Assembly (NCBI GenBank): GCA_030751155.1
Contig: JASMGS010000021.1
Span: forward strand, 1-39,848
Reading direction: 5' to 3'
Length of the DNA: 39,848 bases
Origin: Candidatus Nitrosopelagicus sp.
Lineage (GTDB): Archaea; Thermoproteota; Nitrososphaeria; Nitrososphaerales; Nitrosopumilaceae
The position numbers and the translations under genes were made by a program. The notes beneath the pieces were generated by a model that saw only the letters and a program-made list of their open reading frames with translations, was not told where the DNA came from and ran no database searches. This document shows, piece by piece, positions 1-39,848 of this stretch. The stretch's first letter is position 1. Each line of letters opens with the position of its first letter.

Positions 1-260
1 AGAATTTCTGCTGTACACATAAAGATCCCCTTGTCACCCATATCAGGAAAAGGTCTATCAGGCTGAACTTTGATTCCCGATACAATTTCTGTATCACCCA
101 ATCTAACCCGTGCAGAGCCATTAGCATGTGGTATAACTCCAGTATCAATAACCAAAGGTCTATGTTCGTCTAGTGCACGATCATCAATTCTTTTTCCTTC
201 TTGTAGTAAATCTAGAATTTTAGATCTTTTGAGTTTGTCTATGATTGAAAGGTTTGCCAT
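1..260 (-). CDS. rrp42: Exosome complex subunit Rrp42 (N-terminal part, runs off the window)
   Basis: RNase PH-like subunit of the archaeal exosome. Rrp42 is catalytically silent itself but forms the hexameric ring with Rrp41 that degrades or tails RNA 3' to 5'. The minus-strand frame begins MANLSIIDKLKRSKILDLLQ and continues with an RIDDRA motif and PLVIDTGVIPHANGSARVRL, the usual RNase PH-fold N-terminus. About 86 residues of a protein that is normally about 270 long are visible. Its ATG (258-260) overlaps the rrp41 stop codon by one base (TAATG), so it is the last visible gene of the sbds-rrp4-rrp4-rrp41-rrp42 operon and is probably translationally coupled. Confidence 0.93.
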   Translation of the reverse strand, partial: MANLSIIDKLKRSKILDLLQEGKRIDDRALDEHRPLVIDTGVIPHANGSARVRLGDTEIVSGIKVQPDRPFPDMGDKGIFMCTAEI

Positions 261-997
261 TAGTCCTTATCACCACTCGAAAAATATTTTTCACGCAATG
301 CATTTTTCTGTATTTCATATACCTGTTTACAACCTTCTAAACCTAATTCTATACATTTTTTGTATTCATCCGCAGTAAGGACACCATCTAATTGTAAAAG
401 TGTGATTTTTCCCAAGTTTGGCATATAACCTATTGGCATATCTGCTTGTCCAGCTTGGTCTTCTTCATTATTAACATCAAGAATTAAAGCATCAGCAGCC
501 TTTCCTGAAGCACACGCACATACTAAATCCCTCATTGGAATTCCTGCATCTGCTAATGCAACTGATGCTGCATCTAACGCAGCACATCTTGTTCCGCCAT
601 CTGCCTGCAGTACTTCAAGAAACACGTCAACTGCAGTTCTAGGGAACTTTTCAAGCATTACAGCCGGCTCTAACGCTTCTTTGATAACTTTACTGATCTC
701 TATTTCTCGTCGTGACGGAGCCGGTTTTTTTCTTTCACCTACAGAAAAAGGCTCCATATGATATCTAACTCTTAAAATTCCCGTGTCGGGATTTGACATG
801 TGTTTTGGATGAACATCTCTAGGACCAAAAACACCAGCAAGTATTTTATTTCCACCAAATTCAATATACGCGGAACCACTAGCATTTTTTAATACTCCGG
901 CTTTTATGGTCACCTTTCTTGTTTCATTTACCTTACGTCCATCAGAACGAATTCCATTTTCGTCAAGTAATACTACATTAGCTTCTCTTCCGCCCAT
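260..997 (-). CDS. rrp41: Exosome complex exonuclease Rrp41
   Basis: Catalytic RNase PH-like subunit of the archaeal exosome: phosphorolytic 3'-5' exonuclease and, in reverse, RNA tailing. The 245 residues fit the family. The N-terminal RSDGRK motif (about 17-22), the basic KKPAPSRREIE segment (about 90-100) and the active-site stretch EEDQAGQADMP are present. The acidic residues D180 and D186 in that stretch match the catalytic pair known from characterised archaeal Rrp41. It lies 3 nt downstream of the first rrp4 and overlaps rrp42 by 1 nt, so all subunits are probably made from one mRNA. Nothing is degenerate in the active site. Confidence 0.97.
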   Translation of the reverse strand: MGGREANVVLLDENGIRSDGRKVNETRKVTIKAGVLKNASGSAYIEFGGNKILAGVFGPRDVHPKHMSNPDTGILRVRYHMEPFSVGERKKPAPSRREIEISKVIKEALEPAVMLEKFPRTAVDVFLEVLQADGGTRCAALDAASVALADAGIPMRDLVCACASGKAADALILDVNNEEDQAGQADMPIGYMPNLGKITLLQLDGVLTADEYKKCIELGLEGCKQVYEIQKNALREKYFSSGDKD

Positions 998-1000
998 TAA

Positions 1001-1687
1001 TTATACACCATCAGATTCTAACATTTTTTTCACTTTATCAGTCAAATTAACAAGATGTGCTTGTTCATCAACCATCCGAATTGCTGCAAGTGCCTTTAAT
1101 AATCCATTTGTTTCGTCACAGGACACAACAATTAAGCCATTTTGACCAACCGTAATGGTTGCATTAGTAGATGCTTCGATGGTTTGTATCATAGATCCGT
1201 GTTTTCCAATAAGACGAGGAATTTTAGTGGGCGAGATTTTGACCAATTCTCCAGAATCAATCTTTCCCAAACTTTGGTCTGCAATTGAAATCAAAGGTTC
1301 ACGCTGTCTATCAGAATTTGCAATTTTTGCATAGATAATGTCACCATTATCAAGTCTCTCTTTCATTTCACTTGTGGTAGGATATGAACCTCTTCCAAAT
1401 ACGTCCTGACCCAAAAGCATTCCCTGATAACATGAATTAATGTCAGCAAACCAAGAGTTTCCGAATATAGATTTGATCTTTCCTATCACAATATCATCAA
1501 TTTTTGGCAGATAAACGGCACTTAATGGAATCACTCTAACACTGTCATCATAAATATTGGTCAAGCCAATACTAGTTGCAATAATCCTTTTTCCATCCAA
1601 CGTCACATTCTCCCGTAATCGTAATGGTGAAGTAGTGATAACATCACCAGGTATAACATATTGTTTTTTATCTTTAAAATTTCTCAA
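1001..1687 (-). CDS. rrp4: Exosome RNA-binding cap subunit Rrp4 (copy with intact KH motif)
   Basis: Cap protein of the exosome that guides RNA to the Rrp41/Rrp42 ring. Visible order: N-terminal beta domain (about 10-60, containing YVIPGD), S1 domain (about 65-135) and KH domain (about 145-210) with an intact G161-K-H-G164 loop. Its 228 residues are normal for the family. The ATG overlaps the stop of the upstream paralogue by 4 nt (ATGA), and rrp41 follows. A second Rrp4-like gene sits immediately upstream; the two share the KIDSGELVKISP segment and GSMIQTIE, so they are recognisable paralogues. This copy is the more canonical one. Confidence 0.95.
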   Translation of the reverse strand: MRNFKDKKQYVIPGDVITTSPLRLRENVTLDGKRIIATSIGLTNIYDDSVRVIPLSAVYLPKIDDIVIGKIKSIFGNSWFADINSCYQGMLLGQDVFGRGSYPTTSEMKERLDNGDIIYAKIANSDRQREPLISIADQSLGKIDSGELVKISPTKIPRLIGKHGSMIQTIEASTNATITVGQNGLIVVSCDETNGLLKALAAIRMVDEQAHLVNLTDKVKKMLESDGV

Positions 1688-2358
1688 TTATTTTCATCTA
1701 ATATTTTTTGAATTTTTTCATCCATATTTGAATCATCTGTAGTTGAATCTAGCATTTTGAATACTTTAATAATTTTGTCCAAGTTTGAGCCACTTTCAGA
1801 TTTTAAAACAATTAGACCATTTTGACCTATTGTGATAGATGTGTCAGTAGAGGATTCAATTGTCTGTATCATAGAACCGTGTTTAGATATAAGATAAGAA
1901 ATTTTTGCAGGAGAGATCTTTACTAATTCACCTGAGTCAATCTTTCCTAAATTTTCACCAGATATAGTAACCAAAGGATCACGTGCAGTGTCTCCAGATA
2001 CAATCCTAATTGCAACAAGATCACCCACATTCAATTTTGAGGAAAGATCATGTTTACTAGGATTATAGTCTTTTCCAAATATATCAAATGCCGGAAGTAT
2101 TCCTACATGGTAAGAGTTTATGTCAATTTCCCATACCATAGAAGTATGTGATTTAATTTTACCAATTACTAAATCATCACTTCTTGGAATATAAAATCCA
2201 GTTAAAGGAGATACATTAGCTTCATTATCATTTATCTCACAAAACCCAATTGCGGTTGAGAGTAACCTATTATCATTAAGGATAACATTTTGTGCTGGTT
2301 CATATGAACCGGAAATTGTGTCTCCTGGTAAAACAAATTGATTTTTATTTTCACTCAT
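1684..2358 (-). CDS. rrp4: Second Rrp4-like exosome cap protein with degenerate KH loop
   Basis: Tandem paralogue of the following rrp4 gene, with the same N-terminal (FVLPGD), S1 and KH layout over 224 residues. The KH loop that is GKHG in the neighbour reads S158-K-H-G161 here, so the first glycine of the GxxG RNA-binding signature is missing. The C-terminal tail is more acidic. It is coupled on both sides by 4-nt overlaps, with sbds upstream and the other rrp4 downstream. It is probably a cap subunit that mixes with or replaces the canonical Rrp4, much as Csl4 does in other archaea. The exosome assignment is firm from sequence and context; the division of labour is inference. Confidence 0.88.
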   Translation of the reverse strand: MSENKNQFVLPGDTISGSYEPAQNVILNDNRLLSTAIGFCEINDNEANVSPLTGFYIPRSDDLVIGKIKSHTSMVWEIDINSYHVGILPAFDIFGKDYNPSKHDLSSKLNVGDLVAIRIVSGDTARDPLVTISGENLGKIDSGELVKISPAKISYLISKHGSMIQTIESSTDTSITIGQNGLIVLKSESGSNLDKIIKVFKMLDSTTDDSNMDEKIQKILDENN

Positions 2359-3044
2359 TTTAAAACCTCTACAAAAGCAGTACCTTTAGTTACTGCACCT
2401 AATCTATCAATCACATTCGGTCTTAATCCAGCTGGTATTTCTAGTATCGCTTTTAATGAACCGTTTGGCTGCCAGTCTTCTTTTTTCAAAACACCTGTAG
2501 ATTTTAAGACAGTGTATGATTGCGCAACATATTGAGCTGGTACAGATATTTCTAACACAAGATTTTCCGATTTTAATGGAATTATCGAACGTAGTTTCTC
2601 GATTATATCTTTAGTTTGCTCATCTACATTTTTGAATGGATCAATACTGACACGGGCATCAGTCATGGCTTGCTCAATTCGTTGTGGTGGGTGAGGTAAA
2701 TGAGAACGTGGATCAACAAAAGTTTTTGCGATGAATGTAATTATCTGCTTTCTTTTTTCTGAAGTCATTTTTCTACGCTGATCGGTTGTTAAGTTTAGAT
2801 CTCCCTTTTCTATGATTTTCTCAGCGATGGTGGTGGCATCCTCTGTCTTGAACGCTTTTTGTAGTTTTTCTGATGATGCTCTAGTGCCTTTCCCCGCATC
2901 TGAATAAATTTCATCAGAGACTAAAATGGAGTTGATATCCTTCAATTTCCCTAATTTGTAATCTAATGCAGGATCAGGTTTGACCAAAATTTCAAATCTA
3001 TCGCCCTCAAAGGTGTATTTAGCTATAGAGAATTTGTCTGCCAT
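2355..3044 (-). CDS. Ribosome maturation protein SBDS (Sdo1)
   Basis: Orthologue of the Shwachman-Bodian-Diamond protein, which in eukaryotes works with EF2-like GTPases to release the anti-association factor eIF6 from the large subunit. The 229 residues show the N-terminal FYSH domain (FEILVKPDPALDYKLGK, then SEIYSDA-like VSDEIYSDAGKGTRAS), the middle helical domain with HPPQRIEQAM (about 118-127), and the C-terminal ferredoxin-like domain. It is the first gene of the exosome operon, a linkage widely conserved in archaea. The operon is divergent from rpoD, with 84 bp between the two start codons. Confidence 0.96.
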   Translation of the reverse strand: MADKFSIAKYTFEGDRFEILVKPDPALDYKLGKLKDINSILVSDEIYSDAGKGTRASSEKLQKAFKTEDATTIAEKIIEKGDLNLTTDQRRKMTSEKRKQIITFIAKTFVDPRSHLPHPPQRIEQAMTDARVSIDPFKNVDEQTKDIIEKLRSIIPLKSENLVLEISVPAQYVAQSYTVLKSTGVLKKEDWQPNGSLKAILEIPAGLRPNVIDRLGAVTKGTAFVEVLK

Positions 3045-3128
3045 GGCAATAATAGGAGGTATTATTGATATTAATCTATAATTATCGAGCTAGATTTTTA
3101 TTTGGAAGTTAAAGTTTTTCAGTAAGAT
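3045..3128. promoter_or_regulatory. Divergent promoter region between sbds and rpoD
   Basis: This 84-bp gap separates divergent operons. A TATA-like stretch with the palindromic core ataattat lies at about 3075-3085 and sits 30-40 bp before the sbds start on the minus strand. On the plus strand atttttattt at about 3093-3103 lies about 27 bp before the TTG of rpoD, the distance expected for a leaderless transcript. Assignments are by eye. Confidence 0.45.
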
Positions 3129-3731
3129 TTGTCTATTATTCAAACGCTAAACGCCAATGAGAAAAAAATTACTCTCAAATTGAAGGGTTTCCCCTTACAG
3201 TATGCAAATGCACTTAGGAGAATATGCCTTAATGGTGTTCCAATTTTTGCTATTGATACTGTAGATGTAATTGAGAATTCATCTGTTTTGGCAGATGAGG
3301 GTATAGCACATAGATTAGGTATGATCCCTCTTAAAACAGATGTTACAAGATTTGATGAATCAGATTCCCGAGTAATGTTTATTCTTGATTCTGGAGATAT
3401 TGATACAACTAAAACTATAACTTCTGCAGATCTTTCAACGAATGATGAAGTGGTAAAACCAGTCTCTGATAAAATTCCAATTATACAATTAGCGCCTGGA
3501 CAAAAAGTAAAGCTTGAAGCATACGCAAGACTTGGTAAAGGAACAGAACATGCTAAATGGAATTCGGCTAACGTTTCAATATTAACTGATAGTGATAAAA
3601 AAGATGAACATCTTTTGACGGTAGAAACTACTGGAGCGCTTGAACCGATGGAAATAGTATCTGCTGGTATTGAAGAACTTACCAGAAGATTAGAAGAATT
3701 TAAAGAAGATATTACTAATTTGGATAAATGA
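3129..3731 (+). CDS. rpoD: DNA-directed RNA polymerase subunit D (Rpo3), short form
   Basis: Assembly platform subunit of archaeal RNA polymerase, homologous to bacterial alpha and eukaryotic RPB3. The alpha-type dimerisation motif LQYANALRRICLNGVP (about 23-38) is clear, followed by IDTVDVIENSSVLADEGIAHRLGMIPL. It has only 200 residues with a single cysteine (in RRIC). Many archaeal RpoD proteins run to about 260 and carry a ferredoxin-like domain with cysteines, which is missing here. Translation starts at a TTG; no ATG or GTG lies nearby in frame, and a TATA-like box about 27 bp upstream supports it. It heads the rpl18e-rpl13-rps9 operon, the conserved archaeal arrangement. Confidence 0.95.
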   Translation: MSIIQTLNANEKKITLKLKGFPLQYANALRRICLNGVPIFAIDTVDVIENSSVLADEGIAHRLGMIPLKTDVTRFDESDSRVMFILDSGDIDTTKTITSADLSTNDEVVKPVSDKIPIIQLAPGQKVKLEAYARLGKGTEHAKWNSANVSILTDSDKKDEHLLTVETTGALEPMEIVSAGIEELTRRLEEFKEDITNLDK

Positions 3732-3773
3732 TGTTCATACTGTTATATTTGGGTTATAAGTGGTGATGATTTA

Positions 3774-4121
3774 ATGGCAAATCAAACAGTTTTGCATATG
3801 GTAAAAGATCTTAAACAAGCTTCAAAAAAGAATGATGCACCTATTTGGTCCAAATTAGCAAGTATTGCTTTAAAAACTTCATCTTCAAAACGAGTGGTAA
3901 ACCTGACAAAAATAAATAATCTTACAAAAGATGGCGATGTTATTTTTGTACCAGGTAAAATATTAGGAACAGGAAATTTATCTCATAAAATTACATTGTC
4001 TTCATTCTCTATATCTGTAAATGCTGCAAAAAAAGTAATTCAGTCTGGTGGCAACATACTAAAATTTAATGACATGATTACAAAATTCCCAACTGGAAAA
4101 GGTGTAATGATTCTTGGCTGA
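3774..4121 (+). CDS. rpl18e: 50S ribosomal protein L18e
   Basis: Large-subunit ribosomal protein of the archaeal/eukaryotic L18e family, related in fold to bacterial L15. The 115 residues match the usual length. Recognisable segments are SKRVVNLTKIN, DGDVIFVPGKILGTGNLSHKI and the C-terminal FPTGKGVMILG. It is the second gene of the rpoD-rpl18e-rpl13-rps9 operon, 42 bp after rpoD. Its 3' end overlaps the TTG start of rpl13 by 8 nt, so the two are probably translated in a coupled way. Confidence 0.95.
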   Translation: MANQTVLHMVKDLKQASKKNDAPIWSKLASIALKTSSSKRVVNLTKINNLTKDGDVIFVPGKILGTGNLSHKITLSSFSISVNAAKKVIQSGGNILKFNDMITKFPTGKGVMILG

Positions 4122-4617
4122 TGCAAAACCAGATGCTAAAGCAAAACCAGATGCTAAAGCAAAAAACAAACCTGTTGATAAAACTAGTAGACCTATTGTA
4201 GTAGATGGGACAAATCATATTGCAGGAAGACTTTGTTCTAATACTGCAAAATTATTACTTCAAGGCAATAGAGTATCAATAGTCAACTCTGAAAATATAA
4301 TGATTAGTGGTCGAAAGAAAGGCATTGTTGGTGAGTATAGAGAATTTCTAAAAATTGCAAGTATACTACATCCTAAACATGGACCTTTCCATCCTAGAAA
4401 ACCTGATACTATAATTAGTAGAATGGTAAGAGGAATGCTTCCCAGAGATAAGCCATCTGGTCAGGCTGCACTCAAAAGGCTAAGAGCATATGTGGGCGTT
4501 CCAAAGGAATTGAAATCTATAAAAAAAACTCAGTTTGAAAAATCTATAATCAGAAAATCAAATGCTTATTACACGAGTATGGGAGAATTAGGAGAATATG
4601 TTGGGTGGAATAAATGA
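4114..4617 (+). CDS. rpl13: 50S ribosomal protein L13 (uL13) with repetitive N-terminal extension
   Basis: Large-subunit ribosomal protein uL13. The core starts at about residue 28 with IVVDGTNHIAGRLCSNTAKLLLQG and continues with HPRKPDTIISRMVRGMLPRDKPSG, both typical of the family. In front of it is a Lys/Ala/Asp-rich leader of about 27 residues containing the repeated unit AKPDAK, encoded by an 18-bp perfect tandem duplication. The start is TTG at 4114, inside the end of rpl18e (8-nt overlap). I see no ATG, GTG or TTG in frame between it and the conserved core, which supports the extension being real. The stop overlaps rps9 by 4 nt. Confidence 0.94.
   Translation: MADAKPDAKAKPDAKAKNKPVDKTSRPIVVDGTNHIAGRLCSNTAKLLLQGNRVSIVNSENIMISGRKKGIVGEYREFLKIASILHPKHGPFHPRKPDTIISRMVRGMLPRDKPSGQAALKRLRAYVGVPKELKSIKKTQFEKSIIRKSNAYYTSMGELGEYVGWNK
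4123..4158 (+). repeat. Perfect 18-bp tandem duplication in the rpl13 leader
   Basis: Two adjacent identical copies of gcaaaaccagatgctaaa (4123-4140 and 4141-4158). Each is six codons, so the reading frame is kept and the protein gains one AKPDAK unit. It looks like a slippage-prone segment of the uL13 N-terminal extension. Confidence 0.9.
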
Positions 4618-5060
4618 TAAAAAATGAGATTTATTTTGCAACAAGAAAGACTGCTAGTGCTCATGTGCACATTACAAAGGGTGTAGGTAAAGTTAGAATA
4701 AACAACGTGCCACTTGAAATGATAGGACAAGAAACTGCCCGCGAAGTGATGCTGACACCTTTAGAAATATGTGGAGAAGAAAATAGAAATAAAATTAATG
4801 TTTCAGTACGCGTTAGTGGTGGGGGTTTTATGGGACAAGCCTATGCAGTTGCTACTGCCATGTCTAGAGCATTAGTAGGATGGACTAAACATAGAAATGA
4901 TCCAAAAGAGCATCCATTCACAAAATCAGTTAGAACTGACCTAAAAAAGAAAATTGAAGAGTTTGACAAGTACCTAATCAGCGGAGATGCAAGAAGAAAG
5001 GAACCAAAGAAGTTTGGTGGCCCTGGTGCAAGAAGACGAAAGCAAAAATCCTACCGATAG
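4614..5060 (+). CDS. rps9: 30S ribosomal protein S9 (uS9)
   Basis: Small-subunit ribosomal protein uS9, whose C-terminal tail reaches the P-site tRNA. ATRKTASAHVHITKGVGKVRINN (about 9-31), the VSGGGFMGQAYAVATAMSRAL segment and the basic C-terminus GARRRKQKSYR, ending in the invariant Lys-x-x-Arg type tail, identify it. The 148 residues are normal. It overlaps rpl13 by 4 nt (ATGA). In many archaea rpoN and rpoK follow in the same operon; here the next gene is on the opposite strand, so the operon ends with rps9. Confidence 0.96.
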   Translation: MIKNEIYFATRKTASAHVHITKGVGKVRINNVPLEMIGQETAREVMLTPLEICGEENRNKINVSVRVSGGGFMGQAYAVATAMSRALVGWTKHRNDPKEHPFTKSVRTDLKKKIEEFDKYLISGDARRKEPKKFGGPGARRRKQKSYR

Positions 5061-5067
5061 AAAATAC

Positions 5068-5418
5068 TCAGGTTTCGGGCATTACTGAAGAGTGATGTGA
5101 GATAATTTTCCATTCACCATTATCCTTGTGATATACAAATGAAAACCGTGCATTGATTGTCTTACCACTTACCACAAAGTTGTAATGACCAGAATTTACA
5201 GCGTCAGAGGCAAAAACGTGAGAATTCTCTGATATGATCTGAACTTCAACAGGTTGTTTTAACAAGTTTTCAAAATATTCAAGGATTAATTCATGTCCAA
5301 TTCTTTCCTTATTGGAAAAAGTTCCGAGCAGAATTCCATTGTCTAGATAAAGAGCGGTGACTTGTTTTGGATCACCACTTTTTATTGCATTGACCCATTT
5401 TTGTAAAAGTTCATTCAT
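5068..5418 (-). CDS. NTF2-like / DUF4440-type protein of unknown function
   Basis: Small (116-residue) soluble protein with the look of the NTF2/SnoaL fold in its SgcJ/EcaC-like branch. It starts with a helix (WVNAIKSGDPKQVTALYLDNGILLGTF). The end reads FSFVYHKDNGEWKIISHHSSVMPE, and the HHSSVMPE tail is the part I recognise from this family, which includes CaMKII-association-domain-like proteins. No catalytic residues can be assigned. It stands alone, tail-to-tail with rps9 (7-nt gap) and 34 bp downstream of the ABC permease on the same strand, so it could be the last gene of that transporter operon. Confidence 0.75.
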   Translation of the reverse strand: MNELLQKWVNAIKSGDPKQVTALYLDNGILLGTFSNKERIGHELILEYFENLLKQPVEVQIISENSHVFASDAVNSGHYNFVVSGKTINARFSFVYHKDNGEWKIISHHSSVMPET

Positions 5419-5452
5419 TACAAGATATAGAATTTTTTAATTGTAATTTAAT

Positions 5453-6211
5453 CTAGCGCAAACCCCATCTGGTCATAACTTTATCTTCAATTCTCTTAAA
5501 GACCACTCCATCAACCAGTATACCAATTCCCATGATTACTATCATTATTGCTATTACTTGAGATACATCATTAAGCTGACGACCAACGTTAAGAAGAAAT
5601 CCAAGACCTAAAAATGAAAATAATAATTCAGCGCCTATAACTCCTCTCCATGCAAATGCCCAACCCTGTTTGAATCCAGATATGATATATGGAAATGCAG
5701 CAGGAATCAATACGGTAATGATAAGCTGACCCTCTTTTGCACCCATATTTCTTGCCGCTTCAATGTAGGATGGATTGATATTTTTAACACCAGTGTAAGT
5801 GTTGATGGTTACAGCAAATATTGCACCAATTGCCGTAACAAAAATAATACCAGAATCTGTTAATCCAAACCAAAGAATAGCAAGTGGTACCCAAGCAATA
5901 GATGGTATCGATTGTAATCCAAGAACTAATGAACCGATAGTCTGGTTAACAGTTTCTACCCTCGCCATAAAAATTCCGAGTACCAAACCACCAGCAATAG
6001 CTATTCCCAAACCAATAACAAGTCTCAATAAACTTGTTCCAATTCCAAAGAATAGACTTGCATCAGATATACCATATGCCAAGTCTTCCAGAACTTCAAA
6101 TGGAGATGGAAATATGTTATCCGGCCAGATCTCGGCACTGTCAATACCTTGCCATGCTATGATTATGAGTGCATAGAAACCAATTTTTTTTGCTAGCACA
6201 TTGGGTTTCAT
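5453..6211 (-). CDS. NitT/TauT-family ABC transporter permease
   Basis: Membrane permease of an importer of the nitrate/sulfonate/taurine class. About six hydrophobic segments are visible over 252 residues. The EAA cytoplasmic loop reads YIEAARNMGAKEGQLIITVLIPAAFPYIISGF (about 148-179), with the conserved EAA and G. The family's N-terminal FPSPFEVLEDL motif is also present. It overlaps the ATPase gene by 4 nt, and the order is solute-binding protein, ATPase, permease. The substrate cannot be read from the sequence; nitrate, sulfonates, taurine, cyanate or thiamine precursors are all used by relatives. Confidence 0.9.
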   Translation of the reverse strand: MKPNVLAKKIGFYALIIIAWQGIDSAEIWPDNIFPSPFEVLEDLAYGISDASLFFGIGTSLLRLVIGLGIAIAGGLVLGIFMARVETVNQTIGSLVLGLQSIPSIAWVPLAILWFGLTDSGIIFVTAIGAIFAVTINTYTGVKNINPSYIEAARNMGAKEGQLIITVLIPAAFPYIISGFKQGWAFAWRGVIGAELLFSFLGLGFLLNVGRQLNDVSQVIAIMIVIMGIGILVDGVVFKRIEDKVMTRWGLR

Positions 6212-6963
6212 TTTTTTACCTCAGGTCGAAGCTCTGCCAAAATCTTTTTTTGGTATGGTAAAAGATTTTCATCATCTGTTAATCTAGGACGTTGATAATC
6301 AATTTCTACTTCCTTCTTAATTTTTGCTGGTCTATGAGAAAATACTAAAACACGCGTTCCTAAAACAACTGCTTCCGCAACATTATGTGTTACAAAAATA
6401 ATAGTTTTCTTTGTCTTTTGCCATATTAACTGCATCTCCACTAACAAAAGATCTCTTGTCTGTGGATCCAGTGCTGCAAATGGCTCATCCATAAGTAACA
6501 CATCAGGTTCCATTACCAATGCTCTAGCTATAGCTACACGTTGTTTCATTCCAGTTGAAAGTTGGTAAGTATATGATGTAGCAAATTGAGTAAGTTGCAT
6601 CATATCCAAATATCGATGTGATATTTCGTTTCTTTTTTCTTTAGGAATTCCAGCCACTTTTAATCCGTATTCTACATTATCTCGTACATTTAGCCATGGA
6701 AATAATGCTCCTTCCTGAAATACCATTATCCTATCCGGACCAGTATCACTTAGTGGCTGACCATCAAGGAGAATCTTACCGCTATCTGGTGTTTCCAATC
6801 CTGCAATAGTGCGAAGAAAAGTTGATTTCCCACATCCTGATGTGCCAACAATACATACAAACTCTCCATCGTTAACATTTAGATTTATTCCATCTAATGT
6901 CTTGAGTTGTTTTCCATCATGCTTAAAATATTTTTCAATATTCTTGGCTTCTAATTTACCCAT
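6208..6963 (-). CDS. NitT/TauT-family ABC transporter ATP-binding protein
   Basis: Cytoplasmic ATPase driving the importer encoded beside it. Walker A is GTSGCGKST (40-48), the Q-loop lies in VFQEGALFPW (81-90), and Walker B is VLLMDEPF (155-162) with the D-loop ALDPQTR. The signature motif reads LSTGM (135-139) rather than LSGGM/LSGGQ, so the first signature glycine is replaced by threonine; the rest (KQRVAIARAL) is standard. The H-loop is in FVTHNVAEAV. The 251 residues are normal for SsuB/TauB-like proteins. It overlaps the permease by 4 nt and lies 2 nt after the binding-protein gene. Confidence 0.93.
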   Translation of the reverse strand: MGKLEAKNIEKYFKHDGKQLKTLDGINLNVNDGEFVCIVGTSGCGKSTFLRTIAGLETPDSGKILLDGQPLSDTGPDRIMVFQEGALFPWLNVRDNVEYGLKVAGIPKEKRNEISHRYLDMMQLTQFATSYTYQLSTGMKQRVAIARALVMEPDVLLMDEPFAALDPQTRDLLLVEMQLIWQKTKKTIIFVTHNVAEAVVLGTRVLVFSHRPAKIKKEVEIDYQRPRLTDDENLLPYQKKILAELRPEVKK

Positions 6964-6965
6964 TT

Positions 6966-7988
6966 CTACAAGTCACCATTGTTCACATTTAAAACAGCAT
7001 TGTAAAAAATTCCATCCAAATTGTAACCATCTCTTCCAAGATATCCCAAAGAATCAGCACGTTCCGCAAATATTATTACAGAATTTTTAATTGGATCCGA
7101 CGTGATTGTTATATTTGAAAAAGATTCATCGATAATTTTTGTTGGTAATGATTTACCCATATAATCCATCAAAAAATTACTGAAGAGTGATTTTGATTTA
7201 TTTGGGTTTGAATTTATCCATGTCACAGTTTTTTCATGTGATTCCACCCACTTTTGAACAGTTTCAGGGTTATTTTCAAGGTATTTTGTTCTAACTATCA
7301 ATAACACGGAAGCAAATTCTTCATTGGGCCATAATTTTTCTTCGTTAAATAATCTAACCCCATCTAATTCTTGTACCAATATTGTAGCCCATGGTTCCGG
7401 AACCCAAGCTCCATCAATATCACCTTTTGCAAACAAAGTATAGATATCAGGATTTGAAATATTCAAAACAAAAACTGTTCCTCCCTTTTCAACTGATTTG
7501 AGACCATGTGACTCTAGATAATACCGAAGAGATACATCCTGACTATTACTTATTTGTGGACTTGCGATGCGTTTTCCATCAAAATTTTCAAGTGATTCTA
7601 ATCCAGAATTTGGTTGTATGATAAAACTTGCTCCACCACTGGCAGCACCTGATAAAATTTTAATGTCTTTACCATCAGATTTTAAAAAACCATTAATGAT
7701 TGGACCTGGTCCAACATAAGCAACATCGATTGAACCTGAAAAGATTGACTCTATTACTTGTGGGCCACTATCAAATAATTTTGTTTCAATTTGTTTCTCT
7801 TCACCAATTCCTTTTTCAAAAATTTTTTCTTCCAATCCAACTATTGGTATGATATGTCCAATACTGGGAAAAAATGCAACTCGGATTTTATCCTCATTGA
7901 TTTGATCAGAATCACTGAAAAAAGTTATAGTTATAGCAATAGCTACAATTACCACAATACCACCCACTGCCATGCCTAAGATTTTCAT
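6966..7988 (-). CDS. NitT/TauT-family ABC substrate-binding protein, membrane-anchored
   Basis: Extracytoplasmic solute receptor of the importer (340 residues). An N-terminal hydrophobic segment (about 5-25) without a lipobox cysteine suggests a membrane anchor or signal sequence. The body has the SsuA/TauA/NrtA-like layout: KIRVAFFPSIGHIIPIVG, then FDSGPQVIESIFSGSIDVAYVGPGPIINGF (about 72-101), and DIDGAWVPEPWATILV (about 190-205). The gene is first in its operon and divergent from argG. A TATA-like ttaaata (minus strand, 8011-8017) lies about 25 bp before the ATG, in keeping with a leaderless mRNA. Confidence 0.9.
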   Translation of the reverse strand: MKILGMAVGGIVVIVAIAITITFFSDSDQINEDKIRVAFFPSIGHIIPIVGLEEKIFEKGIGEEKQIETKLFDSGPQVIESIFSGSIDVAYVGPGPIINGFLKSDGKDIKILSGAASGGASFIIQPNSGLESLENFDGKRIASPQISNSQDVSLRYYLESHGLKSVEKGGTVFVLNISNPDIYTLFAKGDIDGAWVPEPWATILVQELDGVRLFNEEKLWPNEEFASVLLIVRTKYLENNPETVQKWVESHEKTVTWINSNPNKSKSLFSNFLMDYMGKSLPTKIIDESFSNITITSDPIKNSVIIFAERADSLGYLGRDGYNLDGIFYNAVLNVNNGDL

Positions 7989-8010
7989 AAAACAGCGTTA
8001 TAATTCAGGG

Positions 8011-8017
8011 TTAAATA
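8011..8017 (-). promoter_or_regulatory. TATA-like box of the ABC transporter operon
   Basis: TATTTAA on the minus strand, 23-29 bp before the ATG of the substrate-binding protein. The spacing fits an archaeal core promoter with a leaderless transcript. Confidence 0.45.
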
Positions 8018-8030
8018 GTAAGCGGATTTT

Positions 8031-8040
8031 AGCTCGAGCT
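8031..8040. promoter_or_regulatory. 10-bp perfect palindrome between divergent promoters
   Basis: agctcgagct is its own reverse complement and lies between the TATA-like boxes of the ABC operon (minus) and argG (plus). It is a candidate operator that could affect both; no regulator can be assigned. Confidence 0.3.
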
Positions 8041-8080
8041 ATGCGGTAATTTGTAAAATATAACGAAAGATAAGAGATAA

Positions 8081-9295
8081 ATGCAAAACATATTACTCAA
8101 TTCCCTTATGAAACAAAAAGCTATACTTGCATTTTCAGGAGGTCTTGACACTTCTGTTGTTGTAAAGTATCTTCAAGTGGAACATAACATGGATGTTATA
8201 ACGGTCACAGTAGATGTTGGTCAAGAAGATGATTATCAACAAATTTCTAAAAAAGCAAAAAAACTTGGAGTTGTAAAACATTACAATATTGATGCAAAAA
8301 AAGAATTTGTGACGGATTATATTTTTCCTTCAATTAAAGCGAATGGGTTATACCAAAAAAAATATTGTCTAGCAACTGCACTTGCTCGCCCATTGATTGC
8401 ACAAAAGGTTTTACAAATTGCAAAAAAAGAAAAAGTGACTGCACTTGCACATGGATGCTCAGGTAAAGGTAATGATCAAGTTAGATTTGATTTAACTATG
8501 CGTGCGGGTTCTAATCTACCAATAATTGCACCTATAAGGGATCTTAATTTAGATAGAACAACTGAATTAAAATTTGCAAAAAAACATGGAATAAAAATTG
8601 ATAGTGTTGCAAAAAAATTTAGTATTGATCAGAACTTATGGGGTCGTGCGATTGAAGGTGGAGTATTAGAAAATCCTATCAATGAACCTCCTGATGATGC
8701 ATTTATTTGGATTAAAACAAAGAATCTTCCAAATAAACCTGCTTACATGAAAATTAAATTTGAAAAAGGAATTCCTGTTGCAATAGATGGAAAATCTATG
8801 GGCCCAGTAAAATTAATCGAATATGCTAATAAAAAAGCAGGTTCTCATGGAGTTGGTATCGTTGATCATATTGAGGATCGTGTGGTAGGGATCAAATCAC
8901 GAGAAGTGTATGAAACACCTGCTGCCTTATGCTTGATTGAAGCTCATTCAGATCTGGAAAAAATGGTCCATACAAAACATCAAACTAAATTCAAATCATT
9001 GGTAGATGATGAATGGTCATGGTTAACATACTCTGGTCTATGGGAAGATCCATTAAGAAAAGATCTTGATATGTTTATACAACAAACACAGAAAGCAGTT
9101 TCTGGGACGGTTGTGTTAAAATTATTCAAAGGTAGTATTCGTGTTGTTGGACGTGAATCGAAAAATTCCCTATATAGTCACAAAATTGCCACATATGGAA
9201 AAGGATCAAAGTTTGATCAAAAACTAGCCAAAGGGTTTGTAGAATTGTGGGGAATTCAATCAACAGAAGCTAATAAATTACATAAAAAATCCTGA
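8081..9295 (+). CDS. argG: Argininosuccinate synthase
   Basis: Joins citrulline and aspartate with ATP to form argininosuccinate, the penultimate step of arginine synthesis. The PP-loop SGGLDTS lies at 19-25, followed by YLQVEHNMDVITVTVDVGQ. HGCSGKGNDQVRFD (about 126-139) and the DHIEDRVVGIKSREVYETPA segment are hallmarks of the family. Length is about 400 residues, as expected. The first ATG (8081) gives a nine-residue leader; the ATG at 8108 (MKQKAILAF) is an equally good start and fits better with the TATA-like aaaatata at 8055-8062. lysW1 follows 9 nt after the stop, so argG probably heads the arginine/lysine operon. Confidence 0.95.
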   Translation: MQNILLNSLMKQKAILAFSGGLDTSVVVKYLQVEHNMDVITVTVDVGQEDDYQQISKKAKKLGVVKHYNIDAKKEFVTDYIFPSIKANGLYQKKYCLATALARPLIAQKVLQIAKKEKVTALAHGCSGKGNDQVRFDLTMRAGSNLPIIAPIRDLNLDRTTELKFAKKHGIKIDSVAKKFSIDQNLWGRAIEGGVLENPINEPPDDAFIWIKTKNLPNKPAYMKIKFEKGIPVAIDGKSMGPVKLIEYANKKAGSHGVGIVDHIEDRVVGIKSREVYETPAALCLIEAHSDLEKMVHTKHQTKFKSLVDDEWSWLTYSGLWEDPLRKDLDMFIQQTQKAVSGTVVLKLFKGSIRVVGRESKNSLYSHKIATYGKGSKFDQKLAKGFVELWGIQSTEANKLHKKS

Positions 9296-9304
9296 AAAAA
9301 AATA

Positions 9305-9472
9305 ATGAATTGCCCAGAATGTGACGCAGAATTGAATATCCCTAATGATGCCGCTGTTGGTGAGATTGTTTCATGTAGTGATTGTGGAGCTGACTTTGAG
9401 ATTTCCAAGAAAGATGGTTCCACAGTAGAAATTAAACAAGCAGAGACAGTAGGCGAAGATTGGGGAGAGTGA
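9305..9472 (+). CDS. lysW: Amino-group carrier protein LysW, copy 1 (C-terminus EDWGE)
   Basis: Small acidic carrier to which glutamate or alpha-aminoadipate is attached so that later enzymes can recognise the intermediate. The 55 residues start MNCPECDAELNIPND. Zinc-ribbon cysteines are at 3 and 6 (CPEC) and 24 and 27 (CSDC). The C-terminus is VGEDWGE, the canonical tail; its last Glu side chain is the known attachment site. It lies 9 nt after argG and directly abuts the TTG start of the ligase gene. By context this copy probably serves the arginine branch through ArgX. The second copy in this window (15105-15272) ends in Gln. Confidence 0.94.
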   Translation: MNCPECDAELNIPNDAAVGEIVSCSDCGADFEISKKDGSTVEIKQAETVGEDWGE

Positions 9473-10330
9473 TTGTCAAAAATTTGTATTGTATTTGACC
9501 GTCTTAGGTCAGAAGAAAAGCTTCTTGAAAAACAAGCTATTGATCTTGGGAATGAAACCAAGATGGTCGATGCAAAAATAACTCATTTTGACACAGATAG
9601 TAATAAGCAAAATACAGATTTTGGCGATGTGGTTTTAGAACGTTGTATAAGCTATTACAGAGGACTTCATTTCACTGCTTGTATTGAATTTTTGGACGTT
9701 CCTATAATCAATAAATTTTCTGTTTCAAGTTTATGTGGAAATAAGATGTTAACATCAATCATATTAAAAAAGAATAATATTCCAACACCTAAAACATACT
9801 TTTCTTTTTCCGCTGATGCTGCATTAGAAAACATTGAAAAAATTGGTTACCCATTAATAATAAAACCAGTTGTAGGAAGTTGGGGACGAAGTGTGATACC
9901 ATTAAAAGATAGGGACACAGCTGATGCGATAATTGAACAAAGAGGAATTACAGATGGTCCATTAGATAGAATTTTCTATCTTCAAGAAGTTGTTGATAGA
10001 CCACCAAGAGATATTCGTGTTATAACTGTAAATGATAGGCCAATTGCTGCAATGTATAGAAAATCTTCTGGTGGATTTAAGACTAATGTTGCACTAGGTG
10101 CAGATCCTGAAATATGTGATATCACAAATGAGATAGAAGATCTATGTGCGAAGGCATCAAAAGCAGTAGGCGGAGGTATATTAGGAATAGATTTGATGGA
10201 AGATAAGAAAAGAGGATTAATGGTCCATGAGATTAATAATACTGTTGAATTTAAAGGACTAATCAAAGTTTCAAAAACGAACATACCAAAAGAAATGATC
10301 GAGTTTGCACTAGACTCGGTTAGAAAGTAA
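9473..10330 (+). CDS. argX: LysW ligase, copy 1: probable glutamate-LysW ligase ArgX
   Basis: RimK-like ATP-grasp enzyme that links an amino acid to the C-terminal Glu of LysW. ATP-grasp features: YPLIIKPVVGSWGRSV (about 124-139), LQEVVDRPPRDIRV and the metal-binding end HEINNTVEFKG. The 285 residues are normal. It starts at a TTG that directly follows the lysW1 stop. Compared with copy 2, the substrate-side segment reads KTNVALGADPE rather than KTNTHLGGSAE; copy 2 is closer to the Thermus LysX I remember. With argG upstream, I infer that this copy uses glutamate (arginine branch). The LysX/ArgX split is inference; the family is certain. Confidence 0.85.
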   Translation: MSKICIVFDRLRSEEKLLEKQAIDLGNETKMVDAKITHFDTDSNKQNTDFGDVVLERCISYYRGLHFTACIEFLDVPIINKFSVSSLCGNKMLTSIILKKNNIPTPKTYFSFSADAALENIEKIGYPLIIKPVVGSWGRSVIPLKDRDTADAIIEQRGITDGPLDRIFYLQEVVDRPPRDIRVITVNDRPIAAMYRKSSGGFKTNVALGADPEICDITNEIEDLCAKASKAVGGGILGIDLMEDKKRGLMVHEINNTVEFKGLIKVSKTNIPKEMIEFALDSVRK

Positions 10331-10369
10331 ACCGATTAATAACAATAAATTATAACAAATGCGAAGAGT

Positions 10370-11428
10370 ATGACAATGAAAGTAGGAATAGTAGGAGCAT
10401 CTGGATATGTTGGCGGAGAAGTAGTCCGTCTACTGTTGAGTCACCCTGAAGCTGAGGTTTCTATGGTCACATCAACGAAGCATGTTGGAGAATATCTACA
10501 TAGAATACATCCAAGCCTAAAGGGATTTACTGAACTGACATTTTCAGAGCTTGATTATGATAAAATGTCGGATAAATGTGATCTAGTTTTCACAGCAGTC
10601 CCACATGGAACTGCAACTGATATTGTAAAGGCATTTTATGATAGAGGAATGAAAATTATTGATCTTAGTGCAGATTACAGGCTACATAATCCTGAAGACT
10701 ATACAAAATGGTATGGTTGGGAACATCCACATCCTGATTACTTGGAAAAATCAGTATTTGGTGTTCCAGAACTTCATAGAGATAAAATTAAAAATGCACA
10801 ATTAGTTTCTTGTCCTGGATGTATGGCGGTAACATCTACACTTGCATTATACCCACTGATCAAAAATGATCTCATTGATATAGACCACATAATTGTTGAT
10901 TCAAAAATTGGTTCGTCTGGTGCTGGTGCTGGAGGAACATCTGGTACTCAACATGCAATGAGAGCTGGAGTAATTCGACCTTACAAACCTGCAAAACACC
11001 GTCATACTGGTGAAATAGAACAAGAGCTTAGTGAAGTTGCTGGAAAAAAAATCAAAGTCTCAATGAGTCCACATGCAGTTGATATAGTACGAGGAATTCT
11101 TTGTACAAATCACACATTCTTGAAAAAGGAAGTTAGTGAAAAGGATCTTTGGAAAATTTATCGTGCTCAATTTGGTGAAGAGCAATTCATCAGACTTATT
11201 CGCGATAAAAAAGGTTTGTACAAATTCCCTGATCCAAAGTTTGTGGTCGGTTCAAACTTTTGTGATATTGGTTTTGATCTTGACGAAGATAATAACAGAT
11301 TGATTGCACTTTCTGCATCTGATAATTTGATGAAGGGTGCTGCAGGATCTGCTATTCAAAACATGAACGTAATGTCAGGCTTTGATGAGAAGCAAGGAAT
11401 TATGTATTCCCCATTAACACCAGTATAG
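10370..11428 (+). CDS. lysY: LysW-gamma-glutamyl/aminoadipyl-phosphate reductase LysY (ArgC-like)
   Basis: NADPH-dependent reductase that turns the carrier-bound acyl phosphate into the semialdehyde. The N-terminal nucleotide-binding motif is GIVGASGYVGGEVVRLL (about 6-22), and the catalytic cysteine lies in VSCPGCMAVTSTLAL (about 147-161). GSSGAGAGGTSGTQHAM and HRHTGEIEQE match ArgC/LysY enzymes. The length, 352 residues, is standard. The start could be 10370 or the ATG two codons later. It lies 39 bp after the ligase and 3 nt before lysZ. As a single copy next to two ligases, it probably serves both the lysine and arginine branches. Confidence 0.93.
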   Translation: MTMKVGIVGASGYVGGEVVRLLLSHPEAEVSMVTSTKHVGEYLHRIHPSLKGFTELTFSELDYDKMSDKCDLVFTAVPHGTATDIVKAFYDRGMKIIDLSADYRLHNPEDYTKWYGWEHPHPDYLEKSVFGVPELHRDKIKNAQLVSCPGCMAVTSTLALYPLIKNDLIDIDHIIVDSKIGSSGAGAGGTSGTQHAMRAGVIRPYKPAKHRHTGEIEQELSEVAGKKIKVSMSPHAVDIVRGILCTNHTFLKKEVSEKDLWKIYRAQFGEEQFIRLIRDKKGLYKFPDPKFVVGSNFCDIGFDLDEDNNRLIALSASDNLMKGAAGSAIQNMNVMSGFDEKQGIMYSPLTPV

Positions 11429-11431
11429 TAA

Positions 11432-12235
11432 ATGATTACAATCAAAATTGGGGGTAGTGTAGTTGATGATCTGCACCCTTCAGTCGTAGCTGACATAAAA
11501 AAAGTAGTAGAACAAGAGGGTGTTATACTAGTTCATGGTGGAGGAAAGGAAGTTACAAAAGTTACAGAACAATTAGGTAAGGAACCAAAATTTGTTGTTT
11601 CCCCTGGTGGTGTAAAGAGCAGATATACTGACCTGGAAACTGCAGAGATTTTCACTATGGTAATGTCTGGAAGAATCAATAAAACAATTGTAAGGATGTT
11701 ACAAAAAAATGGAATCAATGCAATTGGTTTATCGGGAATAGATGGAAAAATAATTCAAGCCAACAGAAAGAAAAAACTCATAATTATGAATGAAAAAGGA
11801 AGAAAACAAGCAATTGATGGCGGTTACACAGGTAAAATCACACAGATTAATGCGCCATTGCTAACAACAATTCTTAATCAAGGTTATACACCTGTCATCT
11901 CTCCAATAGCAATTAGTGAAGAAAATGATTTTCTTAATGTCGATGGTGATAGAGCGGCTGCAAATGTTGCAGGTCATGTAAAATCTGATAAGGTTTTGTT
12001 TCTTACAAACGTTGATGGATTATTAATGGATGAGAAATTGGTAGATACTCTAACACTAGCGAAAGCGAAAGAAATTTTGCCTCAAATTGGTTTTGGTATG
12101 GAGAAAAAAATACTTGCTGCAACTGAAGCACTAGAAATGGGTGTAAAAGAGGCATTGATTGCAAATGGGCAAAGGGAAAACCCCATAACCTCGGCGATTC
12201 AACATCATACTTGTACCGTGATAAAAAATGAGTGA
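11432..12235 (+). CDS. lysZ: LysW-aminoadipate/glutamate kinase LysZ (ArgB-like)
   Basis: Amino acid kinase family enzyme that phosphorylates the distal carboxylate of LysW-bound glutamate or aminoadipate. Key motifs: IKIGGSVVDD (about 4-13), LVHGGGKEVTKV (about 33-44), the FLNVDGDRAAANVAGHVKSDKVLFLTNVDGLL block, and the C-terminal GFGMEKKILAATEAL. The 267 residues are standard. It follows lysY by 3 nt and overlaps lysJ by 8 nt, so the order lysY-lysZ-lysJ allows stepwise supply of the carrier-bound intermediates. Confidence 0.93.
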   Translation: MITIKIGGSVVDDLHPSVVADIKKVVEQEGVILVHGGGKEVTKVTEQLGKEPKFVVSPGGVKSRYTDLETAEIFTMVMSGRINKTIVRMLQKNGINAIGLSGIDGKIIQANRKKKLIIMNEKGRKQAIDGGYTGKITQINAPLLTTILNQGYTPVISPIAISEENDFLNVDGDRAAANVAGHVKSDKVLFLTNVDGLLMDEKLVDTLTLAKAKEILPQIGFGMEKKILAATEALEMGVKEALIANGQRENPITSAIQHHTCTVIKNE

Positions 12236-13403
12236 AGATCAATATTTAGGAAATCTTTACCAGAGATTTCCTGTTGTTATTGAAAAAGGATTAGGCTCAC
12301 ATGTATGGGATTCAAACGGTAAAGAATACATTGATTGTATGGGAGGGTATGGTGTTGCACTTGTCGGACATAGAAATGAACGTGTTGTAAATGCAATAAA
12401 ATCTCAAATTGAAAAAATAATTACAGTTCATAGTTCTTTGTACAGTAAAACTAGGGAAGAGTTTTTAGAAAATTTATTCAAAATTGCGCCAAAAGGATTG
12501 ACACAGGTTCATCTAAACAATAGTGGTGCAGAGTCAGTAGAGGCAGCTATAAAATTTGCCAGAAAATTTACGAGTAAAAAAGGTATGATTGCTATGAAAG
12601 GTTCTTACCATGGAAAATCAATGGGAGCGTTATCTCTTACATTTAATCCGAAATACAGAGAATCATTCAAACCGCTTGTTGAGGGTGCAAAATTTTCAGC
12701 ATATGGGGATCTAGATGCGTTGAGAGACAGTGTAGATGAAGATACTGCTTTCATAATCTTAGAACCAATTCAAGGAGAAAGTGGAATTCATGTTCCACCT
12801 GATGGATTCTTACAAGGTGTTAGAAAGATTTGTGATGAAAACGAGATCCTCCTTATATTTGACGAAATCCAATCTGGATTGGGTAGAACGGGACGAATGT
12901 GGGCATCAGAACATTGGGAAACAACACCAGACATAATGTGTTTAGCAAAAGGAATTGCTGGAGGGATTCCTATGGGTGCTACATTAGTAAAATCAGACAT
13001 CTTATCTGTTATGAAAAAAGGAGAACACTCATCAACATTTGGTGGTAATCCCGTATCATGTGCTGCTGGCACTGCAACTATACAAGCGCTTACACAAGAC
13101 AATCTACTAAAGAATGCAGTGATGATGGGTGAAAAACTATTTCAAGGATTAACTGAGATGAAAAGTAAACATAGTATTATCAGGGAAGTGAGAGGGAAAG
13201 GTCTCATGATTGGTGTTGAACTAAAATTTGAAGTGAAGGATATATTATTAGAAGGGATCAAAAATGGACTTTTGCTATTATATTCTGGCAGAAACATTCT
13301 ACGATTTCTTCCTCCTTTGGTTATCTCAGATGAGGATGTTACAAATACACTGCAAATATTAGATAAATTACTAACAAATGAAGAGGGTAGAAAAAATGTA
13401 TAG
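12228..13403 (+). CDS. lysJ: LysW-bound lysine/ornithine aminotransferase LysJ (ArgD-like)
   Basis: Class III PLP aminotransferase that aminates the carrier-bound semialdehyde to LysW-lysine or LysW-ornithine using glutamate. Visible: YIDCMGGYGVALVGH (about 34-48), NNSGAESVEAAIKFAR, GSYHGKSMGALS, the PLP aspartate in LIFDEIQSGLGRTG and the Schiff-base lysine in CLAKGIAGGIPMGA. The 391 residues are normal for the family. The start overlaps lysZ by 8 nt and the stop overlaps the Lrp-type regulator by 8 nt, so it is inside a tightly coupled operon. Confidence 0.93.
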   Translation: MSEDQYLGNLYQRFPVVIEKGLGSHVWDSNGKEYIDCMGGYGVALVGHRNERVVNAIKSQIEKIITVHSSLYSKTREEFLENLFKIAPKGLTQVHLNNSGAESVEAAIKFARKFTSKKGMIAMKGSYHGKSMGALSLTFNPKYRESFKPLVEGAKFSAYGDLDALRDSVDEDTAFIILEPIQGESGIHVPPDGFLQGVRKICDENEILLIFDEIQSGLGRTGRMWASEHWETTPDIMCLAKGIAGGIPMGATLVKSDILSVMKKGEHSSTFGGNPVSCAAGTATIQALTQDNLLKNAVMMGEKLFQGLTEMKSKHSIIREVRGKGLMIGVELKFEVKDILLEGIKNGLLLLYSGRNILRFLPPLVISDEDVTNTLQILDKLLTNEEGRKNV

Positions 13404-13806
13404 GGATGACACCGATGAAAAAATTTTAGGTTTTTTACGTGATGATTCAAGAGAATCATTTGTTGTTATTGGTAAAAAACTAAAACTATCAGAATCTGCC
13501 GTTAGAAGAAGAGTAAAAAATATGGTCAACAATGGTGTCATTGAAAAGTTTACGATAGAAGAACAGAATGCTAGTGCGATTGTTTTGGTATCAGTAGATT
13601 CATCAATTGATACATCGAAGGTTTCTGTAAAATTAACAAAACTGAATGCAGTAAAAACTGTCTATGAAATTACTGGTCAATATGATATCAGTGTGATAAT
13701 TAAGGCTCCAAATATTACTGAGATCAACGCATGTATTGATGATCTAAGAAAAATTCCTGGTGTGATTGATACAAATACAGTTATAATTCTTAGAACTATC
13801 CGATAA
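13396..13806 (+). CDS. lysM: Lrp/AsnC-family regulator, probable LysM
   Basis: One-domain-each Lrp/AsnC regulator. The N-terminal winged helix reads DEKILGFLRDDSRESFVVIGKKLKLSESAVRRRVKNMV, and the C-terminal RAM ligand domain ends ITGQYDISVIIKAPNITEINACIDDLRKIPGV. I chose the ATG at 13396 (MYRDDTDEKIL, 136 residues), which overlaps lysJ by 8 nt; an ATG at 13378 would add six residues. In Sulfolobus the related LysM is a lysine-responsive regulator of the lysW operon. The position here, last in the first operon and just before the lysS promoter, suggests the same job. The lysine ligand is inferred. Confidence 0.85.
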   Translation: MYRDDTDEKILGFLRDDSRESFVVIGKKLKLSESAVRRRVKNMVNNGVIEKFTIEEQNASAIVLVSVDSSIDTSKVSVKLTKLNAVKTVYEITGQYDISVIIKAPNITEINACIDDLRKIPGVIDTNTVIILRTIR

Positions 13807-13887
13807 TCGAAAATCGTATATTTTTTACATATATTACTTAATTCAGTACAAGTATTATCTAATCATGCCGATTTTAGTACGATTATC
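13802..13887. promoter_or_regulatory. Candidate operator with repeated AATCG/CGATT half-sites upstream of lysS
   Basis: The 115-bp gap before lysS contains an 8-bp perfect inverted repeat, gataatcg (13802-13809) and cgattatc (13880-13887). Extra half-sites are aatcg at 13812-13816 and cgatt at 13869-13873; the two cgatt copies are 11 bp apart, one helical turn. The right-hand sites end just before the TATA-like box. This is the arrangement expected for an Lrp-type regulator, and the lysM-like gene ends inside the left arm. Found by eye. Confidence 0.35.
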
Positions 13888-13921
13888 TTTATATTAATCT
13901 ATAATTATAACGAATATAGTT
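13888..13921 (+). promoter_or_regulatory. Core promoter of the lysS operon
   Basis: TATA-like tttatattaa at about 13888-13897 lies about 25-30 bp before the lysS ATG (13922), indicating a leaderless transcript. This marks a second transcription unit inside the lysine/arginine cluster. The same sequence attaatctataattat occurs in the sbds-rpoD promoter region. Confidence 0.5.
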
Positions 13922-15112
13922 ATGAACGATCCGAATCAATATGCAGAGGAATACAATGCTGTAGAGAAAGAACCAAAGCGAATAAGAATATTAGATTCTA
14001 CACTCAGAGAAGGTGAACAACACCCTGGAGTTTCTTTCACAATCAAGCAAAGAATACAGATTGCGTGGATGCTGGATTATTTTGGGGTTGATCAAATTGA
14101 GATTTCCCCTATTATTTCTAATGATCATGCAGATGCAACTAAAACGATCATCAAACAAGGATTAAGTGCTGATATTGTTGCGCATGGTAGAGCGTTAAAA
14201 GAAGATATTGATGTTTCATTAAAATGTGATGCAACTTGGGTTGCTGCATATCTTGGAATTTCTGATATCCATCTAAAAGATAAGTTAAGAATTTCTAGAG
14301 ACGAAGCATTGAACAGGGCAGTAAAAACTGTTGAATATGCTAAATCTCATGGTCTGAAAATAAGGTTCACAGTAGAAGATGGATGTAGGGCTGATCCACA
14401 GTTCCTCATTAAGGTATGTAAAGCAATAGAAGAAGCTGGTGTGGATAGGATTAGTCTTCCTGATACTGTTGGAGTCTTACGACCTATAGGAATGTATAAT
14501 TTTGTTAAAAGAGTTCGTTCTGAGGTGAATGTGCCATTAGATGCACATGTTCACAATGATATTGGGTTTGCACTTGCAAATGCATTCGCCGCATGTGATG
14601 CTGGTGCTGATCAAATACACACAACAATTGATGGTATTGGTGAAAGGACAGGAATTCCATCTCTTGCAGAAACTGCAGTAGCACTTGCATATCTGTATAA
14701 ATCACCAAATGATTTTAGATTAGACATGCTGGTTGATCTTTCAAGGCTAATTGAACAGTATACAACAATAAAACCATATGACTCAAAACCAATTGTTGGG
14801 GAATCAGCTTACAAACATAAGGCTGGAACACATTTAGCTGCAATTTTGAGAAATCCTGCTGCATATGAGTCAATTCCACCAAGAACTGTAGGACAAACAC
14901 GAAAAGTAGTTTTCGGAGAATTAGCTGGAAAAACTGGTGCAGAATACCTCATGTCCATATTAGGATTAGAAAAAAATGTCGAAAATGCAAAAAATGTTGC
15001 AAATGGCTTAAAGAATCTTAGAATGGGTGATCTGATCGAAGTTCCACTTGAAAATAATGTAGAAAGAAAGATTAATGAAGAAAAAATGAGTAAAGGTAGA
15101 AAAAATGACTAA
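13922..15112 (+). CDS. lysS: Homocitrate synthase (LysS-like, DRE-TIM family)
   Basis: Condenses acetyl-CoA with 2-oxoglutarate to homocitrate, the first step of lysine synthesis by the aminoadipate route. The DRE-TIM core is visible: ILDSTLREGEQHPGVSF (about 24-40), VEDGCRADPQFL, LPDTVGVLRP and the metal-binding HVHNDIGFALANAF (about 204-217). The segment GESAYKHKAGTHLAAILRNPAAYE resembles Thermus homocitrate synthase. It has 396 residues and no C-terminal LeuA regulatory domain, arguing against isopropylmalate synthase. Its neighbours lysW2-lysX-lysK support the lysine role. Homoaconitase genes are not in the window. The stop overlaps lysW2 by 8 nt. Confidence 0.87.
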   Translation: MNDPNQYAEEYNAVEKEPKRIRILDSTLREGEQHPGVSFTIKQRIQIAWMLDYFGVDQIEISPIISNDHADATKTIIKQGLSADIVAHGRALKEDIDVSLKCDATWVAAYLGISDIHLKDKLRISRDEALNRAVKTVEYAKSHGLKIRFTVEDGCRADPQFLIKVCKAIEEAGVDRISLPDTVGVLRPIGMYNFVKRVRSEVNVPLDAHVHNDIGFALANAFAACDAGADQIHTTIDGIGERTGIPSLAETAVALAYLYKSPNDFRLDMLVDLSRLIEQYTTIKPYDSKPIVGESAYKHKAGTHLAAILRNPAAYESIPPRTVGQTRKVVFGELAGKTGAEYLMSILGLEKNVENAKNVANGLKNLRMGDLIEVPLENNVERKINEEKMSKGRKND

Positions 15113-15272
15113 CTGTTCTGAATGTGATGCAGATTTGTCAGTACCAAATGACGCAATTGAAGGAGAAATCGTGACATGCGCTGAATGTGGGGCAAGTTTT
15201 GAGCTAGTAAAGGCTCCCAATGGATTTGAGTTAAAACCAGCCCAAACTGTTGGAGAGGACTGGGGACAGTGA
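15105..15272 (+). CDS. lysW: Amino-group carrier protein LysW, copy 2 (C-terminus EDWGQ)
   Basis: Second LysW paralogue, 55 residues like copy 1, starting MTNCSECDADLSVPNDA. Zinc-ribbon cysteines are at 4, 7, 25 and 28 (CSEC, CAEC). The C-terminus is TVGEDWGQ: the last codon is CAG (Gln) where LysW normally has Glu, the residue whose side-chain carboxylate receives the amino acid. All other family features are intact. The ATG overlaps the lysS stop by 8 nt and the TGA overlaps the GTG of the ligase gene by 4 nt, so expression is tightly coupled to the lysine-branch enzymes. It could be deamidated before use, use another attachment chemistry, or not be charged at all. Confidence 0.93.
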   Translation: MTNCSECDADLSVPNDAIEGEIVTCAECGASFELVKAPNGFELKPAQTVGEDWGQ

Positions 15273-16111
15273 CTAGTATCACAATTCTTTATGATACAAT
15301 ACGTCTTGAAGAGAAATTATTGATTGAATCTGCAAAGAAAAATAATATAACAATAGAGATGGTTGATTGTAAGAAATTGTTTATAGATCTAGATAAAAAT
15401 TCACATGATATACAGACTGTTTTACAGCGATGTGTTAGTTATTATCGTAATATTCATTCTACTGCGGTATTAGAAGGGCAAGGTGTAAAAGTCGTCAATT
15501 GTTTAAACACAGGTATTTTTGCAGGAAATAAACTCTTTACGCACATGCTATTAAAAAAGGCAGGAATTGAAACACCAAATGCAACTGTAGCTTTTTCGAA
15601 GGATGCAGCAATGAAAATGTTTGATGAGTGTGGTTTTCCAAAAATCATAAAACCAACTGTTGGTAGTTGGGGTAGGATGGTATCAAAAATTAATGACATG
15701 GATTCCGCAGATGGGATTATAGAAGGTAAGGAAGCTATGCACCCAATTCATCATATACATTTTTTTGAAGAATTCGTTCAACGTCCTCCAAGGGATATTC
15801 GTGTAATTGTGATTGGTGATAATGCTGTTGCTGCAATTTATAGAAATTCAGCAGATGGTAACTGGAAAACTAATACCCATCTTGGTGGCTCCGCTGAAAC
15901 ATGTAAGATTACAAATGAATTAGAAGATGTTTGTTTAAAGGCAAAAAATACAGTGTTCGGTGATATTGTGGGTGTAGATTTGATGGAAAGTGAAGAAAAG
16001 GGTCTTGTTGTTCATGAAATAAACAATACAACAGAATTTAGAAATGTTGTTAGAGTGACAGGAATAGATGTCCCAAAATTAATGTTAGAGCATGTAAAAG
16101 GGTTGCAATAA
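15269..16111 (+). CDS. lysX: LysW ligase, copy 2: probable alpha-aminoadipate-LysW ligase LysX
   Basis: RimK-like ATP-grasp ligase expected to attach alpha-aminoadipate to LysW. The ATP-grasp parts are intact: FPKIIKPTVGSWGRMVSKI, FFEEFVQRPPRDIRVIVIG, GVDLMESEEKGLVVHEINNTTEFRNVVRVTG. The substrate-side segment KTNTHLGGSAETC is close to the Thermus LysX version I remember, unlike copy 1. It has 280 residues and a GTG start that overlaps the lysW2 stop. Operon neighbours lysS and lysK point to the lysine branch. The ligase has no visible active-site loss, which makes the Gln end of its neighbouring carrier harder to explain as decay. Confidence 0.86.
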   Translation: MTSITILYDTIRLEEKLLIESAKKNNITIEMVDCKKLFIDLDKNSHDIQTVLQRCVSYYRNIHSTAVLEGQGVKVVNCLNTGIFAGNKLFTHMLLKKAGIETPNATVAFSKDAAMKMFDECGFPKIIKPTVGSWGRMVSKINDMDSADGIIEGKEAMHPIHHIHFFEEFVQRPPRDIRVIVIGDNAVAAIYRNSADGNWKTNTHLGGSAETCKITNELEDVCLKAKNTVFGDIVGVDLMESEEKGLVVHEINNTTEFRNVVRVTGIDVPKLMLEHVKGLQ

Positions 16112-16112
16112 A

Positions 16113-17234
16113 ATGGATACTCATTTAGTTTCTTCAAAATATGCTGTAAAGACACTTGAAAAGGCGTTAAGAATCTACACACCTTCATTACGGGAAAAAG
16201 CATTAGCTGATTTTCTTGCAGATAGATGTGATGATTTAGGATTTAAAGACATACATCAAGATGAAGTTGGAAATTTGATTGCCATAAAGGGTTCAGGTGA
16301 ACCAAGAATTATGTTATGTGGCCATATGGATGTAGTCCCAGGAAGAATCAAAGTCAGAAAAGAAGGAGATTATTTATTTGGTAGAGGAGCGTCAGATGCA
16401 AAATCTCCATTAATTGCGATGTTATTTGCGGCATCTAGTATGCAAGAAAATGAAGGTACGGTTATTTTTGTGGGTGCGGTTGATGAAGAAGGCAATGCAA
16501 CAGGAATTAAAAACCTTGTAAAAAATAAACCAGAGATAGACTATGCAATTTTTGGAGAGCCAAGCAGTATTCAGAAAGTAACCATAGCATACAAGGGAAG
16601 GTTAGCGATAAATCTCAAGATTAATGTTGAAAACAGTGCTCATGCTAGTGCGCCTTGGCTAGCAAAAAATGCAATCGAAGAAACAGCAACCGTAGTCAAA
16701 GATTTGAAAAATAATCTGGAAGGTGGACAGGAAAATAAAACAAAAGGAATGATGCTTACTGCATCATTAACGGAAATTCGTGGTGGAACAAGTCATAATA
16801 TTACACCAAAGGAATGCATTGCAACCATAGATATCAGAATTCCAGTAGACATGAATTGTAACAGTGTGGAGGAAAAAATTACAACTAGTATAAATGAAAT
16901 TTCTTCGAAACGTGGAATTGAGATCTTATATTCGGTTGTTGATGAAACTGAACCATTTGAGGCTGCTCATAATTCAGCATTAGTTAGAGCTATCACACTT
17001 GCTGTATTGGATGTAGAACAAAAAAGACCTACATTAATTAGAAAAACTGGAACTGGTGACATGAATGTAGTTGGTAACCAATTAAAAATCCCAGTTATTA
17101 CATATGGACCTGGTGATCCTCATGAAGCACATACAATTGATGAAAAAGTATCCATAGAAGAATTCCTAAAAGGAATTGATGTGTTCAAAAGGACATTATT
17201 TCATTTAAAAAGATTACATGGTAGAAGTAAATAA
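16113..17234 (+). CDS. lysK: LysW-lysine/ornithine hydrolase LysK (M20 family)
   Basis: Zinc-dependent M20-family hydrolase that releases free lysine or ornithine from the LysW carrier. Metal-ligand motifs are visible: GHMDVVPG (70-77; H71, D73), GRGASDAKSP (90-99), VDEEGNATG with the catalytic Glu (about E125) and GEPSS. The dimerisation/active-site region contains GGTSHNITP and RKTGTGDMN, and a C-terminal His is in DPHEAHTIDE. The 373 residues are normal for the family. It starts 1 nt after lysX and its stop overlaps dph5 by 1 nt. Only one copy is present, so it probably serves both branches. Confidence 0.92.
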   Translation: MDTHLVSSKYAVKTLEKALRIYTPSLREKALADFLADRCDDLGFKDIHQDEVGNLIAIKGSGEPRIMLCGHMDVVPGRIKVRKEGDYLFGRGASDAKSPLIAMLFAASSMQENEGTVIFVGAVDEEGNATGIKNLVKNKPEIDYAIFGEPSSIQKVTIAYKGRLAINLKINVENSAHASAPWLAKNAIEETATVVKDLKNNLEGGQENKTKGMMLTASLTEIRGGTSHNITPKECIATIDIRIPVDMNCNSVEEKITTSINEISSKRGIEILYSVVDETEPFEAAHNSALVRAITLAVLDVEQKRPTLIRKTGTGDMNVVGNQLKIPVITYGPGDPHEAHTIDEKVSIEEFLKGIDVFKRTLFHLKRLHGRSK

Positions 17235-18271
17235 TGCTGTGGTTCATTGGTCTTGGTATATCTGGAACTGAGTCAATACCTAGTGAATCCATAAAAATTA
17301 TTGAGAAAGCTGATTTAGTATATTTGGAATCATTTACAAGTCCAATTTACGTGAAACATGAAGAAGAAATTAAAAACTTGGTGCATGGTGAATTCAAAAT
17401 TGCAAAAAGATGGATGGTGGAGGATGGTAAGGAAATACTTAATGCTTCAAGAAGTTCTATTGTAGTTTTATTATCTTATGGGGATCCGTATATAGCTACA
17501 ACACACATAGAACTAAGAACTAGAGCAAGATTAGAAGATATAGAAACAAAAACAATTCATTCTACCTCGGCAATAACTGCAATGATAGGAGAGATAGGAT
17601 TACAATTCTATAAAGTTGGAAAGATTGTAACTATAATGAGTGACAAAAAATCTGTAACAACACCTTATACTACTATTTTTAAGAATCTAATAGAAGGATT
17701 ACATTCTATAATATTATTAGAATATAATGAGGATCAAAATTTTTTTCTTGACCCTAAGACTGCTATTTTGAGTCTGCTAGACATTGAAAAGGAACAAAAA
17801 CGAAAAGTTGTAAATAATGATACATTTGCAATTGTTACTTCAAGAGTTGGAATGAAAACACAAAAAATCACCTCTGGAAAATTCAGTGATTTGCTCAAAA
17901 TAGATTTTGGTGAACCGCCACATAGTGTTATTATTACTGGAAAACTACATTTTACAGAATCTGATGCTATCAGCGCATTAACTGATTGTTTATCCAAGCC
18001 GGCCGATAATTCAAATGATATTAAGAATATCTCAATGCAGATGATTGAAAAATATGTTCCAATGGTTAGAGACGCATTAAATGAAATTAAACCATTTTAT
18101 AGTGATGCAAAAGAGTTTCAGGATATACTTCAAAATGCAGAACTTTACATTGATGATGCAGAAAATTTTCTAAAAGAAGGAAAGGATGAAAATGCAGTTT
18201 TGAGTATTGGTTATGCGGATGGTTTAGTAGATGCTCTAAGAATTGCAAAGGGTATAGATCCAAAAATGTAG
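17234..18271 (+). CDS. dphB: Diphthine synthase Dph5 fused to a DUF357 domain
   Basis: Residues 1 to about 255 are Dph5, the SAM-dependent methyltransferase that methylates the modified histidine of elongation factor 2 in diphthamide synthesis. FIGLGISGTESIP (4-16), LLSYGDPYIATTH (79-91) and the region up to VIITGKLHFTESDAI are typical. The protein is 345 residues, about 80-90 longer than standalone Dph5. The extra part (about 266-342) is helical, ends YADGLVDALRIAKG, and fits the small archaeal DUF357 family. The gene starts 1 nt inside lysK and is followed by ribL after 44 bp. The fusion is read from one uninterrupted frame; the DUF357 role is unknown. Confidence 0.9.
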   Translation: MLWFIGLGISGTESIPSESIKIIEKADLVYLESFTSPIYVKHEEEIKNLVHGEFKIAKRWMVEDGKEILNASRSSIVVLLSYGDPYIATTHIELRTRARLEDIETKTIHSTSAITAMIGEIGLQFYKVGKIVTIMSDKKSVTTPYTTIFKNLIEGLHSIILLEYNEDQNFFLDPKTAILSLLDIEKEQKRKVVNNDTFAIVTSRVGMKTQKITSGKFSDLLKIDFGEPPHSVIITGKLHFTESDAISALTDCLSKPADNSNDIKNISMQMIEKYVPMVRDALNEIKPFYSDAKEFQDILQNAELYIDDAENFLKEGKDENAVLSIGYADGLVDALRIAKGIDPKM

Positions 18272-18315
18272 ATTATCGATGCGTTAAAAAGTAATAAGAA
18301 GAGTGAGGAATATAA

Positions 18316-18786
18316 TTGGATTTTTCAGTAAAGTTGAGAAATGATTGGGAAAAACGTGGACTCAAAATTGTGTTGGCTGGAGGAGTTTTTGATATTATCC
18401 ATCCTGGTCATATACACACCCTTAATGCCGCAAAAGATCTAGGCGATATCTTAGTAGTTGTAATTGCTACTGACAAAACAGCCATAAAAATGAAAAAAAG
18501 ATCACCACTACATAGTCAGGAGTCTAGATGTGAATTGGTAAGTTGTTTATCCATGGTTGATGTTGTAATTATCGGTAATGAAGATAATATCTTTGAAACT
18601 GTAAAACTAGTAAAACCTGATGTAATCGCATTAGGATATGATCAGATCCATCAAGAAAAATTCATATCTGATGGATGTAAGCAAATTAACCTTGATGTGG
18701 AAATAGCAAGATTGTCGTCACCCATTCCTGAATTATCAAGCTCTGACATTCAAAAAAAATATGGTGAAGATATCCATGATCTTTAG
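18316..18786 (+). CDS. ribL: FAD synthetase RibL (archaeal cytidylyltransferase-type)
   Basis: Archaeal FMN adenylyltransferase of the nucleotidyltransferase superfamily, which makes FAD from FMN and ATP or a related nucleotide. The nucleotide-binding motif GGVFDIIHPGHIHTL (about 22-36) contains the HxGH signature as HPGH, and the C-terminal ISSTxI-like part reads LSSSDIQKKYG. It has 156 residues. It starts at TTG 18316; no ATG is near. It ends 1 nt away from the end of ribK on the other strand, so the two steps from riboflavin to FAD are encoded tail-to-tail. Glycerol-phosphate cytidylyltransferase is the nearest alternative; context favours RibL. Confidence 0.85.
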   Translation: MDFSVKLRNDWEKRGLKIVLAGGVFDIIHPGHIHTLNAAKDLGDILVVVIATDKTAIKMKKRSPLHSQESRCELVSCLSMVDVVIIGNEDNIFETVKLVKPDVIALGYDQIHQEKFISDGCKQINLDVEIARLSSPIPELSSSDIQKKYGEDIHDL

Positions 18787-18787
18787 T

Positions 18788-19477
18788 TTACGATCGATTA
18801 GGAATTAAAATTTTAATTGTGACTTTAGCGCCAGTTTTTAGTTTAGCAGTTTTACGTAAATTATTTTTTGATATTAATTCAATCACCGAATTATCATGAT
18901 GTGTTCTCTCAAGACGAATTAATTCACATTTAGTAGAATTATTTAATTTAGCGTGAAAACATTTTACCCATCCATATGTCCTCTTTCCATCAGAAAATGG
19001 TTCAATCATTATACCATCTAAAACAATGAATTGTTCAACTGCTTGGATATATTCTGGCTGATTTAATTTTACATTAAGTGTTCCTGGAAATGGGATAAAT
19101 CCAATTTTTGATTTAAATTGTTTTGTATATCCCTTCAATGACATATAATATGCACCCTCTCCCATCCCTGAAATTATTGTACCCTTTAATTCTAAAGAAG
19201 ATACAGATGTTTCTATATTAGCACGTAAAAGTAGATGTAGTTTAAGTAATTCAGCATATCCATTTTGGGTAATTTTAACAGAAACTTTTCTTCCATGAAC
19301 TACTCGTTCAATGAATCCATTCGTTTCTAATTCTAAAAGATGTTTTGAGGCAGATTGCTGCGATTTTTTTATATTTTCAGCGAGAGATGATGTAGTAATT
19401 TGAATAAAATTATATCGTGCTCCCTTAGACAGTAATTGTGATAATGTGAGAATATGTTGAATCTTTAGATCAGACAT
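18788..19477 (-). CDS. ribK: CTP-dependent riboflavin kinase RibK with N-terminal winged helix
   Basis: Archaeal riboflavin kinase that uses CTP instead of ATP to make FMN. The N-terminal about 90 residues form a winged-helix domain (TTSSLAENIKKSQQSASKHLLELETNGFIERVVHG). The kinase domain follows: LKGTIISGMGEGAYYMSLKGYTKQF, IGFIPFPGTLNVKL and the C-terminal segment with RLERTHHDNSVIELIS. The 229 residues match two-domain RibK proteins, where the helix-turn-helix may let the enzyme act as its own regulator. It lies 6 nt downstream of dnaG on the same strand and abuts ribL tail-to-tail. Confidence 0.9.
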   Translation of the reverse strand: MSDLKIQHILTLSQLLSKGARYNFIQITTSSLAENIKKSQQSASKHLLELETNGFIERVVHGRKVSVKITQNGYAELLKLHLLLRANIETSVSSLELKGTIISGMGEGAYYMSLKGYTKQFKSKIGFIPFPGTLNVKLNQPEYIQAVEQFIVLDGIMIEPFSDGKRTYGWVKCFHAKLNNSTKCELIRLERTHHDNSVIELISKNNLRKTAKLKTGAKVTIKILIPNRS

Positions 19478-19483
19478 AAAGAA

Positions 19484-20626
19484 TTAAGATATACCGAGTT
19501 CTGTAAATGTTTTTATTTTTACATCACCAAGATTTGATAACTTTGCAGCTCTATGACCGACTATATACCCAATACCAGATGTTTTTGCATTGTCTAATAA
19601 TCTCTGAGTGATTATTCCATCCAAAATAAGACATTTTATACCAGTTTGCGTAGACAGTTTATTTACTAATTCACTGATAGGTATTTTGAATAACTGATTG
19701 TCCTTATCATCTAATGCAACAGACTCTAGTGTCTCATTTAGATCTGGATAAATTTTACTTATTACAGTGGCTAATGATTTATCGTCTTCGTTTATTGTAG
19801 GTGGACTAGTACCTAATTTTTTCATTTCAATGTTAGTATCATTTAGGATATCTGCTACACGTTGAGGGGTAAGCTCTTCCACCTCAATCCCTGAATCAGC
19901 ACGTAGTTCAATGTCTACATTAACAACTGATTTGAGTTCTTGTAGAATCATTCCACCAGCTCTATCACCGTCCAAAAATGCCACAATTTTCTTTTTGGAT
20001 TTACACATTTCTTTAATAGATTCATCTATAGTTGCACCATTTATTGCTAAAGCATTATCAAATCCAGCTCTAAGTAAGTTTAAGATATCAGCCCTTCCCT
20101 CCACCAAAATTATCCATGGTGAATCAAAAACTCCTGTACTACATGGAAGTTTATTTGGACCGTACGTGGTAACTTTTCCTGCTATGCTTTCATGTACATC
20201 TTTCAGCATGGTATCCCCTTCACTAACAGATTTAGTGGACCATTTCTGTTTGATTTCTTTTGCTCTGCGTACAATGTCTTCCTTTTTTGATGCACGTACA
20301 TCATCTATTGCATCTAATTTGAAACTGCAATCAAACGGACCGACTTTATCTATACTTTCAATTGCAGCAGATATTAGCGCACAGGTATCAACATCAGTAC
20401 TCATAGGTAGAAGTACGTTACCATTTGTAGTATTCTCAGTAGAAGTAGTAGTAACTTCTATTCTTCCAACCTTAGAAACACGCTGAAGCTCATTCAGATT
20501 CATCTCAGGGCCTAGAAGACCCTCAGTTTGTCCGAATATAGCCCCTATGATGTCTGCACGTTCGACAAGACCATCGACATCGAATGATAGTTTAACATGA
20601 TACTTGACGATTCCAGTGTACGGCAA
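19484..20626 (-). CDS. dnaG: Archaeal DnaG-like primase
   Basis: Bacterial-type DnaG homologue of archaea, with TOPRIM domain; in other archaea it is associated with the exosome and can synthesise primers. TOPRIM motifs: ILVEGRADILNLLRAGF (173-189; Glu 176) and KKIVAFLDGDRAGG (212-225; DxD). KYHVKLSFDVDGLVERADIIGAIFGQTEGLLG at the N-terminus is typical. The 380 residues are normal. The start is TTG, directly preceded by an in-frame stop. A TATA-like aatatattta (20651-20660) lies about 29 bp upstream, so it is probably leaderless. Zinc-binding cysteines of bacterial DnaG are absent, as usual in archaea. Confidence 0.94.
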   Translation of the reverse strand: MPYTGIVKYHVKLSFDVDGLVERADIIGAIFGQTEGLLGPEMNLNELQRVSKVGRIEVTTTSTENTTNGNVLLPMSTDVDTCALISAAIESIDKVGPFDCSFKLDAIDDVRASKKEDIVRRAKEIKQKWSTKSVSEGDTMLKDVHESIAGKVTTYGPNKLPCSTGVFDSPWIILVEGRADILNLLRAGFDNALAINGATIDESIKEMCKSKKKIVAFLDGDRAGGMILQELKSVVNVDIELRADSGIEVEELTPQRVADILNDTNIEMKKLGTSPPTINEDDKSLATVISKIYPDLNETLESVALDDKDNQLFKIPISELVNKLSTQTGIKCLILDGIITQRLLDNAKTSGIGYIVGHRAAKLSNLGDVKIKTFTELGIS

Positions 20627-20650
20627 TTAATTTTCATCTCCATTTTATTC

Positions 20651-20660
20651 AATATATTTA
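20651..20660 (-). promoter_or_regulatory. TATA-like box of dnaG-ribK
   Basis: TAAATATATT on the minus strand, centred about 29 bp before the TTG start of dnaG. This spacing supports both the TTG start and a leaderless transcript. Confidence 0.5.
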
Positions 20661-20730
20661 AGTCTTCAATGATGGTTATAAGTGCTTGCGGATCAAGGAT
20701 AACTTTCTATAATAAAGTTTGAAAAAATGA

Positions 20731-21195
20731 TTATTCAGTACTGAACGATGAACCACAAGAGCATGATTTGGTAACATTAGGATTATTGATTTTGAATCCA
20801 GATCCCATGAGACTTTCAATGTAGTCCACATTTGCACCCTTGAGATGTTCCTGACTGTAAGTGTCAACTATTACTTTGACACCATTTTCTTCAATAGTTA
20901 GATCATCTTCTTCTGCTGCTTTCTCGAAACCCATTCCGTAAGAAAGTCCAGAACAACCACCGCCTTGAACATATATTCTAAGGAACTGTGGGCTCTCCTT
21001 TTCTTCTTTCATGAATTCTGAAATTTTTTCTGCTGCTTTCTCAGTGATTGTGATCAATTTTCCTGATTGTGTTTGAGGTTGTGGTGACTCGACAACTACT
21101 TCTTGAGGTTTTGGAGATTCATGAGATTCTCCATGATCGTGTCCACACCCACATGAATGATCAGCAGATGTTTCGTGACTTTGTTCTGTAGTCAT
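20731..21195 (-). CDS. A-type iron-sulfur carrier (IscA/ErpA/HesB family) with metal-binding N-terminal tail
   Basis: Iron-sulfur cluster carrier. The A-type core (about 47-154) has all three ligand cysteines: C81 in GGGCSGLSYGMGF and C145/C147 in SCSCGSSF. In front is a tail of about 45 residues not found in ordinary IscA. It begins with a Cys/His-rich patch, DHSCGCGHDHGESH (about 12-25), followed by a Pro/Glu/Gln linker. The patch resembles metal-binding tails of nickel or zinc chaperones, so metal storage or cluster loading is possible but unproven. The gene is alone, with no suf or isc genes beside it. Confidence 0.9.
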   Translation of the reverse strand: MTTEQSHETSADHSCGCGHDHGESHESPKPQEVVVESPQPQTQSGKLITITEKAAEKISEFMKEEKESPQFLRIYVQGGGCSGLSYGMGFEKAAEEDDLTIEENGVKVIVDTYSQEHLKGANVDYIESLMGSGFKINNPNVTKSCSCGSSFSTE

Positions 21196-21271
21196 ATATT
21201 CAACTCTGGCTGGTTCAAATTATAATAACCTTTTCCTATTAAACATATTAGGAATAAAATAAGAAGTCTGT

Positions 21272-22033
21272 TTATTTTTTACCCTTATTAACAAAATTAG
21301 TCATCCTTTCCTCTCTTTCAGGATCTGAAAAACAATTTCGCCAGGCAAGTAATTCAACACCCAAGCCAGTATCCAAATCTGCATTTCGTCCTTTGTTTAT
21401 TGCAGTTTTTGACATATGAACAGCAAGAGTAGCATTTGCAGCTATTGTTTTTGCCATTTTTAGAGATTCGTCCATTAAGACTGCTTGTTCATATACATGG
21501 TTAACAAGACCAATCTCCTTTGCAACATTTGCATTAACTGCTTTCCCAGTAAAAACAAGTTCTTTTGCTTTTGCAATTCCCACAATTCTCATTAATCTTT
21601 GTGTTCCTCCCCAACCAGGTGGTATTCCAATCGTTACTTCTGGTTGACCAATTTTTGCATTATCTGATGCAATTCTAATATCACAAGACATAGCAAGTTC
21701 ACATCCACCACCCAAAGCAAATCCATTAACTGCAGCAATAGTTGGTTTTGTTACATTTTCAACAGTGGCTGTAAGTTCTTGTCCAAGTTTTGCATAACGT
21801 TCAGATTCTTCCGCTGATATTTTTGACATATATTCTATATCAGCCCCCGCAGAAAATGCTTTGTCACCTTCACCAGTTAAAATAATTACTTTAACATTAT
21901 CATCTTTGTCTAGATCCTTGAAGGTAGTAATTATTTCCTTAGCAACATCAGTGTTCATTGCATTTAATTTTTCAGGACGGTTAATCTTAACAGTACATAT
22001 TCCTTCTTCATTTTTTACCGTTAAGAGAGACAT
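21272..22033 (-). CDS. Enoyl-CoA hydratase family: probable 3-hydroxypropionyl-CoA dehydratase / crotonyl-CoA hydratase
   Basis: Crotonase-fold enzyme of 253 residues. The oxyanion-hole segments [11 protein letters not shown] (59-69) and [18 protein letters not shown] (106-123) are present, as are both catalytic glutamates (E112 in GGCE, E132 in GQPE), so it should be a hydratase/dehydratase. In Nitrosopumilus maritimus a crotonase next to an ADP-forming acyl-CoA synthetase carries out 3-hydroxypropionyl-CoA dehydration and crotonyl-CoA hydration in the 3-hydroxypropionate/4-hydroxybutyrate carbon-fixation cycle. The same pair occurs here, 37 bp apart on one strand. Specificity is from context; family and active site are seen directly. 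Confidence 0.85.
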
Positions 22034-22070
22034 AAAGCAAATACATCCATGATGAAATTAAATGTTATCT

Positions 22071-24188
22071 CTAACCTCTAACGGAACCCCAGTGGAATAA
22101 TGCAGATGCAGCAGCAACCCACGTTCGAAGGTCCTGGTAAACTGGGACATTATGTTTTTCAATCAATTTTATCATTTTTTCAGTATATGGACCACCATTT
22201 CCACCACATAAAATTGGCTTTTTTCTTTTCTTTGAAAGTCCAGCTAAATAATCAACAATTGTTTCTTCAAGAGGATCATCTTGGAATACAAACCAAGGCA
22301 TTGCAATGTCAACATTCTTGTCATCTAAGAATTGTTGAATAACGAATCTATAATCATCCGCAGTAGCACCACCACCTACATCTGCTGGATTACCACTATG
22401 AATAGGAACTGTTGGTGGAAAATGCTCCTTTATTTTTTTGCGAGTTTTTGATGTTAACTTTCCTATAGTAAGACCCAATCTTTCTAAATGGTCAATTCCA
22501 CCAATCATTGGACCGGCACCATTACTAGTCATGGCAACACGATTACCCTTTGCAGGAGGTTGCCACGCCATTGCCTTCAAGACACCAACTAATTCTTGAT
22601 AACTATCAACAGAAATAATTCCTGCTTGCTTGAATGCACCCATAATCATTGCATTATCACCACCGAGAGAACCTGTGTGTGATGCGGCTTGTTTTGCACC
22701 TGCTTCGCTTCTACCACTCTTCCAAATTATAATTGGTTTCTTCTTTTCTTTCATTACACGTTTTGCTGTTTTTATGAATTTTCTGCCATCGCCGAATCCT
22801 TCAACATAAAGTCCAATTACTTTAGTTTGAGGATCATTTGCAGCATACCATATCATGTCAGCTTCATCAACATCAGAACGGTTACCAAAACTAATCATTT
22901 TTGATAAACCAAACAAATCAGCACTCTCCAACATGCTAATTCCCATCGTTCCACTTTGTGAGAAGAATGCAACATTTCCTAATTTTGAACGAACCATTCT
23001 TGATTGTCCTTGAAATGCACAATCAAGTCTATTTGCTGCATTAAACATTCCAATACAGTTAGGACCGATTACACGAATTTTATGTTTTAATGATAATGCT
23101 TTTACCTCTGCCTCCATAGCTGCTCTATCACCACCAAGCTCTTTACCTCCACCCGAAACTATTACAACACTGTGAATTCCTTTCTTTGCACAAGTTTTCA
23201 TGATTGGAACACATGCCGAAAGATCAATACAAACAACAACCAGATCAACTTTTGCCTTGATTGATTCTAATGAAGGATAGCATTTGATTCCAAGAATTTT
23301 CTTTTGTTTAGGATTGATTGGATATACTTTACCTTTGTAATCTTGTTTACCCAACGCATCTAAGACAGAATTACCAATTTTTCCTGGTGTTGCAGATGCA
23401 CCAACTAATGCGACTGATTTTGGAGTAAAGAATTTTTCCATTGATGTAATGATTGGTTTTGCTTTTGAAATTGAATTATTTTTCAGTTCTTTATTTAGAA
23501 TGATCTTTGCATCTACTACAAAGTAAGATTTTGAATATACAATTACGGGATTAAAGTCAATACTGTTTATGTAATCGGCATTATCAACTCCTATCTTTCC
23601 AATTTGGACTAATGCTTTTGCAACCATGTCTATATCAATTGGTGCACTACCACGGAATCCTTTGAGAAGTTTTGAGCCTTTTAATTCATTTAGCATTGAT
23701 TTTGCATCAGATATTGTAATTGGAAGCATTCTAAATGCAACATCTTTAAGAATATCAGTAAGAACACCACCTAAACCAACCATGAGCATTGGACCAAATT
23801 GTGGATTGCTTTGTATACCAACAATTAGTTCAACTCCACCTTTTGGAATCATCTTTTCCAAAAGAATTCCTTTTACATCCACACCTTTTTTCTTGGATAA
23901 ACGACCATACATATCATTAAATGTCTTTTTGACATCTGCAACATTGTCTATTCCAACTTTTACACCACCAACATCAGTTTTGTGGAGAATTTGTGGAGAT
24001 ACAACTTTCATTACTAATGGAAATCCAATTTTTTTTGCAGCCTTTACTGCTTCGTTGGTAGATTTTACTAGAGCAAACCCAGGAACTTTAATCCCATATT
24101 TTTTTAAAATTGATTTTGCTACTTCTTCAGTTATTATTTTATGATCAGTTTGAATTGTATCATCAAAAATTTTTGTAATACTGTTCAT
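22071..24188 (-). CDS. ADP-forming acyl-CoA synthetase, probable 3-hydroxypropionate-CoA ligase
   Basis: NDP-forming acyl-CoA synthetase of 705 residues that activates an acid with ATP and CoA, releasing ADP. Domain order is swapped: ATP-grasp first (about 15-235; [21 protein letters not shown]), then CoA-binding Rossmann (about 252-345; [16 protein letters not shown]) and the succinyl-CoA-synthetase-like ligase domain. The phospho-histidine is H504 in [11 protein letters not shown]. In thaumarchaea such enzymes activate 3-hydroxypropionate or 4-hydroxybutyrate at a lower ATP cost than AMP-forming enzymes. The crotonase next to it favours 3-hydroxypropionate. 4-Hydroxybutyrate or acetate would be the alternatives. 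Confidence 0.87.
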
Positions 24189-24229
24189 AATAGATCGATA
24201 AAAAAATTTTTCAATATATTAAACTTTGG

Positions 24230-24910
24230 TCATAAAGAAAACTCTTTTTTCAGATTTTTATAAAAATACATCATATTTTCCTCGATCACAGTAAGATATT
24301 TTGGTATCTCGTCTTTCACATTTTGGATATGTGTATTGGAAATATCTTCTTTGGTGGTATTTAGCCAAAGATTGATTGTTGGTTCGTCAATCTCCAAATG
24401 AAATTGAATTCCAACTGCACTACCTATTTTGAAAGCCTGATTTGGATAATTTATTGAATATGCTAATCTAGTGGCCTGATCTGGCAGATCAAACGTTTCA
24501 TTATGCCAATGAAAAACTGAAAAAGGTTTTCTAAAATTAGAAAATATTTTTGACTGGTTTTGGTTTTCTGGAATAATATCATGATAAAACCCAACTTCTT
24601 TTTTTTCTCCGCGATAAATTTTAGATCCAAACGCTTTTGCTAATAATTGAGAGCCTAAACAAATTCCCAGCACTGGAATGTTTTCTGAAACATAGTCTTT
24701 CACAAGTTTTAGTTCATCTGCAAAATGTGGTAGATTATCATTTACACTGTCGGGTGAACCTAATATTATAAGAAAAGGAAACTTTTTTTGAGGTATTTTT
24801 TCCTGTTTTGCATTGATTGTTTTGAGTGTATAACCATCACTTTCTAACATCTTGCCTAATTGACCAATTCCTTCAATGGCTGCATTCTGAATAACAAGAA
24901 TATCAGTCAT
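24230..24910 (-). CDS. Class I glutamine amidotransferase-like protein
   Basis: Stand-alone class I glutaminase domain of 226 residues. The nucleophile elbow is GICLGSQLLAKAFG (Cys at about 83), and the His-Glu part of the triad is in GIQFHLEID. The N-terminal half (ILVIQNAAIEGIGQLGKML, FLIILGSPDSVND) resembles GMP-synthase-subunit-A-like and YfeJ/SNO-related amidotransferases. No synthase partner lies beside it: glutamate dehydrogenase is upstream and the acyl-CoA synthetase downstream on the same strand. Triad residues look intact, so it should hydrolyse glutamine or a gamma-glutamyl amide. The acceptor is unknown. Confidence 0.82.
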   Translation of the reverse strand: MTDILVIQNAAIEGIGQLGKMLESDGYTLKTINAKQEKIPQKKFPFLIILGSPDSVNDNLPHFADELKLVKDYVSENIPVLGICLGSQLLAKAFGSKIYRGEKKEVGFYHDIIPENQNQSKIFSNFRKPFSVFHWHNETFDLPDQATRLAYSINYPNQAFKIGSAVGIQFHLEIDEPTINLWLNTTKEDISNTHIQNVKDEIPKYLTVIEENMMYFYKNLKKEFSL

Positions 24911-24989
24911 GTTACAAATTTTTTAAAACATATTATATGTTTAGTAGATGAATGATCAAGAATATTCAGATAGAATAATGCATTTACAA

Positions 24990-26264
24990 TTATGGCCAGA
25001 TGCCTTTATGGTTAAATGCTTCTAAGACACGACTTACAGCCAATACCATAGCGGCTCTTCTATTGTCAATATTATGTTTTTTAGAAAGTTCATACATATC
25101 CTTCAGACCTTTGACAATGTTAGTTTCCATCTTACTTGCAACTTCATCAAATGACCAGTAGTAACCCATGTTGTTTTGCACCCATTCCAGATAAGAGATA
25201 CAAACACCACCAGAATTTGCCAAGATGTCCGGTATAACAAAAACTCCTTTCTTGTGAAGAATTGGATCAGCCTCAGGTAAAGTAGGACCGTTTGCAGCTT
25301 CGCCAATAATTTTACATTTTAATTTCTCTGCAATTGCTGCAGTGATTTGATTCTCAAGTGCACCGGGAACCAAGACTTCACATTCTGTTGTAAGCAATTC
25401 CTCTGTAGAAATCTCTTTGCTACCTGGATAACCAACCACAGATCCTTCCTTTTGCTTCCAATCAATTAATTCCTGAACTTTAAATCCATCTGGAACAAGA
25501 ATTGAACCCTTTGAATCACTTGCCGCAATACATGTTGCACCCATCTTTTCTAGATATTCACCAGAAAAGGTTGAAGCGTTTCCAAATCCTTGCAGTACAA
25601 CCTTAGCGCCCTTAAGTTCAATATTCAAAATTTTTGCTGCTTCTCTAATACAGTAGGCATTGCCTAAACCTGTAGCAACATTTCGTGCAAGAGAACCACC
25701 CACAGGAATTGGTTTTCCAGTAATAGTTCCCGGAGAATAATTATTTCCATTCATTTTTGTAAATGTGTCCATAATCTGAGTCATTTCTCTTCCAGTTGTG
25801 TAAACATCTGGAGCAGGAATATCCTTCTGTGGACCAATCACTTCAGCAATTCTAGATGCAAATTGTCGAGTTAATCTTTCAAGTTCACCATCACTAAGTT
25901 TTTCTTTTTTTGGATTAACAAAAATTCCTCCCTTACCGCCACCTAGTGGAATATCAACAACAGCACACTTCCATGTCATCCAAGAAGAAAGAGCCATTAC
26001 TTCTCGTTCCATGTATTCGACACCACCCTCAGGATCAAAGTATCTTATACCGCCCTTGTATGGTCCTCTATCGTTGTTATGCTGACATCTAAATCCTGTA
26101 AAGACCCTAATCTTACCATCATCCATTTTTACTGGAATTTTGACTCGAAGAAACCTATTTGGCATGATCAAATAATCTCTTATGCCCTCATCGTTTATCC
26201 CTAAAACATCACATGCGTCATTAACCTGTTTTGTTGCATTCTCAAATGGGTCAGCTTGAGTCAA
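24990..26264 (-). CDS. gdhA: Glutamate dehydrogenase
   Basis: Interconverts 2-oxoglutarate plus ammonia and glutamate with NAD(P)H, linking ammonia assimilation to the amino-acid pathways in this window. The 424 residues are typical of archaeal hexameric GDH. Substrate-binding and catalytic lysines are in GPYKGGIRYF (about 67-76), MTWKCAVVDIPLGGGKGG (K99, K111), and the catalytic Asp is D153 in IPAPDVYT. The nucleotide-binding motif is GFGNAST. The C-terminal DILANSGGVCISYLEWVQN is family-typical. Single gene, own promoter region of about 80 bp upstream. Confidence 0.96.
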   Translation of the reverse strand: MTQADPFENATKQVNDACDVLGINDEGIRDYLIMPNRFLRVKIPVKMDDGKIRVFTGFRCQHNNDRGPYKGGIRYFDPEGGVEYMEREVMALSSWMTWKCAVVDIPLGGGKGGIFVNPKKEKLSDGELERLTRQFASRIAEVIGPQKDIPAPDVYTTGREMTQIMDTFTKMNGNNYSPGTITGKPIPVGGSLARNVATGLGNAYCIREAAKILNIELKGAKVVLQGFGNASTFSGEYLEKMGATCIAASDSKGSILVPDGFKVQELIDWKQKEGSVVGYPGSKEISTEELLTTECEVLVPGALENQITAAIAEKLKCKIIGEAANGPTLPEADPILHKKGVFVIPDILANSGGVCISYLEWVQNNMGYYWSFDEVASKMETNIVKGLKDMYELSKKHNIDNRRAAMVLAVSRVLEAFNHKGIWP

Positions 26265-26346
26265 GATGGATCAGATTTAATTCAAATTTGTATTTAAATG
26301 TCTCTAGTAAAATCAGATTTTTAAAAAATAATAGATGGTAAAAATT

Positions 26347-26721
26347 CTACTCAGTTAACTGAATAGAATATACAACAAAATTACCCTTTTGAGATGTGAA
26401 TAAACCAATTAATCTTGCAGCAAAACCATATTTTTTCTTACGAAGTTTGATAATTTTATTTGCACTTTCGTCTGTAATCAATTGTGCCATACCTTTGACC
26501 CATTCATTTTTAGGCTCTCCCTGAAAGGAGCAGCTAACAATTCTAACATTTTGGTTATTTTTGAGTCTCTTAACTTTGCCCGTATGCTCTTTAGTTATTA
26601 CATATAATAGATCATTATCAATGACGAACCAAACAGGTGTTCTAACAGGCGATCCATCTTTCTTGTATGTTTCAAAATTGATATATTTTTGATTATGAAA
26701 TTGCTCTAATTTTTTTTCCAT
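26347..26721 (-). CDS. PPOX-class flavin/F420-dependent oxidoreductase-like protein
   Basis: Small split-barrel protein (124 residues) of the pyridoxamine-phosphate-oxidase-like class. The opening KYINFETYKKDGSPVRTPVWFVIDNDLLYVIT matches the actinobacterial and archaeal F420-binding subgroup, followed by KVKRLKNNQNVRIVSC, the segment that contacts the cofactor phosphate in relatives. Thaumarchaea are thought to make F420, so an F420-dependent reductase is plausible; FMN or haem-related roles are alternatives. It is a single gene, downstream of gdhA in the reverse orientation sense and divergent from psmA. Confidence 0.82.
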   Translation of the reverse strand: MEKKLEQFHNQKYINFETYKKDGSPVRTPVWFVIDNDLLYVITKEHTGKVKRLKNNQNVRIVSCSFQGEPKNEWVKGMAQLITDESANKIIKLRKKKYGFAARLIGLFTSQKGNFVVYSIQLTE

Positions 26722-26842
26722 ATTATGTATAGAGTAGTTCTGTATTTTAACACACTCAAACAGATAAGAATATGAAAGTGAATAAAAATTTCAATTCAGA
26801 ATAACTAACCCTTAAATTGACTTCCATTTTAATTCAGATATT

Positions 26843-27565
26843 ATGATGGCATCACGTGGCTATGACATGACACCTACAATGTATTCACCGGATGGTCGAA
26901 TTTATCAGGTTGAATATGCTATTGAAACTGTAAAAAGAGGAACCATAGCAGTTGGTATACAATGTAAGGATGGTGTGATACTTGCAGTGGAGGAAAAAAC
27001 TCGTGATCTTCAAGTGGGAGATGTAACCCAAAAAATTTTTCAGGTTGATGACCATATAGGTGTAGCAGCAGCAGGGTATATTCCTGATGCACGTGTTCAG
27101 GTTGACACAGCACGATTTTTTGCCCAAAGTAATAAACTCACTTATGATGAAGCTGTTGAAGTGGAAACAGTTGCAAAACATTTAGCGGATCAAGCTCATC
27201 AATACACACAATATTCAGGTGTTCGTCCTTTCGGTGTTGCACTAATTGTTGCTGGGATTGATAAAAAGGGAACTAGAATATTTGTTACTGATCCTAGTGG
27301 TACATATGTTTCATATGCTGCAGTTGCAATTGGTGGTACATCAGATGATGTTACCAATTTTTTGGAAAAGAATTATAGAAAAGATATGTCTATGGATGAT
27401 GCCATATCATTAGCAATTTCTGCTATAAATCTCAAGAATGACAAAAACAGTACAGAAGACATCAAAATGTCAAAGATCACATTGAGCACACAAATCATAG
27501 AAAAAGTCTCTAATGATGAATTGAAAAAATATGCTCAAGCGAAAAATGATACATCTGCAAAGTAG
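26843..27565 (+). CDS. psmA: Proteasome subunit alpha
   Basis: Alpha subunit of the 20S proteasome, forming the outer rings and gating substrate entry. The N-terminus MMASRGYDMTPTMYSPDGRIYQVEYAIETVKRG is the alpha-specific gate and H0 helix, including the YD and Y-S-P-x-G-R motif. The 240 residues are standard. Two ATGs occur in tandem (26843, 26846); either may be used. A TATA-like ccttaaat about 27-30 bp upstream suggests leaderless transcription. In many archaea psmA heads the sbds-exosome operon; here it is about 24 kb away from that operon. Confidence 0.95.
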   Translation: MMASRGYDMTPTMYSPDGRIYQVEYAIETVKRGTIAVGIQCKDGVILAVEEKTRDLQVGDVTQKIFQVDDHIGVAAAGYIPDARVQVDTARFFAQSNKLTYDEAVEVETVAKHLADQAHQYTQYSGVRPFGVALIVAGIDKKGTRIFVTDPSGTYVSYAAVAIGGTSDDVTNFLEKNYRKDMSMDDAISLAISAINLKNDKNSTEDIKMSKITLSTQIIEKVSNDELKKYAQAKNDTSAK

Positions 27566-27606
27566 TATATCATATAAAATATAATATCAGATATTGTAGA
27601 ATTAAT

Positions 27607-28296
27607 GTGGGTTTAGGAAGTTATTGGGGAGAAGTACTAGATGTTCTGCAGGATATTATTCCTATATATGATAAAGTCAATTCGTATATTTCATTAGGAA
27701 AGGATTCTGAACATCGTAATAAGGCCATAAAAGGCAGAATAAAAAAAGGTGATTTTGTACTTGATGCTGGTTCAGGATTTGGTAATATGTCAAAAACTGC
27801 AATAGATGCAACCAATGGTGATATTCATGTGATGTTATATGATCCATTAGTACCAATGTTAAAAAATACAAATAGATTATTTCAGAAAAAACCTGAAGTG
27901 ACTTGCGGTGTTTTTGAGCATATACCATTTAAAGATGAACAATTTGACGCAGTTCTTTCTGGTTATTCATTACGTGATGCAATTAGCTTGAAAATAGCAA
28001 TTTCAGAAATTCATAGAATTTTAAAAAAAGATGGCAAGTGGGTTATAGTTGACTTGGGTAAGCCGGACAATCCAATCATTAGGTTTGGTGTTTCACTATA
28101 TTTGAAAACAATTTTGCCAATTATTGCGTATGTAATTGGAGGAAAACTTGGATTAAAATTTGCGGCACTTTATGAAACATATAGACTCTGGCCACAAAAT
28201 AGAAAACTAGAATCACTCCTGAATGAAAAATTTTCAAAGATTGAATTTGAAAAGGACCTCATGGGTGGTGCAGTGATGATTGCTGCATATAAGTAA
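27607..28296 (+). CDS. UbiE/MenG-like SAM-dependent methyltransferase
   Basis: Class I methyltransferase of 229 residues with UbiE/COQ5-like features: IIPIYDKVNSYISLGKDSEHRNKAI (about 17-41), SAM motif I VLDAGSGFGNMSK (about 49-61), and the post-motif ALSGYSLRDAIS-like LSGYSLRDAIS. The end is GGAVMIAAYK. UbiE relatives methylate demethylmenaquinone, and thaumarchaea contain menaquinones, so a quinone role is likely but not proven. The start is GTG at 27607 (the overlapping ATG at 27605 hits a stop after two codons). It follows psmA by 41 bp. Confidence 0.82.
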   Translation: MGLGSYWGEVLDVLQDIIPIYDKVNSYISLGKDSEHRNKAIKGRIKKGDFVLDAGSGFGNMSKTAIDATNGDIHVMLYDPLVPMLKNTNRLFQKKPEVTCGVFEHIPFKDEQFDAVLSGYSLRDAISLKIAISEIHRILKKDGKWVIVDLGKPDNPIIRFGVSLYLKTILPIIAYVIGGKLGLKFAALYETYRLWPQNRKLESLLNEKFSKIEFEKDLMGGAVMIAAYK

Positions 28297-28343
28297 AATT
28301 CAAAAATCCAAATCTTTAATTTTATACTATTAAGAATAATTTC

Positions 28344-28697
28344 ATGATAGAATATTCGTTAAATATCATAGGTGGTGAATGGTTAATAATTATTTTTGCT
28401 GCATTAATTTTACTGCTTGGCACAAACAGATTTCCTGAAACGGCAAAAAAAATAGGAAAAATTGTGGGTGAATATAAAAAAGCAAAAGATACAGTTGAAA
28501 AGCAAATGAAAGATGTGACAAAGGAGAATTTCGAGATTTCAGGACCTGTACAAAATGAAAGACAAAAGTTAGATATAATGTCTAAAACTTTGGGAATAGA
28601 TTCCAAAAATACAAATGATGAAGATCTTAGAAAAATAATACAAAATAAAATTGGACACTCTGAAAATGATACAGTGGTAAAAAACAAAAATAACTAA
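28344..28697 (+). CDS. tatA: Twin-arginine translocase subunit TatA
   Basis: Pore-forming component of the Tat system for export of folded proteins. An N-terminal membrane helix (about 8-27, NIIGGEWLIIIFAALILLLG) is followed by the hinge and amphipathic helix TNRFPETAKKIGKIVGEYKKAKDTV, the TatA/B pattern (usual FGPxxLPE replaced by LGTNRFPE). The remaining part is charged and probably disordered. Its 117 residues are within range. No tatC is in the window. It is convergent with the DNA methyltransferase gene, with 7 bp between the ends. Confidence 0.85.
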   Translation: MIEYSLNIIGGEWLIIIFAALILLLGTNRFPETAKKIGKIVGEYKKAKDTVEKQMKDVTKENFEISGPVQNERQKLDIMSKTLGIDSKNTNDEDLRKIIQNKIGHSENDTVVKNKNN

Positions 28698-28704
28698 GTT
28701 TCTG

Positions 28705-29475
28705 TTATTTCTTCAATCTGTAAACATTTTTTTCAAGTCGTTTTTTTGCAAAATTATAATATTCTTTTACAATTTCAAATCCTAAGTATTTTCTTTTCAA
28801 CATTTTACTAACTACTGCAACCTGACCTGAACCTAAAAATGGATCAAATATTACATCTTTTTCTTCACTTGAATATTCCAATATTTTTTTTATTATTTCA
28901 GCAGGTAATTTAGTTGGAGTTTTTTCATCTCCTGTCCAATATTCTCTTTTAATATTCCATACATCCTCCTTATCACTATAATGAAGGCTCTTTCCGTCAG
29001 TGGTTTTTGCGTTTTTATCAAATCTTGAATAAGGAAAAAATTTTCGTTCGTTATTATTTTTGCAAACGTACAGACAGTGATAGTGTGATGTGACAAATTT
29101 TTTTGATGTGACTACTCCAAATTGATATTTCCAAATTATGTGATTAATTGTTATGAATCCATTTTCATCTAAAGCAGTTAGTATATCTTTCAAATTATTC
29201 CATCCAGAAAATACATACATACTTCCAGATTTTTTTAAAATACGATTAATCTGACTCATCCAATTATAAGTAAAATTGTAATAATCCTTAGATTCAATTT
29301 CATTATATCCAGGTAAAACTCGTGAAGCAATTCTATTATAATTTGCTTTTTTAGGTTTGAAGTTAATAGCAAATGGAGGATCCGTAATAACTAAATCTAT
29401 TTTATTATCTGGAATATCTTTCATTCCATCAATACAATTTTGATTATAGATTTTATTCAGACTGAATTTTTTCAA
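28705..29475 (-). CDS. Orphan beta-class DNA methyltransferase (N6-adenine or N4-cytosine)
   Basis: DNA methyltransferase of 256 residues. The catalytic motif IV DPPF (32-35) comes first, and the SAM-binding motif I FDPFLGSGQVAVVSKML is near the C-terminus, the beta-class order. The target region between contains KTPTKLPAEIIKKILEYSS, typical of MboII/HinfI-type enzymes. DPPF rather than DPPY/SPPY leaves N6-adenine versus N4-cytosine open. No restriction endonuclease gene is next to it; neighbours are tatA and a small basic protein, so it is probably a solitary methylase acting in regulation or host marking. Confidence 0.88.
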   Translation of the reverse strand: MKKFSLNKIYNQNCIDGMKDIPDNKIDLVITDPPFAINFKPKKANYNRIASRVLPGYNEIESKDYYNFTYNWMSQINRILKKSGSMYVFSGWNNLKDILTALDENGFITINHIIWKYQFGVVTSKKFVTSHYHCLYVCKNNNERKFFPYSRFDKNAKTTDGKSLHYSDKEDVWNIKREYWTGDEKTPTKLPAEIIKKILEYSSEEKDVIFDPFLGSGQVAVVSKMLKRKYLGFEIVKEYYNFAKKRLEKNVYRLKK

Positions 29476-29546
29476 TAATTATGGTAATCGTATGTTACAT
29501 AATAATTAATTAATTAAAAAAATACAAGGAATAGATATCAGTTTTA

Positions 29547-29741
29547 TTATCTATATTTGATCTTAGATTTTATTCGGTTAACTTGTGCCATTTCTTCTTT
29601 CAGATGTTTCTTAAGTAGTCTTTCATGCTGAGCTTTATGCTTCCAATAACAGTTCAAAACTGCTTGTCTTGAATTGGCTTTCTTTAATCCTGCCTGAAAC
29701 TGTCTATGAATTGAGGCTACTTCTGTTGTGTAACTTGCCAT
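29547..29741 (-). CDS. Small basic helical protein, unknown
   Basis: 64 residues starting MASYTTEVASIHRQFQAG and ending VNRIKSKIKYR. It is almost entirely predicted helix and rich in Lys, Arg, His and Gln (HKAQHERLLKKHLKEEM), with no membrane segment and one cysteine. I do not recognise a family. It has its own ATG and a TATA-like stretch (ctataattaa on the minus strand, about 29755-29765) close upstream, and no better frame covers the region, so it is probably real. Nucleic-acid binding is possible from the charge but is a guess. Confidence 0.6.
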   Translation of the reverse strand: MASYTTEVASIHRQFQAGLKKANSRQAVLNCYWKHKAQHERLLKKHLKEEMAQVNRIKSKIKYR

Positions 29742-29879
29742 ATACTTATTTCATTTAATTATAGATAATAGTTTCGGATACGATAATCATGCTTACATAT
29801 TCATGTTAATGCTATCAATAGGGGTCCTACTATACAAGGGGATCATAAAACTATTACATGACTCAATGAAAAAATCTTC

Positions 29880-30713
29880 ATGGAAAAGATTGCTGTTGTC
29901 ACTGGCACTTCCACTGGAATAGGGTTTGAGACCGCTTTAGCACTAGCAAGAGAGGGGTATTATACATACGCCACGATGAGAGACATCACAAAAGGTCAAA
30001 AAATTAAAGAGTTGGGACAAAAAGAGAATTTGAAAATTAATGTGTTAAAACTGGATGTAGATGATGAGAATTCGGTTAAAACATCTATACAAAAAATTCT
30101 TGATGAAAAACATAGGATTGACGTTCTTGTATATAATGCAGGATGGGGTCTCTGGGGATGTGTAGAAGATGTATCTGTTGATGAATTTAAGGCACAGTTT
30201 GATACAAACTTCTTTTCAATAATAAGACTAATTCAGAAAGTTGGACCGACAATGAGAAAGCAAGGTTCTGGAACAATAGTTAATGTTAGTTCAGTTGTAG
30301 GTCGTATTGGATTTCCAGCATCGCCTGCATACATTAGCTCCAAATTTGCTTTAGAAGGATTAAGTGAATCCTTGAGATTTGAACTAGCACCATTTGGTGT
30401 TAATGTTGTGATAATTGAACCTGGAGTCATCAAAACAAACTTTATGAAAAACATGAAGATGGCAGAAAAATATGGACCAGAGTCTGTTTACACGGACATT
30501 ACTGACAAGGTGGTATCTGGCATTAAGATGATGTGTGAGATGGGAACCGATCCAAAGGAAGTTGCAGATGCTATAGTCAAGGCTACAAAAGATGAGAACC
30601 CATTACCAAGATACATTGTTGGTAATGATGCATCGATGTTCTTAGAGGCAAAGAAGAACAAAACAGATCTTGAGTTTGAAAATTACATAAAAAAAGAACT
30701 TTATGGAGAATAG
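29880..30713 (+). CDS. Short-chain dehydrogenase/reductase
   Basis: Classical SDR of 277 residues with the NAD(P)-binding motif TGTSTGIG (8-15), the VYNAGWG motif (NAG), the catalytic Ser in NVSSVVGRIGFP and the YxxxK pair in AYISSKFALEG. Following Rossmann beta-strand 2, YATMRD contains an Arg that suggests NADPH. The C-terminal part EPGVIKTNF is typical of retinol-dehydrogenase-like and short-chain alcohol dehydrogenases. It stands alone between the small basic protein and topoisomerase IB. The substrate cannot be read from sequence. Confidence 0.9.
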   Translation: MEKIAVVTGTSTGIGFETALALAREGYYTYATMRDITKGQKIKELGQKENLKINVLKLDVDDENSVKTSIQKILDEKHRIDVLVYNAGWGLWGCVEDVSVDEFKAQFDTNFFSIIRLIQKVGPTMRKQGSGTIVNVSSVVGRIGFPASPAYISSKFALEGLSESLRFELAPFGVNVVIIEPGVIKTNFMKNMKMAEKYGPESVYTDITDKVVSGIKMMCEMGTDPKEVADAIVKATKDENPLPRYIVGNDASMFLEAKKNKTDLEFENYIKKELYGE

Positions 30714-30822
30714 ATATTCAGTGATAACTCTCTTTAACCTATGTTTTATTCAATTTCTGTGGTTAGATTGATATACAGTTTTGTTCAATTTTTTTCTAAG
30801 TCGTATTAGATAAGTGAAATAT

Positions 30823-32514
30823 ATGAAATGGAAAACATTAGAGCATAAAGGAATATTATTTCCTCCTGAGTATGAATCAGTAGGTATTAAGATCAAAATC
30901 AATGGGGAAAATGTATCTCTTACATTAGAGCAGGAAGAAATGGTTTATCAATGGGCAAAAAAGAAGGATGCCCCAAAACCAGGAGCTACAGAAAAATATG
31001 TCGAGGATCCTGTGTTTCAGAAAAATTTTATCAAAGATTTTGCTAAAACTTTCAACAATAAATTCAAGGATCTAAAATATGCGGATATTGATTTCACACA
31101 ATCATACAAACTTGTTGATAAAGAAAAGGAGGTCAAAGAATTAATGACAAAAGAAGAAAAAAAGGCACTTGCAGTAGAACGGAAAAAAATCCGTGAAAAT
31201 ATGAAGATTAGTTATGGAAAAGCAATAATGGATGGGAAAGAAGTTGATATTGCAAACTACATGGCGGAACCACCAGGAATTTTTATGGGGAGAGGTGAGC
31301 ATCCTATGCGCGGACGATTCAAGCCACGAGTGACAGCAAAAAATGTCACGCTGAATCTTGGTAAAGATGCAAAAATTCCAGATGGTAAATGGGGAAAAAT
31401 CGTACATGATAAAGATTCAATGTGGATTGCAAGCTGGATGGATATACTAACTCAAAAACGAAAATATGTCTGGTTAGCAGACACAGCTGGAATTAAACAA
31501 GAACGAGATCAAGCTAAATATGATAAAGCAAAAAAATTAGCCAAAGAGATCGAAAGTATCAAGACACAAATCAGTAAGGATATGCAAAATAAGGATCCAA
31601 GAACTCGGAAAATATCTACTGCTTGTTATCTGATTTATCGTACTGCAATGAGAGTTGGAGATGAAAAAGATCCTGATGAAGCTGACACCGTTGGTGCCAC
31701 AACATTACGAAAAGAACACATCAAACTTTCTGGAAATGCAATCGAGTTTGATTTCCTTGGAAAGGACAGTGTGAGATGGAAAGAAACCATTCCAGCAGAG
31801 GGTCAAGACAAACAGTTTCATGATAATCTGAAGGAGCTTGTTTCAAACAAAAAAAATAACCAAGAAATTTTTGATGATATCACATCAAGACATGTAAATA
31901 TATATTATTCAACAATCGTGAAAGGTCTCACGGCAAAGGTCTTTAGAACATATCTGGCATCAAGTGTAGTTTCAAAATATCTTCGTGCCCATGATAACAT
32001 CAAATCTGAATCAAATATGAAAAAACTATTCCACGCAAAATTAGCAAACCTAGATGCGGCTAAAATGTGTAATCATAAACGTACCATACCAAAGAATTTT
32101 GATCAAACATTAGAAAAGAAAAAAAATACTCTAAATGACGTAGAAAAAGCAAAACCATGGCAAAAATATGAAGAATCGTTGAAAAAAACACAATCTAAGA
32201 TTATAAAAACAGAAGTGCAAAGAGAAACCCAGAAGAAACAGATCAGAAAAATTAAAACTATGATAAAAAAGAAAAAAGAAAAACACACTGAACGTATTGA
32301 AAAACTACAACTTCAAATAGATCTGACACAAAAAACACGAGATTATAATTTAGGTACATCACTGAGAAATTACATTGATCCAAGAATCTTTCAAAGTTGG
32401 ACTGATGAAGTTGTTGCTGAATGGGAAAAACTTTACACATCAGCACTTCAGAAAAAATTTCTATGGGTAAAAAATGTAGATTCTAAATGGTCTGAAATTT
32501 CAAAATATTATTAG
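30823..32514 (+). CDS. DNA topoisomerase IB (eukaryote-like)
   Basis: Relaxes supercoils by a transient 3'-phosphotyrosine bond. The core begins MKWKTLEHKGILFPPEYE and includes the N-terminal DNA-clamp domain (MRGRFKPRVTAKNVTLNLGKDAKIPDG). Catalytic residues are in YRTAMRVGDEKD (Arg), FDFLGKDSVRWK (Lys) and KVFRTYLASS (Arg). The nucleophile Tyr is in LRNYIDPRIF (about 517 of 563). A Lys-rich coiled linker lies before it, as in human TOP1. TopoIB of this type is a hallmark of thaumarchaea. A GTG at 30814 would add three residues; I prefer the ATG at 30823. Confidence 0.95.
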   Translation: MKWKTLEHKGILFPPEYESVGIKIKINGENVSLTLEQEEMVYQWAKKKDAPKPGATEKYVEDPVFQKNFIKDFAKTFNNKFKDLKYADIDFTQSYKLVDKEKEVKELMTKEEKKALAVERKKIRENMKISYGKAIMDGKEVDIANYMAEPPGIFMGRGEHPMRGRFKPRVTAKNVTLNLGKDAKIPDGKWGKIVHDKDSMWIASWMDILTQKRKYVWLADTAGIKQERDQAKYDKAKKLAKEIESIKTQISKDMQNKDPRTRKISTACYLIYRTAMRVGDEKDPDEADTVGATTLRKEHIKLSGNAIEFDFLGKDSVRWKETIPAEGQDKQFHDNLKELVSNKKNNQEIFDDITSRHVNIYYSTIVKGLTAKVFRTYLASSVVSKYLRAHDNIKSESNMKKLFHAKLANLDAAKMCNHKRTIPKNFDQTLEKKKNTLNDVEKAKPWQKYEESLKKTQSKIIKTEVQRETQKKQIRKIKTMIKKKKEKHTERIEKLQLQIDLTQKTRDYNLGTSLRNYIDPRIFQSWTDEVVAEWEKLYTSALQKKFLWVKNVDSKWSEISKYY

Positions 32515-32556
32515 ATTCAGAACGATTTAATTGTACTAGAAATTCATGCGTATTAT

Positions 32557-32652
32557 GCCGGGGTAGCTCAGCCTGGCCTAGAGTGCCAGCCTCTCCAAAG
32601 AAGGGCAATACTCATAATCTGGAGGTCGTGGGTTCGAAACCCACCCCCGGCA
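32557..32652 (+). tRNA. tRNA-Met (CAT), elongator, with a 20-nt non-canonical intron
   Basis: Acceptor GCCGGGG (32557-32563) pairs with CCCCGGC (32645-32651), discriminator A (32652), no encoded CCA. D-stem GCTC/GAGT; T-arm GTGGG-TTCGAAA-CCCAC. The loop CTCATAA (32611-32617) has anticodon CAT, and its 3' stem TCTGG (32618-32622) needs CCAGA on the 5' side. That is formed only if CCAG (32586-32589) is joined to A32610, i.e. after removal of 32590-32609. G1-C72 argues for elongator rather than initiator tRNA; the body resembles archaeal elongator Met tRNAs. tRNA-Ile2 is a less likely alternative. Confidence 0.9.
32590..32609 (+). other. Intron in tRNA-Met between positions 30 and 31
   Basis: 20 nt interrupting the anticodon stem 5' strand (canonical archaeal introns sit at 37/38). 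Removing exactly this segment restores a five-pair stem CCAGA/TCTGG with a seven-base CTCATAA loop. The exact cut sites depend on the bulge-helix-bulge structure recognised by the splicing endonuclease, which I could not fold. Confidence 0.8.
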
Positions 32653-32730
32653 CTCACAACTATATCAATAACAAAGGCTGATTCAATGGTTAGATAGTAT
32701 TAAATTTAGTTTTTTGACGATCGAATTAAC

Positions 32731-33921
32731 ATGTCAGAATTGGATGAATTTGCTGAAGCTTTGATGGGACAAATTTCAGTAGAACTTGACGAAGAGAAAG
32801 AAATAGCAACATTATCAAAAAAAATTAATGATGATAAAGATTTTACAATAAAGTTTGATGATGTTAAAAGTATAGTACAAAAAATATTTCCAGATTTGAA
32901 GCAAAAAGTTTATGATTACACTGGATTAGAAATTTCTAATGAGTTATCTATAGAATATTTAGGATTAGATGGATTCAAGAAGTTAAAGGGTAAAAAAGTA
33001 TTCACTGATAATGCACGAGAATTTATTGATAAATTATTTGATGCCGTTACAAAAAATGATTTAAAAAAAATTGCAGAGATTATTGGAGAAGATACTGCTA
33101 AATTCTTGGTTTACTCTACTTATGTAAAATCATACATTTCAAAATTAACAACTACATATGGTGATTATCTCGATTCTAAGATTTACCTTAACATGTTTAT
33201 TTTAGGAGATTATCCAAAAATAATTCTGTACAAACAGGGACCTCCATATCAGATGAAATCTGAATCTGTAAAATCTGGATATCTTGGGGCTCTAAAAATG
33301 ACTGTTCTAGAAGAAATAATCCATTCAGTACAAACCAATCTACAAAAATTAAACATACAAGCTGTTGTACAGGTTAATACGATAAATGAGGAATTGGCAA
33401 AAACTATCCTGGGATTAGATGAGAAAACAGTAACTGAATTGACCGAGTATTTACAATTACAATTAGTACCAGAGGAATTCAAGATTGCAAAAAAAGCCAA
33501 TTTATTTTTTATGTTAAATCCTGATAATTTCATCACAAATGTTATGGGACCTGATGTGATGACATACACAAGAGTGGAAATTGACCCAAAGATTTCAGAT
33601 TTTATACCTTCGTTAGAAGCGATTTATCAAAGATGGTTGAAACCTATTCAATCACAACATGCAATATTTACTACTATGGAAGGTATGGCAGAATTTCTAG
33701 TACAACGAATATTAAAAGATGATACAGATTTTCAAAATTATCTTACTACGTTTGTAGGTACTGATTATTCAGCATATAGTGTAAAAAAGAGTACAGGTAA
33801 AGAATTCACTGAATATCTATTCAATGAGTTTGGTAAAAATACATTTGAAAAATTAATTATAGATCCGCCCAATACAAAAGAATTGAAAAATCCACAACTA
33901 TATCTAAATAGAGTTGGATAG
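32731..33921 (+). CDS. Conserved-looking protein of unknown function, possible degenerate zincin
   Basis: 396-residue soluble protein that I do not recognise. It starts with an acidic helical region and contains VLEEIIHSVQ (192-201) and TTMEGMAEFLVQRIL (314-328). Their pattern, E-E-x-x-H followed by a helix with E-G-x-A-E, looks like a metalloprotease active site whose first His is replaced by Glu. This is a resemblance, not an assignment. No signal peptide or membrane segment is seen. A TATA-like tattaaattt about 30 bp upstream marks a promoter after the tRNA. The next gene, a SirB1-like protein, starts 11 nt after its stop, so the two are probably one operon. Confidence 0.75.
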   Translation: MSELDEFAEALMGQISVELDEEKEIATLSKKINDDKDFTIKFDDVKSIVQKIFPDLKQKVYDYTGLEISNELSIEYLGLDGFKKLKGKKVFTDNAREFIDKLFDAVTKNDLKKIAEIIGEDTAKFLVYSTYVKSYISKLTTTYGDYLDSKIYLNMFILGDYPKIILYKQGPPYQMKSESVKSGYLGALKMTVLEEIIHSVQTNLQKLNIQAVVQVNTINEELAKTILGLDEKTVTELTEYLQLQLVPEEFKIAKKANLFFMLNPDNFITNVMGPDVMTYTRVEIDPKISDFIPSLEAIYQRWLKPIQSQHAIFTTMEGMAEFLVQRILKDDTDFQNYLTTFVGTDYSAYSVKKSTGKEFTEYLFNEFGKNTFEKLIIDPPNTKELKNPQLYLNRVG

Positions 33922-33932
33922 CACTTTGTTTA

Positions 33933-34760
33933 TTGACGACAGAAAAGTTTGATCCATTTGTCACAGAATGGCTGTCTTTTTCACAGGATCCAAAATATAA
34001 TTTAATAGAAAAATGTCTCAAACTTGCACAAATCTTGGATTATCCTGAACTAAATATCACAGACTATATTGAAAAAATAAATCAAATTGGTAACTCTCTA
34101 AAATTAAAAATAGATGATGTTGAAAATCCAATATATCTCATTTCAATGCTAAGTGAACATATTTTTGAAAATTATGGTTTTTCTGGAGATGATCAAAATT
34201 ATTACGATCCTAGAAATAATTTTCTAAATACTGTAATTGATAAAAAATCCGGTATCCCCATCACGCTTTCAATTGTATATACTGAAATAGCAAAATACAT
34301 TGGACTTGATCTGAAGATTGTGGGGTTTCCAGGTCATGTTATTGTAAAATATAATGATGATATTATTTTAGATCCATTTTATAGAGGTAGGCTTCTTACA
34401 ATTGAAAATTTAGAAGAAATTCTACACAGTAATTTTGGTGAAGATGTTGAGATGATTTCTGAATATCTTGATGAGGCAACAGAAGAACAAGTGTTAACTA
34501 GACTACTAAGAAATTTGAAAAATGCATATACACAATCATTTGCATATGATAAAGCTATGAAATGTGCAAATATGATTTTGGGGATACAACCAGATTCTCC
34601 AGAAGAAATTCGTGATAAAGGAATATTAGAAGAACGACTTTTACATTATGATAAGGCATTACCATTACTGAATAAATATCTCGAGATGCAACCAGAAGCA
34701 GAAGATGTAGATTTTATTCTTGAATTAATTAAAAATGTAAGAGAAAAATCTAATCAATGA
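33933..34760 (+). CDS. SirB1-like protein (transglutaminase-fold core plus TPR-like C-terminus)
   Basis: 275 residues of the SirB1/Transglut_core2 kind. The core block is NNFLNTVIDKKSGIPITLSIVYTEIAKYIGLDLKIVGFPGHVIVKY (GIP-x-x-L-S and PGH motifs, about 95-140), then IILDPFYRGRLL. Helical repeats follow (YDKAMKCANMILGIQPDSPEEIRDKG and YDKALPLLNKYLEMQPEA, about 200-260), which look like TPR units. The usual catalytic Cys of transglutaminases is not evident in the GIP block (NFLNTV in place of NSCL). Start is TTG 33933, 11 nt after the unknown gene. Biochemical role of the family is poorly known. Confidence 0.82.
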   Translation: MTTEKFDPFVTEWLSFSQDPKYNLIEKCLKLAQILDYPELNITDYIEKINQIGNSLKLKIDDVENPIYLISMLSEHIFENYGFSGDDQNYYDPRNNFLNTVIDKKSGIPITLSIVYTEIAKYIGLDLKIVGFPGHVIVKYNDDIILDPFYRGRLLTIENLEEILHSNFGEDVEMISEYLDEATEEQVLTRLLRNLKNAYTQSFAYDKAMKCANMILGIQPDSPEEIRDKGILEERLLHYDKALPLLNKYLEMQPEAEDVDFILELIKNVREKSNQ

Positions 34761-34941
34761 TTGATGATACATCGTTACCCTTTCTCACCATTTTAATCTC
34801 ATGACGTGATAATTTATTCTTGAATGCATTTTTTAGAAAATCTATTTCGTTACGTAATGAAGCTACTTCATCTTCTAATTTTGCAACTCTTTCGTAAATC
34901 GTCTCAGATTCATCAGTTTGTTTAGGCATGTGATCAACCAA
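34750..34941 (-). CDS. Small coiled-coil protein, unknown
   Basis: 63 residues (59 if the second Met at 34929, MPKQTDESETIYERV, is used). The middle ERVAKLEDEVASLRNEIDFLKNAF shows a clear heptad pattern, so it should form a coiled-coil dimer or trimer; the tail is basic then acidic. Its end overlaps the end of the SirB1-like gene by 11 bp on the opposite strand. A T-rich ttttattt lies about 20-25 bp before the second Met. I do not recognise a family; similar small coiled-coil proteins occur in many archaea. Confidence 0.6.
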   Translation of the reverse strand: MVDHMPKQTDESETIYERVAKLEDEVASLRNEIDFLKNAFKNKLSRHEIKMVRKGNDVSSIID

Positions 34942-34984
34942 ATAAAAGACCTTAAAAAGTTATTGGTAATATCTGCTAATAATA

Positions 34985-35146
34985 TTAAAGCTCGAACTCT
35001 TGGTTGCAAGACTGGCATTTACCTCTTTCCTTGCCCACTTGGCCAATTATAAAAATTCTACCTATTGTTTGACATTCAGGACACATACCAGTTGTAACAT
35101 TTTTTGGACCGCTTTTTACAATTTTTTGAGTTTTCCGTCTTCCCAT
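34985..35146 (-). CDS. 53-residue zinc-ribbon protein
   Basis: Short gene: ATG at 35144-35146, TAA at 34985-34987. The protein begins MGRRKTQKIVKSGPKNVTTG and contains two CxxC knuckles, MCPEC (21-25) and KCQSC (43-47), separated by 17 residues including RIFIIGQVGKERG. The basic N-terminus followed by a zinc ribbon suggests nucleic-acid or ribosome binding, but I cannot place it in a named family. It lies between the coiled-coil gene and tRNA-Ser on the same strand. Codon usage and the intact cysteine spacing argue that it is real. Confidence 0.75.
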   Translation of the reverse strand: MGRRKTQKIVKSGPKNVTTGMCPECQTIGRIFIIGQVGKERGKCQSCNQEFEL

Positions 35147-35186
35147 TGGAAGTTTTGAATTAATCGTACTTTTAAGTTTAATTCAG

Positions 35187-35270
35187 CGCGGGGAGAGGGA
35201 TTTGAACCCACGAGTTCTTGCGAACATAGGATTAGCAATCCTACGCCCTACCAAGCTAGGCGATCCCCGC
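35187..35270 (-). tRNA. tRNA-Ser (GCT)
   Basis: Minus strand. Acceptor GCGGGGA (35270-35264) pairs with TCCCCGC (35194-35188); discriminator G at 35187, as expected for Ser. Anticodon arm AGGAT-TGCTAA-ATCCT region gives loop TTGCTAA with anticodon GCT. A long variable arm (about TGTTCGCAAGAAC, with GTTC/GAAC pairing) confirms a class II tRNA. The T-arm GTGGG-TTCAAAT-CCCTC has a U-U mismatch at 50:64. No intron and no encoded CCA. Confidence 0.93.
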
Positions 35271-35368
35271 ACAGTGATATTAAATTAATTTGGTTAATTA
35301 GTATAACGTGAATTTAAGATAGTAAAAATCATTAATCGTTTCATTAAACTAAATATTTCAAAATGAAT

Positions 35369-36115
35369 TTAGTTTTCTGAAGTTTGAGTATAGTCTTGGA
35401 CAATATTTCTCAATGGTGTTCGCTTGCCATTAACAATTTTTAGATCAACACGAAAAGTTCCATTGTCAACATTGACTATATTATACGAGTTTTCAAAGAA
35501 TCCACGAACTCTTTCTGAAGAAGCGGTGCCAGCGTTTGCAATCGATAATGTATTAAAATCCCAAATCCACGGTCTGTGTTTGTGCCCACATAAAACTAGA
35601 TTCACATTAGAATCTAGAATTGTACGTAATACATCTCCAGCATCAATAACGGTTAATCGATCAGAACCAGTATCTGGAATCCCAATCAAATGATGATGCA
35701 TTGCTACTATCTTCAATTTATTTTCATATTTTTTCAAAGTTCGTTCTAGCCATAGATTTTGATGATGACCCACTTCACCTTCATCACGATCTGGTCTAGC
35801 AGAACCAAGTGTCACAAGTATTACATCATTCCCAATGGGATTCTCTGCTTTAAATGGAAAATATTTTTTGAATAATAAATATCCCGTATTTCTATAATCA
35901 TGATTTCCACTAATTGCGATTATTTTCTCTGTTTTAATCTGAGAAACTAAGTTTTTACATTTCTCATATTGTTCAATTAACCCTTCATTTGTTAGATCGC
36001 CAGTGATCACAACTGCCTCTGGTTTTAATGAATTTATTTCATCAATGACATTTCCAAATACTTCTTCTCGAAATTGAGCTCCAATATGTAGATCTGATAA
36101 TTGAACTATCTCCAT
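35369..36115 (-). CDS. Calcineurin-like metallophosphoesterase
   Basis: Binuclear-metal phosphoesterase of 248 residues with all five motifs: QLSDLHIG (5-12), VVITGDLTNEG, ISGNHDYRNTG, VAMHHHLIG and LVLCGHKHRPW. The overall shape resembles the Icc/CpdA-like group (cyclic nucleotide phosphodiesterase-like), which includes enzymes of unknown substrate. Cytoplasmic, with no signal peptide. Single gene, divergent from the isocitrate-dehydrogenase-like gene. A 6-bp-arm inverted repeat lies 3 nt before its ATG. A TATA-like tttaaaatat sits about 30 bp upstream on the minus strand. Confidence 0.9.
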   Translation of the reverse strand: MEIVQLSDLHIGAQFREEVFGNVIDEINSLKPEAVVITGDLTNEGLIEQYEKCKNLVSQIKTEKIIAISGNHDYRNTGYLLFKKYFPFKAENPIGNDVILVTLGSARPDRDEGEVGHHQNLWLERTLKKYENKLKIVAMHHHLIGIPDTGSDRLTVIDAGDVLRTILDSNVNLVLCGHKHRPWIWDFNTLSIANAGTASSERVRGFFENSYNIVNVDNGTFRVDLKIVNGKRTPLRNIVQDYTQTSEN

Positions 36116-36117
36116 CT

Positions 36118-36134
36118 GTGTAGATTAACTACAC
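36118..36134. promoter_or_regulatory. Inverted repeat at the start of the phosphoesterase gene
   Basis: gtgtag-attaa-ctacac: perfect 6-bp arms with a 5-bp spacer, ending 3 nt before the ATG of the phosphoesterase gene and downstream of its TATA-like box. It would overlap the transcription start, so it may be an operator or a 5' hairpin. Confidence 0.35.
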
Positions 36135-36194
36135 TTCATATTTTAAACGATTGATTGATGTAAATTTAACAAATTGAGAAATTTCAAGTTAGGG

Positions 36195-36207
36195 TTAAAT
36201 AATTAAA
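36195..36207 (+). promoter_or_regulatory. TATA-like box of the isocitrate-dehydrogenase-family gene
   Basis: ttaaataattaaa lies 17-29 bp before the ATG at 36224, the spacing of a leaderless archaeal promoter. Confidence 0.45.
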
Positions 36208-36223
36208 ATTTAGAATATGTAAT

Positions 36224-37258
36224 ATGACAAAAAAAGCAGTGGTGATGAAAGGAGATGGGATAGGACCTGAAGTAGTGGATTCTATGCTCAAAGTGCTCAA
36301 AGAATGTAATTTACAATCAGAACTAATCCATTGTGAGGTAGGATCAGAGCAATGGGAAAGGAATGGGTTCAAAGAAAAATCATACATTCCGGATAAAACT
36401 ATGGAGGCACTTGATGATGCTGATGCTTGTTTTAAAGGACCAACCACAACTATACCAAAACCAGATGCGCCAAAAAGTGTAGCAGTTACACTTCGTCAAA
36501 AATTTGAGTTGTATTCTAATATAAGACCGATTAAAACATTCAAGCGATTAACCCCAAATAGAAACTTGGACTTTGTTTGTTTCAGAGAAGCCACTGAGGG
36601 ATTGTACAGTGGAATTGAAGTGCAAATATCAGATGATGCAGCTATAGCTATACGTCAGATTACAAGAAAAAATTGTAGGCGATTTATTTTATCTGGATTT
36701 CAATGGGCTAAAAAATACAATCTTAAAAAAATGACTGGTATTACAAAACGAAATATACTCAAGAAAACTGACGGGATTTTTTGGGAAGAATTAGAAAACT
36801 GCCAGAAAGAATTTCCAAATATGGAATTGGAAGAGATCTATATTGATAATATGAGTCAGCAACTAGTAATAAATCCTGAACAATTTAACAACTCAGTTTT
36901 ATTAAGTACAAATCTTTTCATGGATATAATTTCTGAACTAGCATCAGGGATTGTTGGTTCAATCGGATTAATTTATTCTGCAAATATGGGTGATTCCTTT
37001 GCAATGTTTGAAGCGGCACATGGAAGTGCTCCTTCCATCGCCGGGCAGAATAAGGCTAATCCAACTGCAACTATACTTGCAGGTGCTTGGATGGCTGAAT
37101 ATCTTGGTGAATCAGATATCAAAAATGCAATATTTTCTGCTACTGAACAAGTGATCAATGAAAATAAAGCAACCACTAGTGATATTGGTGGTAGTGCAGG
37201 TACAACACAAATGACAGATGCAATAGTTGTATATGCTAAACAAAAACTAAGAAGGTAA
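36224..37258 (+). CDS. Isocitrate / homoisocitrate / isopropylmalate dehydrogenase family enzyme
   Basis: Beta-decarboxylating dehydrogenase of 344 residues. GDGIGPEVVDSML (10-22), the substrate loop SVAVTLRQKFELYSNIRP (about 85-102), CFREATEGLYSGIE, the metal-binding MGDSFAMFEAAHGSAPSIAGQNKANPTATILAGAWM block and TSDIGGSAGTTQMTDAI are clear. HGSAPSIAG lacks the Lys-Tyr pair of NADP-specific E. coli-type IDH, so NAD is more likely. The residue set around SVAVTLR resembles NAD-IDH, but homoisocitrate dehydrogenase, which the lysS pathway in this window needs, cannot be excluded. The 3' end overlaps the end of hemK2 by 12 bp. Confidence 0.85.
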   Translation: MTKKAVVMKGDGIGPEVVDSMLKVLKECNLQSELIHCEVGSEQWERNGFKEKSYIPDKTMEALDDADACFKGPTTTIPKPDAPKSVAVTLRQKFELYSNIRPIKTFKRLTPNRNLDFVCFREATEGLYSGIEVQISDDAAIAIRQITRKNCRRFILSGFQWAKKYNLKKMTGITKRNILKKTDGIFWEELENCQKEFPNMELEEIYIDNMSQQLVINPEQFNNSVLLSTNLFMDIISELASGIVGSIGLIYSANMGDSFAMFEAAHGSAPSIAGQNKANPTATILAGAWMAEYLGESDIKNAIFSATEQVINENKATTSDIGGSAGTTQMTDAIVVYAKQKLRR

Positions 37259-37789
37259 TTTAGTTGCCTCAACCAATATTAATTCTTCAAAAAATAATTT
37301 CTTTTTTGCAGCAATCTGAGCTCTGAAACCTTTCAACTCAGTATAATCAATCAGTTTTTGAAAATTAGACAGTGATGATGTAACATAGATTAATTTTCCG
37401 CCTGGTATTACACATGATTGAACTGAATCGATAATTTTTTTTGGTATTTCTAACCCATCTTTCCCACCATCTGTGCGAATATCCAATATTTCATTGGTAT
37501 CAAGGTAGGGTAGATTACAAATCACAAACTCAAACTTGTAATTCAAAGCGTCAGCTCCATTACAGCATATGATATTGTTCGAAAACATATTTTGTTTTTT
37601 TAGCGTAAAAAAACTCAAATCCGTTGCCACTACGAGAGGAAAAGATCTCGATAAAAGATCTGCTAAATATCCAGACCCTGTACCTATATCCAATACCGAT
37701 TTACCGCTGATTTTTTCTATATAATCCGCCAGGAAGAATGTATCCTCTGCTGGAGGATATGGTTCAATTTCTAATAATTTTTTTTGCAA
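37247..37789 (-). CDS. HemK2/Mtq2-like protein methyltransferase
   Basis: SAM-dependent methyltransferase of 180 residues, similar to the archaeal/eukaryotic HemK2 that methylates the GGQ glutamine of release factor aRF1/eRF1. EPYPPAEDTFFLADYI (9-24) is the group's start, motif I VLDIGTGSGYLADLL (32-46) follows, and the catalytic NPPY motif is NLPY (92-95). The start is TTG, lying 26 nt inside ksgA; the only in-frame upstream ATG is followed by stops. It is the last gene of the rpl21e-rpoF-DUF655-ksgA operon. Convergent with the dehydrogenase gene, overlapping by 12 bp. Confidence 0.87.
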   Translation of the reverse strand: MQKKLLEIEPYPPAEDTFFLADYIEKISGKSVLDIGTGSGYLADLLSRSFPLVVATDLSFFTLKKQNMFSNNIICCNGADALNYKFEFVICNLPYLDTNEILDIRTDGGKDGLEIPKKIIDSVQSCVIPGGKLIYVTSSLSNFQKLIDYTELKGFRAQIAAKKKLFFEELILVEATKLPS

Positions 37790-38465
37790 TTTTTATTATT
37801 TCATCTCCAGATAAGTCATCTAATCTTTCCTTAGATGTTGAATTAATCCCGAATTGTTTTAAAACATTCTGAAGCGTTTTACGCCTATATGAAAACATTC
37901 GATTGACTGTTGAAATTATTGTCTTTGATACTATCTTCTTTTGTGTCAAAAAAATTACAACGGAATCTACTTTTGGTACTGGATAAAAATTTGATTTTTT
38001 TACATCCATTATAATTTTTAATTGAAAGCCATAATTTGTTAGAATTGATATTGCAGTATGATTTTTACTAGAAAGTAACTTATCTGCAAATTCTTTTTGT
38101 ACCATAATCACAGCACGAGAGAAATTCTTCTGAAGTAACCATTCTATTGATTTTCTACTCTTTGAATAAGGAAGATTTGAAATAAAAATAGTAAAACTAT
38201 GATTTGATTTGAACCCATCACCATACTCTAGAGTTAAATTTTTTTCATCATGGAATTTTGATTTTGCTAAATTGTACAGATTTTTATCAATTTCTATGGA
38301 TATTATTTTATTTGCTTTTTTGCACATGTATGGAAGTAAAATTCCATGACCGGTGCCTATTTCAAATACAACATCATTCTTGGTGATTTTTGCTTCAGAA
38401 ACTATGCGATTTGCGATTGTGTTTGATTTTAAAAAATGCTGTCCGAAGTTTTGACGTTTTTTCAT
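37764..38465 (-). CDS. ksgA: rRNA adenine dimethyltransferase KsgA/Dim1
   Basis: Dimethylates two adjacent adenines near the 3' end of 16S rRNA during small-subunit maturation. QNFGQHFLKSNTIANRIV (5-22) is the family start. SAM motif VFEIGTGHGILLPYM (33-47), acidic IEID (57-60) and the active motif NLPY (97-100) follow, and FYPVPKVDSVVIFL near residue 160 is typical. With 233 residues it is slightly shorter than most KsgA proteins (about 250-270), mainly at the C-terminal helical domain. Overlaps DUF655 by 4 nt upstream and hemK2 by 26 nt downstream. Confidence 0.94.
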   Translation of the reverse strand: MKKRQNFGQHFLKSNTIANRIVSEAKITKNDVVFEIGTGHGILLPYMCKKANKIISIEIDKNLYNLAKSKFHDEKNLTLEYGDGFKSNHSFTIFISNLPYSKSRKSIEWLLQKNFSRAVIMVQKEFADKLLSSKNHTAISILTNYGFQLKIIMDVKKSNFYPVPKVDSVVIFLTQKKIVSKTIISTVNRMFSYRRKTLQNVLKQFGINSTSKERLDDLSGDEIIKIAKKIIRN

Positions 38466-39028
38466 CGTTTAACAAAGAGATTCATTCTTGCTTTTCCAGA
38501 AATCTCTTCATGTATTCTTTTTGATATATTAGTAATCAAATCCTTCAAGCCAACACGTTCTTCAAAATCATGATAGCTCTCGAATGGCTTTTTTTCTCGT
38601 TCGTCAAGAATAAGATTGAGATATGTCTTACCAATACCTGGAATCAACTCTAATGCATGTATTCTTGGTGTGAGAGGTTGTGCCTTATTCAAGTAGTCTA
38701 CAAACCTTTTCTCATTTTCTTTAATTATTAATTCTACTATCCCTGAAATTTCACTTTGTGCTGTAACAGAAATTTTGGCATAATCTAATTTACCTAAAAC
38801 AGATTGAACTTTTGTTCTTCCTTCTTTTCCAATGTATATTTTTTCTCCTATTTCGAAAGTTGTGTCCTCAAGTCCAAGTATTTCTAAAAGTGTTAACCTC
38901 TCATCACCTATTGCAATTATAATATTTCCTGTTCTGCCTTTAACAGTAGTCGATTTTCCACGTGGTTTAAAATCCAACACATGTGCATATTCCTCATATC
39001 TCCTTGGTTGGGTATTCCCCATGTCCAA
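38462..39028 (-). CDS. DUF655 family protein with helix-hairpin-helix
   Basis: 188-residue archaeal DUF655 protein. An N-terminal small beta region (EYAHVLDFKPRGKS, about 13-26) precedes a C-terminal helix-hairpin-helix segment, HALELIPGIGKTYLNLILDEREKKPFESYHDFEERVGL (about 132-169), which suggests nucleic-acid binding. It lies between rpoF and ksgA, the position it holds in many archaeal genomes, so an RNA or ribosome-maturation role is likely, though undetermined. Two starts are possible (39028 and the ATG two codons later). Overlaps ksgA by 4 nt. Confidence 0.88.
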   Translation of the reverse strand: MDMGNTQPRRYEEYAHVLDFKPRGKSTTVKGRTGNIIIAIGDERLTLLEILGLEDTTFEIGEKIYIGKEGRTKVQSVLGKLDYAKISVTAQSEISGIVELIIKENEKRFVDYLNKAQPLTPRIHALELIPGIGKTYLNLILDEREKKPFESYHDFEERVGLKDLITNISKRIHEEISGKARMNLFVKR

Positions 39029-39042
39029 CTATGTCACCTAAA

Positions 39043-39369
39043 TTATGAATGCTCCTTAATTATTTTGAGTGTTTTTTCCAGAGTTTCTGAAAGAATTAAT
39101 TTTTTCCACCCAAATGTAAAAGAACGTAATTCTGGTAAAGACTCTGGCATAATATTCAAAATTTCTACAGCCTCCTCTTCAGTTAAACCACATTCTTTGA
39201 TTAGATCTTGCTTCATTTTCTTTGCTATTTTTGGATCAACATTACTAAATTTTGAAACATAATCATAAGTCCAACGTTGAATTTGATCTAATGATTCAGC
39301 GTCGACCTTTCCTAAGATTTCTTTGACTTCTGCCAATGAAATTAATTGTTTCTTTTTTACTTCTTCCAT
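39043..39369 (-). CDS. rpoF: DNA-directed RNA polymerase subunit F (Rpo4)
   Basis: RNA polymerase stalk subunit, homologue of eukaryotic Rpb4, working with RpoE (Rpb7). 108 residues, all helical: QLISLAEVKEILGKV, then the HRDC-like region WTYDYVSKFSNVDPKIAKKMKQDL and GLTEEEAVEILNIMPESLPELRSF (about 66-89), the most conserved part. It starts 2 nt after rpl21e and is followed by DUF655 after 14 nt, the conserved archaeal order. Confidence 0.92.
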   Translation of the reverse strand: MEEVKKKQLISLAEVKEILGKVDAESLDQIQRWTYDYVSKFSNVDPKIAKKMKQDLIKECGLTEEEAVEILNIMPESLPELRSFTFGWKKLILSETLEKTLKIIKEHS

Positions 39370-39371
39370 AA

Positions 39372-39671
39372 TTATACACCGAATGGTTTAATGTGATCAA
39401 ATCTAGTGATTAAGGTTTTTGATTTATTACCAAGTTTAATATCAAGAACAACGCTACGTCTACCAACTTTACTCACAGTCCCAACTTTTCCGTGATATCT
39501 TCTGTGTGGAAGTCCCTTATGCTGTCGTGGATCAATAATCACCAACGCTTTATCTCCATCATGGTATTCATGAAGTAAGAATGAAACGCCTCTAGGAGCA
39601 TCTTTTGTCATAACAGATCTAGATTTATGTTTAAATCCATGAGAACGGCCACCTGGCTTTTTAGTAGTCAT
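39372..39671 (-). CDS. rpl21e: 50S ribosomal protein L21e
   Basis: Large-subunit ribosomal protein eL21. The 99 residues include KKPGGRSHGFKHKSRSVMTKDAPRG at the N-terminus, VIIDPRQHKGLPHRRYHGKVGTV (about 44-66) and the C-terminal ITRFDHIKPFGV, all typical. The first gene visible of the rpoF-DUF655-ksgA-hemK2 operon, 40 bp after a partly visible upstream gene on the same strand. Confidence 0.95.
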   Translation of the reverse strand: MTTKKPGGRSHGFKHKSRSVMTKDAPRGVSFLLHEYHDGDKALVIIDPRQHKGLPHRRYHGKVGTVSKVGRRSVVLDIKLGNKSKTLITRFDHIKPFGV

Positions 39672-39711
39672 ATCGAATATGAGTCAAAATCCCTTATTTT
39701 AATACTGACGC

Positions 39712-39848
39712 TCATTCAAACAGCTTCATTAGTTTCTCAAAGAAATCAAGGAACGACCATTCCTTTGGCACGCACAGATTATCCTTCAGTATGGTTCCAT
39801 CACCACAGGTTACTTTGTCCATATCAGGCTCTTGATCCATGATTATCT
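39712..39848 (-). CDS. C-terminal end of an unidentified gene (or a 42-residue ORF)
   Basis: An open minus-strand frame enters from the right edge and ends at TGA 39712-39714. From an ATG at 39838-39840 it reads MDQEPDMDKVTCGDGTILKD and ends SFLDFFEKLMKLFE. The CGDGTILKDNLCV segment resembles the Cys-bounded tails seen on thaumarchaeal secreted proteins, so this may be the end of such a protein. No stop separates it from the window edge, so the true start is outside. It precedes rpl21e by 40 bp. Confidence 0.45.
   Translation of the reverse strand, partial: IIMDQEPDMDKVTCGDGTILKDNLCVPKEWSFLDFFEKLMKLFE

Follow-up and report, generated by a model that had tools for sequence, protein, structure and literature searches.

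How can a carrier protein be loaded when the residue that should hold its cargo is encoded as an amide? This question is raised by a lysine and arginine biosynthesis cluster of Candidatus Nitrosopelagicus sp. (contig JASMGS010000021.1; "the window" is the whole analysed stretch of 39,848 nucleotides). The cluster encodes two LysW carriers, one of which ends in Gln. We describe this gene and its cluster, the spread of Gln-ended LysW among archaea, and a mechanism by which such carriers could function.

A LysW carrier encoded with a C-terminal Gln

The genes lie in the order argG, lysW1, argX-type ligase, lysY, lysZ, lysJ, lrp, lysS, lysW2, lysX, lysK, dphB, coaD, where the names argG, dphB and coaD come from the sequences themselves, with no family search behind them. 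The features discussed here are as follows.

9305..9472, + strand: lysW1, LysW carrier ending in the usual Glu (GEDWGE)
9473..10330, + strand: lysX1, argX-type ligase by alignment, with NVALG in common with Sulfolobus ArgX (3vpb)
10370..11428, + strand: lysY/argC, LysW-aminoacyl-phosphate reductase, single copy in the cluster
11432..12235, + strand: lysZ/argB, [LysW]-aminoadipate/glutamate kinase, single copy in the cluster
12228..13403, + strand: lysJ/argD aminotransferase, single copy in the cluster
13378..13806, + strand: Lrp-type regulator, LysM-like
13922..15112, + strand: lysS, homocitrate synthase-type, overlapping lysW2 by 8 bases
15105..15272, + strand: lysW2, LysW carrier encoded with a C-terminal Gln (GEDWGQ), assigned from sequence, family profiles and relatives
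15267..15269, + strand: CAG encoding the C-terminal Gln, whose G also opens the GTG start codon of lysX2
15269..16111, + strand: lysX2, ATP-grasp ligase of LysX type (TIGR02144, 317 bits), its start overlapping the lysW2 stop
16113..17234, + strand: lysK, M20 hydrolase, nearest solved relative [LysW]-lysine hydrolase 5xoy, candidate deamidase

The lysW2 product has 55 amino acids, four cysteines and the tail TVGEDWGQ, with CAG followed directly by TGA. It matches the archaeal LysW model NF041070 of NCBIfam at 86.1 bits (cut-off 75) and the Pfam zinc-ribbon domain of LysW (PF21344) at 47.5 bits (cut-off 27). It thus has the zinc ribbon, conserved cysteine pairs and profile match of the LysW/ArgW family, and its gene has lysX and other LysW-pathway genes as neighbours. 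The family's C-terminal EDWGE is replaced by an encoded EDWGQ. Because this variant recurs across the family, we class LysW2 as a variant LysW. The initial annotation had described lysW2 as having intact cysteines and a final CAG codon, contrasted it with the GEDWGE end of lysW1, and found that the adjacent ligase looks functional; the first two statements hold. In lysX2 the GSWGR motif and the catalytic residues are intact, and TNT..GG, aligned in common with Thermus LysX, supports its assignment as LysX.

Two trivial origins of the Gln were considered and rejected. A sequencing error or isolated mutation is ruled out by 98 of 101 relatives with Gln and by a second, likewise Gln-ended lysW2 on another contig of the same metagenome-assembled genome (MAG). 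Nor is the Gln forced by the overlapping GTG start of lysX2: GAG-TGA would preserve GTG, and CAA or CAG-TAA endings exist where the carrier and ligase genes do not overlap. The Glu codon of EDWGQ (window 15255-15272) is GAG in 101/101 lysW2-type genes of Nitrosopumilaceae-like genomes, and mostly GAA in lysW1-type genes; this GAG may act as a ribosome-binding site for lysX, the start of which overlaps lysW2. The block lysS-lysW2-lysX-lysK-dphB-coaD occurs twice in the MAG, at 13922-18786 of the window and on contig C31 (L189), with LysW2 proteins 78% identical. Because of this doubling, the MAG is probably a mixture of two related populations.

Spread of Gln-ended LysW among archaea

The initial annotation had asked for LysW C-termini to be compared among relatives. 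Nearly all lysW2-type genes in a first set of loci were Gln-ended; of 101 distinct Nitrosopumilaceae genes of the type, 98 have Gln as last residue and 3 have Glu. Across 245 distinct archaeal LysW genes, found with a pattern that required an EDWG-type tail and allowed any last residue, the last residue is Glu in 103 and Gln in 142, with no other residue found. The Gln codon is CAG in 129 of these 142 genes and CAA in 13. Among the Nitrosopumilaceae-like lysW2 genes, the Asp codon differs from gene to gene, as does the Gly codon just before the Gln in its third base. Since these codons vary while Gln stays (98 versus 3), the sequences suggest that Gln is maintained by selection. Retention at this level suggests selection beyond simple equivalence with Glu, which counts against the pro-form reading given below.

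In the order to which the window belongs, a pattern for EDWGQ followed by a stop matched 277 of 400 genomes and a reversed control pattern matched none, a frequency that exceeds chance. The matches cover most genomes of the window's own family (f1, identified as Nitrosopumilaceae because the same loci occur under Nitrosopumilaceae names), the majority of f2 and almost every genome of f8, which we take to be Nitrosocaldaceae-type and Nitrososphaeraceae-type, respectively; none was found in the 14 other families sampled from this order. The EDWGQ genes of f8 and f2 use a CAA codon or lack the GTG overlap. Outside the order, Gln-ended LysW occurs in families f25, f30, f48 and f51. Besides Nitrosopumilaceae, Gln-ended LysW is present in Nitrososphaeraceae-type genomes, in another family of that order and elsewhere among Thermoproteota, and the observation made at lysW2 is confirmed as correct and far broader than first noted. 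Two pattern matches were set aside: that in G427 is no LysW, and the second in G007 has no stop after it. One contig filed under a bacterial Thioglobus MAG (JAKUUR010000053.1, L060) bears a thaumarchaeal lysW2; its placement is probably a binning error.

Repeated exchange of Glu and Gln

A tree built from 90 adjacent ligases shows at least 12 changes between Glu and Gln in the last residue of LysW, and nine contrasts between the two states fall on well-supported branches. Switches are seen even within a single genus, namely in f48 g117 (Gln in G517, Glu in G482) and f25 g101 (Gln in G509 and G529, Glu in G455). Gln is also not confined to one pathway. The idea that Gln is special to the lysS-side copy or to lysine finds no support: in the Nitrososphaeraceae-type genera g53 and g57 the argX-side copy ends in Gln and the lysS-side copy in Glu. 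Because of this reverse placement Gln is not tied to lysine, and a lysine-specific feature was rejected. Outside the window's order, G493 carries one Gln-ended and one Glu-ended LysW at separate places (L261 and L251), which independently parallels the pairing of carriers seen in the window.

A proposed pro-form deamidated to Glu

The interpretation that we favour is that Gln-ended LysW is made as a pro-form. After synthesis, its C-terminal Gln would be deamidated once to Glu; the usual ATP-grasp ligase (LysX, or elsewhere ArgX) would then load aminoadipate or glutamate on the new gamma-carboxylate, and the carrier would cycle through LysZ, LysY, LysJ and LysK like a normal Glu-LysW. Such a proposal had accompanied the initial annotation. 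It fits best the restriction to Glu and Gln, their repeated interchange, the unchanged ligases, and the ligases and LysK kept by Gln-only genomes, with deamidation itself the inferred step; the further suggestion that deamidation is an obligatory regulatory gate is unsupported. Gln is encoded, conserved, recurrent, interchangeable solely with Glu, and the only form in several genomes, and we consider deamidation by some enzyme to be probable.

The deamidase would most likely be LysK, with ammonia leaving in place of the amino acid, once per carrier. This candidate is suggested by chemistry: the gamma-glutamyl amide carbonyl on which LysK acts when it unloads the carrier is also that of the Gln side-chain amide. 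The lysK of the window is a sequence relative of 5xoy (E = 4e-46) and would act on that side-chain carbonyl too; 5xoy is known to release lysine or ornithine, whereas for a Gln terminus the release of ammonia is a proposal. Against this candidate, the leaving group that M20 enzymes usually recognise is an amino acid. LysK was found in 25/25 genomes tested, at scores below the curated cut-off of the model used, and because it is also found in Glu-only genomes its presence does not discriminate between the two states. That Gln is a pro-form deamidated to Glu, with LysK as the likely agent, is what we infer, and we lean towards it slightly over its alternatives taken together.

A dedicated or general amidase encoded elsewhere could deamidate Gln-LysW instead of LysK. 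The cluster holds no enzymes beyond the pathway genes, an unlinked amidase could be common to the genomes with Gln, and the same evolutionary evidence fits deamidation generally. However, the known families of protein-glutamine deamidase that were searched for are missing or sporadic: the Dop/PafA family (PF03136) was found in 0/25 genomes, with a control search detecting it in Corynebacterium, and CheD (PF03975) in 4/25, and both were rejected as the deamidase. Repeated Glu-to-Gln switches in distant lineages would also be easier without a new enzyme. We therefore regard an unlinked amidase as unlikely.

Ligases do not follow the carrier's last residue

The GSWGR motif of the ligase recognises the EDWGE tail (PMC10433800), and neither it nor the set of catalytic residues shows more than slight variation, if any, among the ligases. 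Raw associations between ligase columns and the last residue were seen, but these were driven by lineage. Over the nine independent contrasts, no column tracked the Glu/Gln state (best net score 3.3 of 9 in 782 tests), a comparison small enough for a weak effect to escape it. Within one cluster, a single set of LysZ, LysY, LysJ and LysK serves both Glu and Gln carriers. Because these enzymes are shared and the ligase columns are indifferent, one common linkage is the simplest reading, and the sequences favour the same linkage chemistry for both carriers. The lack of a ligase residue linked to the Glu/Gln state also fits conversion of Gln ahead of the ligase step.

The same data bear on whether the ligase might load the main-chain carboxylate of the terminal Gln, with the side chain remaining an amide. 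This carboxylate is chemically on offer and the ligase matches the RimK family of NCBIfam; RimK-type enzymes, relatives of LysX, form alpha-linked peptides on other substrates. Against this, the ligase columns do not shift with Gln versus Glu, the downstream enzymes are common to both carriers, and an irrelevant side chain predicts other residues in last position, of which there are 0 in 245 genes. Attachment through the main chain is accordingly quite improbable.

Genomes with only Gln-ended LysW

Seven single-contig genomes lack a Glu-ended LysW. Three of them (G007, G041 and G049, all of f8 g29) have one LysW each by family profile, which ends in Gln; G083 and G056 have two each, both Gln-ended; and G414 and G517 have one each, Gln-ended. 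LysK is present in 7/7. In G007, G041 and G049, both argX and lysX retain GSWGR and the catalytic motifs. In the genus of these three (L198, L196 and L197, respectively), lysW1 is absent and argX retained, and one Gln-LysW seems to serve both ligases. G247 (L211) is a mirror case: the lysW2 that would lie between lysS and lysX has been lost, and a single Glu-LysW remains for the two ligases.

These genomes also speak to a regulatory or decoy role, which the initial annotation had listed among its alternatives. Gln-LysW would be non-loading, and the Glu-ended LysW1 would carry both cargoes, like the single LysW of Sulfolobus. Most Nitrosopumilaceae do have one Glu and one Gln copy, and G247 apparently manages both ligases with its one Glu-LysW. 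Near-complete single-contig genomes with Gln-ended LysW alone, and Gln on the argX side, argue against this role; as a general explanation it is refuted where Gln-LysW is the sole LysW, and we consider it very unlikely. From Gln-only genomes that keep LysK and, in those examined, the ligase motifs, it follows that Gln-LysW is very likely a working carrier, neither an error nor a decoy. In a haloarchaeon, argW E54A gives an arginine auxotroph, the terminal Glu being essential (PMC10433800), and an aminoadipate route to lysine has been predicted for Ignicoccus hospitalis (PMC2614490).

Least credible is that Glu arises without an enzyme acting on LysW, by spontaneous deamidation or as Glu from mischarged tRNA-Gln: archaea make Gln-tRNA via Glu-tRNA-Gln and Gln deamidates faster in hot habitats, but this reaction proceeds very slowly in the moderate range of temperature where most ammonia-oxidising archaea grow, and misincorporation is expected to be rare, so that on general knowledge either route would supply only a small active pool.

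Comparison with known carriers

LysW2 resembles the characterised LysW/ArgW proteins of Thermus, Sulfolobus, Thermococcus and Natrinema in family, zinc cysteines, EDWG tail, gene order and partner enzymes; they carry the cargo on Glu, whereas the attachment residue of LysW2 is encoded as Gln. A likeness in this respect is offered by Pup of Actinobacteria, also a small carrier. Pup ends in Gln or Glu by species, with one of each in some, and Dop both deamidates PupQ and depupylates (PMC3511204). The interchange of encoded Gln with Glu among orthologues is likewise found in LysW. In Pup the gamma-carboxylate of Glu forms an amide bond, and the same is proposed for LysW2, by analogy and not homology: the proteins and enzymes are unrelated, no enzyme of the Dop/PafA family was found in the genomes tested, and LysW bears a free amino acid destined for biosynthesis, where Pup is joined to a protein. 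By this analogy we tentatively suggest that a lysine and arginine carrier is encoded as a Gln pro-form which LysK would first deamidate and then unload, an independent counterpart to the logic of PupQ and Dop.

Implications for lysine and arginine synthesis

EDWGQ was not mentioned in the literature searched; subscription journals lay outside the search, and earlier notice is possible. A metabolic model of Nitrosopumilus maritimus handles LysW as ordinary (PMC6038301), and a paper that names both LysW and deamidation merely lists modification sites (PMC4745020). Annotation and metabolic models at present treat Gln-ended proteins as ordinary LysW. Across most ammonia-oxidising archaea, and in several further Thermoproteota, the codon for the cargo-bearing residue of this metabolic carrier specifies the wrong chemical form. 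Either lysine and arginine synthesis contains a hidden deamidation step, or cargo is not attached everywhere by the accepted chemistry. If the deamidation by LysK proposed here is true, a logic like that of PupQ and Dop would operate inside primary metabolism in some of the most abundant archaea.
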